A stretch of 64,000 bases of DNA from Nitrospira japonica (GTDB lineage Bacteria > Nitrospirota > Thermodesulfovibrionia > UBA6902): positions 1 to 64,000 of the forward strand of contig DYJL01000011.1 in NCBI GenBank assembly GCA_020723105.1. Reading direction: 5' to 3'. The notes beneath the pieces are model-generated. The model was given only the letters and a program-made list of their open reading frames with translations, had not been told where the DNA came from and did no database searches. Numbering within the stretch: position 1 is the first letter of the stretch; the number at the start of each line of letters is the position of its first letter. A program made the translations under genes and the position numbers. This document shows positions 1 to 64,000 of the stretch, piece by piece.

Positions 1-36
1 CGTCGCAAAATACGCTCCTCGCAATGACAATTACAG
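1..36. repeat. Partial dispersed palindromic repeat at window edge
   Basis: Read on the minus strand the first bases give TGTCATTGCGAGGAGCG followed by GCGACG. This resembles a widespread class of short intergenic palindromes beginning GTCATTGCGAG. It is cut by the window edge, so its full extent and the gene to its left are not visible. Nothing else is seen in 37-142. Confidence 0.45.
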
Positions 37-142
37 ACTTTTCAGCAGCCTGTTAATTCCATTTGTTCAAACCAACTCAACTTAAACCAACTTAAACCTT
101 CCAATAATTTTACCGCTTAATAATTATATTTGAAAAAAATAT

Positions 143-170
143 TTGTAATCTGCAAAGCATATGCTATAAT
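143..170 (+). promoter_or_regulatory. Candidate sigma-70 promoter for the exopolysaccharide locus
   Basis: TTGTAA at 143-148 and a perfect TATAAT at 165-170 are 16 bp apart, about 58 bp before the first start codon at 229. The surrounding 110-228 is strongly AT-rich. The -35 match is only moderate; the assignment rests on the -10 box and its position. Confidence 0.5.
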
Positions 171-228
171 TTGTTTTAATTTTCTGTTACTTTGTTAGAC
201 AATTGTTTAATTTATATTGAAAGTATAA

Positions 229-1293
229 ATGTCCTTTTATACGGTTTTTCTTATTGCCTTTGGCATTTCATTTATTTCAGCGCCGCTTGTGATTATGCTT
301 GCAACTAACAGCGGTGCGATTGCATTCCCCGGCAAAAGGCATATACATGCACACCCAACTCCAAAACTTGGCGGGGTTGCCATTGCAGCAGGGGTGCTTC
401 TTTTCTCACCTTTTATATTCCTCCCCATTAATGGAGTAATAGGATCATATCTTGCTTCTTCTGCATTGATGCTTCTCCTTGGGATTCTCGATGACATCTG
501 GGGTACGGGATGGAAGATGAAGCTTGCAGTTTCTGTGATTGCCACCTCAATTATTATGTTTGGCACAGGGATGTGGATTGAAAACCTGGGGAATCTTTTG
601 GGCCTTGGCGAAATTCATCTGGGCCTCTGGGGGATCCCTTTTACTTTTTTTGCAGTTTTTGGCGTTATCAATGCCATTAATTTAACAGATGGCCTTAACG
701 GCCTGGCCTGCGGAGTTTCATCCATTGCATTTCTGTCGTTTGCTGTCTTTGCCTCCATGAGCGGCAATGAAATTGTTTTTTATCTGAGCATAATAAGTCT
801 CGGAGCAACTCTCGGCCTCTTTAAATACAACTATCCAAAAGCCCGGATATTCATGGGAGATTCCGGAAGCCTGTTCCTGGGTTTTTCGCTTGCCATTCAG
901 GCGATTCTGCTCACGCAGGGAGAACACAGCAAAGTGGCGCCAATGGTGCCGGTTATAATACTCGGCCTGCCAATCTTTGATACCGTAAGGGTCATGGTTT
1001 TCAGAATCTTAACCCGCAAACATCCGTTTCATGCGGACAAGACACATCTGCATCACCTGATGATGCGCTCTGGTATTCACCCAAATCATGTGGTGAAGGT
1101 GATATGGGTTCTCTCGGCACTGATGTCCACACTTGCTTTTGTCCTTTACAAATTTGATGCGTGGATAATGCTCCTGATTTATATAATTTTCATTTCCTTC
1201 CTCGGGGTATATGTCGAAAATTTAAGCATCATCAGATTAAATAATTCCAAAAAGAACCTCTCCAACGGCAAATCCAACGGCAGCTTGCATTAA
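229..1293 (+). CDS. wecA: WecA/MraY-family undecaprenyl-phosphate glycosyl-1-phosphate transferase
   Basis: Polytopic inner-membrane enzyme of the PNPT family, which moves a sugar-1-phosphate (in WecA, GlcNAc-1-P) from a UDP-sugar to undecaprenyl phosphate and so starts a lipid-linked glycan. Visible family motifs are DD at residues 88-89, NLTDGLNGL at 151-159 (catalytic loop), FMGDSGS at 208-214 and the HLHH motif at 273-276. The last is typical of WecA-like rather than MraY enzymes, and a separate true mraY lies at 46.7-47.8 kb. Length 354 aa is normal. It leads a same-strand locus with a Wza-like exporter and a YjbH protein, so a role in initiating an exopolysaccharide or O-antigen is the best inference. 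The exact sugar cannot be read from sequence. Confidence 0.85.
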   Translation: MSFYTVFLIAFGISFISAPLVIMLATNSGAIAFPGKRHIHAHPTPKLGGVAIAAGVLLFSPFIFLPINGVIGSYLASSALMLLLGILDDIWGTGWKMKLAVSVIATSIIMFGTGMWIENLGNLLGLGEIHLGLWGIPFTFFAVFGVINAINLTDGLNGLACGVSSIAFLSFAVFASMSGNEIVFYLSIISLGATLGLFKYNYPKARIFMGDSGSLFLGFSLAIQAILLTQGEHSKVAPMVPVIILGLPIFDTVRVMVFRILTRKHPFHADKTHLHHLMMRSGIHPNHVVKVIWVLSALMSTLAFVLYKFDAWIMLLIYIIFISFLGVYVENLSIIRLNNSKKNLSNGKSNGSLH

Positions 1294-1375
1294 TAACCAA
1301 TAGTATTTAATATATGAAACTCCTCTTGAAAGTTCTTTCTTGAGGCCATCTTTTAATACAAAAGGATTTACAACT

Positions 1376-3589
1376 ATGAGAAAGACTTCGCTCTGTTTTC
1401 ACATTTGTTTTCTTTCGATGATTTTATTGTGCATAATCTCTGGTTCCTCAGCATGGGCCCAACAAATAGAGTTAGTCCCTGTAACGCCTTTCTCTCCTCA
1501 ACAGGCAGTTGATCAGATACCTGCAAAAGCAAAGCCTGTAACACAACCAAATGAAATCCTGCAAAAACTTGAACAAGCCAGGCAACCGCAGGAGCTTGTG
1601 CAGCCTGTCACTAAACCGAAGCCTTCAGCGGAAACAGTGTCGAGATTTGAACAATTTATTGCCGGAGAAACTTTGCCGGCTATTTCAACTAATATAAAGC
1701 AATTCGGTTATGACCTTTTCAAAGATGCTTCCCCTGCCTTTGTACCTTCTGCAAATGTTCCGGTGGGGCCTGATTATGTTGTCGGGCCTGGCGATGAAAT
1801 AAAAATTACAGTCTGGGGGAAAATAGAAGGCGCATGGCATGTGACCATTGACAGGGATGGCAATATCAGCATTCCAAAGGTCGGTATTCTCGGAGTCACC
1901 GGTTTAACCTTTAACCAATTAAAAGGGCTTCTTCACAAGGAACTTTCAAGATACTATACCGGTTTTGAAATGAATGTCAGCATGGGCGCTTTAAGAACGA
2001 TGAGGGTTTATGTTGTAGGCAATGCCCAGAATCCCGGCGCATATACTGTATCAGCCCTTTCAACCATTGTGAATGCCCTCCTGCAGTCGGGCGGGCCGAG
2101 CAAGACCGGCACCATGAGGGACATCCAGTTAAAAAGAAATGGCCAGACGGTCGGGCATTTTGATCTGTACGATTTTTTATTAAAGGGTGACAAATCAAAG
2201 GATGCAAGGCTGTTACCGGAAGATGTAATATTCATCCCTTCAGTAGGGCCGCTTGCAGGCATTGCCGGCAATGTTAAAAACCCCGCAATCTATGAACTGA
2301 GCGGAGAAACAAAACTCCTGGATCTGATTCATATGGCGGGAGGCCTTATGAGCGTTGCTTTTAAAGGAAGGCTGCAGGTAGAGCGGATAGCTGATCATCA
2401 GTTCAGGACTCTTTTTGAAGGGGATCTCATTAATCTTGAAAAGAACACGGAGAAGAATTTTATCCTCAGGGATGGAGATCTGGTAAAGGTATTTGCTGTA
2501 ATGGATACAAAAAATACGATAACGATTGCAGGCGCTGTGGCAAATGCAGGTGATTATGGAATTACACCCGGGGTAACAAAGATAAAAGATGTCATCTCTC
2601 TGTCCGGAGGATTGCTGTATTTCACCTCTAATGAAGCAGAATTAACGAGGGTAAAGGTTACACCTTCAGGGCCGCTTACAGAACAGCGAATGATTGATAT
2701 TGTCAAGGCCGTGGCAGAAGACCCGCAGCATAATGTCACCCTTGAAATAAACGACTATCTGCTGGTCCGGGCAGTCCCGGACTGGAAGCTTTACAGAACC
2801 GTATCCATACAGGGAGAAGTTAAATTCCCTGGTACTTATACCGTCAGGAAAAACGAAAGGTTGTCCTCCCTCATTGAAAGGGCTGGAGGCTATTCCGACA
2901 GGGCTTACATAAGAGGAGCGGCATTTATCAGAAACAGTGTAAGAGAACTTCAGCAGAAGAGCCTTGATGAAATGGCTGAAAGGCTCGAAAGAGACCTGCT
3001 TGCTGCGGGGTCCTTAGAGGTAGCCACTGCATTATCTATCGAAGAAATTACTGCCAAAAAAGTGGAGCTGGAGCAAAAAAGGAAATTTGTTGAAGCCATG
3101 AAACAGTTAAAGGCCACAGGCAGAATGTCAATAAAGCTTGCTCACCTGAGGCTGTTGAAAAACAGTGAATACGATATTGAACTTGAGGACGGTGACAGTT
3201 TATTTATTCCAATGAGAAACAGTGTCGTGAATGTTGCAGGAGCGGTAATGTCCCGAGGCAGCTTTGTTTATTCTGAGAAGTTTGACTATAACGACTATGT
3301 AACTATGGCAGGCGGGTACACGCGCTATGCAGATGATGACAACGTATATGTCTTAAAAGTTGACGGCACTGCACTGAAACTGTCAGACGGATTCTTTAGC
3401 TGGAACATGAAAAAATCCAGATGGGAAGTCACCGGGTTCGGTGAGGATATTAAACAGATTGAACCTGGCGATTCCATCATCATCCCTGAAAAGCTCGAGC
3501 GCATTGCATGGATAAGGGAAATTAATAATTTAACACAGATACTTTATCAGATAGCAGTAACTGCAGGCGTAACCATTGCGTTGTTTTAG
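1376..3589 (+). CDS. Wza-like polysaccharide export protein with SLBB domains
   Basis: Predicted outer-membrane/periplasmic polysaccharide exporter. An N-terminal signal peptide (MRKTSLCFH, hydrophobic core, AWA-QQ cleavage site) is followed by a proline-rich linker. A poly-export domain begins near residue 130 (VVGPGDEIKITVWG) and is followed by several SLBB-type repeats, seen as recurring 'G.V..PG.Y' units (VVGNAQNPGAY, IAGNVKNPAIY, IAGAVANAGDY, IQGEVKFPGTY, VAGAVMSRGSF). A charged, likely coiled segment (about residues 525-600) separates the last two. I chose ATG 1376, preceded by AAAGGA, over an in-frame TTG at 1340 because it puts the signal peptide at the N-terminus. At 737 aa it is longer than E. 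coli Wza (about 380 aa), as is common for multi-SLBB relatives. It probably works with the neighbouring YjbH protein. Confidence 0.85.
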   Translation: MRKTSLCFHICFLSMILLCIISGSSAWAQQIELVPVTPFSPQQAVDQIPAKAKPVTQPNEILQKLEQARQPQELVQPVTKPKPSAETVSRFEQFIAGETLPAISTNIKQFGYDLFKDASPAFVPSANVPVGPDYVVGPGDEIKITVWGKIEGAWHVTIDRDGNISIPKVGILGVTGLTFNQLKGLLHKELSRYYTGFEMNVSMGALRTMRVYVVGNAQNPGAYTVSALSTIVNALLQSGGPSKTGTMRDIQLKRNGQTVGHFDLYDFLLKGDKSKDARLLPEDVIFIPSVGPLAGIAGNVKNPAIYELSGETKLLDLIHMAGGLMSVAFKGRLQVERIADHQFRTLFEGDLINLEKNTEKNFILRDGDLVKVFAVMDTKNTITIAGAVANAGDYGITPGVTKIKDVISLSGGLLYFTSNEAELTRVKVTPSGPLTEQRMIDIVKAVAEDPQHNVTLEINDYLLVRAVPDWKLYRTVSIQGEVKFPGTYTVRKNERLSSLIERAGGYSDRAYIRGAAFIRNSVRELQQKSLDEMAERLERDLLAAGSLEVATALSIEEITAKKVELEQKRKFVEAMKQLKATGRMSIKLAHLRLLKNSEYDIELEDGDSLFIPMRNSVVNVAGAVMSRGSFVYSEKFDYNDYVTMAGGYTRYADDDNVYVLKVDGTALKLSDGFFSWNMKKSRWEVTGFGEDIKQIEPGDSIIIPEKLERIAWIREINNLTQILYQIAVTAGVTIALF

Positions 3590-3595
3590 GCAGCT

Positions 3596-3637
3596 ATGAG
3601 TTATGAGTTAAGAGTCATGAGTTATGAATTATGAGTT
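3596..3637 (+). repeat. Heptad repeat, left arm (ATGAGTT type, six units)
   Basis: Six consecutive 7-bp units (ATGAGTT, ATGAGTT, AAGAGTC, ATGAGTT, ATGAATT, ATGAGTT). The last unit supplies the ATG start codon of the next gene. The inverted partner arm is at 3755-3787. Confidence 0.9.
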
Positions 3638-5769
3638 GTGGATTTTTCTTTCTCTTTAATTCAAAGCTCTTCGCTTACAACCTGAAATTATTGCCCCTTG
3701 TTGTAGCATTGTTTCTGTTTCTTCTTTTCATTCCTCATGAAGTTTTTTCTGAACCTCTTAACTCAAACCTCTTAACTCATAACTCTGTGGATGAGCCCTT
3801 CTCCTATCCTGCAAACTGGGGCGGCACAGGCCTTATGGAAATCCCCTCAGCAAGGATAATGAGAGAGGACAGCTACCGGATTGGTTTCTCTCAGATAATG
3901 CCTTACAGGTATTATTACGGAGCCATAACCCCCTTAAAAGGCCTTGAAATTGACGGAAGGATAACAGAGGTATCAGGCGTTCAAGGATTAGCAGATCCTG
4001 CATATGGCAATTACAAAGACAAGGCATTGGACTTTAAATATCAGTTCCTTTCAGAAGGCAAATACCTTCCTGCTCTTGCAATAGGCATCATGGATCCTCA
4101 TGGTACACGGGTCTATCCATCACAGTATATAGTGGCAAGCAAGCAGATATATCCTTTTGATTTTACAATTGGGTTTGGCAATGGCAGATTCGGCAAGAAG
4201 CCTCTCATTTCAAGCACTGAAAATGCAAGAGTTGAGATCATAACTGATACAGGTGACTGGATAAAAGATTCGCAGTTTTTCTGGGGCCTGCAGTTTGCAC
4301 CCTCAGAAAAATATGCCCTCATGTTTGAACACAGCCCGATTAAATTTCAGGAGCAGACTTTTGATCCGGCACAGAAAAAATATTTCCGTGAGCCTGTCTC
4401 TTCAGAATATAACTTTGGTTTGCGATACAAACCGACAAAGTGGTCTGAAATCGGTCTTTCCTATCAGAGAGGCAATCGAGTGGGCATTAATTTATCCACT
4501 GTATTTGATATAGGAAAACCCCTCATCCCAATCTACGATCCGGCCTACAGGGAAAAATCTTCTGATACGCTCAATCCGGTACAAAAGAGGATTGTATCAG
4601 CACTCTGCAACCTGGGCTTCAGCAATATAGGTGTGGTCCTTGATGACAATCAGTTATGGATAGAAGCGCAAAATGATAAATACTTTTATGCTACAAAAGC
4701 CGTTGGCATCATTCTCAAAGTACTTGTAACTATCAATCCTGAAAATATAGACAAGATTCACGTCATCCTCAAAGAGAATGAAATACCCCAGGTTGAATTT
4801 GTTGCTGCAAGGAGGGATTTGCTTGATTTATATGCAGAGAAAATGGCCCTCGGTGAATTTCTTTCTTTATCGGAATTCCGTACAACTCCTTCCCAAATAC
4901 ATGATATTACCATTGAGCAGAAAAAGCTGTTTCGTTACGGTGTAAGGCCTTCTCTTGAAACATTTCTGAATGACCCTTCCGGATTTTTCAGATACCGTTT
5001 TGGAGTTGACGGTTGGGTCAGTTATCATCCATGGGAAGGCGGGACCCTGGTTGCAGGGCTTGCAACCTTCCCTTTGAATAATATTACTACTACAAACGAA
5101 CCTCTTTCGATACCTGTAAGGACAGATATTGTCGAATATAAGAAGAAGAATCTCGTTCTGAACCGGCTTATGATAGACCAGTTGAAAAGACTGACTCCCA
5201 CACTTTACGCAAAGTTTTCCGCCGGACTTCTTGAGACCCAGTATGCGGGACTTGATGCGGAGGCAGCAATGCCTGTTTTTAACGGCAGAATATTTTTGGG
5301 GTTAAGTGGAAGCGCAGTGAAAAAAAGAGACCCCGGGAATCCTTCCAGATTAATAGAGAACGGCGTTAAGGATATTTATACCACTGCATTTTTTAACACC
5401 CGCCTCAATATGCCTGAGACAGAGATGGCAATAGATATAAAAGCCGGAAGGTTTCTGGCAGGCGACAATGGCGTACGTTTTACTGTTTCAAAATTTATTA
5501 ACGGTGTAACTGTCTGGGCCTGGTATAGTTCCACAGATACCTCGGTATTTAAGGATGATTTTAACAGGGGATATCATGACAAGGGAATCGGTGTTTCAAT
5601 CCCTATCAGATTGTTTAAAGGCACGGACTCAAGGACTTTTTATAATTACTCATTGTCGGCATGGACCAGGGACACGGCTCAGGATATAGAGCACTTCAGC
5701 ACGCTGTTTAATTTTATGGGCAGAAACACTAAAATATTTCTTGACAAAGACGGTGAAAAGATGTATTAA
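3631..5769 (+). CDS. YjbH-domain exopolysaccharide outer-membrane protein
   Basis: 712-aa exported protein resembling the YjbH/WbfB family, whose members are predicted outer-membrane beta-barrel proteins encoded in exopolysaccharide loci. It has an N-terminal hydrophobic signal (LKLLPLVVALFLFLLF). Its mature start contains the family's 'NWGGTGLMEIPSAR' segment and 'YYGAITPLKGLEIDGRIT'. Later come an alternating-pattern beta-rich region and a terminal aromatic strand region. The position directly after the Wza-like gene supports a polysaccharide role. Oddly, the only plausible start codon lies in a heptad repeat and has no recognisable Shine-Dalgarno, and the residues just after the signal (SNLLTHNS) are encoded by the opposite repeat arm. 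The family call is moderately firm; the mechanism is not known. Confidence 0.75.
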   Translation: MSCGFFFLFNSKLFAYNLKLLPLVVALFLFLLFIPHEVFSEPLNSNLLTHNSVDEPFSYPANWGGTGLMEIPSARIMREDSYRIGFSQIMPYRYYYGAITPLKGLEIDGRITEVSGVQGLADPAYGNYKDKALDFKYQFLSEGKYLPALAIGIMDPHGTRVYPSQYIVASKQIYPFDFTIGFGNGRFGKKPLISSTENARVEIITDTGDWIKDSQFFWGLQFAPSEKYALMFEHSPIKFQEQTFDPAQKKYFREPVSSEYNFGLRYKPTKWSEIGLSYQRGNRVGINLSTVFDIGKPLIPIYDPAYREKSSDTLNPVQKRIVSALCNLGFSNIGVVLDDNQLWIEAQNDKYFYATKAVGIILKVLVTINPENIDKIHVILKENEIPQVEFVAARRDLLDLYAEKMALGEFLSLSEFRTTPSQIHDITIEQKKLFRYGVRPSLETFLNDPSGFFRYRFGVDGWVSYHPWEGGTLVAGLATFPLNNITTTNEPLSIPVRTDIVEYKKKNLVLNRLMIDQLKRLTPTLYAKFSAGLLETQYAGLDAEAAMPVFNGRIFLGLSGSAVKKRDPGNPSRLIENGVKDIYTTAFFNTRLNMPETEMAIDIKAGRFLAGDNGVRFTVSKFINGVTVWAWYSSTDTSVFKDDFNRGYHDKGIGVSIPIRLFKGTDSRTFYNYSLSAWTRDTAQDIEHFSTLFNFMGRNTKIFLDKDGEKMY
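3755..3787 (+). repeat. Heptad repeat, right (inverted) arm inside the YjbH gene
   Basis: Units CTTAACT, CTTAACT, CATAACT are the reverse complement of the 3596-3637 arm, about 120 bp away. The two arms flank the signal-peptide codons. The arm is translated in frame. Confidence 0.85.
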
Positions 5770-5812
5770 TTTAAAAGCGTTGGAAAATCCTCATTAATCG
5801 AAAGGAGTGGAA

Positions 5813-6271
5813 ATGAAAAGAATTTTAGCAGTTTTTTTGGTGTTTTCGTTTTTAATGTTCAATCTTGGCTTAGTGTCTTTACATGCTGCAGATCCGGTCA
5901 CACAAACAATAGCATCTGTAGCTAAGGCACAGGAAATCGCAGCAGCAGCAGGTGGAGCCTATGTTGAAGGCGCAGCAGCCCCTGCCCTTACAGGCACTCA
6001 GGTAGCCTTGCCTGTAATAGACGGAGCCACAGGCAGCGTCCTCGGGCATGTCGTAGCAGAGCAAGCCAGTCTTGTTTCAGCTCTTAATACAGCCGGCTAT
6101 ACATCAGTAGCTTCTGCAGTAGCTGCTACTCAGGCTGGGACAACAGCCGGACTCGCTGTTGGAGCAGGAATTACAGCCGGAACTGTAACAGTCGGAGCCG
6201 CAGCAGTAGCCGGTGCAGCAGCGCTTATAGTCGCTTCCGGAGGTGGTACCACATCAGGACATCATCATTAA
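5813..6271 (+). CDS. Small exported Ala/Gly-rich protein of unknown function
   Basis: About 152 aa. ATG 5813 is favoured over an in-frame GTG at 5807 because AAAGGAG lies at 5801-5807, six bases upstream. It has a clear signal peptide (KRILAVFLVFSFLMF...LHA-AD). The mature part is very rich in Ala, Gly, Val and Thr, with a long hydrophobic Ala/Gly/Val stretch (about residues 105-140), then a GGGTTSG linker and a C-terminal HHH. The composition suggests a membrane-inserting, glycine-zipper-like or surface-associated polypeptide. I recognise no family. It follows the YjbH gene by 43 bp and is closed by a terminator, so it may be the last gene of the polysaccharide operon. Confidence 0.65.
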   Translation: MKRILAVFLVFSFLMFNLGLVSLHAADPVTQTIASVAKAQEIAAAAGGAYVEGAAAPALTGTQVALPVIDGATGSVLGHVVAEQASLVSALNTAGYTSVASAVAATQAGTTAGLAVGAGITAGTVTVGAAAVAGAAALIVASGGGTTSGHHH

Positions 6272-6301
6272 GAGCTTGCTGTTTTATAAAGTTATGAACT
6301 T

Positions 6302-6330
6302 AAAAGGGCTGTTATCTGCAGCCCTTTTTT
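6302..6330 (+). terminator. Rho-independent terminator after the Ala/Gly-rich gene
   Basis: Stem AAAAGGGCTG / CAGCCCTTTT with a 7-base loop, ending in a T run. It probably ends the exopolysaccharide transcript just before the gene at 6344. Confidence 0.85.
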
Positions 6331-6343
6331 ATATGGTATTCTG

Positions 6344-6844
6344 ATGCAAAAATTCTTATCTATCATATCTTGCTTTCTTATCCTGTTTGTTATATCCATT
6401 CCCCGCAAAGTACATTGTGAAGACAACAACAGGGCAGTGTCCGAGCTTCTCGGTACAGCAGAAACTTTTTTTCTTTCGCTAAGAACAAACGACTATAAAA
6501 CAGCATGGAATTTGTTATCAAAAAAATCTCATGAAACAATAGTCAATGATGTTTATAAAGCATCCCGGAAAATAGGCGCTAATACAACCAGAGAAAACAT
6601 TTATCAGGATTTTGATAATTCCGGGATTATATTTCAGAATTACTGGAAAGCTTTCATCGAGGCCTTTGACCCAGACCTGATTTTGGAAAACAGCCGGTGG
6701 GAAATCGCATTTATTAATAAAACCAAAGCAGAAATAATAATAACACATAAAAAGGCAGAGGCCCCTGCTCAATTAAAGCTCTTCAGGGAAGACAATGCCT
6801 GGAAGATCGGCCTGGTTGAGACCTTCTGGACCAGAAAATTATAG
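6344..6844 (+). CDS. Exported protein of unknown function, possibly NTF2-like fold
   Basis: 166 aa with a signal peptide (QKFLSIISCFLILFVISIP, cleavage probably after VHC or nearby). The mature part has a pattern recalling small NTF2-like or DUF4878-type domains: a helix with 'AETFFLSLRTNDYKTAWNLLS', a second helical region, then beta strands ending 'AWKIGLVETFWTRK'. The fold suggestion is an inference from pattern only. The gene starts 14 bp after the preceding terminator, with no obvious Shine-Dalgarno (the only nearby purines are in TATGGTATTCTG). It may be transcribed by read-through or from a promoter hidden in the upstream gene. Confidence 0.6.
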   Translation: MQKFLSIISCFLILFVISIPRKVHCEDNNRAVSELLGTAETFFLSLRTNDYKTAWNLLSKKSHETIVNDVYKASRKIGANTTRENIYQDFDNSGIIFQNYWKAFIEAFDPDLILENSRWEIAFINKTKAEIIITHKKAEAPAQLKLFREDNAWKIGLVETFWTRKL

Positions 6845-6893
6845 CCTGTTTTCAGTCTTTATTTATAAAGATTTTTTATAAGCTCATTCTTTC

Positions 6894-6922
6894 TTGACAA
6901 ACACCTGATACCGATATAAAAT
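6894..6922 (+). promoter_or_regulatory. Candidate sigma-70 promoter of the sulfur-relay operon
   Basis: Perfect TTGACA at 6894-6899 and TAAAAT at 6917-6922 with 17-bp spacing (an alternative TATAAA at 6915-6920 gives 15 bp). It lies 54 bp before the ATG at 6976 in an otherwise gene-free 130-bp gap. Confidence 0.6.
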
Positions 6923-6975
6923 TATCAATCCTTTTCTAAGAATATATCAATATATTTCCAGCCAGGAGGTAGATT

Positions 6976-7272
6976 ATGAAATTAGCTGTATTTGTAAGTG
7001 ATTACAGGCTTAATGTGGACACTCTTGATCGCTTAACTTCTGCTAAACTCGGTATAATACTTGTACAAAACGGTGTCTATCACGCAACATTGAAGGAGAA
7101 CGGGAAACCCTCTTCTCTTTTAGGGAAAAATGCCGATTATTATGTGCTTATGGACGATCTTGAGACGAGAGGGCTCGGCAGTGCAACTATAGACGATAAC
7201 ATCAAAGTTATCAGTTACGGAGACATAGTTGACCTTATTTTCAATGAATATGAAAAAACAGCTTGGTTATAG
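6976..7272 (+). CDS. DsrH/TusB-like sulfur-relay protein
   Basis: 98-aa cytoplasmic protein resembling the DsrH/TusB family. It has an 'IILVQNGVYHATL' core strand-helix (TusB proteins have a similar 'LL..DGV.A' segment) and an 'ISYGDIVDLIFN' C-terminal region. It has no cysteine at all, so it lacks the conserved Cys of DsrH and must be structural or act through partners. A strong AGGAGGT lies just upstream. It is the first gene of a tight cluster with DsrE- and DsrF-like proteins and TusA. In known systems DsrEFH is a hexamer that passes persulfide sulfur between TusA and DsrC. Confidence 0.7.
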   Translation: MKLAVFVSDYRLNVDTLDRLTSAKLGIILVQNGVYHATLKENGKPSSLLGKNADYYVLMDDLETRGLGSATIDDNIKVISYGDIVDLIFNEYEKTAWL

Positions 7273-7283
7273 GAGGAAATAAT

Positions 7284-7643
7284 ATGGCGGTACTTTCAAT
7301 GGGAATTTTTTCTTCATTAATAGGTTCAATGAGCACGGATTTTGCGATTAAGTTGGCCTCATCGGCTATTGAAAAAGGCCATAAAGTCAATTTATGGCTG
7401 TCGGGAAATGCAGTTGGTCTGGTAAAGAAAAGTCAAAAACATCTTAAAGACTATTCCACAGGAGAAAAACACTTAATAGATCTGATGCAGAAAGGCGTAG
7501 AGATCTGCACTTGCGAAGCATGTACATACGCAAGAGGAATTCAGAAAGCGGACGCTATCGAAGGCGTTCAGTGGAATGCCATGCACTGGTATCTGGCAAA
7601 GATACATTCAAGCGACAGAGTGCTGCAGATAGGAGGGGAATAA
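7284..7643 (+). CDS. DsrE/TusD-family sulfurtransferase
   Basis: 119 aa. ATG 7284 is chosen because AGGAGG lies at 7271-7276; an in-frame GTG at 7263 would overlap the previous gene. It has a Rossmann-like DsrE fold pattern: 'GIFSSLIGSMSTDFAIKLASSAIEKGHKVNLWLSG', split here in description only by secondary structure. A cysteine cluster C75-x-C77-x2-C80 precedes TYARG. The last Cys sits where DsrE/TusD carry the persulfide-accepting cysteine. It lies 11 bp after the DsrH-like gene and one base before the DsrF-like gene, so the three are almost certainly co-translated. The extra cysteines could bind a metal or store sulfur. Confidence 0.8.
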   Translation: MAVLSMGIFSSLIGSMSTDFAIKLASSAIEKGHKVNLWLSGNAVGLVKKSQKHLKDYSTGEKHLIDLMQKGVEICTCEACTYARGIQKADAIEGVQWNAMHWYLAKIHSSDRVLQIGGE

Positions 7644-7644
7644 T

Positions 7645-8058
7645 ATGGCTGACAAGAAATTAGCATTTATAGTACAAAGGACGCCTTACAAAAGTGAGAA
7701 TCCAAAACTTGCCTTAACACATGCCATTTCCTATCAGACAGTAGAGATACTGCTCGAGGATGGTGATACAGTTACACCTACAGTATGTCTTGTAGGTGAC
7801 GGGGTCATTGCATGCCTTAAAGACCAGAAGGCAATGGAAACTTATGGGATAACAAGCACAGAAATGCATCTCAAAAGTGCGCTGCTTGTCGATCTTGACG
7901 TTATGGTTTGTAAAGAAGATCTTGACAGGTTTGGAATTTCTGAAAGTATGATTGTTCTGGATGCGGAGGATATGGGCGCAGATAAAAAAATACAGATCGT
8001 CCCGTTTGCGAGTATTGTAGAGACAATAAAGAACGCAAACCACGTTCTTTTCTTTTAA
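7645..8058 (+). CDS. DsrF/TusC-like sulfur-relay protein
   Basis: 137-aa DsrE-superfamily protein. Relatedness to DsrF/TusC is suggested by 'VCLVGDGVIACLKDQ' (about 47-61), 'LLVDLDVMVCKEDLDRFGI' (about 80-98, with Cys89), and a C-terminal 'IVPFASIVETIKNANHVLFF'. The family has the same order of a strand-loop with Gly-Asp-Gly-Val followed by a Cys-containing 'V..D' region. A GGAGGGG Shine-Dalgarno overlaps the end of the preceding gene. It completes an H-E-F-like trio, in an order different from the classical dsrEFH. It is unlikely to work alone. Confidence 0.72.
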   Translation: MADKKLAFIVQRTPYKSENPKLALTHAISYQTVEILLEDGDTVTPTVCLVGDGVIACLKDQKAMETYGITSTEMHLKSALLVDLDVMVCKEDLDRFGISESMIVLDAEDMGADKKIQIVPFASIVETIKNANHVLFF

Positions 8059-8088
8059 TAATCTATATATCGATTTCAGGAGGAAAAA

Positions 8089-8340
8089 ATGGCTGAATTA
8101 AAATCACAAACACCATCGCAGGTTGTTGATGTGCTGGGAAGGGTCTGTCCCTATCCGCTCGTACTAACGAAAAAGACTCTGGAAAAGGCACCTGCCGGTA
8201 CACTGGTTAAGGTGCTTTGCGATGCCCCTGCATCTGCAGAAGACACTATTCCAAAGTATTGTGAAAAACAGGGATTTGCCTACGAGTCAATTAAACTTGA
8301 GGATAAGGGATATTGGGAAATCTATATCCAGAAACCCTGA
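8089..8340 (+). CDS. tusA: TusA-family sulfur carrier protein
   Basis: 83-aa TusA/SirA-like protein with the family signature RVCPYPLVLTKK, where Cys20 of CPYP is the persulfide-carrying residue. The following 'LVKVLCDAPASAEDTIPKYCEKQGF' matches the second half of the fold and contains extra cysteines. AGGAGG lies eight bases upstream of ATG 8089. TusA hands sulfane sulfur to DsrE-type acceptors, which are encoded directly upstream. No dsrC or dsrAB is visible in this window, so whether the flow is oxidative, biosynthetic (tRNA thiolation, molybdopterin) or regulatory is undecided. Confidence 0.92.
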   Translation: MAELKSQTPSQVVDVLGRVCPYPLVLTKKTLEKAPAGTLVKVLCDAPASAEDTIPKYCEKQGFAYESIKLEDKGYWEIYIQKP

Positions 8341-8364
8341 AACAGATTCCGCTTATCAAGAGAA

Positions 8365-8399
8365 AAAAAAGCATCCCGAATCATCGGGATGCTTTTTTT
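8365..8399. terminator. Bidirectional terminator between tusA and the ferredoxin gene
   Basis: GCATCCCGA / TCGGGATGC stem (9 bp, 4-base loop) flanked by A and T runs on both sides. It can end both the plus-strand sulfur operon and the convergent ferredoxin transcript. Confidence 0.9.
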
Positions 8400-8415
8400 A
8401 GCTTATTGTACGGAG

Positions 8416-8448
8416 AATGTTTTATTTGTTAACCAATCCAACGGTTTT
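8416..8448. repeat. Copy 1 of a repeat flanking the ferredoxin gene
   Basis: AATGTTTTATTTGTTAACCA followed by ATCCAACGG and TTTTGTA. A diverged copy is at 8769-8815, on the other side of the ferredoxin gene. Confidence 0.55.
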
Positions 8449-8451
8449 GTA

Positions 8452-8637
8452 CTACATTTCAGTTACAGTAATAGCGCTGTTGGGACATGATTCAACACAC
8501 GTCAGGCAATAAGCACAATCTGAGGCCTGATGAGGATCAGACTTTCCATCAGCTATCTGGAAAACTTCTGAAGGGCACAGATTGACACATTCTTCACAAC
8601 CATCACACTTCTCATTATCAACGGTAACAATATACAT
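8452..8637 (-). CDS. 2[4Fe-4S] ferredoxin
   Basis: 61-aa bacterial-type ferredoxin with two complete cluster motifs: C11-x2-C14-x2-C17-x3-C21-P and C42-x2-C45-x2-C48-x3-C52-P. It is a small soluble low-potential electron carrier. It starts at ATG with AGGAGG nearby (CAGGAGGTGAATTG on the minus strand). The gene is monocistronic and converges on the TusA cluster across a shared terminator. Physical proximity to sulfur-relay genes hints that it may serve a sulfur redox enzyme, but ferredoxins of this type serve many partners. Confidence 0.93.
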   Translation of the reverse strand: MYIVTVDNEKCDGCEECVNLCPSEVFQIADGKSDPHQASDCAYCLTCVESCPNSAITVTEM

Positions 8638-8707
8638 TCAATTCACCTCCTGTTCATTTATTTTCAGCCAATTTTTTCAGAATGAAGATTCTTGGAAAAA
8701 TAAAGGC

Positions 8708-8734
8708 ATGTAGCTACATCAGGGTTAAATTATA
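8708..8734 (-). promoter_or_regulatory. Candidate ferredoxin promoter with a palindromic site
   Basis: On the minus strand a TATAAT (8729-8734) lies about 90 bp before the ferredoxin start. A perfect 12-bp palindrome ATGTAGCTACAT (8708-8719) falls immediately downstream of the expected transcription start, where a repressor could act. No good -35 was found. Confidence 0.35.
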
Positions 8735-8768
8735 CCTGATTAATTCCCTAAAAATCTATTCGTACTAA

Positions 8769-8815
8769 AAATGTTTTATTAGTTAACTAACTCAACCAAT
8801 CAAACAGTCTTTTGT
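8769..8815. repeat. Copy 2 of the repeat flanking the ferredoxin gene
   Basis: AATGTTTTATTAGTTAACTA followed by ACTCAACCAATCAAACAG and TTTTGTA. It is related to 8416-8448 in the same orientation, and lies between glmM and the ferredoxin gene. Confidence 0.55.
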
Positions 8816-8831
8816 AACCAATGGAACAGTT

Positions 8832-10184
8832 TTATGACATATTCTTTCTTATGACACCGGCAATATTTTCAGCCATATTTGTGATAGCATCCATATTATC
8901 TCCTTCAATCATTACTCTGATTTTAGGTTCTGTTCCTGAGGGTCTGACGAGAATCCTGCCGCTTTCAAGCTGTTTCTCGGCCTTTTTTATGGCTGTTGTG
9001 ATTGAGGGAAAATCTTCCATATTTTTAGATTTCCGGACTGGTACATTTACAAGAATCTGGGGATAAATCGGAACACAGGATGCAAGAGCTGAGAGGGTTT
9101 TTCCCCTTCTGCACATTATAGACAATATCTGAAGCGCTGTGATGGGCCCGTCGCCTGTTGTATTATGATCCAGAAATATTATATGGCCTGACTGTTCGCC
9201 GCCCAGATTACAACCTCTTTTAAGCATTTCTTCAACAACGTATCTGTCACCTACTTTGGCTCTGACAACTTTTATCCCGGACTTTTTCAAAAAGAGTTCG
9301 AAGCCTATATTGCTCATAACCGTAGCAACAACCGTATTGGCTTTTAGAATTCCTTCCTTCTTCATATCTATAGCGCAAATTGCCATAATCTTGTCACCGT
9401 CTATTATTTCCCCATTCTCATCACAGAGAATGGTCCGGTCCGCATCACCGTCATGGGCGATTCCGATATCCGCTCCATGCTCCAGCACAGCTTTCTGTAA
9501 TGCTTCGGAATGAGTGGCTCCGCAGTTTACGTTAATATTGATTCCATTCGGCTTGTCATTGATTGCAATTACGTCAGCTCCCAGTTCAGTAAGTACTGTT
9601 GGTGTAATTTTATATGCTGAGCCGTTGCTGCAATCAACAACGATTTTCATCCCTTCAAGAGTCATCCCTTTTGGGAAGGTTGATTTTACAAATTCAATAT
9701 ATCTGCCAGAAGCATCTTCCACCCTTTTAGCCCTGCCTATTGCCGCGCCTTCCGGCCTTATCTTCGCAAGCGTTTTTGAGAACATCGCTTTCTCAATTTC
9801 TCCTTCTGTGCTGTCAGGGAGTTTGAATCCATCTGAAGAAAAAAACTTTATGCCGTTATCGTCATATGGGTTATGTGATGCTGATATGACTATCCCTGCA
9901 TCAACCCTCATGCTTCTTGTTACAAACGCAATACCTGGTGTCGGCATCGGCCCTATAAGAACGACATTCATTCCCATGGAACAGATGCCGGAAGTCAGGG
10001 CGCTCTCCAGCATGTAACCTGAAAGCCTTGTATCCTTGCCAATGAGAATCTTGTTACGGCCATGTTTTTTCTTGAGCACGTAAGCTGCTGCTCTTCCGAC
10101 TTCAAAAGCTATTTCGCCCGTCATAGGGAAATGATTTGCCTTGCCTCTTATGCCGTCGGTCCCGAATAATTTCGTCTTTTTCAT
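8832..10184 (-). CDS. glmM: Phosphoglucosamine mutase
   Basis: Converts glucosamine-6-phosphate to glucosamine-1-phosphate for UDP-GlcNAc synthesis. 450 aa, normal for the family. N-terminal FGTDGIRG (7-14), phosphoserine loop ISASHNP with catalytic Ser103, metal-binding DGDADR in the middle domain, sugar-binding GGEQSGH, and the C-terminal phosphate-binding RPSGTEPKIRVM are all present. ATG 10184 is preferred to an upstream in-frame start at 10208 because AAGGAGAG precedes it at eight bases. It is the third gene of a cdaA-ybbR-glmM arrangement known from Firmicutes and other phyla, where the CdaA complex and GlmM interact. That link is established there and inferred here. Confidence 0.96.
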   Translation of the reverse strand: MKKTKLFGTDGIRGKANHFPMTGEIAFEVGRAAAYVLKKKHGRNKILIGKDTRLSGYMLESALTSGICSMGMNVVLIGPMPTPGIAFVTRSMRVDAGIVISASHNPYDDNGIKFFSSDGFKLPDSTEGEIEKAMFSKTLAKIRPEGAAIGRAKRVEDASGRYIEFVKSTFPKGMTLEGMKIVVDCSNGSAYKITPTVLTELGADVIAINDKPNGININVNCGATHSEALQKAVLEHGADIGIAHDGDADRTILCDENGEIIDGDKIMAICAIDMKKEGILKANTVVATVMSNIGFELFLKKSGIKVVRAKVGDRYVVEEMLKRGCNLGGEQSGHIIFLDHNTTGDGPITALQILSIMCRRGKTLSALASCVPIYPQILVNVPVRKSKNMEDFPSITTAIKKAEKQLESGRILVRPSGTEPKIRVMIEGDNMDAITNMAENIAGVIRKNMS

Positions 10185-10241
10185 CAATATCGCTCTCCTT
10201 ACTATCAAAACCGTTCAAAGGAGTTTGAACAGTCAAAACGG

Positions 10242-10886
10242 TTACTTAATACGTTTAACAAATATATTCACATCAACCTTCTGCTCGCTTACCCTTGTAT
10301 TGGTATTTATCAGATTTATCTTAGCCTTATATTGCAGATTATTATTCAGGCCGGTAATGTCTATCGGCTCTGTTTTTACATTATAAATCTTGGAAATAAT
10401 ATTCCCCGGCCCTTCTATATCAATTCTTTCAGGGACTACTTTTATGTTAATAATTACAAAACCGCGCTCAGGCACACCAACAATTGCCGGTTGAACAGAA
10501 ACAGTTTTCTTCAATTGCTTTTCAATTGTAAAACTGATTGTCTGAGGCTCTATACTTGTTACTTCAAGTGTTTTTGGCAGCTTAATATTTTCATTGGTAA
10601 GTGTATAAAAAGATCGCCCTGCCTTTGCATTACTTAAATCTATCACTGCATTTATTTCATTATGTTTAAGGTTCTTTAAAAGTCTCTCCTGCCCCTCTAT
10701 ATTAACGTTTACTGTCTTGGGAAAATCAACCACTTCAAAGCCCTGAGGCACCCTTATATACATAAGGGGAATGTCCATGAAGATCCCGGACCGGCCGCTT
10801 AATATCACAAAAAACCAAAGCGCAACCGCCAGAATAAATGAAGATATTTTTAGCCAGATATTTTTAGTGAGAAAATTTTTTTTCAT
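10242..10886 (-). CDS. YbbR-domain protein (CdaR-like regulator of CdaA)
   Basis: 214 aa: one N-terminal membrane anchor (FLTKNIWLKISSFILAVALWF) followed by an extracytoplasmic part with YbbR-type repeats (for example 'FEVVDFPKTVNVNIEGQ' and 'GFVIINIKVVPERIDIEG'). Its start codon overlaps the cdaA stop by four bases (ATGA type), so the two are translationally coupled. In Bacillus and Listeria the equivalent protein binds and tunes the membrane diadenylate cyclase. It has fewer YbbR repeats than CdaR of B. subtilis (four). Confidence 0.85.
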   Translation of the reverse strand: MKKNFLTKNIWLKISSFILAVALWFFVILSGRSGIFMDIPLMYIRVPQGFEVVDFPKTVNVNIEGQERLLKNLKHNEINAVIDLSNAKAGRSFYTLTNENIKLPKTLEVTSIEPQTISFTIEKQLKKTVSVQPAIVGVPERGFVIINIKVVPERIDIEGPGNIISKIYNVKTEPIDITGLNNNLQYKAKINLINTNTRVSEQKVDVNIFVKRIK

Positions 10887-11662
10887 CTTCTTGCTTCCTG
10901 CGGTTTTACAAAATTTTCAGTAAGAAAATTTCTGAGAATTGCCGGGTCCACGTTTTTCTGAAGAACGCCGCCGGTTGCAGTAGTAATGCCGCCGGTTTCT
11001 TCTGAGACTATTATGACAACCGCATCTGTCTCTTCTGTCAGTCCTATCCCGGCCCTGTGCCTGGTGCCAAAGGATTTTGAAATTTCAGCACTCAATGTCA
11101 GAGGCAGAAAACAGCCTGCGGCAACCACACGATTCCCCCTGATAATGACAGCGCCGTCATGTATGGGGGATGAAGGATGAAAGATACTTAAAAGCAGTTC
11201 TCTTGACACTTTGGCATCAAGCTGGGTTCCCATTTCAATAAAGTCTTTGAGATTGGTATCTTTTTCAATAACAATCAGGGCTCCGATTTTTCTGTTGGCA
11301 AGGGCCACAGAGGCCTTTATTATTTCTTCGAGAGACCTTAATTCTTCAGCAGTAGTAAAGGAAGGTAAGAAACGCGCTTCACCCATTTGAGCCAGGGTCC
11401 TCCGTATCTCCGGCTGAAACAATATAATAATTGCAAGGACTATTTGCGCCCATAAACTCTGAATAATCCAGTCAATTGTGTAAAGTCCAAGATATTTTGA
11501 TAATACGAAAGCTAACAGCAAGACTCCCAGTCCTATAAGCATCTGGGCCGCTTTTGTGCCCTTGATAATCAGGAGCACCCTGTAGAGTATTATTGTTACA
11601 AGCAGGATATCAAAGACGTCCTGCCATCTGATCATATTGAATATTTTTGCTGTCATTTGCAT
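10883..11662 (-). CDS. cdaA: Membrane diadenylate cyclase (c-di-AMP synthase)
   Basis: Makes cyclic di-AMP from two ATP. Three N-terminal transmembrane segments (about residues 14-85) precede a DisA_N/DAC domain with the catalytic DGA at 169-171 and RHR at 201-203, plus 'GCFLPLT' and 'IVSEETGGI'. Length 259 aa is typical of CdaA. The start used gives MQMTAKIFN; a second in-frame ATG nine codons on (MIRWQDV) is also possible, and neither has a strong Shine-Dalgarno. It heads the cdaA-ybbR-glmM group. Its presence implies c-di-AMP signalling in a Gram-negative-type cell, probably linked to turgor, K+ and cell-wall control. Confidence 0.93.
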   Translation of the reverse strand: MQMTAKIFNMIRWQDVFDILLVTIILYRVLLIIKGTKAAQMLIGLGVLLLAFVLSKYLGLYTIDWIIQSLWAQIVLAIIILFQPEIRRTLAQMGEARFLPSFTTAEELRSLEEIIKASVALANRKIGALIVIEKDTNLKDFIEMGTQLDAKVSRELLLSIFHPSSPIHDGAVIIRGNRVVAAGCFLPLTLSAEISKSFGTRHRAGIGLTEETDAVVIIVSEETGGITTATGGVLQKNVDPAILRNFLTENFVKPQEARR

Positions 11663-11745
11663 GTCATTTTACAAAGTCTGAAGGCAAAAAAGGGTGAACA
11701 GTTATTATTGTAACAATTTTGCCATCATATTTCATTGCAGAAAAG

Positions 11746-12522
11746 CTACATCACAATAGCATTGCCGTAAATATAAATGAAATGCCCCTTGATTTCAAGG
11801 TCTTCTTCTTCCCAGTCGGAAGGCAAGGGCCAGAAAGGCTCGGCATCTTTCAACGCCTTCATGGCAGCCTCATCAAGGTCTTTATAACCAGAAGTCCTCA
11901 GCAGCTCAACCTCTCCAAGCTTGCCGTCCTTCTTTATTGAGAATTTCAAATAAAGGTCGCCGGATATTCCAAGCCTTGCTGCTTCTTTTGGATACCGCCA
12001 TATGCTCTCGATCTTTTCCTTTAACATCCTCATATAGCCGCGGTTTTTAAAGCCGGGGATTTCAAAAGTAAGCCCTTTGTCCGCAGGAGTTTCCTTCTTT
12101 CCGAACTTTTCAATGGTCTTTCTGTCAAAAAGGGCCGACGGCGGCACCAGGACAGGCTGGTCCTTATCAAGCGGCAGGTCTCCTTTTTCATCTGAAAACC
12201 CCTCCTGCTTACCTGTAACTTCCTCTGGCGCTTTCCTGGTATCAGGCGATGGCTGCACCCATCTTCCTTCACCGAACAGAGTTTCAGGGAGCAGTTTTTT
12301 ATCAGGAGGCTGCTGATGCTGTTTCTGGATAAGGGGTTTAGGTGCCGTAACCTTGGGCTGCATAATTTTTGGTAAAGGCTGCCTCTCTGCTTCTATCGGA
12401 CCCACAATGTTTACATCAAAAATTGAAGGTGCAGTCTTGATATTTGAAAAGGTTATCCATAGGAGACCAATAAACAAAAGATGGGACAATGTGGATACTG
12501 CTATATAACGGCTAAACTTCAA
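11746..12522 (-). CDS. TonB-family energy transducer protein
   Basis: 258 aa. A single N-terminal membrane helix (YIAVSTLSHLLFIGLLWITF) is followed by a Pro/Lys-rich periplasmic stretch (about 45-110) and a C-terminal TonB domain with 'YPKEAARLGISGDLYLKFSI' and 'GELLRTSGYKDLDEAA'-like features (here VELLRTSGYKDLDEAAMKALKDA). TonB proteins pass proton-motive energy to outer-membrane receptors. No exbB/exbD is adjacent, so it must share those or belong to the TonB-C paralogues of unknown partner. Translation appears to begin at TTG 12522, a few bases after the upstream gene's stop. Confidence 0.85.
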   Translation of the reverse strand: MKFSRYIAVSTLSHLLFIGLLWITFSNIKTAPSIFDVNIVGPIEAERQPLPKIMQPKVTAPKPLIQKQHQQPPDKKLLPETLFGEGRWVQPSPDTRKAPEEVTGKQEGFSDEKGDLPLDKDQPVLVPPSALFDRKTIEKFGKKETPADKGLTFEIPGFKNRGYMRMLKEKIESIWRYPKEAARLGISGDLYLKFSIKKDGKLGEVELLRTSGYKDLDEAAMKALKDAEPFWPLPSDWEEEDLEIKGHFIYIYGNAIVM

Positions 12523-12531
12523 TTTACTTAT

Positions 12532-13113
12532 TTACCCTACCTTTAATCCCGGAGGAAAGGGACAATAGATAATAGAACGCTGGGGGAGGCTGTTAATATC
12601 AGGATAGAAATATGCTGATATCTTGAAAAAGAAAATCCCCATGCTTCCTGATATACTGCCGTCCCGGTTTTCTTTCCAGGGCTTGGTAGAGTTCAGTTCA
12701 TTTATCGCTATGATTATATAAAGATTATCCTTTTCCATTCCTTTAATGTCTTCGGCGCTTGGAATAGGGATGCCTTTTTCGTCACCGTACGGGGTATGAG
12801 AATGAAAATCGCCCACAATCTGCAGTTTTACAAATTTTGACAGGATAGGCTCTATTTTCTTCTTGTCCCGATGATGAAGGACCACTCCCCTGCGTTTCCT
12901 TCTGGCTGATTGAAGGCTGAAGGCATATTCTATGATAAATCTGTCATGAAGACGATAGCCAAGCAGATAACCGAGTGATTCTTTCTTGAATACTTCCGCA
13001 CTGCTTAATAGAAGACCCATAAAGGCATTCTCAGAGAGATATACCTTCATGGGTCTGGTTCGCTTAATTAATCCCTTCTGTGTTCCGGAACCCGTACTGT
13101 TATTACGGCGCAT
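12532..13113 (-). CDS. Mov34/MPN/PAD-1 (JAMM) family metalloprotease-like protein
   Basis: 193 aa with a JAMM/MPN core. The zinc motif reads HSHTPYGDEKGIPIPSAED, that is H-x-H, 12 residues, S-x2-D, and an upstream Glu is available in the strand after 'ALMGLLLSSAEVF'-like sequence. Bacterial JAMM proteins cleave isopeptide or peptide bonds, for example in sulfur-carrier maturation, but the substrate here cannot be told. ATG 13113 has AGGAGA at 13119-13124, so the gene overlaps the uspA-type gene by about 46 bp and is translationally coupled to it. An internal ATG at 13050 would avoid the overlap but lacks a ribosome site. Confidence 0.75.
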   Translation of the reverse strand: MRRNNSTGSGTQKGLIKRTRPMKVYLSENAFMGLLLSSAEVFKKESLGYLLGYRLHDRFIIEYAFSLQSARRKRRGVVLHHRDKKKIEPILSKFVKLQIVGDFHSHTPYGDEKGIPIPSAEDIKGMEKDNLYIIIAINELNSTKPWKENRDGSISGSMGIFFFKISAYFYPDINSLPQRSIIYCPFPPGLKVG

Positions 13114-13523
13114 GGCGCTCTCCTGACAACCCTTTCTGCAGTGCTGCCATATATAAGTCTCTCAAGGCCGGTTCTTCCATAAGTCCCTATAGCTATAATA
13201 TCAACTTTTTCATTAGTAGCGAATTTTATAATCTCTTCATATGGTATGCCTTTTAATACAATCTTTTCAACATTCGAAAGCCCCCTCAGGGCCTCCATGC
13301 AACACTTGTCCATTTCTTTCATCGCCCATTGATTCAATTCTTTATAAAGTTCGTCATGGGATATATGCGGCACGTGTATCCCCATTACCTGTGACAAATC
13401 ATATAACACATGAATAACATAAAGTTTGGCATTATAATGTTTTGCCAGATCCACTGCATAAGTCAGCGCAGGTGCAGCCCCTTCTGAAAAATCCGTTGCA
13501 TAAAGAATGCGTTCTACCTTCAT
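13068..13523 (-). CDS. Universal stress protein (UspA family)
   Basis: 151-aa single-domain Usp. N-terminal 'RILYATDFSEGAAPAL' and the C-terminal ATP-binding signature G-T-Y-G-R-T-G...G-S-T-A-E-R-V (G-2x-G-9x-G-S/T) indicate the nucleotide-binding subgroup. Such proteins modulate survival under stress. A Shine-Dalgarno (AGGAGG) is just upstream of ATG 13523. Its 3' end overlaps the JAMM gene. Confidence 0.92.
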   Translation of the reverse strand: MKVERILYATDFSEGAAPALTYAVDLAKHYNAKLYVIHVLYDLSQVMGIHVPHISHDELYKELNQWAMKEMDKCCMEALRGLSNVEKIVLKGIPYEEIIKFATNEKVDIIAIGTYGRTGLERLIYGSTAERVVRRAPCAVITVRVPEHRRD

Positions 13524-13577
13524 ACGATAACCTCCTTATTTTTTGTTTGCGTATTATTAGAAATTAACACAAAATCG

Positions 13578-14339
13578 TTAGACAGAATTCAGTTCATATA
13601 TAAAGCGCAACCCTTCAAGGGTTAATAATGGATTTATATGATCCACTTTTATATGTGGCGCCATCAGATCAGCATACCCTCCTGTAGCAATTACTTCGAA
13701 ATCTCCGCGGGTTTCGCTCTTGATTTTATCTATCAGCTTCTCAACAGCGCCGGCATGTCCGAATATAATACCAGAAAGAATATTCTCAATAGTATCTCTT
13801 CCTAAAGCCCTTTCGGGTTTTCTCAGATTTACCCCGGGCAGTCTTGCTGTGTTGGCAGCAAGGGTATCGGCAGATAAACGAAGACCCGGCATGATAGCGC
13901 CGCCTCTGAGCTGCCCTTTCAGGCTGACATAGGAAAAAGTGGTTGCTGTGCCAAAGTCAATCACAAGTAAAGGCCTTTTATAAAGCCTGTTGGCAGCCAC
14001 TGCATTGGCAATCCTGTCAGCGCCGAGTCCTTCCATATTGTTTATCGTGAATTTCAAACCTGTTTTAATCTTGCTGCTTACTATTAACGGGGTCAGCCCA
14101 AAATCCTTCTTAACAACCTTCACCAATGCAGGCGTTATCTGCGGGACTACGGAAGATATAACAGAACCTTCGGGTTTCCTGATTTTATGCCTGAGAATAA
14201 AACCCTTGAGAATGTATGAGTATTCTTCCGGGCTCCTGCCATCATTAATTGTTTTAAGCCGTAGTATTTTCTTAACGCTGCTGCCATCGTGAAAACCAGC
14301 AGTTATACTGGTGTTGCCTATATCAATAAGTAAAAGCAT
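13578..14339 (-). CDS. coaX: Type III pantothenate kinase
   Basis: Phosphorylates pantothenate, the first step of coenzyme A synthesis. About 253 aa with the CoaX hallmarks: LLLIDIGNTS at the N-terminus, 'GADRIANAVAA', 'VIDFGTATTFSYV' and 'GGAIMPGLRLSADTLAANTARLP'. I use ATG 14339 rather than an in-frame TTG at 14348, because CoaX proteins begin immediately before the DIGNT loop. The gene lies only nine bases after the birA stop, the usual birA-coaX pairing. Confidence 0.95.
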   Translation of the reverse strand: MLLLIDIGNTSITAGFHDGSSVKKILRLKTINDGRSPEEYSYILKGFILRHKIRKPEGSVISSVVPQITPALVKVVKKDFGLTPLIVSSKIKTGLKFTINNMEGLGADRIANAVAANRLYKRPLLVIDFGTATTFSYVSLKGQLRGGAIMPGLRLSADTLAANTARLPGVNLRKPERALGRDTIENILSGIIFGHAGAVEKLIDKIKSETRGDFEVIATGGYADLMAPHIKVDHINPLLTLEGLRFIYELNSV

Positions 14340-14348
14340 GTTTATCAA

Positions 14349-15140
14349 TTATTCTTTCACTATCGTAACATCTCCGGCGTTCACTGTCTCTGTTTTCCCG
14401 TCAGGGAGCCTGATGATCAATTCTCCGTTGTCATTAATATTTTCAGCAATGCCGGATATAATCCGCTCGTGATTTTTAACTGCAACCTTGTTTCTCAAGG
14501 TAGAGTTTAAACGAATCCATTCATTAATTAAAGCCCTTTTATTGCCATTTAAAAGAATTTTATATGATTCTTCTATTTCTGCAAGTATTCTCCCTAACAG
14601 TCCTGCCCTGTCAACAGTTTCTCCTTTTTCTGTTTTCAGCGAGGTTGATAATTCTTTTATGTCATCCGGCAGTTCGTTGATGGACATATTTACATTTATT
14701 CCTATACCAATAGCAAGGAGCTTTATCCTGTTCCCCCCTGACTTCATCTCAAAAAGAATACCTCCAGCTTTTTTACCGCTTACAAGAATATCATTAGGCC
14801 ATTTAATTTTCGCCTGTAATCCTGTGTATTCTCTTATGGCCCTGACAACAGCTACGGCAGTCATTAAAGTTATAAATGTTGCCTCGTTGGGGAGAATGGA
14901 GGGGCGAAGCAGCACAGTAAAATACAGATTAACTCCAGAAGGCGACAACCATTTTCTGCCGAGCCTTCCTTTACCATGAGTTTGTGAATCAGCAATAACC
15001 ACAAGGCCCTCAGGGTTTTCTCTCTGCATACCGATTTCCATAGCAACATCATTTGTAGAAGTTGCAGATTCGAGAAAGATGATATCTTTTCCGATGATTT
15101 CGCCATGGAATATGGTATCAACCTTTTCTTTTGTAAGCAT
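14349..15140 (-). CDS. birA: Biotin--[acetyl-CoA-carboxylase] ligase
   Basis: 263 aa. Attaches biotin to carrier proteins. Present are ATSTNDVA (about 26-33), the biotinyl-AMP loop GKGRLGRKW, KWPNDI and 'SGKKAGGILFE', plus the small C-terminal SH3-like domain. The N-terminal winged-helix DNA-binding domain of bifunctional BirA is absent, so this is a mono-functional ligase that should not repress bio genes. It is followed directly by coaX. Confidence 0.93.
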   Translation of the reverse strand: MLTKEKVDTIFHGEIIGKDIIFLESATSTNDVAMEIGMQRENPEGLVVIADSQTHGKGRLGRKWLSPSGVNLYFTVLLRPSILPNEATFITLMTAVAVVRAIREYTGLQAKIKWPNDILVSGKKAGGILFEMKSGGNRIKLLAIGIGINVNMSINELPDDIKELSTSLKTEKGETVDRAGLLGRILAEIEESYKILLNGNKRALINEWIRLNSTLRNKVAVKNHERIISGIAENINDNGELIIRLPDGKTETVNAGDVTIVKE

Positions 15141-15155
15141 GAGTAATTTTAATTG

Positions 15156-15788
15156 CTAACCAGAAGCCGGCTTCTCCGGCCATTCGCATTCCTTATAAAG
15201 TATGCACTGGGGGCATTTAGGTTTCATCGCTGTGCAGGTTTCCCTGCCATGGAGGATCAATGCAAGATTTAATTTGGTTAACAGGTTTTTCGGCAGTTGT
15301 CTGACGAGTTCTTCTTCTACCTTATCGGGGTTACTTGAATGAGCAATTCCAAGCCTGTTGGAAACTCTCAGGACATGCGTGTCAACAGCTATGGCCTGTT
15401 TCCCGAAAGCGCTGCCAAGGACCACATTCGCAGTCTTTCTGCCAACTCCGGACAACGTTATCAGCTTCGGAAGAGTGTCAGGAACCTTTCCGCCGAAACC
15501 CTTAATGATCTTCCTGCTGCATTCAATTACCATCTTTGTCTTGTTTCTGAAAAAACCTGTAGGCTTTATTTCCTGCTCGAATGTTTTTTGATCTGCATGG
15601 GCATAATCTTCCGCTGTCTTATACTTTTTGAAAAGGTTCTTTGTGACTTCATTTACTTTGACGTCAGTACATCGGGCAGACAGGATTGTTGCAACGAGAA
15701 GCTCCATCGGATTTGAAAAATTGAGCGCTGTTTTGGGGTGAGGATATTTTTTTAATAAAAGTTTTGCTATTTTCTTTGCGTCAGCCAA
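15156..15788 (-). CDS. nth: Endonuclease III
   Basis: 210-aa base-excision glycosylase/AP lyase for oxidised pyrimidines. It has 'ILSARCTD', the helix-hairpin-helix 'LITLSGVGRKTANVVLG' with the catalytic Lys, and 'AVDTHVLRVSNRLG' with the catalytic Asp. It ends with the 4Fe-4S cluster motif C-x6-C-x2-C-x5-C (CTAMKPKC, C, C). Length is normal. Confidence 0.97.
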   Translation of the reverse strand: MADAKKIAKLLLKKYPHPKTALNFSNPMELLVATILSARCTDVKVNEVTKNLFKKYKTAEDYAHADQKTFEQEIKPTGFFRNKTKMVIECSRKIIKGFGGKVPDTLPKLITLSGVGRKTANVVLGSAFGKQAIAVDTHVLRVSNRLGIAHSSNPDKVEEELVRQLPKNLLTKLNLALILHGRETCTAMKPKCPQCILYKECEWPEKPASG

Positions 15789-15801
15789 GATTTATCACTT
15801 C

Positions 15802-15831
15802 CTTAACTCTTCACTCATAACTCTTAACTCC
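15802..15831. repeat. Heptad repeat (TTAACTC/ATAACTC type) between nth and the hydrolase gene
   Basis: Units TTAACTC, TTCACTC, ATAACTC, TTAACTC in a row. It is a single-arm copy in the short spacer between two minus-strand genes. Confidence 0.85.
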
Positions 15832-15835
15832 AGCG

Positions 15836-16537
15836 CTACTCCTCTCTCAGTATCTTTACCTCTATCTTCCCCTTTAGTCCTTCAGCAAATCTTAATGCGT
15901 CTTTCTCAGTTCCAACAATTGAATTGTAATGCATCGGGATTGCGACTTCAGGCTTTATATCAAGAGCTGCGTTAATTGCCTCTTCTGCCGTCATGACATA
16001 TGTGCCTGATACAGGCAAAAGGGCCATATCCGCCTTGAAGGTCTTCATTTCAGAGATATAATCTGTGTCACCCGCCAAATATATCCTTTCCCCATTGACT
16101 GTAAAAATATATCCAACCCAGTTTTTATCTTTTGTATGAAATTTCTTGTTTGTGTTATAGGCCGGGACCGCTTCTATGTCTATTCCGCTAATCGTAATCT
16201 TATCTCCAGGTTTTACAGTCCTGACATTGCCTGAAAGCTTTACTGCGCAATCAGGGGGGGCCACTATTACAGTGCCTGTCCCCTGTATTTTCTTTATATC
16301 ATCAGGAGAGCAATGGTCATAGTGTTCATGAGTAATCAGGATTATATCTGCTGTATCTCTCTTTTTGAGCTTGAAAGGATCTGTAAAAATAATTTTTTCA
16401 CCAATTATTTTAAATGTGTCATGTCCCAGCCAGTGAATATTTTCAATCATATGCATAGCATCCTCTCCTCCTGCTTGATAAGGATAAACACTTATTGTCA
16501 GCGCTAAAATTAAAAACGGCAAGAGAAACCTTTTCAT
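15836..16537 (-). CDS. Exported metallo-beta-lactamase-fold hydrolase (UPF0173-like)
   Basis: About 233 aa. A hydrophobic N-terminal signal (KRFLLPFLILALTISVYP) is followed by an MBL-fold domain with metal motif THEHYDHC (H-x-H-x-D-H), 'YLAGDTDYI' and a late 'IPMHYNS' His. It resembles the UlaG/UPF0173 group of metal-dependent hydrolases. The substrate is unknown. ATG 16537 with AGGAGGGA directly upstream is chosen over ATG 16552. The exported location is unusual for this family and is inferred from the signal only. Confidence 0.8.
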   Translation of the reverse strand: MKRFLLPFLILALTISVYPYQAGGEDAMHMIENIHWLGHDTFKIIGEKIIFTDPFKLKKRDTADIILITHEHYDHCSPDDIKKIQGTGTVIVAPPDCAVKLSGNVRTVKPGDKITISGIDIEAVPAYNTNKKFHTKDKNWVGYIFTVNGERIYLAGDTDYISEMKTFKADMALLPVSGTYVMTAEEAINAALDIKPEVAIPMHYNSIVGTEKDALRFAEGLKGKIEVKILREE

Positions 16538-16658
16538 TATTCCCTCCTGCAACGGATTATATCATATTGTAATATCAGATGAAATTACGGGAAACCATGC
16601 CGCTTCTCCTGCAGAATTTGTTATAGTATTAGCAAAAAAAGCTAACACCGGGTAACTT

Positions 16659-18191
16659 ATGATTCTCATTTATCCTCCTGTTGCAAAGCCATGTGAACCT
16701 CCGGCCGGATTGGCAAGGCTTGCAGGCGCACTCACTCAGTATAAAGTCAGACATGAAATTCTTGATGCGAATCTGGAAGCGCTTCTTTATTTGATAAGCA
16801 AACCGGGGCCGACCCGCACTCCCTCTGACAGATGGACTGCACGCGCATTCCGTAATCTTTCTAAAAACCATGCCTTGATGAAAGATTGGAAAATCTATCA
16901 TTCCATAGACCGCTACAAACGTGCTGTCATGGATCTGAACCGCACCGTTGAGATGTCGCTAAACCATGGATTTACTTCCGGCCTTGCAGATTTTCATCAC
17001 AAGGAACTTTCTCCCCTGAGAAGCAGGGACCTCATCCGTGCGGCTGAAACCCCGGAGCAAAGTCCTTTTTATCCGTATTTCAGAAAAAGACTTTTGGAAC
17101 TGGTCCGGAAAAGAAGTTCTTCCATGATAGGAATTTCCCTGAATTATTTAAGCCAAGCGCTATGCACGTTTGCAATGGCCGGTTTAATAAAGAAAGAATT
17201 CCCAAAAATGACTATCGTACTCGGCGGAGGACTCGTGACCTCATGGATGAGAAATCCAAAATGGAAAAACCCCTTCACAGGTCTGGTGGATCACCTTATT
17301 GCAGGACCAGGGGAATATCAATTGCTCTCACTTTTTGGAATCAATGATATTCAGAAAGAACATTTCACTCCTTGTTATGATTCCCTGCCTTTAAATGATT
17401 ACCTGTCCCCGGGGCTGATTCTGCCGTACAGCGCTTCAAGCGGATGTTACTGGAACAGGTGTTCATTCTGTCCTGAAAGGGCAGAAAATAATTCATATGT
17501 TCCAGCGCCGGTTGAAAGAGCGGCAAATGATCTCAATATCCTGACTGTAAAAATGAAACCGGCCCTGATTCATCTGCTGGACAATTCCGTGAGTGCCGCA
17601 CTCTTAAAGAAACTTGCCTGTAAGCCGTCAGATGTTCCATGGTATGGTTTTGCACGTATCAGCAGCCTGCTGACGGATACGGACTTTTGCATGGCCTTGA
17701 AAAAGGCAGGATGCGTGATGCTCAAACTGGGCCTTGAATCAGGAGACCAGGAAGTTCTCGACCGTTTGCATAAAGGAATCAACCTTGATACAGCATCTCT
17801 GGCTCTAACGACGCTGAAAAAGGCAGGAATTGCCGCATATGTTTATCTCCTCTTCGGCACACCTGAGGAGACCCTCACTGAGGCACAGAAAACCCTTGAA
17901 TTTGTAGTCAGGCACAGGGAACAGATCAGTTTCTTAAACCTTGCGATATTCAATATGCCGACCTGCGGTACCGAGGCAGGGAAATTTAAGATTAATAGTT
18001 TTTACGAAGGAGATCTTTCACTTTATACAGATTTTTCACATCCTAAAGGCTGGGACAGAAAACAGGTAAGAATGTTTCTGAATAATGAATTCAGAAAAAA
18101 CAGAGCGGTTTCAGAAATATTAAAGAGGGACCCTTCCATATTTACCTCTAATCACGCGCCGTTTTTTGTGATGAAACAGGGGTGCTTGTGA
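16659..18191 (+). CDS. B12-binding-domain radical SAM protein
   Basis: 510 aa. An N-terminal cobalamin-binding-like region begins 'MILIYPPVAKPCEPPAGLARLAGAL' in pattern (no DxHxxG). The radical SAM core follows, with cluster cysteines C263, C268 and C271 in GCYWNRCSFC, a C-x4-C-x2-C spacing seen in some B12-type radical SAM enzymes instead of the usual C-x3-C-x2-C. Downstream, 'LKLGLESGDQEVLDRLHKGI' and 'YVYLLFGTPEET' are typical of Elp3/MiaB-like barrels. Members act on lipids, cofactors or peptides; this substrate cannot be assigned. Its stop overlaps possible starts of the protease-TPR gene that follows, suggesting an operon. Confidence 0.8.
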   Translation: MILIYPPVAKPCEPPAGLARLAGALTQYKVRHEILDANLEALLYLISKPGPTRTPSDRWTARAFRNLSKNHALMKDWKIYHSIDRYKRAVMDLNRTVEMSLNHGFTSGLADFHHKELSPLRSRDLIRAAETPEQSPFYPYFRKRLLELVRKRSSSMIGISLNYLSQALCTFAMAGLIKKEFPKMTIVLGGGLVTSWMRNPKWKNPFTGLVDHLIAGPGEYQLLSLFGINDIQKEHFTPCYDSLPLNDYLSPGLILPYSASSGCYWNRCSFCPERAENNSYVPAPVERAANDLNILTVKMKPALIHLLDNSVSAALLKKLACKPSDVPWYGFARISSLLTDTDFCMALKKAGCVMLKLGLESGDQEVLDRLHKGINLDTASLALTTLKKAGIAAYVYLLFGTPEETLTEAQKTLEFVVRHREQISFLNLAIFNMPTCGTEAGKFKINSFYEGDLSLYTDFSHPKGWDRKQVRMFLNNEFRKNRAVSEILKRDPSIFTSNHAPFFVMKQGCL

Positions 18192-18193
18192 AG

Positions 18194-19300
18194 ATGGACT
18201 TTCTAATAAAATTCATCCTTCTGACTGCATTACTATTTATACCCGCCCTCACTTCTGCTGAAGCTGACAGGGTTTTCAGGGAAAACCACAAGTCAATTGT
18301 AGTTGTCACAGCGTATAACAACAAAGGGCAGGCGCTTACAGAGGGGACGGGATTTGTAGCAGGAGAAGACGGTGTTATAGTAACAAACTTTCATGTAATC
18401 AGCATTGCATCGGATATGAAAGTAAAGACAGGCCCTGAAGTAATGGATGTGGAAGGTGTAATTCATGCCGATAAAGAGAATGACCTTGTCATTCTGAAAG
18501 TAAACACTAAAAACCTTCCGGCTGTGCGCCTTGGAAATGCTGAAAAAAACAAAACAGGCGACAAACTCTATATCATCAGCAGCAGGGAAGGAGTGGAGAA
18601 CATAATCTCAGACGGCGTCTACAGAGGGATTAAAGAAATAACGCACAAAAGAAAAGTGCTGCAGGTTGCCGCTCCTGTTACTCATGGAAGCAGTGGGAGC
18701 CCGGTGTTTAATGAAAGCGGTGAAGTTATCGGCATAGTCACCTTTTCAATTAAAAGGACCCAGCGTATCCTCCTCGCAATGCCCATAGATTTGATAAGGG
18801 ATAAAATAAGAAACAGGAAAATTATCGCTTCCAAAAGCAATGCAATACGGTCTTATAAGGAAACGCCGGAGCGCTGGTTTTACCTCGGTTATTTTCTCAT
18901 AGAGGCTGGCGCCCATGAAGATGCAATCGGCGTCCTTAAAGAGGCGGTAAGGCTGAGACCCGATTTTACAGATGCATATTACTATCTTGGCTCTGCATAC
19001 GAGAAGGCTGGGAAAGACTCAAAGGCATCAGAGGCTTATAAAAAGGCGGTAATGACTGCGTCTGATTTTTCTGATGCATATTTCAGCCTGGGCCTTACTT
19101 ATGGAAGGCTTGGCAAATACAGGGATGCTGCTAATGCGCTGAAAGAGACTGTGAGGCTTGAACCTGATTATGCTGATGCGCATTACAACCTCTGCCTTAT
19201 TTATTTAGTTTTAAAAGATAAAGCCTCGGCCCTTGAGGAATACAGGATATTGAAGGGTCTCGATGTAAATCTGGCTGAGAAACTTTTTAAGAGTTTCTAA
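18194..19300 (+). CDS. Exported trypsin-like serine protease with TPR repeats
   Basis: About 368 aa: signal peptide (LIKFILLTALLFIPALTSA-EAD), a DegP-like trypsin fold with complete triad His67 (TNFHVI), Asp97 (ENDLVIL) and Ser169 (GSSGSPVF), then three or more tetratricopeptide repeats (from about residue 225, repeated 'DAYYYLG..YEKAGK.SKA'). No PDZ domain is present; TPRs take its place and may hold partners. ATG 18194 follows the previous stop by two bases; GTG at 18182 or 18188 would overlap it. The gene probably shares a transcript with the radical SAM gene. Confidence 0.85.
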   Translation: MDFLIKFILLTALLFIPALTSAEADRVFRENHKSIVVVTAYNNKGQALTEGTGFVAGEDGVIVTNFHVISIASDMKVKTGPEVMDVEGVIHADKENDLVILKVNTKNLPAVRLGNAEKNKTGDKLYIISSREGVENIISDGVYRGIKEITHKRKVLQVAAPVTHGSSGSPVFNESGEVIGIVTFSIKRTQRILLAMPIDLIRDKIRNRKIIASKSNAIRSYKETPERWFYLGYFLIEAGAHEDAIGVLKEAVRLRPDFTDAYYYLGSAYEKAGKDSKASEAYKKAVMTASDFSDAYFSLGLTYGRLGKYRDAANALKETVRLEPDYADAHYNLCLIYLVLKDKASALEEYRILKGLDVNLAEKLFKSF

Positions 19301-19310
19301 CCTTTATTAT

Positions 19311-19490
19311 CTACAATATCTTTCCTCTTCTGCTGAAAAACTCACTCAAAGCCACTCTTATAACAGCGCCTTTGGACCACTTTTGGCCCGTCTCTTTTGA
19401 GTATTCTTCAGCAACCTCTTTCAGCGCCTCAAGAACTTCTTCCTCAAGATAGATTGTGCTTCTGATTAATTTTTCTTTTTCGTCTGACAT
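19311..19490 (-). CDS. Ribbon-helix-helix (CopG/Arc-type) small protein, 59 aa
   Basis: A short minus-strand reading frame begins MSDEKEKLIRSTIYLEEEV and ends with RRGKIL. A strand (IRSTIYLEEE), a helix (VLEALKEVAEEYSKETG) and a second helix (WSKGAVIRVALSEFF) follow the ribbon-helix-helix order, as in CopG/MetJ/Arc DNA-binding proteins and antitoxins. It ends ten bases from the converging protease-TPR gene and starts 28 bp from the divergent mqnB start, so its promoter must share the mqnB leader. No toxin gene is adjacent. It could be an orphan repressor, possibly autoregulating the shared spacer. There is only a weak ribosome site upstream. Confidence 0.75.
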   Translation of the reverse strand: MSDEKEKLIRSTIYLEEEVLEALKEVAEEYSKETGQKWSKGAVIRVALSEFFSRRGKIL

Positions 19491-19518
19491 GGTTTTATAC
19501 TATAATACATAGCACACT

Positions 19519-20259
19519 ATGAAATTTCTCGCAATCTTATCATCAATGCCCTTTGAATCTGACATGATACGTGCCTCTTTGAAAGAGGTACGTGCAAAAA
19601 ATATCGCGCTCAAAAAAATTTATAAAGGGAAACTTTCCGGTTGCGATATCCTCCTGATAAATACAGGTATCGGCAAAGTAAATGCAGCTCATTCTGCCAC
19701 CTGTGTTATAGAGCATTTCCCGGTAAAAGGCATTGTCAACCTCGGGATAGGCGGAGCCTATTCAGGCTCAGGACTTAAAGTCGGAGATATTGCAATGGCA
19801 TCAAAAGAAATATATGGAGATGAAGGAGTTGCAGGCCTGAAATGCTGGAACGGCCTGGATGAACTTGGCATTCCACTGGTACGACTTGGAAGGAAAAAGT
19901 ATTTTAATGAGTTTTCATCAGACAATTCATTTCTAATAAAGCCTGTTCAACACATCATCCATAACCCGCCATACGTCACTAAATCAGGCCTCTTTGTCAC
20001 TGTCTCCGCAACTTCGGGCACAACTGTCAGAGCCAGGGAACTGGAGAAACGTTTTCATGCCATCTGTGAAAATATGGAAGGCGCTGCAATAGCGCATGTT
20101 TGCAAAATTTATCAAATACCCTTTATTGAAATCAGAGGCATAAGCAATATTGCCGGTGTAAGAGACAAGAGAAAGTGGAATCTGAAGCTCGCTTCGGAAA
20201 ATTGTCAAAAGGCGGTTATATCATTATTGACATATTTAAAGATTCCTAATATATTGTAA
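19519..20259 (+). CDS. mqnB: Futalosine hydrolase (menaquinone futalosine pathway)
   Basis: 246-aa nucleoside phosphorylase-fold protein. 'NTGIGKVNAAHSATCVIE', 'VNLGIGGAYSGSGLKVGDIAMASKE', 'ENMEGAAIAHVCK' and the C-terminal 'RGISNIAGVRDKRKWNLKLA' fit MqnB, which cuts futalosine to dehypoxanthinyl futalosine and hypoxanthine. This implies menaquinone synthesis by the futalosine route rather than by Men enzymes. An MTA/SAH nucleosidase would be the main alternative, but the 'W.LK.A' ending favours MqnB. No other mqn genes are in the window. Confidence 0.85.
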   Translation: MKFLAILSSMPFESDMIRASLKEVRAKNIALKKIYKGKLSGCDILLINTGIGKVNAAHSATCVIEHFPVKGIVNLGIGGAYSGSGLKVGDIAMASKEIYGDEGVAGLKCWNGLDELGIPLVRLGRKKYFNEFSSDNSFLIKPVQHIIHNPPYVTKSGLFVTVSATSGTTVRARELEKRFHAICENMEGAAIAHVCKIYQIPFIEIRGISNIAGVRDKRKWNLKLASENCQKAVISLLTYLKIPNIL

Positions 20260-20289
20260 GTAACCTTATAAACCGGAAGGAGAATAATT

Positions 20290-20571
20290 ATGAAAAAAGT
20301 AGTTGCCTTGCTGTTGGCTTTAGTTATTATTTTCAGTTCTTCGGCTGCCTTTGCAAAGGAAAAACCAGAAGCAATAAATGTAATGGGCGACATTGTCTTA
20401 TTAAGACCTCTTGGTTTTAGCGGGCTGGTCATTGGCACAACATTTTTTATTGTCTCGTTGCCAATAGCTCTTATATCAAGCAGCACCAAGCAGACCGCTG
20501 AGGTATTGGTAGTAGATCCTTTTAAATTTACTTTTACAAGGCCGCTTGGTGAATTTGAATCAGGCCTGTAA
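20290..20571 (+). CDS. Small exported or membrane protein of unknown function
   Basis: 93 aa with a signal peptide (KKVVALLLALVIIFSSSAAFA-KEK) and one further hydrophobic segment (GLVIGTTFFIVSLPIALI, about 45-62). It ends with a short soluble tail 'VVDPFKFTFTRPLGEF'. AAGGAG lies upstream of ATG 20290 with good spacing. Similar small signal-plus-helix proteins are common in environmental Gram-negative genomes, but I know no function. It lies 30 bp after mqnB and probably shares its transcript. Confidence 0.65.
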   Translation: MKKVVALLLALVIIFSSSAAFAKEKPEAINVMGDIVLLRPLGFSGLVIGTTFFIVSLPIALISSSTKQTAEVLVVDPFKFTFTRPLGEFESGL

Positions 20572-20587
20572 TGACGGTTGGATAAAT

Positions 20588-21091
20588 TTATTTCCTGAAG
20601 ATAATAGCTTGGGCCGCATCCCTGCGGGTTCTTTTACCATCTTTTTCAGCAGGATAGCCAAGCGCTATCAGTGCCATAAGTTCAAAATCGCCGGGGCCTC
20701 CGATTAGTTCCAGCACCTTGTCCTTATTTTTCAATATTTCACCAAGCCAAACCGCTCCAAGCCCCATTGAGTGGATAAATAGAAGCATATTTTGAATACA
20801 TGCTCCGATGGCCTGACAATCTTTGGTCCGGTCATAACTTAAAGAGTTATCCAGAAGTACAGCAATTAATGTGTTGGCATCTAATACTATTCTGGAATAA
20901 TGTGTGAGGGTTGAGAGGTTTGCTTTTAACTCACTATCTTTAATAATTGCAAATTTCCACGGCTGGTTATTCAATCCTGATGGAGCCCATGTGCCGGCTT
21001 CAATAATCTTATCAATAATCTCATCAGAGACAGGTTCGTCAGTGAATTTCCTGATACTGCGGCGTGTCTTTATAAGTTCAAAAATATCCAT
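20588..21091 (-). CDS. Nitroreductase-family flavoprotein
   Basis: About 167 aa. It starts MDIFELIKTRRSIRKF, the classic FMN phosphate-binding N-terminus, followed by 'EAGTWAPSGLNNQPWKFAII' and C-terminal 'ELMALIALGYPAE'. Members reduce nitro compounds, quinones or flavin/cobalamin intermediates with NAD(P)H. The substrate is unknown. An in-frame ATG at 21112 would add seven residues; the shorter start matches family N-termini, though neither has a strong ribosome site. The gene is downstream of atpC on the same strand but separated by a strong hairpin. Confidence 0.88.
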   Translation of the reverse strand: MDIFELIKTRRSIRKFTDEPVSDEIIDKIIEAGTWAPSGLNNQPWKFAIIKDSELKANLSTLTHYSRIVLDANTLIAVLLDNSLSYDRTKDCQAIGACIQNMLLFIHSMGLGAVWLGEILKNKDKVLELIGGPGDFELMALIALGYPAEKDGKRTRRDAAQAIIFRK

Positions 21092-21140
21092 TTTGAGCCA
21101 TGCATCTTCCATGGCAGAATTTATGAATGTGTGTTAAATC

Positions 21141-21180
21141 AAAAAGGGCGATTCAGTGAATCGCCCTCGCATTTTTATTT
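21141..21180. terminator. Terminator-like palindrome after atpC
   Basis: Arms of 11 bp (AGGGCGATTCA / TGAATCGCCCT at 21145-21155 and 21157-21167) around a single central G, flanked by A and T runs. It probably ends the atp transcript. The core matches the palindrome inside the waaF-gmhB gene at 58359-58386, so it may be a captured repeat element. Confidence 0.8.
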
Positions 21181-21189
21181 AAATTGCGT

Positions 21190-21591
21190 TTATTTTTTCT
21201 CAGCTACATGTATCCTTGTTATCGCCCGTTCAAGCGCTGCGGTTGCACGTGCCTCGTCAAACTTCTCAGCCTGTTTCAATCTCTCTTCAGCGCGTTTCAT
21301 TGCAGCCTTGGCCCTTTCAATATCAATATGATCTGATTTTTCTGCGCTGTCAGCAAGTATCGTAACCTTGTCAGGGCCTACTTCGGCATATCCCGAGCTA
21401 ATGAAAAAGATTCCTGTTTCAGAACCTTTCTTATAGGTCAACATTCCGATCTTTAACGTGGTGAGAAAAGGTACATGTTCCGGTAAAACGCCAAACTCTC
21501 CCTCACTGCCAGATGCAACTATCTCATCAACATCATCGTTAAAAACATGACCGTGTGGTGTAACGATATCTAATTTAAGTTTTTCTGCCAT
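21190..21591 (-). CDS. atpC: ATP synthase F1 subunit epsilon
   Basis: 133 aa. N-terminal beta-barrel ('LDIVTPHGHVFNDDVDEIVASGSEGEFGVLPEH' region) with the family's GEFGVLPGH-like turn, and a C-terminal two-helix part rich in Ala/Glu/Arg (residues 90-133). It forms the central-stalk foot that regulates rotation. It is the last gene of the atpF'-F-H-A-G-D-C order. A heptad repeat pair fills the spacer to atpD. Confidence 0.97.
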   Translation of the reverse strand: MAEKLKLDIVTPHGHVFNDDVDEIVASGSEGEFGVLPEHVPFLTTLKIGMLTYKKGSETGIFFISSGYAEVGPDKVTILADSAEKSDHIDIERAKAAMKRAEERLKQAEKFDEARATAALERAITRIHVAEKK

Positions 21592-21611
21592 TCATAATCC
21601 TCTTGTTAATA

Positions 21612-21690
21612 CAAGTAAAAAGTAGGAAATGGTAAGTAAGAAGTTAACAATCCTTTTACTTCTCACTTCTTACTTTTAACTTCCCACTTG
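21612..21690. repeat. Paired inverted heptad repeat between atpD and atpC
   Basis: Left arm of AAGTAAA/AAGTAGG/AAGTAAG-like units (21612-21648) and right arm of ACTTCTC/ACTTCTT/ACTTTTA units (21657-21690), reverse complementary and separated by only a few bases. The RNA could form a long imperfect hairpin in the intergenic spacer. Confidence 0.85.
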
Positions 21691-21695
21691 TTTTA

Positions 21696-23111
<1,416 letters not shown>

Positions 23112-23150
23112 CTATGACCTCCATTATCTTTATTAAAGAAGGGGTCGGTT

Positions 23151-23208
23151 GTTGGGGGTTAGTGGTTAGTATAAAACTAATCCCTAATCCCTAATCCCTA
23201 ATCCCTAT
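23151..23208. repeat. Paired inverted heptad repeat between atpG and atpD (CTAATCC type)
   Basis: Left arm GGGGTTAGTGGTTAGT and right arm of four CTAATCC units (23177-23206), with a 3-5 bp spacer. The arms are reverse complementary. Confidence 0.9.
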
Positions 23209-23210
23209 TT

Positions 23211-24092
23211 TCATCCTTTCAACGCCTCAACACCGCCTACGATGTCCATTAGTTCACCTGTAATAGATGCTTGCCTGGCCTTATTGAATTGAAGTGTGAG
23301 TTTCCCTACCATTTCACTACAGCTCTTTGTCGCATTTTCCATAGCAGACATCCTGGCTGCCTCTTCCGCAGCAGAGCTTTCAAGGAGCGCCCTGTATATC
23401 TGTATATCCACATTCCTCGGTATCAGCCTGTCAAAAATCGCCTCCATGGACGGCTCATAAATAAAATCGGCCATAGCGGATTCGGCAGCTGAAGATTCTT
23501 TCCCTTCTTCTATTGGAGCCAATGGAAGAAGCTTCGCTACAGTAACGGTCTGCGCCACCATAGATTTGAATGCGTTATATACAACTACCACTTCATCAAT
23601 TGTTTCGTTTATAAAATTATCTTTAATGTCATTAGCAATCTCCTGGGCATTTGTAAAGCTGACATTCCCTGAAATGCCTGTCCAGGATTTTCGCATCGGA
23701 ATTCCTCTTCTTTTAAAGTAATCCCTTGCTTTCTTGCCGACAGTGCTTATACTTGCTTCAAAACCGTCTTTTTTGTAATCGTTAATACATCTTTGCGCTG
23801 CTTTAAGAATGTTTGTATTAAACGCTCCGCACAACCCTCTGTCAGAAGTAACCACTACCACCTCAACAGTCTTTCTGGGACGAAAGGCCAGCAAAGGATG
23901 AGACTCCCTGTCTGCACCTCTGGCAAGGCTCATTAGAACATCATGCATCTTATCCGCATAAGGCCTAAGGTCCAGCATCCTGTTCTGCACTTTTCTCAAT
24001 TTTGAAGCGGACACCATCTTCATGGCCTTAGTAATCTTCTGGGTATTTTGAACAGCTTTAATTCTTTTCTTAATGTCTCTTAAAGTAGCCAT
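23211..24092 (-). CDS. atpG: ATP synthase F1 subunit gamma
   Basis: 293 aa. N-terminal 'RDIKKRIKAVQNTQKITKAMKMVSASKLRK' region (central-stalk coiled coil), 'SDRGLCGAFNTNI', and the C-terminal helix 'LTLQFNKARQASITGELMDIVGG' are all family hallmarks. Complete rotor shaft subunit. It is embedded in the atp operon with repeat-filled spacers on both sides. Confidence 0.98.
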   Translation of the reverse strand: MATLRDIKKRIKAVQNTQKITKAMKMVSASKLRKVQNRMLDLRPYADKMHDVLMSLARGADRESHPLLAFRPRKTVEVVVVTSDRGLCGAFNTNILKAAQRCINDYKKDGFEASISTVGKKARDYFKRRGIPMRKSWTGISGNVSFTNAQEIANDIKDNFINETIDEVVVVYNAFKSMVAQTVTVAKLLPLAPIEEGKESSAAESAMADFIYEPSMEAIFDRLIPRNVDIQIYRALLESSAAEEAARMSAMENATKSCSEMVGKLTLQFNKARQASITGELMDIVGGVEALKG

Positions 24093-24105
24093 TTATTTCT
24101 CTGAT

Positions 24106-24163
24106 GTAGGGGCAACCCTCTATGGTTGCCCTTTATTGGGCAGGCACGGTGACCTGCCCCTAC
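24106..24163. repeat. Compound palindromic element between atpA and atpG (GTAGGGGC...GCCCCTAC)
   Basis: Outer 8-bp inverted ends GTAGGGGC / GCCCCTAC enclose two hairpins, GGGCAACC / GGTTGCCC and GGGCAGG / CCTGCCC. It is the most complete copy of this family in the window; half of it recurs inside proS at 28393-28432. Confidence 0.9.
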
Positions 24164-24164
24164 A

Positions 24165-25682
24165 TTATGCCTGGAATCCTTTCTTGAATTCTTCTATAGC
24201 CTGAATCAATTTTGTTTTAAGGTTATCATCAATTGCTTTTTTCTCTGCCAGTTCCGAGCGAAGATCATCTTTTGTTCCTCGTATAAATTTCAGGAATTCC
24301 TCTTCAAATTTCTTAATAGCTTCAACCGGTATATCATCGAGGTACCCCTGTGTGCCGGCAAATAAGACAATTACCTGGTCCTGCATGGTCATTGGAACAT
24401 ACTGGTTCTGCTTCAGGAGCTCGACCAGTCTCTTGCCTCTCTCTATCTGACTGAGAGTCGCCTTATCAAGGTCGGAACCAAACTGGGCAAATGCTGCCAT
24501 TTCCCTGAACTGAGCCATGCTAAGCCTGAGGGTTCCGGCAACCTGCTTCATCGCCTTCGTTTGTGCTGCGCCGCCGACACGGCTGACCGAAAGACCGACG
24601 TTGACAGCAGGCCTTACACCAGCGTAAAAAAGTTCCGGCTCAAGATATATCTGACCGTCAGTGATTGAAATAACATTTGTTGGAATATAACCGGAAACGT
24701 CACCGGCCTGTGTCTCAATAATCGGGAGCGCTGTAAGGGAGCCGCCTCCGAGCTTATCGGAAAGTTTTGCAGCCCTTTCAAGAAGCCTTGAATGTAAATA
24801 GAAAACGTCTCCTGGGAAGGCCTCACGTCCTGGGGGACGCCTGAGCAGGAGCGAAAGCTGCCTGTATGCAGTAGCCTGTTTACTAAGATCATCATATATT
24901 ATCAGCGCATGTTTGCCCTTGTCCCTGAAATATTCTCCCATTGCACAGCCTGTATAGGGCGCGATGTACTGCAAAGGTGAAGGCTCACTCGCTGTTGCAG
25001 AAACAATAATTGTGTGCTCCAATGCGCCTTCTTCTTCAAGCTTTTTAGCAACACGGACTACGTTGGAGCGTTTCTGCCCAACAGCGACATAGATGCATAA
25101 TACGTCTCCGCCTTTCTGGTTGATAATTGCATCAATACCTATCGCGGTCTTTCCTGTCTGACGGTCGCCGATTATAAGCTCTCTCTGCCCTCTTCCAACA
25201 GGAATCATGGCGTCTACTGCCTTCAGCCCTGTCTGCAGAGGCTGACGAACAGGTTGCCTGTCAATGATACCTGGAGCCACGACATCAACTATTCTGGTTT
25301 CTTTCGAAGCAATAGGGCCCTTACCATCAATCGGCTGGCCAATAGCATTAACCACTCTTCCAAGCAGCGCTTCTCCGACAGGCACTGACATGATCTTCCC
25401 TGTACGTTTCACGATATCGCCTTCTTTGATAAGGGTATCCTCACCAAATAGAACAGCGCCGACAGAATCTGTCTCAAGGTTAAGCGCCATCCCGAATACA
25501 TTATTGGGAAATTCGAGAAGTTCCGAGGCCATGCACTTGTCCAGGCCGTAGATCTTTGCGATACCATCACCGACTTTGATAACCGTTCCGACTTCGCTTA
25601 CGTCAACACGTTTTTCAAAATCAGCAATCTGCTTTTTTATCAGCTCACTTATTTCTTCAGCTTTAAGCTCTGTGATTGCCAT
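24165..25682 (-). CDS. atpA: ATP synthase F1 subunit alpha
   Basis: 505 aa. Walker A GDRQTGKT (172-179), '[33 protein letters not shown]' signature region and '[17 protein letters not shown]' are intact. Non-catalytic nucleotide-binding subunit of F1. Normal length. The 5' side carries a paired heptad repeat before atpH. Confidence 0.99.
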
Positions 25683-25700
25683 TTAAACACCCCCAAAAAA

Positions 25701-25781
25701 AAGTTATAAAGTTAAAAGTTAAAAGTGAGAAGTGAAAGAGAATCTTTTTCAAGCCGTTCACTCTTAACTTTAAACTTTCTG
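25701..25781. repeat. Paired inverted heptad repeat between atpH and atpA
   Basis: Left arm with AAAGTTA/AAAGTTA/AAAGTGA/GAAGTGA units (25701-25741), right arm TTCACTCTTAACTTTAAACT (25757-25777). The two are reverse complementary around a spacer of about 16 bp. Confidence 0.85.
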
Positions 25782-25788
25782 CTCATGA

Positions 25789-26325
25789 TTATTTCATTAA
25801 CTCCGCACGTAGTAGACGAAGCTGACCTTTTAAACTGCTGTCATAGATGGTGCTGCCAACCTTTACAATAAACCCGCCGAGAAGAGACGGATCCACCTGG
25901 CTCTCGACATCAACTTCCTTCCGCGTCATTGCCTTGAGAGTAATTCTAAGTCTTTCAGTATAGTTCTTATCCAGCGGCACAGAAGATATCACAACAGCAG
26001 TGGCCTTCTTCTGTCTTTCGTTATATGCATTAATTGAAGCAATAATTGTTTCTTTAATTGCAGCGAGGTGCCCCTGTACAATGATAAGTTTCAAAAACTT
26101 TTCTGTATGAGAAGACAGCTTGAGGACTGGCAACAGCGCACCCAGTGCCCCCTCTTTTTCACCCTCTGAGAAAATCTGGCCTGCAAACAGCAGTTTCAGC
26201 TTCCTGTTTGTATCAATGAGTTGTGAAAAGGCCTTAAGTTCCTCTATCACAACCGGTATCTTTGAGATCTCGACGCTGCCAAGAAGCGCCTTGCTATATT
26301 TTTTTGCGATCTGATTCTTGTTCAA
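25789..26325 (-). CDS. atpH: ATP synthase F1 subunit delta (OSCP)
   Basis: 178 aa. N-terminal helical domain ('QIAKKYSKALLG'), middle 'LIIVQGHLAAIKETIIASINAYNERQKKATAVVISSVPL', and the C-terminal 'QVDPSLLGGFIVKVGSTIYDSSLKGQLRLL' signature of the delta/OSCP family. It links F1 to the peripheral stalk. Its start overlaps the atpF stop by four bases. Confidence 0.97.
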   Translation of the reverse strand: MNKNQIAKKYSKALLGSVEISKIPVVIEELKAFSQLIDTNRKLKLLFAGQIFSEGEKEGALGALLPVLKLSSHTEKFLKLIIVQGHLAAIKETIIASINAYNERQKKATAVVISSVPLDKNYTERLRITLKAMTRKEVDVESQVDPSLLGGFIVKVGSTIYDSSLKGQLRLLRAELMK

Positions 26326-26909
26326 TTTTTTGCCTCGAGTCTTTTTATATAATCATCTATGAGTGCTTCCTGATCTTTCTGCCCGAGTTTCTCCTTTAGC
26401 TGCTTTTCTGCAAGTTCCAGCGCCATCATGGTGGCCTCGGATTTAATATTCTCTTTTGCCTTTTGCAATTCAAATTCTATATTTGACTTTGCCTGTTCCA
26501 GTATCTTTGCTTTTAATCTTTCCCCTTCTGCAATAATTGCTTCCTTTTCTTTCTCACCGGCTTTTCTTGCGGATTCGATTATCTGCCCTATTTCACTATC
26601 TGTGTTCTTAAGACGTTCTCTGACTTCATTGAGCGTCTTTTGTGCAAGCTCTTTTGCCTCGGTGGCTTCTTTAAGTGATTTCTCAATCAGCGCTGTACGG
26701 TTTTTGAAATACTCTGCAAAGGGTTTACGCGCAAAGAAAACAAGAATGAATACGAGAACCGCAAAATTTACAACCGGCCACAACCAGTCTTTCCATGTAA
26801 AGTGTACCTCTCCGTGACCTCCGCCTTCAGCGGCAAAGACGGCAGCAGTGAATAGTGAATAGTGAATAGTGAATAGTAAACAGACTGAAAAATTTTGAAT
26901 TGTTTTCAT
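26322..26909 (-). CDS. atpF: ATP synthase F0 subunit b, with repeat-encoded N-terminal signal
   Basis: 195 aa. The body is a typical b subunit: one membrane helix (WLWPVVNFAVLVFILVFFARKPF, about residues 42-64) then a long charged coiled coil. Unusually, it has an extra N-terminal signal-like segment (MKTIQNFSVCLLF...AAVFA-AEGGGHG) whose middle (TIHYSLFT) is encoded by four GTGAATA heptads in antisense. Some b subunits in related lineages do have a cleavable leader; here part of the leader is repeat DNA. The start codon overlaps the b' stop. Confidence 0.93.
   Translation of the reverse strand: MKTIQNFSVCLLFTIHYSLFTAAVFAAEGGGHGEVHFTWKDWLWPVVNFAVLVFILVFFARKPFAEYFKNRTALIEKSLKEATEAKELAQKTLNEVRERLKNTDSEIGQIIESARKAGEKEKEAIIAEGERLKAKILEQAKSNIEFELQKAKENIKSEATMMALELAEKQLKEKLGQKDQEALIDDYIKRLEAKN
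26848..26881. repeat. Heptad repeat (GTGAATA x4) inside atpF
   Basis: Four perfect GTGAATA units (26848-26875) and a partial one. On the coding strand they read as part of the hydrophobic leader of the b subunit. Confidence 0.92.
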
Positions 26910-27325
26910 ACTCTTACCAGCTTTTCTACAATCTGCTTTGAAAAGGCTTCGACATCAGATCTCAATGAAACCCTTGCCTTTTCCATTGCTGAAACAAGTT
27001 CGTCCTTCGCACTTTTATTTAATCCTGCAGCTTCATTTTGCGCCGTGGTGAGCGCCTGTTTTTGTATCTCCATCCCCTGTTTACTTAATTCTTCAAAAGC
27101 TGTCTTTGCCTTAATCCTGCCTTCTGTCAGCTTTACGTCAATCTGTCCCATTATATCTTCTTTCTCTTTATCCATGGACCTGGCGGAATCAAGAGCGCCG
27201 TTTATGCCAGCGTCTCTTTCCTTGAAAATACGAAGAAGGGGCTTAAATAAAATAATATTCAGAAGAATAAGCAATAAAAGGAAATTGGCAAGCTGGGCAA
27301 AAAACCACTTATTGAGTTCTAACAT
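26906..27325 (-). CDS. ATP synthase F0 subunit b' (second b-type subunit)
   Basis: 139 aa. An N-terminal membrane helix (WFFAQLANFLLLLILLNIILFKPL) is followed by a coiled-coil stalk. Together with the next gene it gives the b/b' heterodimeric peripheral stalk known in photosynthetic bacteria, deltaproteobacteria and others. It is the first gene of the visible operon. The a and c subunit genes are not upstream, so the F0 rotor genes must be elsewhere (split operon). A sigma-70 promoter is placed just before it. Confidence 0.92.
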   Translation of the reverse strand: MLELNKWFFAQLANFLLLLILLNIILFKPLLRIFKERDAGINGALDSARSMDKEKEDIMGQIDVKLTEGRIKAKTAFEELSKQGMEIQKQALTTAQNEAAGLNKSAKDELVSAMEKARVSLRSDVEAFSKQIVEKLVRV

Positions 27326-27380
27326 TTAAGCTCCTACTTAAGTAATGAAATTGAAGAATCAATTAAGACAAAGTCCGAAA

Positions 27381-27409
27381 AAATTACCATAGTGGCGATA
27401 TTTTGTCAA
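27381..27409 (-). promoter_or_regulatory. Candidate sigma-70 promoter of the atp operon
   Basis: On the minus strand TTGACA (27404-27409) and TAATTT (27381-27386) are 17 bp apart, about 56 bp before the b' start codon. Confidence 0.55.
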
Positions 27410-27435
27410 CAAGTCAATAAATATATTTAGGAAAT

Positions 27436-29169
27436 TTATAAAACGGAGTGCAACTCTTTTATTCTCTTTACCACATCAGAAGGGGCCACACGCTCTGCCT
27501 GTTTGGTCCTTCTCGCCTTAAGTTCCACAATGCCTTCCTTCAGACCTTTCTTACCGATGATTATCTGATAAGGGATGCCTATCAAGTCCGCATCCTTGAA
27601 TTTGATGCCGGGGCGTTCCTCCCTGTCATCCATAAGTACTTCCAGGCCTTCGCCAGACAGATTACTGTATATCGCTGCAGCGATCTCCTCTATTTCTTTA
27701 TCACCCATATCAAGGGGAATGATTTCAACGTCAAATGGAGCTATGCTTTGCGGCCAGATGATTCCGTCTTTGTCATTATTCTGTTCAATTGCTGCTGCTG
27801 CAATACGTGCCGGGCCAATGCCGTAGCTTCCCATTATAACCGGATTTTCCCGGCCCTCTTCATCAAGGTACACCGCCTTGAGCGGCAGAGAATATTTTGT
27901 GCCAAGCTGAAAAATATTTCCTATCTCTATTGCCTTTTCAATCGTTATTTCAGCGCCGCATTTTGCACACGCATCTCCTGTCTGTGCAACATGAATATCG
28001 TGCCATTCAGCCTCGAAATGGATATCGGGTCTTATGCCTTTTGTGTGGAATCCTTCTTTATTTGCTCCCGAGATAAAAATCCCCTCTTTCAGAGAAAAGT
28101 CCGCAATTTTCCTTAATTTGCTGTTATGAGGGCCAATGAAACCTGCTGCAACACCGAGGACATCCTTGACCTCATCTTTCTGTGCCGGCCTGAAATTACC
28201 GGCAACCTTTGCAAGTTTCTTTTCATGAAGCTCCTGGTCTCCCCTGACAAGCGCAAGAAAAGGGCCCTCTTTCCCTATCAAGAGAAGGGTTTTAATAAAA
28301 CACGAAGGGTCGGCTTTCAGAAATGACGACACCTCTGCTACAGTCCTTCTATTAGGGGTGGGGATATCTTCAAAATCACCTACGCTTGTACTATGTGCCT
28401 GCCCAGGGCAACCACATAGGGTTGCCCCTACAGATAATTTCTGTTGCGGCGACACCGATAACGCAAGTTCAGTATTTGCAGAATATCCGCATGAACTGCA
28501 AAGGACCATCGTGTCTTCACCTGCGGGGCTTGGCGCCATGAATTCATGAGCCGTAGCGCCGCCCATCATTCCGGGATCGCTCTGTACCTGATAAAACCTG
28601 AGTCCGCACCTTTCGTATATTTTATGATACGCATCGGCATGTTTCTGATAACTGGCTGCAAGGCCTTCCTCGTCCCTGTCAAAGCTGTAACTGTCTTTCA
28701 TAATGAATTCACGTGTTCTCAATACTCCGCTTTTCGGCCTGGCCTCATCCCTGAATTTCGTCTGCATCTGATACCACATCTGCGGCAGTTGCCTGTATGA
28801 ACGAATTTCCATTGATGCAAGCCACGTTATTATCTCCTCATGAGTCATGCCAAGACACATATCTCTGCCACCTCTGTCTTTGAGCCTGAACATCTCGTCT
28901 CCGATATCAGACCACCTTCCTGTTTTCTGCCAGATGTCCGCGGGATGAAGCCCCGGCATGCTGATCTCTTGCGCTCCGATCGCATCCATCTCTTCCCTGA
29001 TGATCTTCTGTATCCTGTTCATGACCCTCCATGCAAGGGGAAGATATATGTAGAGACCAGACGCAAGCTGCCTGACATAACCTGCACGCAGCATTAATAT
29101 ATGGCTTATCGCCTCGGCCTCAGCAGGGGCCTCACGCAATGTCGGAATAAAGAGTTTAGAGAAGAGCAT
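27436..29169 (-). CDS. proS: Prolyl-tRNA synthetase with repeat-derived insertion
   Basis: 577 aa, bacterial-type class II ProRS with an editing (INS) domain. Motif 2 region 'FRDEARPKSGVLRTREFIMKDSYSFD', 'GMTHEEIIT', 'VIMGSYGIGPAR' and the C-terminal anticodon domain 'VLMDDREERPGIKFKDADLIG' are present. Between the catalytic part and the INS domain, residues encoded by 28393-28432 (VGATLCGCPGQAH) come from a GTAGGGGC-family palindrome inserted in frame. The insertion is in a linker that varies among ProRS, so activity is probably kept. Confidence 0.97.
   Translation of the reverse strand: MLFSKLFIPTLREAPAEAEAISHILMLRAGYVRQLASGLYIYLPLAWRVMNRIQKIIREEMDAIGAQEISMPGLHPADIWQKTGRWSDIGDEMFRLKDRGGRDMCLGMTHEEIITWLASMEIRSYRQLPQMWYQMQTKFRDEARPKSGVLRTREFIMKDSYSFDRDEEGLAASYQKHADAYHKIYERCGLRFYQVQSDPGMMGGATAHEFMAPSPAGEDTMVLCSSCGYSANTELALSVSPQQKLSVGATLCGCPGQAHSTSVGDFEDIPTPNRRTVAEVSSFLKADPSCFIKTLLLIGKEGPFLALVRGDQELHEKKLAKVAGNFRPAQKDEVKDVLGVAAGFIGPHNSKLRKIADFSLKEGIFISGANKEGFHTKGIRPDIHFEAEWHDIHVAQTGDACAKCGAEITIEKAIEIGNIFQLGTKYSLPLKAVYLDEEGRENPVIMGSYGIGPARIAAAAIEQNNDKDGIIWPQSIAPFDVEIIPLDMGDKEIEEIAAAIYSNLSGEGLEVLMDDREERPGIKFKDADLIGIPYQIIIGKKGLKEGIVELKARRTKQAERVAPSDVVKRIKELHSVL
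28393..28432. repeat. GTAGGGGC-family palindromic element inside proS
   Basis: On the minus strand GTAGGGGCAACCC, a short loop, GGTTGCCC and then GGGCAGG match the first half of the 24106-24163 element almost base for base. It is translated in frame. Confidence 0.88.
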
Positions 29170-29243
29170 AATTACCTCGTGTTAATTAAATCTTGGGTAT
29201 TCTATCACATGGGGATGGTGAATGAAAGGACGTTATAACTCTC

Positions 29244-29326
29244 TTACTTTATGTGGTGTTTGATGTCGTAGTTGATGATGAAGTCCAGCGCATCAATCAT
29301 CTCCCTAACTTTTCAAGATACTCCTA
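29244..29326 (-). pseudogene. Possible remnant of a small coding sequence upstream of proS
   Basis: On the minus strand, EYLEKLG (29326-29300 side) and, in another frame, MIDALDFIINYDIKHHIK then stop (29300-29244) look like pieces of one protein C-terminus broken by a frameshift. The parent family is not recognised. It lies just downstream of the restriction subunit gene and could be decay of that island. The rest of 29170-29333 holds nothing else recognisable. Confidence 0.3.
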
Positions 29327-29333
29327 CGGCACA

Positions 29334-32252
29334 TTAAAACAACTGACTCTTCACCTTCTGCTGTGTGAGTTTGGCGAATTCCATAATATCCTGGATGGAT
29401 GCTCCCTTATCCCGCAGGCTATAAAAAGTGTTTTCACCAAGCAACGCATAGTTCCACTCACACCCCATTCTGTCATCGGGTTTGAGTTCATTGATCTTAT
29501 TCAGCCAGTCTAATGCGGCAAGTTCCTTTTGCCTAACATTGGCATCGTCAATATCTTTCGTTGCCTTTGTCTCAACAAGGTAGACATATGAATCCGTCTT
29601 TACAATAAAGTCAGGATAGTAAGCCGACAGCATTCCGTCTGTCCTGATATAATTCAGGTGGGCGAAATAGTGATAGTTCTCATTAATCTTCAGAATGCTG
29701 TTAACCTGAGAATCACTGTCACAAAAGAGCATGAAATTCTTTTCAAATGCTCCTTTGTTTGACGGGTAAGGAAGTTTCTCATAAATTGTCTTTGTAATGT
29801 TGAGAGAATAATTTTCGCGCATCTTCAATTCATTCACTTCGGAAAAGCATTTTTTGATTACAACCGCTTCTTCAACATTTATATTGCTCTGCATGTCATA
29901 TATAATCTGGCTTAGTTCTTTCACGATATGCTGGATAATGCCTGCCTTTGAGAGCATCAATACTCGCCAGTTGTTATCTTCAAAAGGATCAAACGTCCCA
30001 TTGAACAGGCGGTTACGAATAAAGTCGTCAACAACCTTTATAAGAGAAGCGTTGTTTATCTGCATTACCGGATAGTTTTTGAGAGTCCGCTGGCTTACTT
30101 TGACAAGTGTACTGGTAATCACTTTAATAATTTTTGCCAGCAATTCGTTATAGCTTTTGGCGGTGAATAAATCGCCTGTTACTTTGTAATCTCCAAACCG
30201 GGTCTTAACGGTTATTTCCTCTGAAACAAAGATTTCATCTTTTGGGACCATCGCCTTGAGCTTATCCAATTGATACCAGTCAACCCCTGCAAAATATTTT
30301 TCGGATGACTCCATAACCTGAAGGATTTCTTCTTTGTCACGGATAACAATAGGCCAGTAAAGGTCATAGTCTTTATAGGTTTCTTTTAATCCGACCTTGA
30401 TAATATCTCCGAGGATACTTTCCCGATCTTCGGGTAGTTCATGCGTTTCAGCAATAGAACCATCTTTGACCAATTCATCATAAAATTCGATAAAGGCAGG
30501 ATGCTCAACAATGCTCAGGATATCAAGATAGTTTGACGGCTCTTCTTTCTTCTGCAAGAGTTTAATCCTGTTCTCAGTCTTTACCTCCTGATAATCCGGT
30601 TCACGCCACATTAGGCGCAGTCCTCTCCCGATAATCTGCTCCAGGAGAATCGGTGCCTGAGTTGACCGCAGCGGCACGATAACGCAAATATTGCTTACAT
30701 CAAAACCCTCCCGAAGCATCAGGACAGACACGATTACCTTTGGGCTGGAATGTTTGTCTATATTGAATAGTCGCTGCTTAACAATTGCCCACTCCTTCGC
30801 AGGGATTGAGCCCTTCTTATCCGAATCTATCTGGACAACATCCTCTTCGCCGAGGCCTTCATTGTCAGAAAGAAACTGCGTCACGAAGGGAGAGACCTTT
30901 GTGTCCTCACATATCACCAGCATTTTTGGATGCTTGTCGGATATCCCCGACTTATCACGGGTCAGATTAACGAACTGCTCCTCCAGTATCTTCAGTTTCT
31001 GCAAACCCGCTCTGAGCATGAGCGTTTGCCCTTCAGAAAGTCCAACCACCGTATTCCCTTCACGGATGGCCTTGAATTCAAGCTCCATGGTGGCAATCTC
31101 TTTGCGCTTATCAAGGGTGATTGTCTTGACAAGCCCCTGATGGATCGCTGTTTTGAGGTCAAAGTCCACGACAATATGAGGGAAGAAATGTTTCGTCCCC
31201 TTCTGCCTGCTACCGGTCACATCATACGGCGTTGCCGAAAAATCAATCTGGATGAAACTCCTGCCTTTTCCTTCAGCTATCTTGTTCAGTGACTTCTGCC
31301 ACTCCACCTCGGAGACAATACCTGCCTTTTTCGTTTCGTGGATATGATGCGCTTCATCATTGAAGACGACCATATTCTCAAGTCCTGCGAGATATTCAAT
31401 CTCACCGCCGCTCAAATACTGATTATCGAGAGTTTCGAGGGAATGGCCTGCTGATGTTCCGGGAGTGATAGGGAATATTTCTTTTACCGCTTTAGAAGGG
31501 TCTTCCAAAGGAGCTGTATCAGTGTATTCCTCTTCTTCAACACCTGCAAGAAGATGCCAGTTGGTGATGGCAATCATTCCGTCTCCGGTAATCTTTTTCC
31601 CTATTTCTTCTTTGCGTACAACGTTTGACTGAATAAATCCAAAGAGGGTTTCTTTGTAAGCAGAAGGGATGAACAAGTCTTCAAACTTTTTGAAGTCCGA
31701 TGTCGCAAAATTTCTTGTGCCGTCCTGTTCTTCCTTGCCAAGATACGCATCCAGAAGCCGTTCATAGACGATTAATCCCGGCGATACAATTAAAAACCTT
31801 TTGGAATAAAGACCGCTTGATGCTTCCTCATATTTCGCATTGAGATACTGCCATATCAAAAGGGCGTTCAGTACCCATGTCTTGCCTGTGCCGGTCGCCA
31901 TTTTGATGCAGTATTTCGGGTGGCTGAATTTGTCTTTTTTGAGATAGGTCAGATCCATTTCAGTGGTGATATCGCTGCTGACTGAAGAATACATATCGAA
32001 CACAGACTCTGCCTTTAAGATTTCTTGCGCGTAGATTGTATTCAGGATTGCCTGCTTCTGTCCCTCGTGAAAGTTGACTGTCCTTGCATCACAGAAAGGA
32101 TCGGAAAACCAGAATCTTAGCAGGTCTTGTGTTACGGGCGTGGTTTTGCTTATGAAGCTGCTGTTCTCCCATTCGCTGATTACCAGCGCAGACAGCTCCC
32201 TTGCAAACTTTAAAGGAATGTCGCGTGTGCCTGTGTTAAGGTGTGTGGTCAT
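29334..32252 (-). CDS. Type III-like restriction endonuclease subunit (DEAD/DEAH helicase plus PD-(D/E)XK nuclease)
   Basis: 972 aa. Superfamily-2 helicase with Walker A ATGTGKT (119-125), Walker B NDEAHH (about residue 297), motif III-like 'IDFSATPYD' and motif VI 'EQIIGRGLRLMW'. Near the C-terminus 'YYPDFIVKTDSYVYLVETKA' gives the PD...D/E-x-K nuclease signature. This fits Res subunits of type III restriction systems, which cut DNA while translocating and need a Mod methyltransferase to act. The matching methyltransferase here survives only as a 3' fragment, two genes upstream, so the protein may be an orphan. Confidence 0.88.
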   Translation of the reverse strand: MTTHLNTGTRDIPLKFARELSALVISEWENSSFISKTTPVTQDLLRFWFSDPFCDARTVNFHEGQKQAILNTIYAQEILKAESVFDMYSSVSSDITTEMDLTYLKKDKFSHPKYCIKMATGTGKTWVLNALLIWQYLNAKYEEASSGLYSKRFLIVSPGLIVYERLLDAYLGKEEQDGTRNFATSDFKKFEDLFIPSAYKETLFGFIQSNVVRKEEIGKKITGDGMIAITNWHLLAGVEEEEYTDTAPLEDPSKAVKEIFPITPGTSAGHSLETLDNQYLSGGEIEYLAGLENMVVFNDEAHHIHETKKAGIVSEVEWQKSLNKIAEGKGRSFIQIDFSATPYDVTGSRQKGTKHFFPHIVVDFDLKTAIHQGLVKTITLDKRKEIATMELEFKAIREGNTVVGLSEGQTLMLRAGLQKLKILEEQFVNLTRDKSGISDKHPKMLVICEDTKVSPFVTQFLSDNEGLGEEDVVQIDSDKKGSIPAKEWAIVKQRLFNIDKHSSPKVIVSVLMLREGFDVSNICVIVPLRSTQAPILLEQIIGRGLRLMWREPDYQEVKTENRIKLLQKKEEPSNYLDILSIVEHPAFIEFYDELVKDGSIAETHELPEDRESILGDIIKVGLKETYKDYDLYWPIVIRDKEEILQVMESSEKYFAGVDWYQLDKLKAMVPKDEIFVSEEITVKTRFGDYKVTGDLFTAKSYNELLAKIIKVITSTLVKVSQRTLKNYPVMQINNASLIKVVDDFIRNRLFNGTFDPFEDNNWRVLMLSKAGIIQHIVKELSQIIYDMQSNINVEEAVVIKKCFSEVNELKMRENYSLNITKTIYEKLPYPSNKGAFEKNFMLFCDSDSQVNSILKINENYHYFAHLNYIRTDGMLSAYYPDFIVKTDSYVYLVETKATKDIDDANVRQKELAALDWLNKINELKPDDRMGCEWNYALLGENTFYSLRDKGASIQDIMEFAKLTQQKVKSQLF

Positions 32253-32373
32253 ATCATATCCTGTTTTTGTGCTTGCATGTCTATCAAATACCCATCAAAT
32301 AAATATTGCCCTAAAAATCAATCTGTTACAGCGATTGTAGGCAAAATCCACAATTTGTAATCAAATAAATGGC

Positions 32374-32490
32374 TTTGTTAGCCCTTTGTTAAATTAATCT
32401 TTGTTTTGCCGTCTTAACAAAGAATAACTCTTTGAAATAAATAGATTTGCATTCATAGAACCTTTGATTATTCTTTAATCTCCTTTGTTA
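32374..32490. promoter_or_regulatory. Cluster of TTTGTTA motifs before the restriction gene
   Basis: TTTGTTA occurs at 32374-32380, 32385-32391 (11-bp period) and 32484-32490, and inverted at 32415-32421, all in the 222-bp gap between the AlbA_2 gene and the Res gene. The motif may be an operator. The gap holds no convincing reading frame. Confidence 0.3.
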
Positions 32491-34163
32491 AAATCGTGTT
32501 CATCTTGCCTCAGTTGCCATAAGGAGCTATTCTTTGTCCCGGCATTGGAAATTTTACCGGTCCGTGCGAGTTCAGACAGCAGATTATGCACCTTATCCTT
32601 TTTTTGTTTTTCGCTCAGCACCTCAGGTAGTTTGTCCAGCAGTAGTTCATCTATCTTCTTTCTCCCTACCGGCCCATGCTCTCTGACCAGCTTAACAATC
32701 AAGTCTATGTAATACTGCTTATTGAATCCCTTATCCCTGATGTGACGAGCTTCCTGCCCTGTAAGTTTTGCTACGCGTCGTGAGATGAACAGATTTGGAT
32801 AGCGTCCCTCGACTACGCCGAGAGCCTTGATCCGTCTATGATCATCATGCGAAACCGGCATACGTTTTTGAATTTTGTCCAACAAAATGATAGTCCATAG
32901 GTCAAGATCAGACCGTTCCATAAGAAGGGCGCTGTATTTTTCATCCAGTATTTCGCCACGGATCAGTACAGCAACCCGTTGCGAATCAGACAATTCATAG
33001 TCAGGGAGAGGGAAATATCTCTTGGCTTGTTTCTGAAACATCTTCTTGATGCCGCCGCCTTGAGTATCTATCATGTTCAGGTTCACCATTGCATCCGCAA
33101 GAAAGGGATTTCGATAAATCTCAAGCGGTGCGTCCTGACGTATAACCGTTTCCACATCACCCGGCAGAAAGCTGCCGACATTAGTGAGCAAAATTGTGGC
33201 CGGTGTCTCTACCACATTTATCCGTCCGTGCATGCTGTAGTCCTGATGCGCTATGCAGTTGTGAAGAGCTTCCCGAATAACCCACGGATCATACTGAGCA
33301 ATTTCCTGAGGGAAAAGGGTTCCACCGGGGAGTTTCCGCAAAGTAAGATTGCGGATACGCTGCAACACGCGATCAACCTGAAGGATAAAAGGCGTGCCGA
33401 AATGCATGTAATCCAGTTCCTTGTTCTCTGCATCCTTCAGTATCCATGAAATCTTTGCCACTGCCGGAGAGAGAAGCGTTGCCGCTTCTGGTTTACCCAG
33501 CAGCAGAATAGCTGTATTTGTGATTGCACTCTGAATGGTCAGTTTTGACTTATTCAGGAATGTAGCATCATCCCAGTCATATACCTCTCCCGATTGAGAC
33601 GGATGCTTGATCTTGAATTGCTCTCGTGCCTTGAGAATTGCTTCAGGATCGAGATCGTCAAGGGTTGCCCGTTCCGAAATCTGCGCAGACCAGTCGGTAC
33701 GGCCATTACATATAGCTCGTTCTTTCTCCGGATGATTGCGTAATTCAGTTTTACTTGTGCCTACGCGGATATAAGCTGTTCCGTAAAAGTTTACAGGACG
33801 GTCCCATGCAGCATTGATTTCAAAAAGCACCGCCTGTCCTTTTGGGTGTTCGACAATAAAGGTCTCAAAGCCCACGTTAGGGCGAAGTCCCGTGCTTAGC
33901 CAAATGAGAAGGTCCTGATTGCCTTTCGCTTTTGTGATGTAAGGATCGAACTTTGTTCCAACAACGTCACGCGACTCGTTGTCAATGCCGAACACCAGAT
34001 AACCACGCGGTTTACCGGACAAACAGGCTGCATTTGCAAGCGCCGAAAGGTACTCACCGATAAGCTCCGGTTCATAGTGATTGCGCTTGAATTCCAGCCA
34101 TTCTGTTTCATGCGGTTCCCGGCGAAGACGGTCTATAAGTGTAACCAGTGCAGAGTTTTCCAT
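32475..34163 (-). CDS. AlbA_2/Schlafen-type ATP-binding protein
   Basis: 562 aa. N-terminal AlbA_2 (Schlafen-like) domain beginning 'HETEWLEFKRN' (18-28) with 'GYLVFGIDNESRDVVG', then a GHKL-type ATP-binding region ('IREALHNCIAHQDYSMHGRINV', 'NPFLADAMVNL', 'QGGGIKKMF'). The C-terminus has winged-helix-like segments ('ARHIRDKGFNKQYYIDLIVKLV', 'GPVGRKKIDELLLDKL'). Proteins like this are often annotated as transcriptional regulators or RecG-like proteins and are frequent inside restriction-modification loci between mod and res, as here. It begins at TAATG overlapping the methyltransferase stop. Function in defence is inferred from context. Confidence 0.8.
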   Translation of the reverse strand: MENSALVTLIDRLRREPHETEWLEFKRNHYEPELIGEYLSALANAACLSGKPRGYLVFGIDNESRDVVGTKFDPYITKAKGNQDLLIWLSTGLRPNVGFETFIVEHPKGQAVLFEINAAWDRPVNFYGTAYIRVGTSKTELRNHPEKERAICNGRTDWSAQISERATLDDLDPEAILKAREQFKIKHPSQSGEVYDWDDATFLNKSKLTIQSAITNTAILLLGKPEAATLLSPAVAKISWILKDAENKELDYMHFGTPFILQVDRVLQRIRNLTLRKLPGGTLFPQEIAQYDPWVIREALHNCIAHQDYSMHGRINVVETPATILLTNVGSFLPGDVETVIRQDAPLEIYRNPFLADAMVNLNMIDTQGGGIKKMFQKQAKRYFPLPDYELSDSQRVAVLIRGEILDEKYSALLMERSDLDLWTIILLDKIQKRMPVSHDDHRRIKALGVVEGRYPNLFISRRVAKLTGQEARHIRDKGFNKQYYIDLIVKLVREHGPVGRKKIDELLLDKLPEVLSEKQKKDKVHNLLSELARTGKISNAGTKNSSLWQLRQDEHDFNKGD

Positions 34164-34699
34164 TACCCCACCTCCTCCACGACCACACTCTCAAACCCAA
34201 ACACATCAACCGCCTTAATGCAAATCTTGCGTTTGCCTTTGACCTTTGGTGACAGGATGCTGACTTCCTTGACTACCCTGAACGGGTCTGCGTCGTTGTC
34301 AACATTGCTCCTGTAATCCTGCCATTTGCTGCGGAAGGTTTCGCCGTCATAATCAGGGTCCACGCTCCAGTATTCGATCAAAGCAAGGGGATCGTTAGCG
34401 ATCACATCCTGCAATTTCTCTTTGTTGGCATCGTCCAGAGGCAAGGCATCGGGAGACAGCAGGATGTAGTTGTCGAGTTCCAACTTTATTTCATCAATGT
34501 CGGATGAATAATTTTTTACAAGAGGCTTTTTGATAGAGAGATACTGAAGGGACGAGAAGCGTATCTTGCCGCTTTTCAGGAGGCTTTCATAACTGGATTT
34601 TGTCTTGAGCTTGTCCAGCAGGTCAGGCGGAATGACCAGAACCTCCAGCTTGTCGTCATTGAAATTCTTGATGACCGTTGGTAACCCTTCAGTGAAGGG
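34163..34699 (-). pseudogene. 5'-truncated DNA methyltransferase (Mod) remnant
   Basis: The open frame runs 178 codons from a TAA at about 34702-34700 to the stop at 34163. Readable content: 'VIKNFNDDKLEVLVIPPDLL', 'GKIRFSSLQYLSIKKPLV', then 'LELDNYILLSPDALPLDD' and 'RKICIKAVDVFGFESVVV'. This matches the C-terminal tail style of methyltransferases that pair with the helicase-nuclease Res type found next door. The catalytic motifs (DPPY, FxGxG) are missing. The break coincides with a 23-bp palindrome and a probable IS21-family end. A TTG at 34483 could start a 106-aa product but without catalytic function. Confidence 0.65.
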
Positions 34700-34703
34700 T
34701 TAC
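34681..34703. repeat. 23-bp perfect palindrome at the methyltransferase break
   Basis: Two 11-bp arms, GTAACCCTTCA and TGAAGGGTTAC, around a single G. The same 11+1+11 design with a TTCAGTGAA centre occurs after atpC (21145-21167). Confidence 0.85.
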
Positions 34704-34800
34704 GGCATGTCAAGCCAAAGTAGAAATGTCCTATTCTTACCAAAGTTAAAATGTCCTGTTTTGTGCAAAGTAGAAATGATGAAAAAAAGCGCAAACTAAT
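34704..34800. mobile_element. Probable solo end of an IS21-family insertion sequence
   Basis: Starting at TGTCAAGCC, the motif CAAAGTAGAAATGTCCT is repeated with variations: AAAGTAGAAATGTCC, AAAGTTAAAATGTCC, AAAGTAGAAATGATG at about 34717, 34742 and 34767 (spacing about 25 bp). Multiple subterminal repeats beginning with TG are typical of IS21-type ends. No istA or istB is present, so this is a remnant that separates the truncated methyltransferase from the toxin-antitoxin pair. Confidence 0.55.
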
Positions 34801-34804
34801 TTTT

Positions 34805-35251
34805 CTACGAATACCTTATCATCTTCTTGATAAACGGTTTCACGAGCGGGCTGGCTTTAATTGCGTTAACAATCTTCTCTTTAATTTCTTTTGGGATATT
34901 GCGTGACACAACTTCAAATTTATGATCAGGGTCAATCAATTTGCCGAGCTGATTTCTTTGTATGAGTTGAGGCTGATTGCAATCAATAAGACTCGCCTTC
35001 TTTAAAAAAGATAAATCGCCTTTATCAACCAGAACAAGACACGATTCCGCAGTTTCTTTGGTTTTATGGTAATACCATGCCTTATTTTTAATTTGGGAAG
35101 TGATGAAGCATAGCAGCAGACTCGAATCGTCACTAATTGGTACGGTTACGTGATAGTGAGGCGGGGCTTCGGGGTCATGAGTGGTATTTTTAAAGCGGCA
35201 TATACAGAAGCCGGATAATGTCTTTGCAATATACTCCGGCGGAAAGTCCAC
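34805..35251 (-). CDS. Putative toxin partner of a Panacea antitoxin
   Basis: 148 aa, soluble, starting at GTG 35251 just after the antitoxin stop (two bases between). It has no recognised catalytic motif. The middle 'ESCLVLVDKGDLSFLKKASLIDCNQPQLI' loosely resembles PemK/MazF-like folds with a strand, a hydrophobic turn and 'S.IDCN', which is only a suggestion. Position directly downstream of a DUF4065 (Panacea) gene is the main reason for calling it a toxin: such antitoxins are known to pair with many unrelated toxins. If new in family, it would be a novel Panacea-linked toxin. Confidence 0.5.
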   Translation of the reverse strand: MDFPPEYIAKTLSGFCICRFKNTTHDPEAPPHYHVTVPISDDSSLLLCFITSQIKNKAWYYHKTKETAESCLVLVDKGDLSFLKKASLIDCNQPQLIQRNQLGKLIDPDHKFEVVSRNIPKEIKEKIVNAIKASPLVKPFIKKMIRYS

Positions 35252-35253
35252 AG

Positions 35254-35820
35254 TCAGTCAAATTTGCCGGTCAGAATTTTTTCTGACTCTTTGACGTGTT
35301 TGCGGGGCATTGCCAGGGGGTCATCTTTTAATATAGATAAGAGTTCTTTAGTCTCAATCCGTTCTCTTTTTGTTCGTTTGTTTTTAAGCAAATCCTCATA
35401 TTGATACCATTCAGGGTACTGGTGCGTATAGTTTCTCAACTTCCATGAACTCATGTCACCGAATTTTTCAATGACAAAATCAAGGGCCTCTTTATCGGTA
35501 TCAGACAACATCTCTAAAGAAACTTTCGCCTTTGGATTTGCCCTGAAATAATTTTCATCGATTTGTTCTATCAACGAAGATGCATATTGATATCCCTTTC
35601 TTGAGAAGAAAGGATCGAAGCTGAGAACATCCTTAACAGTTGTCCCCACTGGTCCATGTTCCATAGCATAATAATCATCATTCGTTATAGTTCTCCCGTA
35701 GCGGATGAGATGATACTTGTCAGCGAGATACATTAGCTTGACGAGCTTGATTTTGTCGGCTTTTTTCAGTTTCCTGAGGAGATAGTATATTGCTTCAATT
35801 ATGGTGGATGTTTCTATCAT
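35254..35820 (-). CDS. Panacea-domain (DUF4065) antitoxin-like protein
   Basis: 188 aa. The N-terminal Panacea domain is recognisable: 'ATIYYLLRKL...KLVKLMYLADKYHLIRYGRTITNDDYYAMEHGPV' in pattern, with the conserved K.LYL.D and YG...D.Y.A...GP.. elements. The C-terminal part, 'WSSWKLRNYTHQYPEW'-like, contains the family's 'THQ.PEW' motif (here YTHQYPEWYQYEDLL). Panacea proteins neutralise diverse toxins. It is paired with the gene immediately downstream. Confidence 0.82.
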   Translation of the reverse strand: MIETSTIIEAIYYLLRKLKKADKIKLVKLMYLADKYHLIRYGRTITNDDYYAMEHGPVGTTVKDVLSFDPFFSRKGYQYASSLIEQIDENYFRANPKAKVSLEMLSDTDKEALDFVIEKFGDMSSWKLRNYTHQYPEWYQYEDLLKNKRTKRERIETKELLSILKDDPLAMPRKHVKESEKILTGKFD

Positions 35821-35957
35821 TTAAATATCCTACAATATCTATCGGAGAAAAAATCTTATACTTAAATTATAACAGAAAGAAATATTATGAATATCGCTTT
35901 GCCCAAAAAGTGATGTCATGCTATAACAATTTGTTTTAAAAGAAGTCAATCGTTCTG

Positions 35958-35996
35958 TCCTCTCTCCCTAACCCTCTCCCGCCAGGGGAGGGGGAT
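35958..35996. repeat. CTCTCCC-type dispersed palindrome between ftsZ and the toxin-antitoxin genes
   Basis: CCTCTCTCCCTAACCCTCTC followed by CCGCCAGGGGAGGGGG forms an imperfect hairpin. This kind of repeat is common in many bacterial genomes. Apart from it, 35821-36012 is AT-rich with no gene. Confidence 0.6.
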
Positions 35997-36012
35997 TAAC
36001 AAAGCCTGCTAT

Positions 36013-37161
36013 TCAAACAGTATCCTCCGTGGAATACCCGTTTTTTCGCATGAACGTCGGCACATCGAGATAGCTTTCATCCTTCTCTTTGAGAGTTTCC
36101 TTTGATAGAAGACGGTATGAACCTTTTAATGTGGCTGCATCTTTTGAAGGCCTCCATTTATCATATGAAGGCATTACAGCCTGTGGCCTTTCTTCAAAGC
36201 CGGTGGCGATTACGGTAACCATTATCCTGTCGTCGAGATCGGGGTCAATTACCGACCCAAAGATTATCTCGGCGTCATCGTGCACCGCATCCCTCAGAAG
36301 GCTTGCCGCCTCGTTGACCTCCTGAAAAGAGAGGGAGGAACCTCCAGTGATGTTTATTAATACGCCGTTAGCGCCATCAATGGAGGTTTCCTCCAACAGG
36401 GGGCTTGTTATAGCCATCTTGGCTGCGGTAATGGCCCTGTTATCACCGCTTGCACTGCCGATGCCCATGAGCGATCTGCCTCTGCCTGCCATGATGGTTT
36501 TTATGTCTGCAAAGTCCAGATTGATAAGGCCGGGTATCAGGATTAAATCAGAAATACCCTTTACAGCCTGCCTCAGAACGTCATTGACTATGCTGAATGA
36601 CTGCAGCCATGTTGTGTTTTGATCTGCAATATTTGAAAGCCTCTGATTATGAACAACAATTAATGAATCCACATTTTTCTGAAGTTCTTTTATTCCCTGC
36701 TCGGCATTTCGGGACCTCTTGTTGCCTTCAAAAAGAAACGGCTTGGTCACAACTGCAGTGGTAAGCATCCCAAGCTCCCTTGCTATCTCCGCAACAACAG
36801 GTGAGGCTCCTGTCCCGGTTCCTCCTCCCATTCCAGCCGTAATGAATATCATGTCCGCGCCTCTTATTGCATCTTCTATTAAATTCCGGTCTTCCATTGC
36901 CGCATCTCTTCCTATCTCGGGTCTGGCTCCGGAACCGAGTCCTTTTGTTAATGAATTGCCTATCTGCACTCGCTGATGCGCCAGGGACAACTCCAGCGCC
37001 TGTGCGTCAGTATTGATAGCTATGAATTCTACTCCCTGCAGATTTGACGCTATCATACTGTTTACTGCATTGCTTCCTCCCCCGCCTACCCCGACAATCT
37101 TGATCTTTGCAGGATTGTTCGTATAATTGTTCTGTACCTCCTCCAATTCAAAAATCTTCAT
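36013..37161 (-). CDS. ftsZ: Cell division protein FtsZ
   Basis: 382 aa, tubulin-like GTPase forming the Z ring. GVGGGGSNAVNSM (about 24-36), the tubulin signature GGGTGTGASPV, 'NLDFADI' (T7 loop region), a variable linker and a conserved C-terminal peptide 'LDVPTFMRK' (binds FtsA and ZipA-like partners) are all present. AGGAG precedes ATG 37161. Final gene of the dcw cluster. Confidence 0.99.
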   Translation of the reverse strand: MKIFELEEVQNNYTNNPAKIKIVGVGGGGSNAVNSMIASNLQGVEFIAINTDAQALELSLAHQRVQIGNSLTKGLGSGARPEIGRDAAMEDRNLIEDAIRGADMIFITAGMGGGTGTGASPVVAEIARELGMLTTAVVTKPFLFEGNKRSRNAEQGIKELQKNVDSLIVVHNQRLSNIADQNTTWLQSFSIVNDVLRQAVKGISDLILIPGLINLDFADIKTIMAGRGRSLMGIGSASGDNRAITAAKMAITSPLLEETSIDGANGVLINITGGSSLSFQEVNEAASLLRDAVHDDAEIIFGSVIDPDLDDRIMVTVIATGFEERPQAVMPSYDKWRPSKDAATLKGSYRLLSKETLKEKDESYLDVPTFMRKNGYSTEDTV

Positions 37162-37188
37162 GTCTGTTCTCCTTTCCTCTTAAAATTT

Positions 37189-38481
37189 TTATCTAAACCA
37201 TCCGTTCATCTTTGATTTAATACTGTGAAATATACTGCCTCCATTTAGTTCCTGTTCCTTCAGGTTTTCTCCTGCTTCACGAAGTATGAGTCCTGACACG
37301 GCTGCATATGCAGGATTTCCGACAACATCCTCAGACCCTCCTATTCCTGCCGGTTTCCCGATCCTGACTGGAAGCTCAAGAATGTTTTCAGCCATTACAT
37401 CCATCCCTTTCATTAAAACAGATCCGCCTGTCAGTACAACCCCTGCATTCATATGCTTGTGCAAATCCCTGTTCACAAGCTCCTCTTTTATCAGGCTGAA
37501 CAGTTCTTCTGCACGAGGCTGCAGTATCTCTACAAGATGCGTCCTCAATATTCTTTTGCCTGAGTTGGCATCTGCAAATCCAATCCCTATTTCTTCTTCC
37601 CGGTCAATAAGGGAAAGCATTGAACAGCCGTGCTCTTTTTTCACATATTCTGCTTCCCGAAACGGAAGCCTCAGGCCTATTGCAACGTCATTGGTAAAAT
37701 TTGCGCCGCCTACTTCCAGCACTGCAGAATGAAAGATACGCCCTTCCTGAAAAAGGGCCATATCTGTTGTGCCGCCGCCAATATCTATAAGGGCTACACC
37801 CGTGTCTCTTTCGTCCAAAGTAAGGACGGCCTCTGCCGTAGCAATCGGCTGAAACACAACATCAACTACCTCAAGCCCTACTTTCTGACAACACTTGATC
37901 AGATTCTGTGTTGCTGAGGCTGCGCCAGTAATAATCTGAACCCTGGCTTCAAGCCTTACCCCTACCATGCTGCGGGGGTCCGTAATCCCGCTCTGTCCAT
38001 TAATGGCAAACTCTGAGGGAATCACATGGAGTATTTCCCGGTCAAAAGGAATGGCAACAGCTCTTGCTGCATCAATAACCAATTCAACTTCCCTGTTCCC
38101 TATCTCTTTTTCTTTTACAGCTACTACTCCCTGGCTTGCGATATATCCTATATGCCTTCCTGTAATTCCTATATTGACTGTCCTTATCTCAACACCTGCT
38201 GCCTCTTCTGCTTTTTGTATTGCTTCTCTTATCGCCTCAACAGTCTGCTCAATATTAATGACAACTCCTTTTTTAATTCCCTTTGAAGGAGCATAGCCTG
38301 CGCCGATAATCTGAATATTGCTGTCATAACCTGAAAGCTTCTCCACGCCATCCCGCTTCTGAGGCCGGGGGCCCGTTGTTACTTCTCCGACAACAGCGCA
38401 TACCTTTGTGGAGCCCACATCGAGGCCTACTATAATTTTGCTGTTCTTTGTTGTCACGTCTTTAATAAATCCAAATGGCAT
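37189..38481 (-). CDS. ftsA: Cell division protein FtsA
   Basis: 430 aa, actin-like membrane tether of FtsZ. 'IVGLDVGSTKVCAVVGE' and 'ALIDIGGGTTDMALFQEG' phosphate loops, 'VVLTGGSVLMKGM', and a C-terminal amphipathic helix (IKSKMNGWFR) for membrane binding are seen. It lies between ftsQ and ftsZ in the standard order. Confidence 0.98.
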   Translation of the reverse strand: MPFGFIKDVTTKNSKIIVGLDVGSTKVCAVVGEVTTGPRPQKRDGVEKLSGYDSNIQIIGAGYAPSKGIKKGVVINIEQTVEAIREAIQKAEEAAGVEIRTVNIGITGRHIGYIASQGVVAVKEKEIGNREVELVIDAARAVAIPFDREILHVIPSEFAINGQSGITDPRSMVGVRLEARVQIITGAASATQNLIKCCQKVGLEVVDVVFQPIATAEAVLTLDERDTGVALIDIGGGTTDMALFQEGRIFHSAVLEVGGANFTNDVAIGLRLPFREAEYVKKEHGCSMLSLIDREEEIGIGFADANSGKRILRTHLVEILQPRAEELFSLIKEELVNRDLHKHMNAGVVLTGGSVLMKGMDVMAENILELPVRIGKPAGIGGSEDVVGNPAYAAVSGLILREAGENLKEQELNGGSIFHSIKSKMNGWFR

Positions 38482-38494
38482 AGTTAACTCCGGG

Positions 38495-39310
38495 TTAAGA
38501 TATTTTCCTCTCCTTATTATTGTCTTTCACTTTATCTTTGTCTTTATCTTTGTCTTTCTCCGGTCTCAACGGTTTCACAATAACAGAATCCTTGAACCTC
38601 AGGTCCACATATTGAATAGGAATGCCTCTTCTCCTTAACTCCGGCTCAAGTTCCAACCACTTTTCAAACTTTTCTGTATATTGTCCAAAGCCGACTTTGA
38701 TGAACTCGCCGTCAATATTTACATTAAGCCCGTATGAATCCATTCCTATTTCAAGACATTGTTTATCACCAACAATGTTCTTCGCAGACAGGGCGCTGAT
38801 CAGTTTCATGGCCTCTGACATATTTTTTTTATACCTCGGATCTATTCCCTTAATCACAGGAAGAAACGGCGTGCCGGCATCCTGAAGTCTCTCCATAACA
38901 AGGCCTTCCTCATTAACAAGGAGCATTTCTCCCCCAACATCTAAAAGCGCTTTTGGAGCGGCCTCTTCAATATCTATTATGAGGGTACCGGGAAGCTGCC
39001 ATCTCAGATATGTCTTCTTGATCCATGCGTTACTCCTTAAACGCTGATCTATCTCAGAGAGGCGCAGACCAAACAGAGATTCGCTTCTCCCTATTTTGAT
39101 AATCGCTGCGATATCTCCCTTACTTAAATGATTATTGCCTGAAACCTGAAGCTCCCTCACATAAAACGCCTGTGATATTAAATAAGTGCCGAGGACTATG
39201 GCTGTAACAAGAACAATAATTGATAAAAAAAGGCCCGTACGCTTCAGAATAAGCGCCCATTTTTCTTCTCGGCGGGTTGCTGTTTTTCTCTTGTTATTCT
39301 TTGAGCGCAA
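38495..39310 (-). CDS. ftsQ: Cell division protein FtsQ (POTRA domain)
   Basis: 271 aa. Short cytoplasmic basic tail, one membrane helix (TGLFLSIIVLVTAIVLGTYL), POTRA-like domain ('VRELQVSGNNHLSKGDI') and the FtsQ/DivIB beta domain ('WIKKTYLRWQLPGTLIIDIEEAAPKALL'). The C-terminal KDKDKDKDKVKDNNKE tail is encoded by a short TCTTTG/TCTTTA hexamer run (38525-38560). It starts at TTG 39310 and overlaps the ddl stop by about 17 bp. Confidence 0.93.
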   Translation of the reverse strand: MRSKNNKRKTATRREEKWALILKRTGLFLSIIVLVTAIVLGTYLISQAFYVRELQVSGNNHLSKGDIAAIIKIGRSESLFGLRLSEIDQRLRSNAWIKKTYLRWQLPGTLIIDIEEAAPKALLDVGGEMLLVNEEGLVMERLQDAGTPFLPVIKGIDPRYKKNMSEAMKLISALSAKNIVGDKQCLEIGMDSYGLNVNIDGEFIKVGFGQYTEKFEKWLELEPELRRRGIPIQYVDLRFKDSVIVKPLRPEKDKDKDKDKVKDNNKERKIS

Positions 39311-40235
39311 GTCTTATTATCTCCTCTATAAGATCGCTGAAAGTCAAACCTGCAAACTTTGCTATTTTGGGAAGCAGGCTTGTTGTGGTCATGCCAGGCA
39401 ATGTATTAACTTCAAGTATGTTCGGCGTATTATTTTCATCTATCCTCAGGTCCACTCTGCTGGCCCCCGAACAGCCAAGCGATGCATGAGCCTTCAGGGC
39501 TATATCTTTCGCATTTCCGAATGTCGCTTCATCAATTTCAGGCGGAATGATGTAATCGGTAAGTCCCGATGTATACTTTGCTTCATAATTATAAAATTCC
39601 AGTGAAGGCCGTACCTCCACCCCTCCAAGGATCTTCGGCCCGAGAATCCCTATGTGCACCTCTTTTCCTGGTATGAATTTCTCAATCATAACCCTCGGCC
39701 CAAATGAAAAAGCCTTTTCCAGAGAAGAAGACAGATCCTTCTCTTCTTTAACAATGCTGATACCTATACTCGACCCCTCTGTGGCTGGTTTAATGACCCA
39801 CGGCAGAGGGAAATCCGGGACTGGCAAGTCCAATGCTTTCTGATTTTTAGTTTTTGACTTCTGACTTATAACTAAAAATGGCGCCACCGGCAGGCCATGG
39901 TATATAAATATTTTTTTCGAGGCCTCTTTATCCATTGCAAGGGCTGACGCCAGAATGCCTGAACCTGTATAGGGAATCCCCAGGACTTCGAGCAGGCCCT
40001 GAATTGCGCCATTCTCTCCAAGCCCTCCGTGAAGCGCAAGAAACGCAAACTTTATTTTTTCTTTTTTCAGTGTATTAACGATATCCTTACTTATATCAAC
40101 AGGTACAGCGCTGTATCCAAGCTCCTGGAGGCTCTGATAAATTGCAAGCCCGCTCCTGATAGAGATATCCCTTTCAGCAGATTCGCCTCCAATCAGAACC
40201 CCGATTTTTCGGGTTGTAATCAATCCTTTTGTCAT
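39294..40235 (-). CDS. ddl: D-alanine--D-alanine ligase with repeat-derived insertion
   Basis: 313 aa, ATP-grasp enzyme that makes the D-Ala-D-Ala stem terminus. 'KIGVLIGGESAERDISIRSG', 'LHGGLGENGAIQGLLE', 'WVIKPATEGSSIGI', and 'EVNTLPGMTTTSLLP' are intact. Between 'PVAPFLVI' and 'WVIKPA' the stretch SQKSKTKNQKALDLPVPDFP is partly encoded by heptads (39841-39879), making the loop longer than usual. Co-located with murB/murC in a standard dcw order. Confidence 0.96.
   Translation of the reverse strand: MTKGLITTRKIGVLIGGESAERDISIRSGLAIYQSLQELGYSAVPVDISKDIVNTLKKEKIKFAFLALHGGLGENGAIQGLLEVLGIPYTGSGILASALAMDKEASKKIFIYHGLPVAPFLVISQKSKTKNQKALDLPVPDFPLPWVIKPATEGSSIGISIVKEEKDLSSSLEKAFSFGPRVMIEKFIPGKEVHIGILGPKILGGVEVRPSLEFYNYEAKYTSGLTDYIIPPEIDEATFGNAKDIALKAHASLGCSGASRVDLRIDENNTPNILEVNTLPGMTTTSLLPKIAKFAGLTFSDLIEEIIRLALKE
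39841..39879. repeat. Heptad repeat inside ddl
   Basis: Degenerate 7-bp units TTTTAGT, TTTTGAC, TTCTGAC, TTATAAC. The end TAACTAAAAA is the reverse complement of the start TTTTTAGTT(T), so it can self-pair. Translated in frame. Confidence 0.7.
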
Positions 40236-40245
40236 TGTTGCTCCT

Positions 40246-41190
40246 TCAATTTTTCTTCCCCACGATCTTTATCTCCGGCTCAAGTATTACCCCGCTGTGT
40301 TTCCGGACCCGTACCTTTACCTTATCCATGAGTTCAATAAAATCCCTGCACGCAGCTCCGCCTTTATTAATAAAGTAGTTTGCATGCACTGCACTCACTT
40401 CTACATTGCCTATCCTCATTCCTTTACAGCCGGCAGCATCTATCAACCTCCCTGCAGCATTACCTTCCGGATTTTTAAAGACACACCCTGCTGAAGAATC
40501 CCCGAGAGGCTGGGTATCCCTCTTTCTCTGAAGAAATTCCTTTATCCTCTTTGAGATGTCGTCAGGGTTGTCTCTATTCAGTGCAATATTTGCACTCAGT
40601 ATCATTAGGGACTCAGGGAGGTTTGAACTCCTGTATGAAAAGTTCAGTTGATCTTTATTTAAAATTGAAATTTCTCCGTTCATATCCATTACCGCAATAC
40701 AAACAAGCACATCTTTAATCTCCACACCGAAAGAGCCTGCATTCATATAAACAGCTCCGCCCAGATAACCAGGTATTCCTGCAAGAGCCTCAATTCCTGC
40801 AAGTCCGTTTTTCTGTGAAAAACTTATCAGAGAAGAAAGCATCGCCCCTGCACCTGCAAAGAGAACCGCCTTCTTATCATCAGTCTCTCTTGCAAAGTCA
40901 ATACGGTTAAAGGCCTTCAGGGATATTACTAACCCTTCAATCCCTCCATCCTGAACAAGCAGGTTCGTACCGCCTCCAAAAACAAAGACAGGAATCTGTT
41001 CCCTGTTTGCAGAAAGCAGAATATTTTTCAGAGATACAGGGTCCTCAGGAAATGCCATGACCTCTGCAGGTCCGCCTATCCTCAGAGACGTATGAGCTGA
41101 CATCGGCTCATCGAACCTTACCTCACCCCGGAAATGCTCCTTATTAAAAATTTCTTTTAATTTTCTGTTATTCATCGTGCAACTCAACAT
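40246..41190 (-). CDS. murB: UDP-N-acetylenolpyruvoylglucosamine reductase
   Basis: 314 aa flavoenzyme of the second peptidoglycan precursor step. 'HTSLRIGGPAEVMAFPED', 'GGGTNLLVQDGGIEGLVISL', 'AGIPGYLGGAVYMNAGSFG' and 'GCVFKNPEGNAAGRLIDAAG' identify a type I/IIb MurB; 'NYFINKGGA' is also present. The start at ATG 41190 has AGGA about ten bases upstream; ATG 41175 (MNNRKL) is an alternative. A dispersed palindrome fills the gap to murC. Confidence 0.96.
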   Translation of the reverse strand: MLSCTMNNRKLKEIFNKEHFRGEVRFDEPMSAHTSLRIGGPAEVMAFPEDPVSLKNILLSANREQIPVFVFGGGTNLLVQDGGIEGLVISLKAFNRIDFARETDDKKAVLFAGAGAMLSSLISFSQKNGLAGIEALAGIPGYLGGAVYMNAGSFGVEIKDVLVCIAVMDMNGEISILNKDQLNFSYRSSNLPESLMILSANIALNRDNPDDISKRIKEFLQRKRDTQPLGDSSAGCVFKNPEGNAAGRLIDAAGCKGMRIGNVEVSAVHANYFINKGGAACRDFIELMDKVKVRVRKHSGVILEPEIKIVGKKN

Positions 41191-41215
41191 AAATTACATG
41201 TCCTTGACTCAAAAA

Positions 41216-41285
41216 TGTCATTCCGGCTTGTCCGGAATCTTTCCTGAAAAACGATTCCCGACGCGCTTCGCTTGCGGGAATGACA
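41216..41285. repeat. TGTCATTCC...GGAATGACA palindromic element between murC and murB
   Basis: 9-bp terminal inverted repeats TGTCATTCC / GGAATGACA enclose two inner hairpins (CCGGCTTGTCCGG and TTCCCG...GCGGGAA). This is a common class of short dispersed bacterial palindrome. Confidence 0.85.
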
Positions 41286-41293
41286 CAGTTTTT

Positions 41294-42760
41294 TCATTTT
41301 TCATTTTGAGTCTTCAGGAACTCCTCTCCTGTTTTCCATACATCACCGGCGCCGAGAGTCAACAGGGTATCACCTTCTCTCAGTTCCTGCTTAAGGCGAG
41401 TTAATATCTCTGTACGATCTTTAACGTATTCAACGTCCTTGCCGGTGTTTTTTATCCCTTTCAGTAAATTTTCCGAATTGATTCCCTCCAGCGGCCTTTC
41501 TCCTGCAGGATAGATGTCCATCAGAATTACTTTATCAGCATCTGTGAAGGCATAACAAAATTCATTAAATAAATCGCGCGTCCTTGTAAATCTGTGCGGT
41601 TGAAAAAGGACCACAAGCCTGCCTCCGGCAGTCTGAAGTTTAGAGTTATGAGTTAGGAGTTTAGATTTGTTTTTCTTGACTCTTAACTCTTGACTCTTAA
41701 CTCTTGACTCTTTGCCCTGAATCATGGCTTCCTTCGCCGCTTTCAACGTCGCCATAATCTCTGCAGGATGATGTCCGTAATCATCAATTATTTTAATGCC
41801 TGAAACCATCCCCTTTATCTCAAAACGCCTCTGTACTCCGCTGAAATGCTTCAAGGCCTTTTGAATATCTTCCATATTCATCTCAAGTTCATTGGCAACT
41901 GCAATAGCCGCAAGACAGTTGCATACATTGTGCGCGCCAAAAAGCGGAACCTCGAAATGGCCCAGAGACTTGCCGTTTAAAACGGCCTCAAAAGTTGTAC
42001 GGGAACCATCTGTCTTAATATCTTTTGCAATAAGATCCAGGTGCTCGCTTAATCCGTACGTTATAAATCTCCTCTGAACTTTTGGTAAAAGCTCCTTGAT
42101 GTGTTCATTGTCGCCATACAGAATAGAAAGCCCGTAAAACGGAATTTTATTTATAAATAAAAGAAAGGCGTTTTTTATTTCATCAACAGTTTTGAAAAAA
42201 TCCATATGTTCCCGGTCTATGTTTGTAACAACTGCAATCGTTGGCGAAAGTTTCAAAAAGGAGCCATCGCTTTCGTCTGCCTCAGCGACAAGGAATTCTC
42301 CCTGCCCGAGCCTGGCATTGCTTCCAATGCCTTTCAACTTACCTCCTATTACTACGGTCGGATCAAAGGGGCCTTCGCCAAGAACACTTGCTATCAATGA
42401 AGTTGTCGTTGTCTTTCCATGTGCACCTGCCACCAGCACCGCATATTTCAGTCTTGCAATCTCTGCCAGCATTTCAGCCCTCGGTATGACAGGGACTGAC
42501 AATTTGCGCGCGGCCTCAACTTCCGGATTATAGGAAGACACCGCTGAAGATATAACAACTACGTCCGCATCCTTAACATTCTCCGGTTTATGCCCGATGG
42601 TTATGACTATCCCCTGCCCCCTTAATCGGGCAGTAGTTTCAGATTCTTTCAGGTCCGAGCCTGAGATTTTATAGCCCAGGTTGTTTAGAACCTCGGCAAT
42701 GCCGCTCATGCCAACTCCGCCTATACCTACGAAGTGAATTTTCTCAAATCGTTTATACAT
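41294..42760 (-). CDS. murC: UDP-N-acetylmuramate--L-alanine ligase with repeat-derived insertion
   Basis: 488 aa. N-terminal 'HFVGIGGVGMSGIAEVL', central P-loop 'GAHGKTTTTSLIA', 'AVVTNIDREHMDFF' and C-terminal 'FQPHRFTRTRDLF' are diagnostic. Between 'KAAKEAMIQG' and 'GGRLVVLFQPHR' there are about 30 additional residues rich in K, S, L (KESRVKSQELRVKKNKSKLL...), encoded by paired inverted heptads (41637-41713). The insertion lies between central and C-terminal domains, a plausible tolerant loop. Confidence 0.96.
   Translation of the reverse strand: MYKRFEKIHFVGIGGVGMSGIAEVLNNLGYKISGSDLKESETTARLRGQGIVITIGHKPENVKDADVVVISSAVSSYNPEVEAARKLSVPVIPRAEMLAEIARLKYAVLVAGAHGKTTTTSLIASVLGEGPFDPTVVIGGKLKGIGSNARLGQGEFLVAEADESDGSFLKLSPTIAVVTNIDREHMDFFKTVDEIKNAFLLFINKIPFYGLSILYGDNEHIKELLPKVQRRFITYGLSEHLDLIAKDIKTDGSRTTFEAVLNGKSLGHFEVPLFGAHNVCNCLAAIAVANELEMNMEDIQKALKHFSGVQRRFEIKGMVSGIKIIDDYGHHPAEIMATLKAAKEAMIQGKESRVKSQELRVKKNKSKLLTHNSKLQTAGGRLVVLFQPHRFTRTRDLFNEFCYAFTDADKVILMDIYPAGERPLEGINSENLLKGIKNTGKDVEYVKDRTEILTRLKQELREGDTLLTLGAGDVWKTGEEFLKTQNEK
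41637..41713. repeat. Paired inverted heptad repeat inside murC
   Basis: Left arm GTTTAGAGTTATGAGTTAGG (units like AGAGTTA/TGAGTTA) and right arm of five GACTCTT/AACTCTT units (41678-41713), reverse complementary, about 13 bp apart. It is translated in frame on the minus strand. Confidence 0.92.
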
Positions 42761-42762
42761 AG

Positions 42763-43920
42763 TTAAATCACCTGCTCGTTATGTTTTGTCATTTGTGTTC
42801 TGTTTTCCGTTCTCTGTGCGCTGAATTTTTTTTTAAGGAGTCCCAGCATAAGCTCTATTATCTTCCCGGTCGCTTCAGGATTTCCAAGAGACTTGCTTAT
42901 ACGCTCCATCTGTCCGGCTGCATCAGGATCTTGCAGCAGGTATTTGATAAGGTCTGCAAGCGTTTTTCCGTTTAAATCCTGATCCAGGATCATCTGCGCC
43001 GCCCCGATATCCCATAATTTCCTTGCATTGATCTCCTGGTGATTGCCTGCTGCAAACGGATACGGCACAAGGATTGCCGCCTTCCCGCATGCAGTAAGCT
43101 CAGCAAGGGTGGTTGCCCCGGCCCTTGAAATAACAAGATCTGCCACAGCGTATGCGTCTGCCATTTCATATGCAAACGGGATGACCGTTCCTTTAAATTC
43201 ACGCCTGCGATAGTCCTCCCTTACGGAATCCAGATCCTTGTCACCTGTCTGATGCAGAAACTGGATTTTGTCTTTGAACGGCTCAAGATATGCAAGGGCT
43301 TCACCGACGGCATTGTTAATACGTGTTGCGCCCAGACTGCCTCCAAATATAAATATAGTGAAGAGATTCCCGTCAAGATTAAAAATTCTGCAGCCTTTAT
43401 TCCTGTCTCCTTTCAATATCTCTGATCTCACTGGATTGCCTGTCAGATAAGTCTTTTCCTGCGGAAAAAACTTCATGCTTTCCTGGTATGTCACTGCTAT
43501 TAAATCAACGACTCTCCCAAGAAGTTTGTTTGTAAAACCGGGAAGAGTATTCTGTTCATGAATAATCGTAGGAATACCCATCAGGGCTGCGCACAGTAAT
43601 ACAGGCCCTGAACTATACCCGCCTACCCCCAATACCAGTTCCGGCTGAAGCTCTTTCAATATCTTCTGGGAATCTTTTAATGACAGAGGTATCTTAAGGG
43701 CTGATTTAATAGTCCTGAAGATATCCTTCCCCACCAGTCCTTCAGATTTTATAAATCTTATGTCGTATCCTTCCTTAGGAACTATCTTTGACTCTATTCC
43801 CTTTGTGGTCCCTATAAAAGTAATCTGAACGTCAGCAATGCTCTTTCTTAATTCATTGGCAATAGCAATTGCCGGAAAGACATGCCCTCCTGTACCGCCT
43901 CCTGCTATCACAATATTCAT
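42763..43920 (-). CDS. murG: UDP-N-acetylglucosamine--N-acetylmuramyl-(pentapeptide) pyrophosphoryl-undecaprenol GlcNAc transferase
   Basis: 385 aa, makes lipid II from lipid I. 'AGGGTGGHVFPAIAIA', 'GVGGYSSGPVLLCAALMGIPTIIHEQN', 'FGGSLGATRINN', 'VISRAGATTLAEL' and 'PYPFAAGNHQEINAR' are classic GT28 elements. The C-terminal tail after 'LMLGLLKKKF' (SAQRTENRTQMTKHNEQ) is encoded by a degenerate 7-bp-periodic stretch. Confidence 0.97.
   Translation of the reverse strand: MNIVIAGGGTGGHVFPAIAIANELRKSIADVQITFIGTTKGIESKIVPKEGYDIRFIKSEGLVGKDIFRTIKSALKIPLSLKDSQKILKELQPELVLGVGGYSSGPVLLCAALMGIPTIIHEQNTLPGFTNKLLGRVVDLIAVTYQESMKFFPQEKTYLTGNPVRSEILKGDRNKGCRIFNLDGNLFTIFIFGGSLGATRINNAVGEALAYLEPFKDKIQFLHQTGDKDLDSVREDYRRREFKGTVIPFAYEMADAYAVADLVISRAGATTLAELTACGKAAILVPYPFAAGNHQEINARKLWDIGAAQMILDQDLNGKTLADLIKYLLQDPDAAGQMERISKSLGNPEATGKIIELMLGLLKKKFSAQRTENRTQMTKHNEQVI
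42776..42826. repeat. Degenerate heptad tract encoding the MurG tail
   Basis: Units approximating GTTATGT, TTTGTCA, TTTGTGT, TCTGTTT, TCCGTTC, TCTGTGC in a row. It is more diverged than the other copies and recognised mainly by periodicity. Confidence 0.5.
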
Positions 43921-43935
43921 ATCTGTCCTTTCACC

Positions 43936-45090
43936 TCAATTAACATACGTTCTGTTCTCCGCCATCCTGCCTTTATTATTCCTTGATATATTTATCAATA
44001 TGCCGACTGCAGCCAGATTGATAAGGAGTGATGAACCTCCGTAGCTTATAAAAGGCAGCGGCAGCCCTTTTGTAGGCATGAGTCCTGTTGTTACTGCAAA
44101 GTTGATAATTACCTGAACTCCTATCATCATCGTTAATCCAAGTGTCAGGAAATAGCTGAATGCGTCATTCGTTCTTCCGGCAACCTTAATGCCTTTTATA
44201 CAAAAGTAAAAAAACAGGACCAGTACAAACACCGCACCGATCAGCCCCAGCTCTTCTCCTATCAGTGAAAAAATGAAATCTGTGTGAACCTCCGGAAGGA
44301 AATACAGCTTCTGTTTGCTGCCGCCAAGCCCCAGCCCTGTTAATCCTCCATTGCCAAAGGCAATAAAAGACTGTATAAGCTGAAAGCCGCTGCCGCGGGA
44401 GTCTTTCCATGGATCTGTAAAAGACATGATCCTTTTCATCCTGTACGAAGACGATATAACCAGCAGATAAATGGCCGGTAAAGAAGCCAGAAACATGATG
44501 CCAATATAACGCAATCTTACACCGCCAAGAAGCAAAAGCCCCATTGTAAGAATCCCCAGACTCATTACTGCTCCGAAGTCCGGCTGCAGTATGATAATGC
44601 CCTGAAATAAAACCATGATTAAGATCGGGACCACCATGCCGTAACGGAGGTCCTTCATCCTGTGAAGGTTCTTATCCATATAATCAGCAAGAAATATCAC
44701 CATCACCAGCTTTACGAATTCTGAAGGCTGAAACGTAGTAGGCCAGAGCCTGAGCCAGCGCCTGGCCCCTTTGGCAGCAATTCCAAGACCCGGCACAAAT
44801 ATCAATAACAGCAGTATCAGAGAAATCAATAACATTACATGGACTAACGATATCTGAAATGAGGCGATATGAAACAAGGGCCTTCTCAGGCTCTTATAAT
44901 CCACCCTTGATAATATGACCATAGCTGCAACTCCAACAAAAACAGTAAAGACATGGCTCAGCAAGTAATGAAAACTATTGTTATACTTCTTCATAGACAT
45001 CAGAACTGTAGAACTATACACCATAAGTATGCCAATGCATACGAGGAATGCAACTGAAATAATTAAACCTTTCGTATCGTTAGTGTTCAT
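43936..45090 (-). CDS. ftsW: Lipid II-polymerising glycosyltransferase FtsW (SEDS family)
   Basis: 384 aa with about ten membrane segments. 'WLRLWPTTFQPSEFVKLVMVIFLADYM' and 'QPDFGAVMSLGILTMGLLLLGG' and 'FIFSLIGEELGLIGAV', 'TTGLMPTKGLPLPFISYGGSSLL' are the SEDS signatures, including the catalytic Asp region. It sits between murD and murG, and its start overlaps the murD stop by four bases. Confidence 0.97.
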   Translation of the reverse strand: MNTNDTKGLIISVAFLVCIGILMVYSSTVLMSMKKYNNSFHYLLSHVFTVFVGVAAMVILSRVDYKSLRRPLFHIASFQISLVHVMLLISLILLLLIFVPGLGIAAKGARRWLRLWPTTFQPSEFVKLVMVIFLADYMDKNLHRMKDLRYGMVVPILIMVLFQGIIILQPDFGAVMSLGILTMGLLLLGGVRLRYIGIMFLASLPAIYLLVISSSYRMKRIMSFTDPWKDSRGSGFQLIQSFIAFGNGGLTGLGLGGSKQKLYFLPEVHTDFIFSLIGEELGLIGAVFVLVLFFYFCIKGIKVAGRTNDAFSYFLTLGLTMMIGVQVIINFAVTTGLMPTKGLPLPFISYGGSSLLINLAAVGILINISRNNKGRMAENRTYVN

Positions 45091-46619
45091 AGTTTTGAGT
45101 TTTGAATTAATTTTACTGCTTCTTTAAATTTTCTCCCTCTGTCTTCAAAATCCTGAAACATATCAAAGCTCGCACAGCCGGGTGACAACATTACCACATC
45201 GCCCTCAGAAGCCTTTGACAGGGATAATTCAACGGCTGATACGATGCTGTCAGTCATGAATATTTCTGTCACATCTCCCAGTGCCTTTACAATTTTATCC
45301 TTGGCCTTGCCAAGAAGGACCAGAGCTTTAACTTTTTGCCGGACCAAATCCTTGAGAACAGAGAAATCGCTCCCTTTATCCAGTCCGCCCATAATTAATA
45401 CCACATTATTGAAACCTTCCAGAGATTTTGCAACAGCGCCAACATTTGTACCCTTTGAGTCATTGATGAATTTGACTCCCCTGATCTCGCTGACAAACTC
45501 CAGCCTGTGTTCAAGCCCGGGAAATTCTTCAAGCACCTTCCTGACAGCATCAAATGAACACCCTGCAAGCAAGGCAATCAATGAAGCAGCCATTGCGTTC
45601 TCGATATTGTGCACGCCCTGAATTTTTATCTCATTCTGAGATATAAGTGGGAAGTGAGAAGTGGGAAGTGAGAGATGAGATAAATTACAATAAATTATTT
45701 CATCTTTCAAATAGATTCCCTCTACTTCTCTCCTGCGGCTGAAATAAAAGATATCAGGCTTTTCACTTCTAACTTCTAACTTCTCACTTCTCACTTCCAT
45801 TACCAAGGGGTCATCTGCATTGAGAACCAGGAAATCCCCGGAGGCCTGGTTTTCAAAAATCCTCGCTTTAGCATCAACATATTCCTGTATGTTCTCATAC
45901 CGGTCCAGGTGATCTGGTGTAATATTCAGAAGGGCCGCAATCCTGGGCCTGAATTCTTTTATTGTTTCAAGCTGAAAACTTGAGATCTCTGTGACAATGT
46001 AATCAGGCAAGGAGTGAGGGGTGATGCGTGACGGGTCTTTTTCTTTACTAATCCCTAATCCCTGGTCACTAATCCCTGCTTTTAATATTTCTTCCGTCAA
46101 AGCGATACCGATATTGCCGCCAAGTAAAGTATTAAATCCTCCCTCTGTCAGCATCAGATCCACAAGTGTCGTTGTTGTCGATTTGCCATTGGTACCTGTG
46201 ATGCCTATAAAAGAGGGAGTAGGGGGTAGGGGGTAGGGGGTTAGTGAACTGATATTAGCTTTGTCTTTTTTTATTGATCCCTGACCCCTAATCCCTAATC
46301 CCTGTATTATCTGGTATGCAAGCTCAAGTTCGCCGATCACAGGGATGCCTTTTATCTTCGCACGTTCAAGAGGAGGAATATTGAGCGGCACCCCGGGGCT
46401 TATCACAATCAAATCTGCTGTATCAAAAATTTCCTGCGGATTCCCATCCGTTATTACTTTTACAGACGGTAATAGTTTTTTAATATTAGCTTCAAGCATG
46501 TTGCTTGGTTTACTATCCGTAATTATCACCTTCGCCCCTAATTCAGACAGGAGATTTGCCGAGCCTGTTCCGCTTCTTGCAAGCCCTACAACGACAATGT
46601 TCTTATCTCTGAATGTCAT
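45087..46619 (-). CDS. murD: UDP-N-acetylmuramoyl-L-alanine--D-glutamate ligase with three repeat-derived insertions
   Basis: About 510 aa against a usual 440-460. N-terminal 'NIVVVGLARSGTGSANLL', P-loop 'GITGTNGKSTTTTLVDLML', 'EISSFQLETIKEFRPRIAALLNITPDHLDRYENI' and C-terminal 'LSPGCASFDMFQDFEDRGRKFKEAV' are intact. Three segments are extra: before the P-loop (IRGQGSIKKDKANISSLTPY), before 'DYIVTEISSF' (SDQGLGISKEKDPSRITPHS), and after 'DPLVMEV' (RSEKLEVRSEKPDIFYF to SHLSLPTSHFPLISQ). Each coincides with paired inverted heptads. ATG 46619 is preferred over ATG 46643, since MurD proteins begin close to the Rossmann loop. Confidence 0.97.
   Translation of the reverse strand: MTFRDKNIVVVGLARSGTGSANLLSELGAKVIITDSKPSNMLEANIKKLLPSVKVITDGNPQEIFDTADLIVISPGVPLNIPPLERAKIKGIPVIGELELAYQIIQGLGIRGQGSIKKDKANISSLTPYPLPPTPSFIGITGTNGKSTTTTLVDLMLTEGGFNTLLGGNIGIALTEEILKAGISDQGLGISKEKDPSRITPHSLPDYIVTEISSFQLETIKEFRPRIAALLNITPDHLDRYENIQEYVDAKARIFENQASGDFLVLNADDPLVMEVRSEKLEVRSEKPDIFYFSRRREVEGIYLKDEIIYCNLSHLSLPTSHFPLISQNEIKIQGVHNIENAMAASLIALLAGCSFDAVRKVLEEFPGLEHRLEFVSEIRGVKFINDSKGTNVGAVAKSLEGFNNVVLIMGGLDKGSDFSVLKDLVRQKVKALVLLGKAKDKIVKALGDVTEIFMTDSIVSAVELSLSKASEGDVVMLSPGCASFDMFQDFEDRGRKFKEAVKLIQNSKL
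45645..45799. repeat. Paired inverted heptad repeat, third insertion in murD
   Basis: Left arm of AAGTGGG/AAGTGAG units (45645-45677) and right arm of ACTTCTA/ACTTCTC units (45763-45799), reverse complementary, separated by about 85 bp that are also translated. Confidence 0.93.
46011..46079. repeat. Paired inverted heptad repeat, second insertion in murD
   Basis: Left arm GGAGTGAGGGGTGATGCGTG and right arm CTAATCCCTAATCCCTGGTC, ACTAATCCC. In frame on the minus strand. Confidence 0.85.
46213..46304. repeat. Paired inverted heptad repeat, first insertion in murD
   Basis: Left arm with three GGGGTAG-type units (46213-46245), spacer of about 35 bp, right arm CCCTGACCCCTAATCCCTAA then TCCCTG (46278-46304). 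In frame, just before the P-loop codons. Confidence 0.92.
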
Positions 46620-46658
46620 TTTCTTTTCTTCCACGAGTATCATTATATAATTAGTTCA

Positions 46659-46711
46659 TCCGGGCGAGGCGCCGCCTCGCCCCTACCCTAATCCCTACCC
46701 CCCTAAACCCT
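46659..46711. repeat. Palindrome plus heptads between mraY and murD
   Basis: GGGCGAGGCG / CGCCTCGCCC hairpin ending in CCTAC, directly followed by CCTAATCCCTACCCCCCTAA heptads. Combines both repeat families in one spacer. Confidence 0.8.
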
Positions 46712-46717
46712 TTCTTC

Positions 46718-47800
46718 TCATCTCACCTTTAATGTCGTCAGACTCAACAGCGCAAGGATAATACCTACTATCCAGAATCTTATAATGACCTTCGTTTCCG
46801 GCCATCCCTTCACTTCGAAATGGTGATGGATGGGCGCCATTTTAAAAACCCTTTTGCCAGTAAACTTAAAGGACGCCACCTGAATTATTACTGAAAAAGT
46901 CTCTATAACAAAAATCGCCCCAACGATGGCAAGAATGATCTCCTGCTTGGTTATTACTGCAAGCGTGCCAAGCGCACCTCCGAGAGCGAGTGAGCCTACA
47001 TCCCCCATAAAAACCTCTGCCGGATAACTGTTATACCAGAGGAAACCAAGGGCCGCGCCAAATAGCGCTCCGCAGAAAACTGTAAGTTCTCCTGTGCCCG
47101 GCAGATAAAGCACATGGAGGTACTGCGAGAAACCTGCATGTCCTGAAATATAAACAAATATGGCGTTTGCCAGAGAAGCCACACCGACCAACCCTATTGC
47201 AAGGCCGTCTATACCATCAGTCAGGTTCACTGCATTTGAAGAGCCGACAATTACAAGAATCGTAAACGGAATATAAAACCAGCCCAGATCAACAAGCCAC
47301 TTTTTGAAGAAAGGTATGCTCAACTTCGCAATATAAATATCGTTCGGATCATAGTAAAATGAAAAGCCGATCGCAAGCGCAAGTACAATCTGTGCGCCGA
47401 ATTTATACCATCCTCTCAGCCCCTTTGGGTCTTTCTTAACAACTTTCAGGTAATCATCAGCCAACCCTATAAGGCCAAAACCTGTTATTGCAGCAATCAT
47501 AATCAGAATGAATTTATTGCTCAAATCACCCCACATCAGCACACTGACAACTACTGATAAAATAATCAGGATTCCGCCCATCGTAGGGGTACCCTCTTTT
47601 TTCAGGTGCGTTTGCGGGCCGTCATCCCTGATATACTGTGTCACGCACAGCTTTCTGAGTTTTCCTATAACCCAGGGCGCTGCTATAAAGGTAATTATCA
47701 AAGAAGTTATAATCGCAAGCGCAGTTCTGAACGTAATATATCTGAATACGTTAAGTGGCGTATAGTAGTCATGAAAGTAATAAAACAGCTTATAAAGCAT
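46718..47800 (-). CDS. mraY: Phospho-N-acetylmuramoyl-pentapeptide-transferase
   Basis: 360 aa, makes lipid I at the membrane. 'KKEGTPTMGGILIIL', 'GLADDYLKVVKKDPKGLRGWYKFGAQ', 'NLTDGIDGLAIGLVG', 'FMGDVGSLALGGALG' and 'MAPIHHHFEVKGWPETKVIIRFW' are diagnostic of MraY. About ten membrane segments. It overlaps the murF stop by 11 bp. Confidence 0.99.
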   Translation of the reverse strand: MLYKLFYYFHDYYTPLNVFRYITFRTALAIITSLIITFIAAPWVIGKLRKLCVTQYIRDDGPQTHLKKEGTPTMGGILIILSVVVSVLMWGDLSNKFILIMIAAITGFGLIGLADDYLKVVKKDPKGLRGWYKFGAQIVLALAIGFSFYYDPNDIYIAKLSIPFFKKWLVDLGWFYIPFTILVIVGSSNAVNLTDGIDGLAIGLVGVASLANAIFVYISGHAGFSQYLHVLYLPGTGELTVFCGALFGAALGFLWYNSYPAEVFMGDVGSLALGGALGTLAVITKQEIILAIVGAIFVIETFSVIIQVASFKFTGKRVFKMAPIHHHFEVKGWPETKVIIRFWIVGIILALLSLTTLKVR

Positions 47801-49169
47801 TCAGAATTCTCCCTGCTATTTTATCCATCTGCATTGAACGCGAGCCTTTTACCAATATCGCATCTCCCTCTTTCACAATATTACTGATATCTGCATTCGC
47901 ATCATCTGCACTTGTGAATGTGTAAATCTCCGGTGCAGTTCTATCCCCTTTTGCACTGATACATTCCTCTGCTGCAAGATTCATCATCTCGCCTACTGCT
48001 ATAAATACATCAACCCCCAACTCGGATATCATTCTTCCAAGGGACCTGTGCGCATCCTCAGAAAAGTCCTTCAGTTCCCGCATGTCGCCGAGTGCGGCAA
48101 TCCTTCTTCCCTTAACGCTCCAATGGATAAACTCCTTAAGCGCTTCTTCCATTGATGACGGATTTGCATTATATGAATCATTTATTACTGTAATGCCTTT
48201 TCTTTCTCTTATTTCAAATCTCATCGGAAACGCCCTGAAACCTTCGAGAGCGTTTTTTATTTCATCAGGTTGAAGGCCCAGCGAGAAGCAAACAGCCGCG
48301 GCTGCAAGCGCATTGTATATATTAAAAACACCGTAAACATTCATGTAGACGGGAATGATTTCTGCATCTTTAAATTCCAGCTTAAAACTGCTCCCTCTTT
48401 CTGTGGCCTGAATATCCTTTGCCATAACGTTAGAGTCTTTGTGGATTGAAAAGGTAACAATCTCGCCGTTAAAATTCCTTGCCTCTGCTACCCCCTGCAT
48501 TAAAAAACTGTCGTCAGCATTTAAAACCGCCACGCTGAGACTTTCAAGTATTTCGAGCTTTGCATCCCTGACAGCCTCACGACTGCCGAGCATACCGATA
48601 TGTGCAGAGCCTATATTGGTAATGACCCCATGAGTCGGCACAGTTATTTCGCATAACCTTCTTATCTCACCAGGAGCATTCATTCCCATCTCAAGCACGA
48701 GCACCTCATGATCAGATTCAAGTTTCATGAGACTTAACGGCAACCCGATATGATTATTAAGGTTGCCCTCATTCTTTAATGTCTTGAATCTCCCTGAAAG
48801 AACAGAATATACCATCTCCTTTGTTGTCGTTTTTCCATTGCTCCCTGTAATTGCAATAACTGGAACATCGAGTTTCATCCTCAGAAAATGTGCAAAATCC
48901 TGCAAAGCTTTAAGGGTATCTTTTACATAGATTATTATCCTGCCTTCAGGCAGCAATACGGGCCTGCAATCTACAACTGCGCCTATGCCTTTTGATAATG
49001 CATCTTCGAGAAAATCATGTCCGTCAAACCTTTCTCCCCTTAGCGCAAAGAACAATTCACCTTCTGAAATGGTCCTTGAGTCTATAGAAACACCGCTGCA
49101 TGTCTTTGCATTTCCGTTAAGCAACTCTCCTCCTGTTGCATTGATTATTTCGTCGACTGTTAAAGTCAT
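47790..49169 (-). CDS. murF: UDP-N-acetylmuramoyl-tripeptide--D-alanyl-D-alanine ligase
   Basis: 459 aa. P-loop 'VIAITGSNGKTTTKEMVYSVL', 'MKLESDHEVLVLEMGMNAPGEI', 'NDSYNANPSSMEEALKEF' and 'LGDMRELKDFSEDAH' are typical of MurF. It begins at ATG 49169, right at the edge of a GCTGATA heptad run that also carries the murE stop; no clear Shine-Dalgarno is left, so translation is probably coupled to murE. Confidence 0.98.
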   Translation of the reverse strand: MTLTVDEIINATGGELLNGNAKTCSGVSIDSRTISEGELFFALRGERFDGHDFLEDALSKGIGAVVDCRPVLLPEGRIIIYVKDTLKALQDFAHFLRMKLDVPVIAITGSNGKTTTKEMVYSVLSGRFKTLKNEGNLNNHIGLPLSLMKLESDHEVLVLEMGMNAPGEIRRLCEITVPTHGVITNIGSAHIGMLGSREAVRDAKLEILESLSVAVLNADDSFLMQGVAEARNFNGEIVTFSIHKDSNVMAKDIQATERGSSFKLEFKDAEIIPVYMNVYGVFNIYNALAAAAVCFSLGLQPDEIKNALEGFRAFPMRFEIRERKGITVINDSYNANPSSMEEALKEFIHWSVKGRRIAALGDMRELKDFSEDAHRSLGRMISELGVDVFIAVGEMMNLAAEECISAKGDRTAPEIYTFTSADDANADISNIVKEGDAILVKGSRSMQMDKIAGRILNAL

Positions 49170-49200
49170 AGCTATCAGCTATCAGCTATCAGCCAACAGC
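49170..49200. repeat. GCTGATA heptad run at the murE-murF junction
   Basis: On the minus strand three GCTGATA units in a row preceded by GCTGTTG. They encode the last residues of MurE (LADS), its TGA stop and the entire spacer to the murF ATG. Confidence 0.92.
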
Positions 49201-50693
49201 TTTTTAATCTCCTCCCTCAACACATCTTTATCACTAAAGTGATGCCTCTCTCCTTTGATTTCCTGGTAATCCTCATGCCCCTTGCCTGCAACAAGAACCG
49301 TATCGTCTTCCCCTGCAATAGCAACCGCCTCTTTTATAGCCTCTGCTCTGTCAGGCTGAACCATAAAATTACTTTTGCTTATACCTTTCAATATATCCCT
49401 GATTATTTCCATCGGATCTTCATTGCGGGGATTATCTGAAGTAACAATCACAAAATCACTCAACTCTGCTGCTACCGCACCCATCAAGGGCCTTTTAGTC
49501 CGGTCTCTGTTGCCGCCGCAGCCAAAAACTGTTATCACTTTCCCTGTTGTTAAAGGCCTGGCCTCCTGTATAAGTTTCTTCAATGCATCGTCTGTATGTG
49601 CATAGTCAACAATGCATAAGAATTGCTGCCCCGCATCAATATTTTCGAAACGGCCTTCAACAGGTTTTGTGTCCGCAAGGCCCCTTTGAATTACTTCATC
49701 GCTTATGCCAAGTGAATGCGCTATCCCGATGGACATGAGGATGTTATACACATTAAACCGTCCGATGAGCCGGGAGTTGACTGTAAATCTGCTTACAGGA
49801 GTCTGCACATCAAATGACATCCCGCCAGGGATGTTAGTTCCGGGCCTTTTATTCTGGCTTCTGATATTCTCCGCCCTTATCATTGCATCTTCTTCAAGGC
49901 CGCAGGTGAGCACCTTGCAACTGAGGGTCCGGGCCAGAGGTCTTATCTTTGGATCATCCAGGTTCAGGACTGCTGTCCCGTCCGGAGCGAGATAATTGAA
50001 TATCTGGCACTTCGCCTTGAAGTACTCATCCATAGTGCCGTGAAAGTCGAGGTGGTCCTGAGTGAAATTTGTAAAGGCTGCAGCCTTAAAAGAACAGCCT
50101 TCTATCCGTTTCAGGGACAGGGCATGAGAGGAAACCTCAAGCACTGCGTAATGCATTTTATTATATACCATCTCGCTCAAACACCTCTGCAGGTCCAGTG
50201 ATTCCGGCGTTGTATGGGACGCGCTCCTTCTCTTATCTCCGGTAATGTAACAAATAGTTCCCATCAGGCCGGCATTTCTGCCTCCTGCATCAATAATATT
50301 TTTTGTGATAAAACTTGTAGTCGTTTTACCATTGGTTCCTGTAATTCCAATTAACGATAAACTTCTGGAGGGACTGCCGTAAAATGCAGCAGAGATAAAT
50401 GCCAGCGCCTCCCTGCTGTCAGGCACTTCAATAAAAGCAGCATTTTTCTGAAGCGCAAATTGTTTTGCATCTGTAACATCTGCTACTGCCTTTTCTGAAA
50501 TAACGGCAGCAGCCCCCCTGTTAAGTGCATCCCGTATATAATCGTGTCCATCTGCAATAAACCCTTTGACAGCCACGAAAAGGTAATCCTTTTCTACGAA
50601 TCTCGAATCATAAGCGATCCCCTTGATTTCTGCATTAAAAGGCCCGGTTCTCCTTTTTACCCTCAGACCTTCTAAAAGTTTTATCAATGTCAT
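49182..50693 (-). CDS. murE: UDP-N-acetylmuramoyl-L-alanyl-D-glutamate--2,6-diaminopimelate ligase
   Basis: 503 aa. 'GITGTNGKTTTSFI' P-loop, 'HTTPESLDLQRCLSEM', 'EVSSHALSLKRIEGCSF', and the specificity motif DNPRNEDP, which in known MurE enzymes selects meso-diaminopimelate over lysine. Hence a DAP-type peptidoglycan, as expected for a Gram-negative cell. Start overlaps the ftsI stop by four bases. Confidence 0.98.
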   Translation of the reverse strand: MTLIKLLEGLRVKRRTGPFNAEIKGIAYDSRFVEKDYLFVAVKGFIADGHDYIRDALNRGAAAVISEKAVADVTDAKQFALQKNAAFIEVPDSREALAFISAAFYGSPSRSLSLIGITGTNGKTTTSFITKNIIDAGGRNAGLMGTICYITGDKRRSASHTTPESLDLQRCLSEMVYNKMHYAVLEVSSHALSLKRIEGCSFKAAAFTNFTQDHLDFHGTMDEYFKAKCQIFNYLAPDGTAVLNLDDPKIRPLARTLSCKVLTCGLEEDAMIRAENIRSQNKRPGTNIPGGMSFDVQTPVSRFTVNSRLIGRFNVYNILMSIGIAHSLGISDEVIQRGLADTKPVEGRFENIDAGQQFLCIVDYAHTDDALKKLIQEARPLTTGKVITVFGCGGNRDRTKRPLMGAVAAELSDFVIVTSDNPRNEDPMEIIRDILKGISKSNFMVQPDRAEAIKEAVAIAGEDDTVLVAGKGHEDYQEIKGERHHFSDKDVLREEIKKLLADS

Positions 50694-52480
50694 CTACTGA
50701 CAAGAAAAATTTTGTTTTCATCCTTTTCCATCGGGATATCAAGATATGAAAATGTATGCTCAATAATATTCTTGAATACAGGAGCTGCAACCAGGCCTCC
50801 ATATGTTTGCCCTACAGGTTCATATATAACCACGATAAGTGCAACCTTAGGATTGTCAGCAGGAGCAAAGCCTACAAATGAACTTACAAACCTGTTCTTG
50901 GAATACTGCTTTATTTTTGGATCGAATATCTGGGCCGTACCTGTCTTGCCTGCCACCAGATTTCCTTTAACACTGGCTCGCTGTGCTGTGCCGCCCTCTT
51001 CAACAACCGTCTTCAATATCTCCCGCATGGCCGCAGCAGTTGTCTTGGATATAACCCTTCTTTCTTCAGTTGGAGAATTCCGCTTAATTACTTTGCCATC
51101 CGGAGATATAATCTCAGAAACAATATATGGCCTCATTAACAAACCGCCATTGGCTATTACTGAATAGGCATTTAACATCTGTAATGGTGTTACACCTATT
51201 TCCTGACCTATTGACATGCAGGCCAGAGAGGTCCCGGACCAGTTTTTTACATTCCTGAGAATACCATTTACCTCTCCAGGAAAATCTATTCCCGTCTTTT
51301 TTCCAAACCCAAAATTATTAAGATACTCATAATATTTTGAGGCCCCAAGCCTCATCCCTATTTTTACTGTTCCGACATTTGACGATTTTTTTATGACTTC
51401 CTGAAAGTTAAGCACCCCGTGCCTGTGAACATCATGAATGGTCTTTCCTGCAACCAGAATAGTGCCTCTTGATACGTCAAACATATCATTTAAACGAACC
51501 GCCTTCTCTTCCAATGCGGCGGATGCCAGAATTGACTTCATCGTAGATCCCGGTTCATACAAATCAGTAATCGCCCTGTTACGTTTTTCCTCGCCGTTTG
51601 CTGCAGCCGGAAAATTCGGGTCATATGTGGGCCGGTTAGCCAGGGCCAGGATTTCTCCTGTCATTGGATTCATCATTATTGCAACAGAGGCCTTTGCTTT
51701 CCTCTCCTGCATCGCATTTGTCAATTCTCTCTCAACAATATACTGAAGGACTTCATCTATAGTGAGTATAATATTGTGGCCCGGAACCGCCTCTTTGACA
51801 TCACTGACCAAGCTGTTGCCGCGTGCATCCATACCCACGGAAACGCTTTTGACTTCACCTTTTAAATAGTCATTATAAGTAAGTTCAAGTCCGGCAATAC
51901 CCTTGTCGTCAATATTGGCAAATCCCAGAATATGAGAAGCCACCTGTCCTTTGGGATAATAACGCTTGGACTCGGTTACAAAACCTATCTCCCCGTCATG
52001 AAAAGATTCGCGCAGCGCATTTAATTTGTGGCTGGTTTCCATATCCATCCTTCGTGAAATCCAGGCAAAAGACTTTTCTTTTTTCCTTAATAACAGATCG
52101 TTTATTTCTCCTGCAGAAACTTTTATTATTGGAGCCACACGTGAGGACAAACTACTAACATCTTTTATGCTCGATGGAACTGCATAGAGAGAATCCGTTT
52201 CAATATTTGTAGCCATCTCTTTCATGTTCCGGTCCCACATCACTCCCCTCTGAGGAGTGAGTGTCTTTTCACGAATATACTGCTGGGCAGCTCTTTCAGA
52301 CAGTTTCTCATGATCGAAAATCATGAGATTGACAAGACGAAACAATATAACCACAAATCCAAAGAATATTATTGTAATAATGACTACCGCCCTTTTCCTG
52401 CTCTTCTCAAGCGGTACGTTTGCCGGATCTTCGTCCCAAAGCTTTTTGATGTCTGTGCGTTGTGTTCTTCTTCTTATCAT
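50690..52480 (-). CDS. ftsI: Septal peptidoglycan transpeptidase (PBP3, FtsI)
   Basis: 596 aa, class B penicillin-binding protein. One N-terminal membrane helix (AVVIITIIFFGFVVILFRLV), PBP dimerisation domain, and the transpeptidase with active-site Ser in 'EPGSTMKSIL' (STMK), 'KKSSN' (SxN) and 'AGKTGTAQIF' (KTG). No PASTA domains. It follows ftsL by about 60 bp. Confidence 0.98.
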   Translation of the reverse strand: MIRRRTQRTDIKKLWDEDPANVPLEKSRKRAVVIITIIFFGFVVILFRLVNLMIFDHEKLSERAAQQYIREKTLTPQRGVMWDRNMKEMATNIETDSLYAVPSSIKDVSSLSSRVAPIIKVSAGEINDLLLRKKEKSFAWISRRMDMETSHKLNALRESFHDGEIGFVTESKRYYPKGQVASHILGFANIDDKGIAGLELTYNDYLKGEVKSVSVGMDARGNSLVSDVKEAVPGHNIILTIDEVLQYIVERELTNAMQERKAKASVAIMMNPMTGEILALANRPTYDPNFPAAANGEEKRNRAITDLYEPGSTMKSILASAALEEKAVRLNDMFDVSRGTILVAGKTIHDVHRHGVLNFQEVIKKSSNVGTVKIGMRLGASKYYEYLNNFGFGKKTGIDFPGEVNGILRNVKNWSGTSLACMSIGQEIGVTPLQMLNAYSVIANGGLLMRPYIVSEIISPDGKVIKRNSPTEERRVISKTTAAAMREILKTVVEEGGTAQRASVKGNLVAGKTGTAQIFDPKIKQYSKNRFVSSFVGFAPADNPKVALIVVIYEPVGQTYGGLVAAPVFKNIIEHTFSYLDIPMEKDENKIFLVSR

Positions 52481-52541
52481 TTAAATATTCTTATATCTCA
52501 TCCCACAGAATTATCACTCTAATATTCATAAGATATCCCTG

Positions 52542-52889
52542 TTATTTCTTTACTGATGCATTATCCAGTGACGCCTTGTAAGGGCCTGCAACAGCCGTCC
52601 TCTTAACATAATAGACATTTTCCCTCATTGGGAGAGTCATGCCAAGACGGTTCATAGCGACTTTTTCTATTTTTTCCGTTGAGTAAAAATTCGCCCTTTG
52701 TGCAACCATCATTTTTCTCTCGCGTATGAGATCTGTCTTTGTTTTATCAAGTTCTCCAAGCTTATATTCCATATTCACAACCGCGGCCCTCAGCCATACA
52801 ATAGAAAACAGGCAAAAGACAACATAGAGGGAGAAAAAGAGTTTGATAAAACTTTTTTGCTTGCTGCTTTTTGTTCTTCTTTTGGTCAT
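52542..52889 (-). CDS. ftsL: FtsL-like cell division protein
   Basis: 115 aa bitopic protein: short basic cytoplasmic tail (TKRRTKSSKQKSF), one membrane helix (IKLFFSLYVVFCLFSIVWL), then a leucine-zipper-like coiled coil ('NMEYKLGELDKTKTDLIRERKMMVAQRANF') and 'IEKVAMNRLGMTLP', the usual FtsL ending. FtsL bridges FtsQ/B and FtsW/I. The assignment rests on topology and on the mraZ-rsmH-ftsL-ftsI position. Its start overlaps the rsmH stop by four bases. Confidence 0.9.
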   Translation of the reverse strand: MTKRRTKSSKQKSFIKLFFSLYVVFCLFSIVWLRAAVVNMEYKLGELDKTKTDLIRERKMMVAQRANFYSTEKIEKVAMNRLGMTLPMRENVYYVKRTAVAGPYKASLDNASVKK

Positions 52890-53761
52890 ATTTTCTCCCC
52901 AACCCTGAGCTTTGCACTCCTTGACGAAGGGTTTATTTTTAGCTCCTCCTGTCCTGGCACAAGAGGTTTCTTTGTTATAATGTTGAACAAACCTTCCTTT
53001 GCTAATTTTTTAAAGGCATTCTTTACAATCCGGTCCTCAAGAGAGTGATAAGAGATCACACAGAATCTTCCACCTTTTTGTAAAAGTTCTGCTCCGGATT
53101 CTACTGCTGTTGACAACTCCTCAAGTTCTCTGTTGACTTCTATCCTAAGAGCCTGAAAAGTCCTTGTCGCAGGATGAATCCTGCCTCGTCTCCCAACTGC
53201 TTTCTGGATAATTTCTGCGAGCTCTTTACAGGAAGTGAGAGGCTTCTTACTGCGGGCATAAACAATGGCCCTTGCTATTTTCCTGCTAAATCTTTCCTCT
53301 CCGTACTTCCATATGACAAATGCAAGGTCTTCCTCGCTATATTTGTTTACTACTTTTTCAGCTGTAAGTTCCTGCCTTTGATCCATCCTCATATCAAGCA
53401 GTTCATCCTTTAAAAAACTGAACCCCCGGCCCTCTGCCTTCAAATGGAGCGTGGAAACTCCCGCATCAAGAATTATCCCGTTCACCTTATCGAACCCAAG
53501 TCCATGAACAACACTTTTCATGTTCGAAAAGTGTTCCGTCACAATATGAACATTTTGATATGGGCTCAACCGTTGTCTTGCTATCTCCAGGGCCTGCTCA
53601 TCCCTGTCAATCCCTATCAATATGCACTCATGAGACTGCTGAAGAATCCCCTCTGCATGTCCGCCAAGTCCCACAGTTGCGTCAACATATATTCCATCAT
53701 GTTGAGGTTGAAGCATCTCAGTTACCTCCTTCAACATAACCGGTATATGCGTTACGGACAT
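52886..53761 (-). CDS. rsmH: 16S rRNA (cytosine-1402-N4)-methyltransferase RsmH
   Basis: 291 aa. N-terminal 'HIPVMLKEVTEML', SAM-binding 'YVDATVGLGGHAEGIL', 'GIDRDEQALEIARQRL', 'ILDAGVSTLHL' and 'GRRGRIHPATRTFQALRIEVN' identify RsmH (MraW). It methylates C1402 of 16S rRNA. Its ATG follows the mraZ stop with no gap. Confidence 0.98.
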   Translation of the reverse strand: MSVTHIPVMLKEVTEMLQPQHDGIYVDATVGLGGHAEGILQQSHECILIGIDRDEQALEIARQRLSPYQNVHIVTEHFSNMKSVVHGLGFDKVNGIILDAGVSTLHLKAEGRGFSFLKDELLDMRMDQRQELTAEKVVNKYSEEDLAFVIWKYGEERFSRKIARAIVYARSKKPLTSCKELAEIIQKAVGRRGRIHPATRTFQALRIEVNRELEELSTAVESGAELLQKGGRFCVISYHSLEDRIVKNAFKKLAKEGLFNIITKKPLVPGQEELKINPSSRSAKLRVGEKI

Positions 53762-54214
53762 TTACAGCCCATAACCTGCCAACTTCTCTTCAACATCTGC
53801 CTGGTTCACTGCAGAAAGGTCCGTAACAGCGTCCCATTCTTTCTTGTTCCACAACTCTATCTTTTCAAGCTGTCCGACAATAACGATATCTCCATTAATG
53901 CCTGCATCTTCCCTGAGAGCAGCAGGGATTAAGATTCTGCCCTGATTATCAATTTCACACTCGGTAGCAGAAGCAATAACCCGTCTGTTAAAAAGCTTGA
54001 TATCTTTGTCCATCTTTGGAAGCGAGCGCACCTTCTCTTCAAGCTTGCTCCATTCATCCTGCGGGTAAATATGAAGGCAATGGTCAAAAAGCGCATTAGT
54101 AACAAAAAGTTTTGTGTTATAATGATCAAAAATAATTTTTCTTAAAGGAGAAGGAATGATTATTCGGCCCTTGGGGTCCACTGTATAATAATATTTTCCT
54201 GTAAATGCTGGCAT
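53762..54214 (-). CDS. mraZ: Transcriptional regulator and division protein MraZ
   Basis: 150 aa, AbrB-like ring-forming DNA-binding protein that regulates the dcw promoter in E. coli. Two repeats carry the MraZ DXXXR motif: 'YTVDPKGRIIIPSPLR' and 'CEIDNQGRILIPAALRE'. ATG 54214 is chosen because ATG-initiated MraZ starts with MPAFTGKYY-like sequence and GGAGG lies upstream; a GTG at 54244 lies within the proposed MraZ operator. Confidence 0.96.
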   Translation of the reverse strand: MPAFTGKYYYTVDPKGRIIIPSPLRKIIFDHYNTKLFVTNALFDHCLHIYPQDEWSKLEEKVRSLPKMDKDIKLFNRRVIASATECEIDNQGRILIPAALREDAGINGDIVIVGQLEKIELWNKKEWDAVTDLSAVNQADVEEKLAGYGL

Positions 54215-54220
54215 TCTATT

Positions 54221-54244
54221 CCACTCTCCTCCACTTTTTACCAC
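54221..54244 (-). promoter_or_regulatory. MraZ operator: three GTGG boxes with exact 10-bp period
   Basis: On the minus strand GTGGTAAAAA, GTGGAGGAGA, GTGGAA place GTGG at 54244-54241, 54234-54231 and 54224-54221. E. coli MraZ binds three GTGGG-type direct repeats with 5-nt spacers, the same 10-bp period. Here the boxes lie between the -10 and the ATG and contain the GGAGGAG ribosome site. Confidence 0.8.
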
Positions 54245-54252
54245 ACATGATA

Positions 54253-54281
54253 AGTATAGGTATGTTTCAACTACTTGTCAA
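54253..54281 (-). promoter_or_regulatory. Sigma-70 promoter of the dcw cluster
   Basis: On the minus strand TTGACA (54276-54281), 17-bp spacer, TATACT (54253-54258). The -10 is directly upstream of the MraZ boxes, with the mraZ ATG about 40 bp downstream. It is one of the best promoter matches in the window. Confidence 0.85.
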
Positions 54282-54387
54282 GGGAAAAAATGCTACTATA
54301 TTTTGTGTTATATCTAAGACAAAACACTATTAATAGGGATTATCCCTAAGGTGTTTCAATGAATTCAAAATCAGGCATAAAAAATCC

Positions 54388-55263
54388 ATGGTAAACCCCT
54401 TAGAAAGATTCCTTCACTACCTTACTGTTGAAAAAGGTCTTTCAGTAAATACGCTGGAAGCCTACAAGAGAGACCTGCAGAAATTTATTGCCTATCTCGA
54501 GAAGACCGGAGAGGGCGTAATGAGCTTTAAACGAAAAGATGTCATTTCTTTCATGACATCTCTTCGCGACTCCGGCATTCAATCGGCTACCCTCGCAAGA
54601 AATATTGCCGCCTTGCGCGGCCTGTGTAAATTTATGCTCCTTGAGAACCTTATCAAGGAAGATCCTACTGAAAACCTCTCTACCCCTAAAGGATGGAAAC
54701 GGGTCCCTAAAATACTCGGGTTTAAAGATGTCTCGACTCTGCTGGAGAAACCTCATGGGGAAAAACTCTTCCTCAGGGACAAAGCTATACTTGAAATCAT
54801 CTATTCGTCAGGTTTGAGGGCCAGTGAAGTAGTGAGTATGAAAATCGGAGATATCAACTACGAGGCCGGATTTATTACTATTAAAGGGAAGGGGGCAAAA
54901 GAGAGAGTCATCCCGATAAACGAAACTGCTTTAAAAACGATAAAAAGATATATTGAAGAATTAAGGCCTGCTTTTCTGAATAACAAAACAAGCCCTTATC
55001 TTTTTCTCAGAAGGGGCGGAAAACCGATGACCAGACAGAGGTTATGGCAGTTGATTAAAATATATTCGAACACGTTACCAGTTAAAATCTCTCCCCATAC
55101 ACTCAGACACTGTTTTGCAAGTCACCTTCTGGATGGAGGGGCAGATTTACGGGCCCTTCAAAAAATGCTCGGACACACTGATATATCAACAACACAGATT
55201 TATACAAAGGTGACACCCGAACGTCTGAAAAAGATTCACAAGACATACCATCCTAGAGGGTAA
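54388..55263 (+). CDS. xerD: Site-specific tyrosine recombinase XerD/XerC type
   Basis: 291 aa, resolves chromosome dimers at dif. N-terminal SAM-like core-binding domain ('FLHYLTVEKGLSVNTLEAYKRDL') and catalytic domain with Arg (SSGLRASEVV), Lys in the beta hairpin (IKGKGAKERVIPI), HTLRHCFASHLL (His-x2-Arg), 'LGHTDISTTQIYTKV' with the Tyr nucleophile. XerD is favoured over XerC by general similarity, but the two cannot be firmly told apart here. It is divergent from mraZ. Confidence 0.92.
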   Translation: MVNPLERFLHYLTVEKGLSVNTLEAYKRDLQKFIAYLEKTGEGVMSFKRKDVISFMTSLRDSGIQSATLARNIAALRGLCKFMLLENLIKEDPTENLSTPKGWKRVPKILGFKDVSTLLEKPHGEKLFLRDKAILEIIYSSGLRASEVVSMKIGDINYEAGFITIKGKGAKERVIPINETALKTIKRYIEELRPAFLNNKTSPYLFLRRGGKPMTRQRLWQLIKIYSNTLPVKISPHTLRHCFASHLLDGGADLRALQKMLGHTDISTTQIYTKVTPERLKKIHKTYHPRG

Positions 55264-55426
55264 GCCAGGCTATGAATCCTTCAGATTATGACTTCTAAAA
55301 TTTAGAGTTTTCCTCTTGAATCTTTATAATGAATCCTGTATTCTGCTTATATCTGTTGCTGTAATTTATCGTTACTCGCTTTTATTATTAAGATCTGTAA
55401 ATAAGTAGTTAACGGGAGGATTACAT

Positions 55427-57859
55427 ATGTTGAGAAAAGTTTCGAAAGAAGAGCTCTATAACTGTTGTGAACCATCTGAATTGCCGTTTAAAACAACAGA
55501 TGAAATCTCTCCATTAAGAGAAACCATCGGACAAAAAAGAGCACTCAGTGCTCTCCAATTTGGACTTGGCATCGACAGCCATGGATTTAATATTTATATT
55601 CTCGGTGAAAGCGGCACCGGTAAGATGACCACTATCAAAACAATTCTGGAAGAGAAAGCAAAAAACGAATCTGTACCAAATGACTGGTGTTACGTTTACA
55701 ACTTTAAAAATCCTGATGCCCCCTGCGCCCTCAGCCTGCCTCCTGGAACAGGGCTTGCCTTCCAGAAAGATATGAACGAACTTATTGCAGTTCTGCGTCA
55801 GGAGATACCCAAGATATTTAATTCGAAGGAATATGAAAAACAGCGTTCTAAAATACTTGAGGATTTCCAGCAAAAACAAAAAAAATATTTTACTGATCTT
55901 GAGGAAGAGGCAAAAGAAAAAGATTTTACACTGAGAAAAACCGTCAGCGGCCTGGTGCTGGTCCCTGTAAAAACAACGGGCGAAACTTTGAGTGAGGAAG
56001 AATATGAAGCCCTTGAGCCGAAGGTAAAAAGGAAAATAGAAACCATAGGGAAACAACTGCAGGACAAACTTGATGATGTAATAAGAATAGTAAGAGAGGA
56101 AGAGAAAAAGATTAAGGACATGATGACACAACTCGAACGTCAGGCCACTCTCTCCTCCGTCGGACACCGGATTGATGAACTCAAAACTAAGTATAAAGAT
56201 AATATCAATGCCTTAAATTACCTGGAAGAAGTAAAGGAAGATATCCTTGAACATCTCGATGATTTCAAGCCTCAAGAGGAGCAGTCGCCGGCTCTGCCAT
56301 TCATGAAACATTCGAAATCAGAGCCTTCATTTGTAAGATACAATGTAAACGTCCTCGTAAATAATCGTGAATTGAAAGGCGCACCAGTTGTAATAGAAAG
56401 CAACCCGACTTATTACAATCTCTTTGGAAGGGTTGAGCATAAATTGCAGTATGGGATTGCTCTTACTGATTTCACTATGATAAAAACAGGCTCTCTTCAA
56501 ATGGCAAATGGCGGCTATCTGGTTATTGATGCGCTTGAACTTTTAAAGAATATTTTTTCCTATGACTCTCTTAAAAGAACTATCAAAGAGAAATTAATAA
56601 AAATAGAGGATGTCTGGGAACAGTACCGTTTAATTTCCACCGTAACCCTGAAGCCTGAGGCTATACCTTTTAATGTAAAAGTCATACTGATTGGCAATCC
56701 ACGTCTTTACTATCTTCTTTACAATCTCGACGAAGAATACAGAGAATTGTTTAAAGTTAAGGCGGACTATGAAAACCGCATGGACCGAAACAGTGAGAAT
56801 ATGCTCAAGTATGCCAGTTTTATTAAAACAAAATGTGACGAAAGAGGCCTGCTGCCTTTTGAGAAAAAAGCGGTTGCAAAAATTATTGAATATGGCTCCA
56901 GACTTGCCGAACATCAACAAAAACTCTCTGGCAAGTTCAGCGAGATAGCGGATATCCTGAGAGAGTCTGATTACTGGGCACGATCCAATAAAAACCGCCT
57001 TATTACGGCTGATGATATTGAAAAGGCTCTCGAAGAAAAAACCTACCGCTCCAACAAAGTGGAACAAAAAATTCTGGAGGCAACAAAGGAAGGCTCTATT
57101 CTTATTGATACCGAAGGGGCTGTAGCGGGCCAGATTAATGGCCTCTCTGTGCTGGACCTGGGAGACTACAGATTCGGTATGCCTTCGAGGATTACGGCCA
57201 AGAGTTATGCCGGCAGAGCAGGTATTGTCAATATTGAAAGAGAAACCAAGATGAGCGGGAAAATTCATGAAAAGGCTATATTGATATTGACTGCTTACCT
57301 CGGCGGGAAATATGCTGTAAAACAATCTCTCAGCCTTACTGCGTCTCTTACATTTGAACAACTGTATGGCGGAATTGAAGGCGACAGCGCCACATGTGCA
57401 GAAGTATATGCACTTCTGAGCAGCATATCAGGAGTTCCTTTAAAACAATGTTATGCGATAACAGGTTCCATGAATCAGCATGGGGAAGTTCAGCCCATCG
57501 GTGGAGTGAATGAAAAAATAGAAGGTTTTCTTGAGGTCTGCAAACTCAGTGGACTTAATGGTGAACACGGCGTTATTATTCCAAAACGGAATTTAATGAA
57601 CCTGATGTTGAAAAAAGACGTGATTGATGCTGTTACAAAGGGAAGATTTAATATCTACGCCATTGACAATGTGGAAGACGGAATTGAAGTCCTCACAGGA
57701 ATGCTCCCGGGAGAATTGCAGCCGGATGGGACTTATCCGGATGAAACATTCAACTTTATGGTTATGAAGAAACTAAAGGAATTATCCGAAGCGCTAAAGG
57801 CCGAAAAGGGGGCAGAGATACAGGATGAGAAAAAAAAGGAAGTGAACAACAATAAATAA
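55427..57859 (+). CDS. Lon-family ATP-dependent protease (LonB/LonC-like)
   Basis: 810 aa. AAA+ domain with early Walker A GESGTGKMTT (60-69), then a long helical insertion (about 150-290, highly charged coiled coil), the rest of the ATPase core and a C-terminal Lon proteolytic domain with the Ser-Lys dyad Ser654 (EGDSATCAEV) and Lys697 (GGVNEKIEGF), 43 residues apart as in Lon. No N-terminal LAN substrate domain. It belongs to the group often annotated 'Lon protease family protein/AAA family ATPase', found beside typical Lon in many bacteria. GGGAGG precedes ATG 55427. The 163-bp gap before it holds nothing notable. Confidence 0.93.
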   Translation: MLRKVSKEELYNCCEPSELPFKTTDEISPLRETIGQKRALSALQFGLGIDSHGFNIYILGESGTGKMTTIKTILEEKAKNESVPNDWCYVYNFKNPDAPCALSLPPGTGLAFQKDMNELIAVLRQEIPKIFNSKEYEKQRSKILEDFQQKQKKYFTDLEEEAKEKDFTLRKTVSGLVLVPVKTTGETLSEEEYEALEPKVKRKIETIGKQLQDKLDDVIRIVREEEKKIKDMMTQLERQATLSSVGHRIDELKTKYKDNINALNYLEEVKEDILEHLDDFKPQEEQSPALPFMKHSKSEPSFVRYNVNVLVNNRELKGAPVVIESNPTYYNLFGRVEHKLQYGIALTDFTMIKTGSLQMANGGYLVIDALELLKNIFSYDSLKRTIKEKLIKIEDVWEQYRLISTVTLKPEAIPFNVKVILIGNPRLYYLLYNLDEEYRELFKVKADYENRMDRNSENMLKYASFIKTKCDERGLLPFEKKAVAKIIEYGSRLAEHQQKLSGKFSEIADILRESDYWARSNKNRLITADDIEKALEEKTYRSNKVEQKILEATKEGSILIDTEGAVAGQINGLSVLDLGDYRFGMPSRITAKSYAGRAGIVNIERETKMSGKIHEKAILILTAYLGGKYAVKQSLSLTASLTFEQLYGGIEGDSATCAEVYALLSSISGVPLKQCYAITGSMNQHGEVQPIGGVNEKIEGFLEVCKLSGLNGEHGVIIPKRNLMNLMLKKDVIDAVTKGRFNIYAIDNVEDGIEVLTGMLPGELQPDGTYPDETFNFMVMKKLKELSEALKAEKGAEIQDEKKKEVNNNK

Positions 57860-59444
57860 TAAGAAAAAAATTCTCATCCGTGGGGTAAACTGGATCGGCG
57901 ATGCCGTTATTACAGTTCCATCTATCAGAACAGTACGCCGCGCCTATCCTGATGCTCACATAAGCCTGCTTGTTAAACCCTGGGTTTCAGATATCTTTAA
58001 AGAAAATCCTGACATCAATGAAATCATCCTCTACGATGAGAGTTATAAAGGTCTTGCAGGAAAACTGAAAGTTGCCCAAAAACTCCGGGAGCGGAAATTT
58101 GATATCGCAATACTCCTTCAGAATGCCTTTGACGCTGCACTGCTTGCATGGCTTGCTGGAATTCCTGAAAGAATTGGATACAGCAAAGACGAACGCGGAT
58201 TCCTTCTAACTAAAGCGATCCCTGTAGAAAAAGGGCCTGTCTCTCAGCATCAAGTCTTTTATTATCTTAATCTGCTCAATGCGATCGGTATTAAAACGGA
58301 AGAAACACAACCTTACCTCTATCTCTTGGATGAAGAAAGACAGTGGGCAAGAAACATTGTAAGGGCGATTCATGAATCGCCCCTACACCAACCCCAAACC
58401 CCTAACCCCCAACCCCTTATCGGCATTAATCCCGGTGCAACATATGGTTCGGCCAAGAGATGGCCGCCCGAAAGATTTGCTGATCTGATATCCAGAGTAA
58501 TAGAGGAACTTAATGGAAACGTAATTATATTTGGAAGTACTGCTGAAATAGATATAGTGAAAGAAATAATATGGAAACTTGAAACATGGAACTTGGAATT
58601 TGGAACTAAGATACTTAACATGGCTGGCAAAACCAACCTCCGGGAACTTGCATCACTAATTGCTGAATGTGATGCATTTATAACTAATGATTCAGGACCA
58701 ATGCACATGGCTTCTGCATTGCTGGTTCCGGTTATTGCAATATTCGGCTCAACAAACAAAAAAACAACCGGCCCTTTTGGCGAAGGCCATAAGATTGTTA
58801 CAAAAGATCTGCCATGCGCCCCCTGCATGAAGAGAGAATGCCCTGAAGGGCATCTTAAATGCATGACAGCAATTGCTGCAGATGACGTATTTGCCGCATT
58901 GAAAGATGTGCTTCCTGAAGAGAGAGCTGTCTTTCTTGACAGAGACGGAACAATAATAGAAGACAAAAACTATCTGAACAGCTTTGCCAATCTTGTTGTT
59001 TTCCCCAACGCAAAGGAAGAATTGCAAAAATTAAAAGATGCAGGTTTTCAACTCATCGGTGTCACAAACCAATCCGGCATTGCAAGAGGGATCATTGATG
59101 AACAGTTTGTGATTGATTTAAATGCCTACCTGCAAAAAGAACTGGGGATAGATGCTTTTTACTACTGTCCGCATCATCCTGACAACAATTGTCCGTGCAG
59201 AAAACCAGAGCCTATGATGCCATTAATGGCAAGACTTAAGTACAAGATAAATTTAAAATCCTCTTACGTAATCGGGGATAAGGAGTTGGATGTCCAGCTT
59301 GCTAAAAAAATCAACGCCACCGGCATCTTGCTGTCAGCAACCATTTCTCCTGAAAATACAATTGCTTCTTATGTTGCTAAAGACTTAACAGATGCAGTTC
59401 GGTGGATATTAGAGAGGGAAGTAATAGCGGCCTCAGGCATATGA
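57852..59444 (+). CDS. Fused heptosyltransferase II (WaaF) and D,D-heptose 1,7-bisphosphate phosphatase (GmhB), apparent ATA start
   Basis: The frame opens after a TGA at 57843-57845 and stays open for 530 codons, but has no ATG, GTG or TTG until codon 159 (TTG 58326). The GT9 heptosyltransferase sequence is already complete from ILIRGVNWIGDAVITVPSIR at 57870, so the start must be earlier. The best candidate is ATA 57852 (reads NNKKKILIRG), nine bases after AAAGGAAG; ATT 57870 is less likely. Residues 1-355: WaaF with 'GINPGATYGSAKRWPPERFA', 'TNDSGPMHMASAL' and 'TTGPFG'. Residues 360-530: HAD phosphatase with FLDRDGT, 'VTNQSGIARG' and zinc loop 'CPHHPDNNCPC'. Both serve LPS core heptose. Two heptad inserts lie in the WaaF part. 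A sequencing error at the start is possible. Confidence 0.85.
   Translation: MNNKKKILIRGVNWIGDAVITVPSIRTVRRAYPDAHISLLVKPWVSDIFKENPDINEIILYDESYKGLAGKLKVAQKLRERKFDIAILLQNAFDAALLAWLAGIPERIGYSKDERGFLLTKAIPVEKGPVSQHQVFYYLNLLNAIGIKTEETQPYLYLLDEERQWARNIVRAIHESPLHQPQTPNPQPLIGINPGATYGSAKRWPPERFADLISRVIEELNGNVIIFGSTAEIDIVKEIIWKLETWNLEFGTKILNMAGKTNLRELASLIAECDAFITNDSGPMHMASALLVPVIAIFGSTNKKTTGPFGEGHKIVTKDLPCAPCMKRECPEGHLKCMTAIAADDVFAALKDVLPEERAVFLDRDGTIIEDKNYLNSFANLVVFPNAKEELQKLKDAGFQLIGVTNQSGIARGIIDEQFVIDLNAYLQKELGIDAFYYCPHHPDNNCPCRKPEPMMPLMARLKYKINLKSSYVIGDKELDVQLAKKINATGILLSATISPENTIASYVAKDLTDAVRWILEREVIAASGI
58359..58417 (+). repeat. Palindrome plus heptads inside the WaaF-coding part
   Basis: AGGGCGATTCA / TGAATCGCCCCT palindrome (58362-58384), nearly identical to the one after atpC, followed by CCAACCC, CAAACCC, CTAACCC, CCAACCC-type heptads (58387-58417). 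Translated as RAIHESPLHQPQTPNPQP. Confidence 0.9.
58571..58610 (+). repeat. Second heptad tract inside the WaaF-coding part
   Basis: Units TGGAAAC, TTGAAAC, ATGGAAC, TTGGAAT, TTGGAAC in a row, translated as WKLETWNLEFGT. Confidence 0.85.
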
Positions 59445-59762
59445 ATTTACATGAAGTCCCTTTTCATGGAAATACTGAATGGCCTTGCCTTTTCTATTAT
59501 ATATATTATGGGTTTCGGAAGTGCTAACAGGATTCTTTGTTTTGAGCGTATTAATTAATTGTAATTTCAGGCTGGTATCGTTTCCATCTATCACCCGGCT
59601 ATAAGGAGTTATATCAATAATTTCTTCCTGTTCCGGTGGATAATCCTGCCTTCTGTTGTCAAAATACTGGTTGTGTGAGCGAATATCATTTATATTGATA
59701 TTATGATTATCCAGTTTCAGTTTAAAGAAGTTTAAAAAATTGAAATTGATAACTGTAGTCAT
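59433..59762 (-). CDS. Hypothetical protein, 109 aa
   Basis: Asn/Asp-rich basic-to-neutral protein starting MTTVINFNFLNFFKLKL and ending 'YFHEKGLHVNSYA', with 'PYSRVIDGNDTSLKLQLINTL' in the middle. No signal, no membrane segment, no recognised family. It converges on and overlaps the 3' end of the waaF-gmhB gene by 12 bp. The upstream purine run AAAGAAGAAA could act as a weak ribosome site. It could be a real small gene; composition is credible but no homologue is known to me. Confidence 0.45.
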   Translation of the reverse strand: MTTVINFNFLNFFKLKLDNHNININDIRSHNQYFDNRRQDYPPEQEEIIDITPYSRVIDGNDTSLKLQLINTLKTKNPVSTSETHNIYNRKGKAIQYFHEKGLHVNSYA

Positions 59763-59835
59763 ACAATTTCTTCTTTACCCCGGTAAAAAGTCAAAGGCCT
59801 CTAATGGGGTTTATTAACTTCTAACTCTGTTTATT

Positions 59836-60420
59836 CTACCAGTAGCGGACTTCGCCTACATCTAAATGCACAAACCCTGCACGAGGATAGTATCCGACTC
59901 CGCCCGCCTGCAAATCCATTGCAGCAAGCTTCAATCCTTTAATAGAATAACCCGGAACTCTTATATCCACAGCTTTTCCGTACATATGAAGACTGTTCTT
60001 GGCAACCCCTCTTTTCCGTTTCCTGAGTTTAGCATTTGTCTGAGGTGAACGATAACCAGAAATAATATGAAATGGTTCGCTAATATTAAGTTTCTCCTTA
60101 AGAGCAAAAAGCAGGTCTAAGAGATTCGTATCAATTGTTTCAATTGTTTCGGTCAAATGATCCCGAAAGAGATGGTTAATTTCAACAAGGACATCAGTTA
60201 AATACTGTCCGTTGCTCCAATAATCTGCCTGTAGTTTTTCCCCCGTATAACTGTTGTATAAAAAGAGAGACCTTTCAGGCACCAGTAAATCCTTTACAGC
60301 TGAGATTGCTTTACGTGGTATAAAACTCGAGGCTAAAGTTATAAGACCACCAGCAAGTATACTTCTTCTGCTTACCATTAAATCTAATGCTGCTTTTAGT
60401 TTTTTCTCAATTAAATTCAA
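59836..60420 (-). CDS. DUF882/peptidase M15-like protein with Tat-type signal
   Basis: About 194 aa. TTG 60420 is chosen because AAGGAGG lies nine bases upstream; ATG 60378 (MVSRRSILAGG) is the alternative and would leave a compact Tat signal. The signal MVSRRSILAGGLITLASSF has a twin arginine. The mature domain has the YcbK/DUF882 zinc motifs 'IISGYRSPQTNAKLR', 'SLHMYGKAVDIRVPG' (H-x6-D) and 'GGVGYYPRAGFVHLDVG' (H-x-D). These proteins are D-Ala-D-Ala carboxypeptidase-like and probably act on murein. The part upstream of 60420 is repeat-derived and is not included. Confidence 0.85.
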   Translation of the reverse strand: MNLIEKKLKAALDLMVSRRSILAGGLITLASSFIPRKAISAVKDLLVPERSLFLYNSYTGEKLQADYWSNGQYLTDVLVEINHLFRDHLTETIETIDTNLLDLLFALKEKLNISEPFHIISGYRSPQTNAKLRKRKRGVAKNSLHMYGKAVDIRVPGYSIKGLKLAAMDLQAGGVGYYPRAGFVHLDVGEVRYW

Positions 60421-60485
60421 TGTATTATACCTCCTTGCCGAAAAATAATAGTAACCATTATAACATGTGAATTTAAAATTCTCAA

Positions 60486-60562
60486 TTCGTTGCAACTTGG
60501 CTAACAAGCTGGTCAGCCGGAAAGCTGGCAAGCGTGCAAGCATGAAAGCTGGCAAGCCTTAC
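60486..60562. repeat. GCTGGCAAGC-type 7-bp-periodic repeat
   Basis: GAAAGCTGGCAAGC occurs twice (about 60518 and 60545) within a run of TTGCAAC, TTGGCTA, ACAAGCT, GGTCAGC-like units. It lies upstream of the DUF882 start, on the 5' side of that gene. Confidence 0.75.
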
Positions 60563-60682
60563 TAATCCAACTGACAAAATTCGTCACTTACGACAAATAG
60601 TTTAAATAAGCTTAGTCAGATTATAGTTTATATCAAAGACTAAACTACTTGTAATAATTAGTTATTTTATATATAAGCTACC

Positions 60683-60698
60683 TGGTATAGAAAATGCT
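60683..60698 (+). promoter_or_regulatory. Candidate sigma-54 promoter for the pilin genes
   Basis: TGGTAT followed by AGAAAA and TGCTTT places the invariant GG (60684-60685) and GC (60696-60697) ten bases apart, as in -24/-12 promoters. It is 160 bp before the pilin ATG. RpoN control of pilA is known in several bacteria; here it is inferred. Confidence 0.45.
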
Positions 60699-60856
60699 TT
60701 TATTAAAAACAAAAAACGGAGAGACTGTTAACTATTAATAGAGGAGGTGATGAATAAGATCGTCTGTGGGGGGGGTAAACAACAGCTTCTGTAAACTCCC
60801 TTTAAAAAAATCAGGGCCCATAGGGTTCAAATTTAGATTAACAACAGGAGGACGTA

Positions 60857-61429
60857 ATGTACAAAGCAATTAACAATCTTAAGGAACAAAAAGGTTTTAC
60901 CTTGATTGAATTATTGATAGTCGTCGCTATCATCGGTATTCTGGCAGCTATCGCAATCCCCGGCTACATTGGTATGCAGGAAAGAGGCAGAAGAGGCGCT
61001 GTAATCAGGGGGGCTGAGGCTGCAAGTTCAGAAATGCAAGGCTGGATAACAGCAGCAAGAAGAGGCGGCGCTACTGATCCAAACAGATTACTCACTGAAG
61101 TTGACCAAAACGGTGATGGTACAGTTGCGGCTGCTGAAACTAATGCAGCTCTTGTAGCTGCCGGTGTTGTAACACAGTTTCTTGTTGCAACAGGTGCAGC
61201 CGGTACAAATCAGGTATCACCATGGAATTCTGCAAATAGTTTGTTTGTAAGTGGAGGAGCCATAGCTACTCAGGCCCTTTGCGATGCAGCTGCGGCAGCG
61301 GCAGCCAATGTGGGACGGATAACTCTATGTTTTACACCAGCACAAAATCAGACTATACAGACTGTCTTCATGTCCGCATCTGACAATTCAGGCAATATAA
61401 TCTACAGAAAAGCTGTCACAGCCGACTAA
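60857..61429 (+). CDS. Type IV pilin (major, PilA-like), with EF-hand-type loop
   Basis: 190 aa. Class III prepilin signal with cleavage G|FTLIE (after Gly13) and Glu at +5, then the hydrophobic helix 'LLIVVAIIGILAAIAIPGYI'. After it lies a charged helix and the variable head, with a Cys pair (C144 and C159 approximately) flanking an Ala stretch and 'ITLCFTPAQNQTI'. Residues 83-94 are DQNGDGTVAAAE, a canonical 12-residue EF-hand loop (D1, N3, D5, G6, V8, E12). AGGAGG lies upstream. It is the first of three pilin genes. Confidence 0.93.
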   Translation: MYKAINNLKEQKGFTLIELLIVVAIIGILAAIAIPGYIGMQERGRRGAVIRGAEAASSEMQGWITAARRGGATDPNRLLTEVDQNGDGTVAAAETNAALVAAGVVTQFLVATGAAGTNQVSPWNSANSLFVSGGAIATQALCDAAAAAAANVGRITLCFTPAQNQTIQTVFMSASDNSGNIIYRKAVTAD

Positions 61430-61449
61430 TATTAAGCACAATTAATAAG

Positions 61450-61477
61450 GGGGAGTAAACACTCCCCCTTGCTTTTT
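61450..61477 (+). terminator. Rho-independent terminator between pilin 1 and pilin 2
   Basis: GGGGGAGT / ACTCCCCC stem with a 4-base loop, then a T run. It could reduce expression of the downstream pilins relative to the first. Confidence 0.85.
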
Positions 61478-61497
61478 TAAATAGTAAATAGATAGAG

Positions 61498-62064
61498 ATG
61501 AACTTGGTATCCTTTCAAACAGGCCAAAAAATAAAATTCAATAAAACAGCAGGCTTTACCCTTATCGAAATACTCATTACTGTTGCAATCATTGGAATAT
61601 TGACAGCTGTTGCTGTCCCTTCCTATGTCGGTATGCAGGAAAAGGCAAAAAAAGGTTCTATTTACAGGGCTGCAAATTCACATGTGCCTGAACTACAAGG
61701 GTGGATAAATGCAGTAAGAAAAGGCAACACCAGTTTAGGAACCCTGATCGAAGTTGATACTAATGGCAATGGTACAATTGCCGCACCTGATTTCAACAAT
61801 ACTACTCTCTCCACGAGTGGTATAGTAACGACATTTGTAGCTTCAAAAACAGACATCTCTCCGTGGAATCCCGCAATGCAGCTTTGGCTAAACGGTAATG
61901 CGGCAGTTGATCAAACCGCTTGTGATGCCATAGCAGGCGGCAACCCCGGCCAGATAACTTTATGTTTTACCCCAGCAGAAAATCAGACAATAAGATTTGT
62001 ATATATTTCTGCTGCTGACAGTACTGGAAACATTATTTACAGAAAAACAGTGAGTGCTGATTAA
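61498..62064 (+). CDS. Type IV pilin paralogue 2, with EF-hand-type loop
   Basis: 188 aa. Prepilin motif G|FTLIE after residue 19 (long, basic leader). The C-terminal half is a close paralogue of the first pilin ('ITLCFTPAENQTIRFVYISAADSTGNIIYRKTVSAD'-type ending, given here in shorthand), including the Cys pair. Residues 87-98 are DTNGNGTIAAPD (D1, N3, N5, G6, I8, D12), again an EF-hand-like loop. No strong Shine-Dalgarno is visible before the ATG, so it may be expressed at a lower level. Confidence 0.92.
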   Translation: MNLVSFQTGQKIKFNKTAGFTLIEILITVAIIGILTAVAVPSYVGMQEKAKKGSIYRAANSHVPELQGWINAVRKGNTSLGTLIEVDTNGNGTIAAPDFNNTTLSTSGIVTTFVASKTDISPWNPAMQLWLNGNAAVDQTACDAIAGGNPGQITLCFTPAENQTIRFVYISAADSTGNIIYRKTVSAD

Positions 62065-62082
62065 ACACAGGGAGGTTATTGT

Positions 62083-62544
62083 ATGAAAAATAATAAGGGA
62101 TTTACTTTAATAGAACTGATTATTGTTGTAACAATAATTGGTATTCTGGCGATGATTGCTATTCCAGGCTATGTAGGACAGCAAAGAAATGCAGCAAGAA
62201 CAGAAGCCTTTAAAAACCTTGAGGCATTAAGACTCTTTGAAGAACAGCTACTCTCGGAAACTGCTGGATATATCCCTACTGGAGGCGGTGGACCGATTAG
62301 TTATAATGCAACACCAGGGGTTGCTGACAATGGTATTGAAGATTTACTTACAGGTTTTCAACCAGGAGGATGTACAGCTTGTGCAGCGCCTTTCGGATTA
62401 AGCTTCAGCTATCAAGTAGTTAGCACTGATACAAATGGAGATGGACTGGCTGATACTTTTACTGCCACTGCAACGGGTGTTGCAGGCAGCCGCGTTGCAG
62501 GGGAAGTCTACACCATAAACCAGAATAACATCAAAAATTTCTAA
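62083..62544 (+). CDS. Type IV pilin-like protein 3
   Basis: 153 aa. Very short leader ([11 protein letters not shown]) and hydrophobic helix '[20 protein letters not shown]', then a divergent head with a Cys pair in GGCTAC, and [11 protein letters not shown] (116-126), a Ca-loop-like D-x-N-x-D-G segment without the position-12 acid. It is more like minor pilins or pseudopilins. Its TAA stop overlaps the purF stop on the other strand (CTAA). Confidence 0.9.
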
Positions 62545-63998
62545 GAGCGCAACAGGAAGAGCTCCATCTGCTCTATTCTCTCCTGATGTGTAAGCACAGG
62601 ATAGTTATCATTAAAACATGCAACACAAAATTTTTCAGGGTTAGGAACTACCTTTAATAATCCCTCTATGCTTAAATATTGCAGTGTATCGGCTGTAATA
62701 TATTTTCTGATTTCATCAACTGTGTGAGTTGATGCAATTAATTCTTTTCTGGTCGGAGTGTCTATGCCGTAAAAACAAGGGCCCATCGTTGGAGGAGAGC
62801 TTATTCTCATATGCACTTCTTTGGCCCCACCGCCTTCCCGTATCATTTTTACAATCTTTTTGCTGGTAGTACCCCTCACTATGGAATCATCGACCACCAG
62901 GACACGTTTGCCTTCAAGGAGCTTCCGGACCGGGTTTAATTTAATCTTGACTCCGAAATGACGTATGTTCTGCTGCGGCTCAATAAAGGTCCTGCCAACA
63001 TAGTGATTTCTTATCAATCCGAAATCAAAGGGTATCTCGCTTTCCTGAGCATATCCAAGAGCAGCAGGCACCCCTGAATCGGGCACTGGAATAACGACAT
63101 CAGCATCAATATGACTTTCCCTTGCAAGCTGGCGGCCCAACTCCTTTCTTATTCCATCAACATTGATATTCCCGAATATATTGCTGTCAGGCCTGGAAAA
63201 ATATATAAACTCGAAAATACAGTGGGCTTGCCTTGAAGCGTACAACGGTTTCATGGAATTTATTCCATTTTCATTAATAATCACCATCTCTCCAGGTTCA
63301 ACGTCTCTTACGTATTTTGCTCCTATAAGGTCCAGGGCGCAGGTCTCGGATGCAACAGCATATGCGCCATCATATTTGCCAATACTCAAAGGTCTGAAAC
63401 CATATGGATCTCTGATTGCAATAAGTTCTTTTTCGGTCATGATTAAAAGGCTGAAAGCTCCTAAGACAGCCTTCGTAGCATCTATGATCCGTTCATATAG
63501 AGTGCCTGCCCTGGAGCTTGCAATAAGATGCACAATCACCTCGCTGTCTGACGATGATTGGAATATTGCTCCCTTTGACTCCAGTTCCGTTCTCAGCTCA
63601 AGCGCATTTACAAGATTGCCGTTATGTGCAATTGCAAGGGAACCAAGAGAAAAATTGACCATAATAGGTTGTACGTTTTTCAAAGAACTTGACCCTGCAG
63701 TTGAATAACGATTATGGCCGATCGCAATGTCACCTGGAAGACGCTTCAGCCGCTTTTCAGTAAAGATATCTGTAACAAGCCCCATTGATTTTTCAACATA
63801 AAGGTGACTTCTGTCAGAAGAACAGATACCGGCGCCCTCCTGTCCCCTGTGTTGAAGTGCATGAAGCCCCAAATATGTAAGGTTTGCAGCCTCTTTATGA
63901 CCGTAAATGCCGAATACTCCGCATTCATCATGGAACTTATCAGAAGACAGTGACAAGTAACGAGTAACAAGTGACCAGTCAAAAAACTTTTTGTTCAT
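62541..63998 (-). CDS. purF: Amidophosphoribosyltransferase, repeat-derived propeptide
   Basis: 485 aa, first committed step of purine synthesis. Glutaminase domain begins after a propeptide at Cys26 ([10 protein letters not shown]), 'HNRYSTAG', PRPP-binding '[32 protein letters not shown]'-like core, and cysteines that in the B. subtilis type bind 4Fe-4S (in 'AHCIFEF', 'GPCFYGID' and 'FCVACFND'). The propeptide ([24 protein letters not shown]) is unusually long, and its middle is encoded by TTACTCG/TTACTTG heptads. The start is two bases before the end of the window, so an earlier start cannot be excluded. Confidence 0.96.
63946..63980. repeat. Heptad repeat inside the purF propeptide
   Basis: GACAGTG, ACAAGTA, ACGAGTA, ACAAGTG, ACCAGTC units (plus strand), in frame with purF and translated as SLVTRYLSL. 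Confidence 0.88.
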
Positions 63999-64000
63999 CC

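Follow-up and report, generated by a model that had tools for sequence, protein, structure and literature searches.

Introduction

Heptanucleotide repeats are over-represented in some bacteria, and to our knowledge little is known about the use to which they are put. Two families of short repeats described so far resemble the sequences reported here. In marine Beggiatoaceae, direct repeats of TAACTGA end at the starts of genes that have no recognizable ribosome-binding site (MacGregor 2015, PMC4679880). Heptamers of the GGGAATC type occur in Xanthomonas and Nostoc, with 70–75 convergent inverted pairs per Xanthomonas genome (Rehm 2015, PMC4692102). Long 7-nt arrays with proven variation among isolates are represented by neuO (PMC13001214) and hmw1A (PMC8262952); neuO carries 3–53 heptanucleotide repeats and yields a full-length product only if their number is divisible by three (PMC13001214). 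Two further phenomena are relevant to repeats that come in complementary pairs. Rickettsia palindromic elements, which reside in frame within protein genes unrelated to one another, form families of about 150 bp, each of which encodes a conserved peptide (for review, see PMC10969869), and template switching, as described for RNA genes, creates reverse-complement copies of nearby sequence that give rise to hairpin stems (PMC8794818).

Here we analyse a stretch of 64,000 nt of a Nitrospira japonica assembly (GCA_020723105.1, contig DYJL01000011.1; referred to as the window), in which heptanucleotide units surround the start of a yjbH gene. YjbH has been described as a double-barrel outer-membrane protein that occurs near Wza-class export proteins (PMC9603273). 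We describe the heptad arrays, their period, pairing and polarity, their spread through the genome and their turnover at the same sites in related genes, and we weigh the explanations that have been or can be offered for them.

Results

Organization of the yjbH start region

The window belongs to a genome of 3.13 Mb in 94 contigs. Its yjbH gene lies downstream of a Wza-like export gene (Table 1), and the encoded protein is a member of the YjbH family of outer-membrane exopolysaccharide proteins, matching the PF06082 profile in full length (positions 4–655 of 658; 472 bits, with a cut-off of 24). The MAGs that carry the nearest yjbH genes are mostly labelled Thermodesulfovibrionia or Nitrospirae. 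Directly 3' of yjbH, at positions 5807–6271, there is a small alanine-rich ORF of secretory appearance without Pfam match, and a sequence resembling it likewise adjoins yjbH in another genome (G001).

Table 1. Features of the window discussed in this study.
Feature	Position	Strand	Basis
Wza-like outer-membrane polysaccharide export gene	1340..3589 (stop 3587-3589)	+	Poly_export and SLBB; Pfam PF02563, PF10531, PF22461; ORF
Left heptad arm, purine-richer, six ATGAGTT-type units, the last of which is the yjbH start codon	3596..3637	+	Repeat analysis
12-codon reading frame (MSYELRVMSYEL, then stop) opened by the first left unit; its TGA overlaps the yjbH ATG (ATGA)	3596..3634	+	Sequence
Left-arm core of 17 nt, reverse-complementary without mismatch to 3769-3785	3598..3614	+	Sequence match
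yjbH, 712 aa	3631..5769	+	Pfam PF06082 (E = 4.2e-141); orthologues
Right heptad arm, pyrimidine-richer, (AACCTCT TAACTCA)x2 TAACTCT, encoding PLNSNLLTHNS	3752..3786	+	Repeat analysis
17-nt core of right arm	3769..3785	+	Sequence match
ATP-synthase b-like protein with signal-like N-terminal extension of CTATTCA repeats at 26843-26884	26322-26909	-	Domain match and repeats
MurC with in-frame heptad stretch GKESRVKSQELRVKKNKSKLLTHNSKLQ	41294-42760	-	Mur ligase family match
MurD with three heptad-rich stretches	45087-46643	-	Mur ligase family match

The gap of 41 nt between wza and yjbH is occupied by 7-nt units that start at positions 3596, 3603, 3610, 3617, 3624 and 3631. This left array is imperfect because its third (AAGAGTC) and fifth (ATGAATT) units are variants. 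An in-frame TGA is located two codons 5' of the yjbH ATG, and position 3631 is therefore the earliest possible start of the gene. No 4-mer of AGGAGGT was present within the 30 nt upstream of this ATG. Since the TGA of the short reading frame opened by the first unit overlaps the start codon, coupling of yjbH to translation further upstream would be possible. An Rfam search of positions 3300–4100 gave a single chance match far under its cut-off, and a scan of positions 3300–4000 for promoters and terminators found neither.

Two perfect copies of a 14-nt repeat make up positions 3752–3779 of the right arm, and the peptide that this arm encodes sits between the signal peptide and a conserved DEPF motif. 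From comparison with orthologues, by which it was placed without a predictor, the signal peptide probably comprises approximately residues 1–40, with cleavage at HEVFS/E. The two arms are 87% complementary across 30 nt (3598–3627 and 3756–3785). A first-pass annotation of the window had reported that the yjbH ATG opens the sixth ATGAGTT-type unit, that the gene has no Shine-Dalgarno sequence and that the complementary arm encodes the residues immediately following the signal peptide; our analysis agrees with it on all three points, ORF and unit both starting at position 3631.

Heptad arrays and inverted pairs in the genome

Strong arrays in the window mostly have a period of seven, well beyond chance expectation: six were found at lag 7, as compared with three at lag 14, one at lag 12 and none at any remaining lag between 3 and 15. 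A sample of 716,719 nt from the same genome contained 69 arrays at lag 7, 33 at lag 14 and 0–6 at each of the other lags from 4 to 24, and none was present in order-2 Markov copies of this sample. When the sample was 1,116,011 nt, the corresponding numbers were 96 at lag 7, 42 at lag 14 and 0–9 at the other lags from 4 to 20. From the 96 arrays in this 36% of the genome we estimate a genome total of a few hundred. The sampled stretches came largely from contigs that match the ATGAGTT pattern, and array densities may therefore be overestimated, which leaves the comparison of periods untouched. Five relatives, covered by 20–100 kb each and compared at a slightly looser threshold, have 0–10 arrays per 100 kb, versus 13.7 in the own genome. 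One stretch of 20 kb (L090; G000:C94:60001-80000) holds 19 strong heptad arrays, many times the sample average. As a mover of arrays, a RAYT-type transposase was considered and set aside; Y1_Tnp (PF01797) has four matches in the genome (G000:C94:110554, C83:203, C69:32028, C24:1400), two of them with an internal TGA, which might be connected with the palindromic repeats.

Arrays tend to have inverted rather than direct partners. A partner matching at least 17/21 within 350 nt was found in inverted orientation for 24 of the 96 arrays and in direct orientation for three, as compared with 3 and 1, respectively, of 192 random places. The sample contains 189 inverted repeats of 18 nt, of which 42 are built of heptads. 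The 5' arm of these heptad hairpins is purine-rich in 35 cases and pyrimidine-rich in four, whereas the purine lean of 136 non-heptad inverted repeats is weaker (79 to 39). Loops of the heptad hairpins range from 6 to 154 nt. The hairpin at yjbH is part of a widespread GAGTYA/TAACTC sequence family: the 17-nt arm core has 10 exact sites in the genome, both yjbH arms counted, and 84 matches at up to two mismatches, while its reversed control had no genome match at up to two mismatches.

Such dispersal of identical arm cores, together with their in-frame presence within conserved genes, might point to a mobile palindromic element, similar to those of Rickettsia, that inserted at yjbH and elsewhere. 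We consider this unlikely. On inspection, the loops of the 14 listed GAGTYA-type hairpins (17–154 nt) have no visible similarity, and these hairpins therefore do not look like copies of one element; moreover, many different heptamers are involved, and 72 of the 96 arrays are without an inverted partner at 17/21 or better.

Coding sequences and gene starts

Heptads are also found in frame in MurC and MurD. When the respective loops were aligned with 29 relatives each, the relatives had other heptad-looking peptides there, or none. Like the arms at yjbH, complementary arms in murD (45645–45673 and 45759–45798) bracket native sequence. The encoded peptides depend on the polarity of the array: arrays read in the purine sense specify hydrophilic peptides (mean hydropathy -1.22; n = 43), and those read in the pyrimidine sense more hydrophobic ones (mean hydropathy +0.62; n = 31).

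Within the first 225 nt, heptad arrays are present in 10 of 142 secretory-type ORFs and in 15 of 763 others (p = 0.003), secretory status being assigned by a home-made rule that was applied to longest-ORF gene calls and set after examples had been seen. In a smaller sample the ratio was 6 of 87 to 13 of 493 (p = 0.05). Hydrophobic arrays are confined to the first 60 codons (8/22 versus 0/61), and one of these eight, located ahead of the apparent true start of its gene (L097), is probably a gene-call error. Heptads build the core of the signal or leader sequence in an ApbE lipoprotein (L087), in a methylated pilin-like leader (L096) and in an efflux protein of the outer membrane (L031), as well as the N-terminus of the ATP-synthase b subunit in the window (26843–26884). 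Nine further ORFs have heptad arrays that abut the start, one of them with carbamoyltransferase domains (L081); the absence of a Shine-Dalgarno sequence refers to yjbH. In L096, at positions 8603–8632, the start codon again lies inside ATGAGTT units. Genes that we take to be murF-, dnaJ- and accC-like are among the ORFs with start-abutting arrays.

The signal region in yjbH orthologues

Twenty-seven yjbH orthologues with readable N-termini, that of the window included, were compared; the counts leave out L111, whose signal region reads N, loci without N-terminus and duplicate copies of one genome. The signal region, defined as the 139 nt up to DEPF, is a hotspot for heptad arrays. Arrays at lag 7 (at least 16/21) occur there in 8 of the 27 orthologues, whereas 346 windows of equal size from the mature part contain none. 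At lags 5, 6 and 8–11 the signal region has arrays in only 0–2 of the 27, that is, at lag 8 in two and at lag 9 in one (L128, L125, L124). The heptad units differ from lineage to lineage. The signal region of the window itself scores 14 at lag 7, with its left arm located further upstream. The 8-nt repeat of L128 (21/21) and the 9-nt repeat of L124 precede DEPF, and both MAGs are labelled deltaproteobacterial. Two other yjbH matches appear disrupted, that of G033 (L016/L018) being split into two overlapping pieces and that of G021 (L012) having one internal TAA; each may be a pseudogene, an assembly error or a switched-off copy.

In the best-scoring relative (L002; 68–69% identity) the left array is present but 14 nt shorter, and the right arm region has 7 codons (21 nt) fewer. 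Unit numbers therefore change over species time, on the right in a frame-neutral step. The best inverted repeat of L002 (12/16) is at chance level, and no hairpin brackets its start. Among the 27 orthologues, inverted repeats stand clear of shuffled sequences only in the window (16/16) and in L124 (15/16); that of L125 (14/16) is located elsewhere in the leader. Apart from the window, complementary arms around the yjbH start are seen in two lineages, L124 and L016 (13/16). The right arm of the window is kept in no orthologue examined. A conserved regulatory hairpin was rejected as a general feature of yjbH, as it is absent from L002 and from nearly all of the 26 other orthologues.

Predicted folding and changes in unit number

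Folding predictions put the cost of opening the start region (-15 to +15) at 17.6 kcal/mol when the right arm is present, at 8.1 kcal/mol when the transcript ends before this arm, and at 9.2 +/- 1.1 kcal/mol when the arm is shuffled; the predicted cost for a further 15 starts of the window is 3.1–11.8 kcal/mol. With 23.8 expected base pairs between the arms and a z value of -3.9 for the region, the arms are predicted to pair and to bury the yjbH initiation region. In this respect the folding is in line with the proposal of the first-pass annotation that the two arms bracket the codons of the signal peptide and could pair with each other and hide the start, whereas the orthologues do not conserve the bracketing hairpin. 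The same predictions would suit a regulatory RNA hairpin whose pairing hides the start and tunes YjbH to upstream translation, the number of units setting its strength. This has a low probability in our view, because the hairpin is missing from L002 and most orthologues, because none of the other 42 heptad hairpins in the set has so long a loop (154 nt, measured between the 18-nt arms that match best), and because the same hairpins are found within coding regions far from any start.

When the number of left units was changed by -2 to +2, an in-frame ATG remained at the same place each time. The left arm is unable to shift the frame because every new last unit brings such an ATG with it, and frameshift switching via this arm was rejected for all unit numbers tested. 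If there is a switch, it would have to be the right arm, because a stop at codon 46 results when this arm loses one heptad or two (7 or 14 nt); with 21 nt removed, the frame again resembles that of L002. An on/off effect through slippage in the right arm would be possible. Neither arm is a long uninterrupted array, the left having six units with two variants and the right a 2 x 14-nt repeat. Since the same arrays and hairpins occur genome-wide, including in murC and murD, nothing marks yjbH as a dedicated exopolysaccharide switch. A phase-variable contingency locus, in which heptad slippage turns yjbH on and off with the right arm as the switch, has a precedent in the AAGACTC repeats of neuO of E. 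coli K1 (PMC13001214) and might draw on the differences of 14 nt (left) and 21 nt (right) between the arms of the window and L002, but appears unlikely with only two perfect 14-nt copies in a right arm that no orthologue shares, a left arm whose changes retain the in-frame ATG, and the same arrays in housekeeping genes. The copy-number phase switch of an exopolysaccharide that had been suggested for this locus thus has partial support.

Discussion

The start region of yjbH has probably been shaped by a lineage-wide mutational process that generates heptads and has repeatedly rebuilt segments tolerant of them, in this case the start and signal region of the gene. Judging from the anatomy of the arrays, they would lengthen by slippage, and inverted copies would arise nearby, probably via template switching during replication. 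Selection would then purge the copies except in tolerant places such as intergenic gaps, surface loops of proteins and signal peptides. At yjbH, we propose that the left arm came to occupy the gap behind wza, so that a start codon provided by the repeat has replaced an ancestral ribosome-binding site, and that the right arm extended the segment following the signal peptide by 21 nt relative to L002, three heptads being the smallest frame-neutral number. With an ATG in most units the start would have remained functional, and with just three units added so would the reading frame. Translation most likely begins at position 3631 through coupling to translation further upstream; the predicted pairing of the arms may reduce it, as a by-product rather than as a conserved means of regulation.

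Several points speak against this reading. The strong sequestration predicted for yjbH could be selected, the complementary arms around the start in L124 and L016 might hint at a function, and an unseen transposase could instead have moved the arms, given the four Y1_Tnp matches in the genome. Taken together, the recurring overwriting of the yjbH start region nevertheless looks less like a dedicated on/off switch than like a habit of mutation.

Beyond a heptad-generating mutational process, it is possible, and we put it forward tentatively, that heptad palindromes whose 5' arm is rich in purines and whose 3' arm is rich in pyrimidines serve as ready-made secretion starts and that the lineage keeps re-making signal peptides from repeat DNA. 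Whichever of the three frames is used, a perfect 7-nt array encodes one and the same cyclic peptide of 7 residues. Purine codons would furnish a basic hydrophilic stretch along with a start-site-like sequence, pyrimidine codons the hydrophobic core, and such starts would be usable on either strand because the element is palindromic. If this is true, yjbH in various relatives would provide successive examples of how a signal peptide is re-made.

In the genome studied here heptads enter coding sequence at large scale and in complementary pairs that are mostly of one polarity, and one signal peptide as well as particular surface loops of essential enzymes have been rewritten by them time and again. 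In open-licence papers we found no description of signal peptides made of heptad arrays, in Nitrospirota or elsewhere. Related species of this lineage thus form a natural system for following how protein segments, and signal peptides in particular, are born from repeat DNA. The finding also calls for caution, in that heptad repeats close to a start should not be read as phase-variation switches.

How do the arrays at yjbH compare with the systems described previously? Like the TAACTGA repeats of Beggiatoaceae, the left array abuts a start codon that has no ribosome-binding site. The unit is another one, however (ATGAGTT/TAACTCA at yjbH), and while the account of Beggiatoaceae concerns one heptamer with one inverted case (PMC4679880), there are many heptamers and frequent complementary pairs here, and the arrays often lie in coding regions and in signal peptides. 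With the Xanthomonas and Nostoc repeats they share the heptameric period and the inverted pairs; the latter repeats, as described, have one G-rich unit that is discussed as a G-quadruplex former, whereas the units here vary and are translated as part of coding sequences. Parallels to neuO and hmw1A are that 7-nt repeats lie in the leader or at the 5' end of the coding region and, for neuO, preservation of the frame by multiples of three units, yet the arrays at yjbH are short and degenerate as compared with those long arrays. In-frame palindromic repeats in conserved genes, such as those in the loops of murC and murD (aligned with 29 relatives each), recall the Rickettsia palindromic elements, from which they differ in that just the heptad arms recur and, by inspection, the 14 listed loops vary in length and sequence. 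The origin of hairpins by template switching is transferred from RNA genes to heptad arrays by analogy. On the basis of these comparisons, which extend to the cited descriptions, the arrays at yjbH would be filed with the heptanucleotide repeat families, though they appear to be identical to none of the systems compared.

Follow-up and report, generated by a model that had tools for sequence, protein, structure and literature searches.

How does the gene of an essential enzyme come to hold tandem repeats of seven nucleotides? Unless units are gained or lost in multiples of three, the reading frame shifts, so heptamers should be costly in essential genes. The question arises at murD in the window, by which we mean the whole 64,000 nucleotides of DNA analysed here. 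Judged by its nearest named relatives, the host is a Thermodesulfovibrionia-type MAG of the Nitrospirota, from a group of uncultured groundwater bacteria. Its assembly comprises 3.13 Mb in 94 contigs.

We propose that the murD inserts are near-neutral loops, retained for a long time and translated. In them would sit inverted-repeat elements built of heptamers. The units of these elements would turn over while selection maintains the frame and acts against stops. We give this explanation a probability of a little over 0.7.

A long MurD with four inserts

The identity of the gene is clear. Its product matches the TIGR01087 murD profile with 393.8 bits, above the equivalog cutoff of 211.95, and contains the three Mur ligase domains of Pfam (MurD-like_N, Mur_ligase_M and Mur_ligase_C). 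We predicted its structure with AlphaFold2 from an alignment of 36 relatives (mean pLDDT 84). In Foldseek the predicted fold matches the solved MurDs 7ti7 (TMt 0.88) and 4uag (TMt 0.86).

Among solved MurDs, 3lk7 has 451 aa, and those of E. coli and others span about 437-459 aa. Hence the window MurD is about 67-80 aa longer than is typical, close to the 60-80 residues estimated in a preliminary description of this DNA. That description also held that the catalytic motifs are intact. We find the P-loop, SSFQLE, DHLDR, HNIEN, HR, NDSKGTN and SPGCASFDMF all present, and across the alignment of 36 sequences most motif residues vary little or not at all. The extra length is not wholly due to repeats: long loops are also found in relatives that lack heptamers, and those of deep relatives are short. 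Loop length correlates only weakly with heptamer density (rho 0.32), so some of the additional residues may have an origin other than repeats.

Four segments of murD are coded by repeats, and every one of them is a heptanucleotide array. R denotes a purine- or G-rich array and Y a pyrimidine-rich one.

45087..46643, reverse strand: murD, one open frame of 518 aa (ORF, Pfam, TIGR01087, Foldseek)
46215..46307, reverse strand: insert 1, residues about 113-143, before the P-loop; lag-7 R array 46275-46303, A-rich spacer, lag-7 Y array 46214-46241
46005..46076, reverse strand: insert 2, residues about 190-213, before DYIVTEISSF (sequence and family alignment); R array about 46048-46078, A-rich spacer, weak Y array about 46010-46034
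45759..45797, reverse strand: insert 3, EVRSEKLEVRSEK, residues 283-295, after DPLVMEV; R array (lag 7, 45765-45797)
45681..45758, reverse strand: PDIFYFSRRREVEGIYLKDEIIYCNL, 26 largely conserved MurD codons between inserts 3 and 4, residues 296-321 (alignment)
45645..45680, reverse strand: insert 4, SHLSLPTSHFPL, residues about 322-333; Y array (lag 7)

The preliminary description placed three insertions before the P-loop, before DYIVTEISSF and after DPLVMEV. These three are where it put them. The count was too low: a fourth segment, SHLSLPTSHFPL, lies within the span that it covered and goes unmentioned in its wording.

In the AlphaFold2 model, pLDDT falls below 50 at residues 117-137 (insert 1), 194-209 (insert 2) and 327-329 (insert 4), although low confidence at the inserts partly reflects sparse alignment columns. 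Inserts 1, 2 and 4 are thus predicted to be low-confidence loops in an otherwise confident model. Insert 3 instead prolongs a predicted helix (279-288). Mapping the inserts on a structure, as had been suggested, thus places three of them in predicted loops, while insert 3 does not lie strictly between secondary elements in the model.

The arrays are defined by their period

Tandem Repeats Finder reports period 7 or 14 for the murD repeats. Counting by lag across the window gives 10 arrays for lag 7, whereas lags 2-6, 8-11 and 13 give zero. The heptamer arrays of murD are far beyond chance. The preference extends beyond the window: in 459 kb of this genome (including about 395 kb from other stretches) lag 7 yields 38 arrays, and any lag of 4-6 or 8-13 yields at most three. 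Same-family relatives have 56 lag-7 arrays in 229 kb, with at most two at nearby lags. Distant genomes that carry MurD have three lag-7 arrays in 378 kb.

The units themselves vary widely, with 34 canonical units among 47 arrays. Hence the common feature is the period and not the sequence. Arrays are no purer between genes (0.914) than within genes (0.919), and we reject the idea that they would be. Our sample is biased to murD loci; within it, 71.5% of arrays lie under long ORFs compared to 79.7% of sequence, and strong depletion from genes was sought and not found. Neither was a strand bias of R against Y arrays in genes (64:54).

Heptanucleotide repeats are known from other bacteria. Examples are the cyanobacterial STRR, GGGAATC/GGGGAYT of Xanthomonas and Nostoc (PMC4692102) and the TAACTGA heptamer of Beggiatoaceae (PMC4679880). 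Heptamers have been cited as the most abundant class of longer SSRs, and a proposal cited in the same paper invokes a 7-nt preference related to the polymerase (PMC4679880). The arrays described here resemble these SSRs in that tandem 7-nt units, enriched over other periods, occur in few copies and are dispersed throughout the genome. They differ in three ways: this genome has many units instead of one or a few defined ones, arrays lie in frame in conserved housekeeping enzymes, and they form inverted R/Y pairs. In contrast, the heptamers of Xanthomonas and Nostoc are under-represented in coding DNA (PMC4692102), and the arrays of Beggiatoaceae are mostly found in hypothetical proteins (PMC4679880).

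A parallel to the pairing comes from Geobacter metallireducens, where elements of four heptanucleotides occur between genes and within them, sometimes more than once per gene, and where other tandem-repeat sites form opposite-strand pairs at variable distance (PMC2700814). Heptamers in and between genes, as well as pairing, are shared with our arrays. However, the G. metallireducens elements have one consensus per class and were read as regulatory (PMC2700814), while units vary freely in our genome and the arrays have only period and pairing in common. We found no report of 7-bp repeats in Nitrospirae in the open-licence literature.

Arrays in the dcw cluster and in other genes

A survey of the dcw cluster in 22 genomes shows that murD is its array hotspot, with 42 arrays in 15 of the 22 murD orthologues. 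Arrays also occur in murE (12), murF (8), murC (6), ddl (6), murB (4) and murG (2), and none in ftsZ, ftsA, ftsW, mraY, ftsI or rsmH. Gene names other than murC and murD were read from gene order and sequence. The arrays are concentrated in enzymes that tolerate loops. The number of arrays in murD increases with the number of flanking heptamers (rho 0.68, n=50).

In-frame arrays are found in murD and at least ten other genes. Among the latter are the following (labels that start with L or C are our own handles for stretches, genomes and contigs):

L121:103-4284, reverse strand: purL, three arrays
L121:5203-6447: mqnE
L121:6451-7572: mqnC
L121:18653-19660: hemC
L124:1-1203: cobB
L125:8123-10465, reverse strand: nrdJ
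L137:14121-17231, reverse strand: addA-like gene
window 41297-42778, reverse strand: murC

Two gene fusions carry arrays as well. A fusion of TIGR03960 and TIGR03936 (L125:11867-14416) has an array at its linker (587-597), and a waaF-gmhB fusion (window 57846-59441) has arrays within the WaaF part. Such cases may bear on how neighbouring genes joined.

Heptamer arrays also make up N-termini. Those of LolA (L133:14857-15579, reverse strand), FlgA (L139:13704-14411, forward strand), FlgI (L139:15215-16390, forward strand) and a TolB-like protein (L127:13020-14300, forward strand) resemble signal peptides; that of ATP synthase subunit b (window 26325-26954, reverse strand) is made of arrays too. 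For LolA, FlgA and FlgI, the R arm codes for a K/R/S-rich n-region and the Y arm for a hydrophobic h-region.

Arrays come in complementary pairs

Arrays are arranged in a recurrent design. A purine- or G-rich heptamer array is followed by an A/T-rich spacer and then by a pyrimidine-rich array with approximately reverse-complement units. Neighbouring arrays of opposite type stand in R-to-Y order in 30 of 33 pairs (three are Y-to-R; binomial p 1.4e-6). The order does not depend on strand and persists when murD is left out (18:2, p 4e-4).

The two arms of an element match each other better than they match the arms of other elements. Across 27 elements, the duplex of an element's own arms has -24.3 kcal/mol compared to -13.7±1.5 kcal/mol for permuted arms (p 2e-4). 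Inserts 1 and 2 of murD are complete elements, each with an R array, an A-rich spacer and a Y array. Inserts 3 and 4 appear to be the first and second arm of a single inverted repeat, split by about 26 conserved codons. In the 21 genomes with arrays at both sites, arms from the same genome pair at -34.5 compared to -27.3±1.7 (p 2e-4), and the matched unit types differ between relatives. Hence the arms co-vary beyond chance in permutation tests that ignore shared ancestry, and at clade level there are only about three matched unit types. Some genomes, for example L093 and L017, have mismatched arms.

One explanation for the pairing is selection. Paired arms could be kept as functional hairpins of the mRNA (or of single-stranded DNA), for example to pause translation between domains or to tune mRNA stability, so that complementarity is selected instead of being made by mutation. 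Insert 1 does form a hairpin of -32.3 kcal/mol (z -3.06 against shuffles), inserts 3 and 4 form a long-range stem of -39 kcal/mol (z -2.69), and complementarity persists while the amino acid content changes. However, insert 2 has no significant hairpin when its folding is compared with shuffles. Many relatives have lost, replaced or mismatched an arm, and the core tree implies 10-14 changes of state at each site. Furthermore, elements of the same design occur in many unrelated genes and between genes. We consider functional hairpins quite improbable as the reason for the pairing.

More probably, the mutation process itself produces the match. Inverted repeats within coding sequence whose arms are homogenised and stay complementary are known from Nematomorpha mtDNA (PMC6649704) and from yeast genes (PMC8604942). 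Template switching has been documented for coding inverted repeats (PMC8604942) and for RNA stems (PMC8794818). The murD elements resemble these cases in being inverted repeats in protein genes that keep their arms complementary. The arms in Nematomorpha code for conserved residues (PMC6649704), whereas in murD heptamers make up the arms, which lie in variable loops. For murD we infer that slippage homogenises the arrays and that template switching by fold-back homogenises the arms.

Units differ at shared sites

At the four murD sites, relatives carry other heptamers, such as GGGGCAA, GTGAACA, GAGTTAT and GGCAATA. Some relatives carry GTAG-type palindromes (GTAGGGGCG...CGCCCCTAC) there. These palindromes lie in frame at sites 1, 2 or 4 (for example in L011, L015 and L016). 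The peptides coded by them include GAGLKPAPT and GAIHESPLQ. A tree of the core alone implies 10-14 state changes per site.

One reading of these differences is that every array arrived anew: a transposase would have moved a mobile REP- or MITE-like repeat into these few loops, which tolerate it. The GTAG palindromes clearly took the same murD sites in relatives, and close relatives can have different units at one site (the window and L011, for example). This genome also contains two Y1 tyrosine transposases of REP type, 311 and 322 aa long (C83:203-532, L149; C69:32028-32357, L150). It has GTAGGGGCG-core-CGCCCCTAC palindromes with variable cores and seven exact copies (contigs C35, C48, C63, C79 and C94), which are REP-like. 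Just upstream of murD, at 46662-46712, a GC palindrome abuts Y heptamers, which shows that one site can hold a palindrome together with a heptamer array. Related repeats are described in the literature. Rickettsia palindromic elements (RPE) and intragenic GTAG/CGTC REPs are short hairpin-forming repeats that lie in frame in genes for conserved proteins, and at roughly one position of recB, X. campestris and X. oryzae each have a REP of their own kind (PMC3733652).

The murD arrays share with RPE and REPs the in-frame insertion into genes for conserved proteins and the different repeats at one site. In contrast to these sequence families (PMC3733652), they are tandem heptamers whose units and spacers differ between sites and genomes, and the GTAG tag is absent from the murD inserts of the window. 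The term 'nitrospir' does not occur in that paper (PMC3733652). Heptamer arrays were sought in the flanks of the REP-type Y1 transposases and not found, and neither conserved element ends nor a target duplication were identified.

The history of site 2 also argues against fresh insertion. Between the window and genomes of two other families, its length is equal and its phase is kept. The spacer is identical at 18 of 18 or 17 of 18 nt, while the R arms agree at 18 and 21 of 29 nt and the Y arms at 16 and 19 of 27 nt. We read the site-2 element as old, with its unit replaced in place. As read from the sequences, the two arms are both AGTAAC-type in L101 and both AGTGA-type in L109. Repeated fresh insertion thus seems rather unlikely to us, and the preliminary picture, three insertions in a row of repeats, falls short. 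The arrays number four, inserts 3 and 4 appear to act as one inverted repeat, and we take the site-2 element to be old.

The inserts are probably translated

Across 38 genomes, the four loops contain no in-frame stop in 3,759 codons, compared to 271 and 299 stops in the other two frames. The zero is partly by construction, because reading ended at stops, and its real content is that full-length murDs are open to the end of the alignment. Two apparent exceptions, L101 and L059, came from a reading that started upstream of the start codon; from within the gene they yield 533 and 465 aa. Between two sister genomes, insert 1 differs by exactly 21 nt, that is, three units. A given frame is open in only 22% of cases for arrays between genes; where an array lies in a gene, the figure for the other frames is 49%. 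This is expected, since a 7-nt repeat runs through each of the three frames.

Because the loops are open in frame and carry stops out of frame, we argue that the inserts are translated. The inserts could alternatively be removed from the product, as introns or by another RNA process, by translational bypassing, or by protein splicing of the intein type. Bypassed segments can form stable hairpins, and insert 1 as well as inserts 3 and 4 together do so. However, inserts that are removed need not stay in frame and free of stops, and these do in every genome. The inserted sequence is not conserved either. A search of murD against Rfam gave no intron or RNA family at threshold (the two stems gave only weak, generic hairpin matches), and Pfam and NCBIfam scans of its product gave no splicing domain. 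Excision at the RNA or protein level is unlikely, and we leave very little probability to it. The inserts are probably translated and not removed.

Repeats are hard to assemble and the genome is a MAG, which could suggest an artefact of assembly or binning. The same sites are repeat-bearing, and always in frame, in independently assembled MAGs from several studies, and the murD repeats lie on the 105.6 kb contig of the window. There is next to no chance that an artefact explains them.

The preliminary description regarded repeated neutral insertion selected for frame as the simplest view. Near-neutral loops that are kept in frame remain the best-supported explanation, given the absence of in-frame stops and the low-confidence loops predicted for inserts 1, 2 and 4.

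A proposed route from repeats to protein loops

The explanation we favour can be set out as a sequence of steps. The murD inserts would belong to a genome-wide class of short R-spacer-Y elements. They would occupy surface loops of MurD that tolerate a change in length, and would be transcribed and translated within MurD into disordered loops or, for insert 3, into a longer helix. The essential enzyme would then act as a filter. Total length has to stay a multiple of three, pure changes in unit number have to come three units (21 nt) at a time, and any unit that would create a stop has to be a variant. Within this filter the arrays may drift. Slippage or unequal exchange would be the most likely way in which the units of an array become alike, and fold-back template switching the most likely way for the two inverted arms. 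As a result, the unit type would change within an element whose position, phase and spacer are constant.

Repeats of heptamers are known already, as are REPs and RPEs that lie in frame. Paired, co-varying heptamer arrays in conserved enzymes are apparently new, as we found no report of them in the open-licence literature. A broader claim is possible but doubtful: paired heptamer arrays might be a distinct class of bacterial elements with a generating process of their own. In this Nitrospirota group they might be a standing source of new protein segments, both for loops of Mur ligases and other enzymes and for Sec-type signal peptides, with the R arm as positive n-region and the Y arm as hydrophobic h-region, and with arms that stay complementary over family-level divergence.

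Seven-base repeats have been a noted but unexplained feature of bacterial genomes. Here heptamers persist at fixed sites of an essential enzyme across families and appear to change their unit in place, and two heptamer arms stay complementary around conserved MurD codons. Persistence, in-place change and pairing make the origin, spread and homogenisation of such arrays testable by comparative sequencing. They would also provide a concrete route by which repeats turn into protein loops, and possibly into signal peptides.
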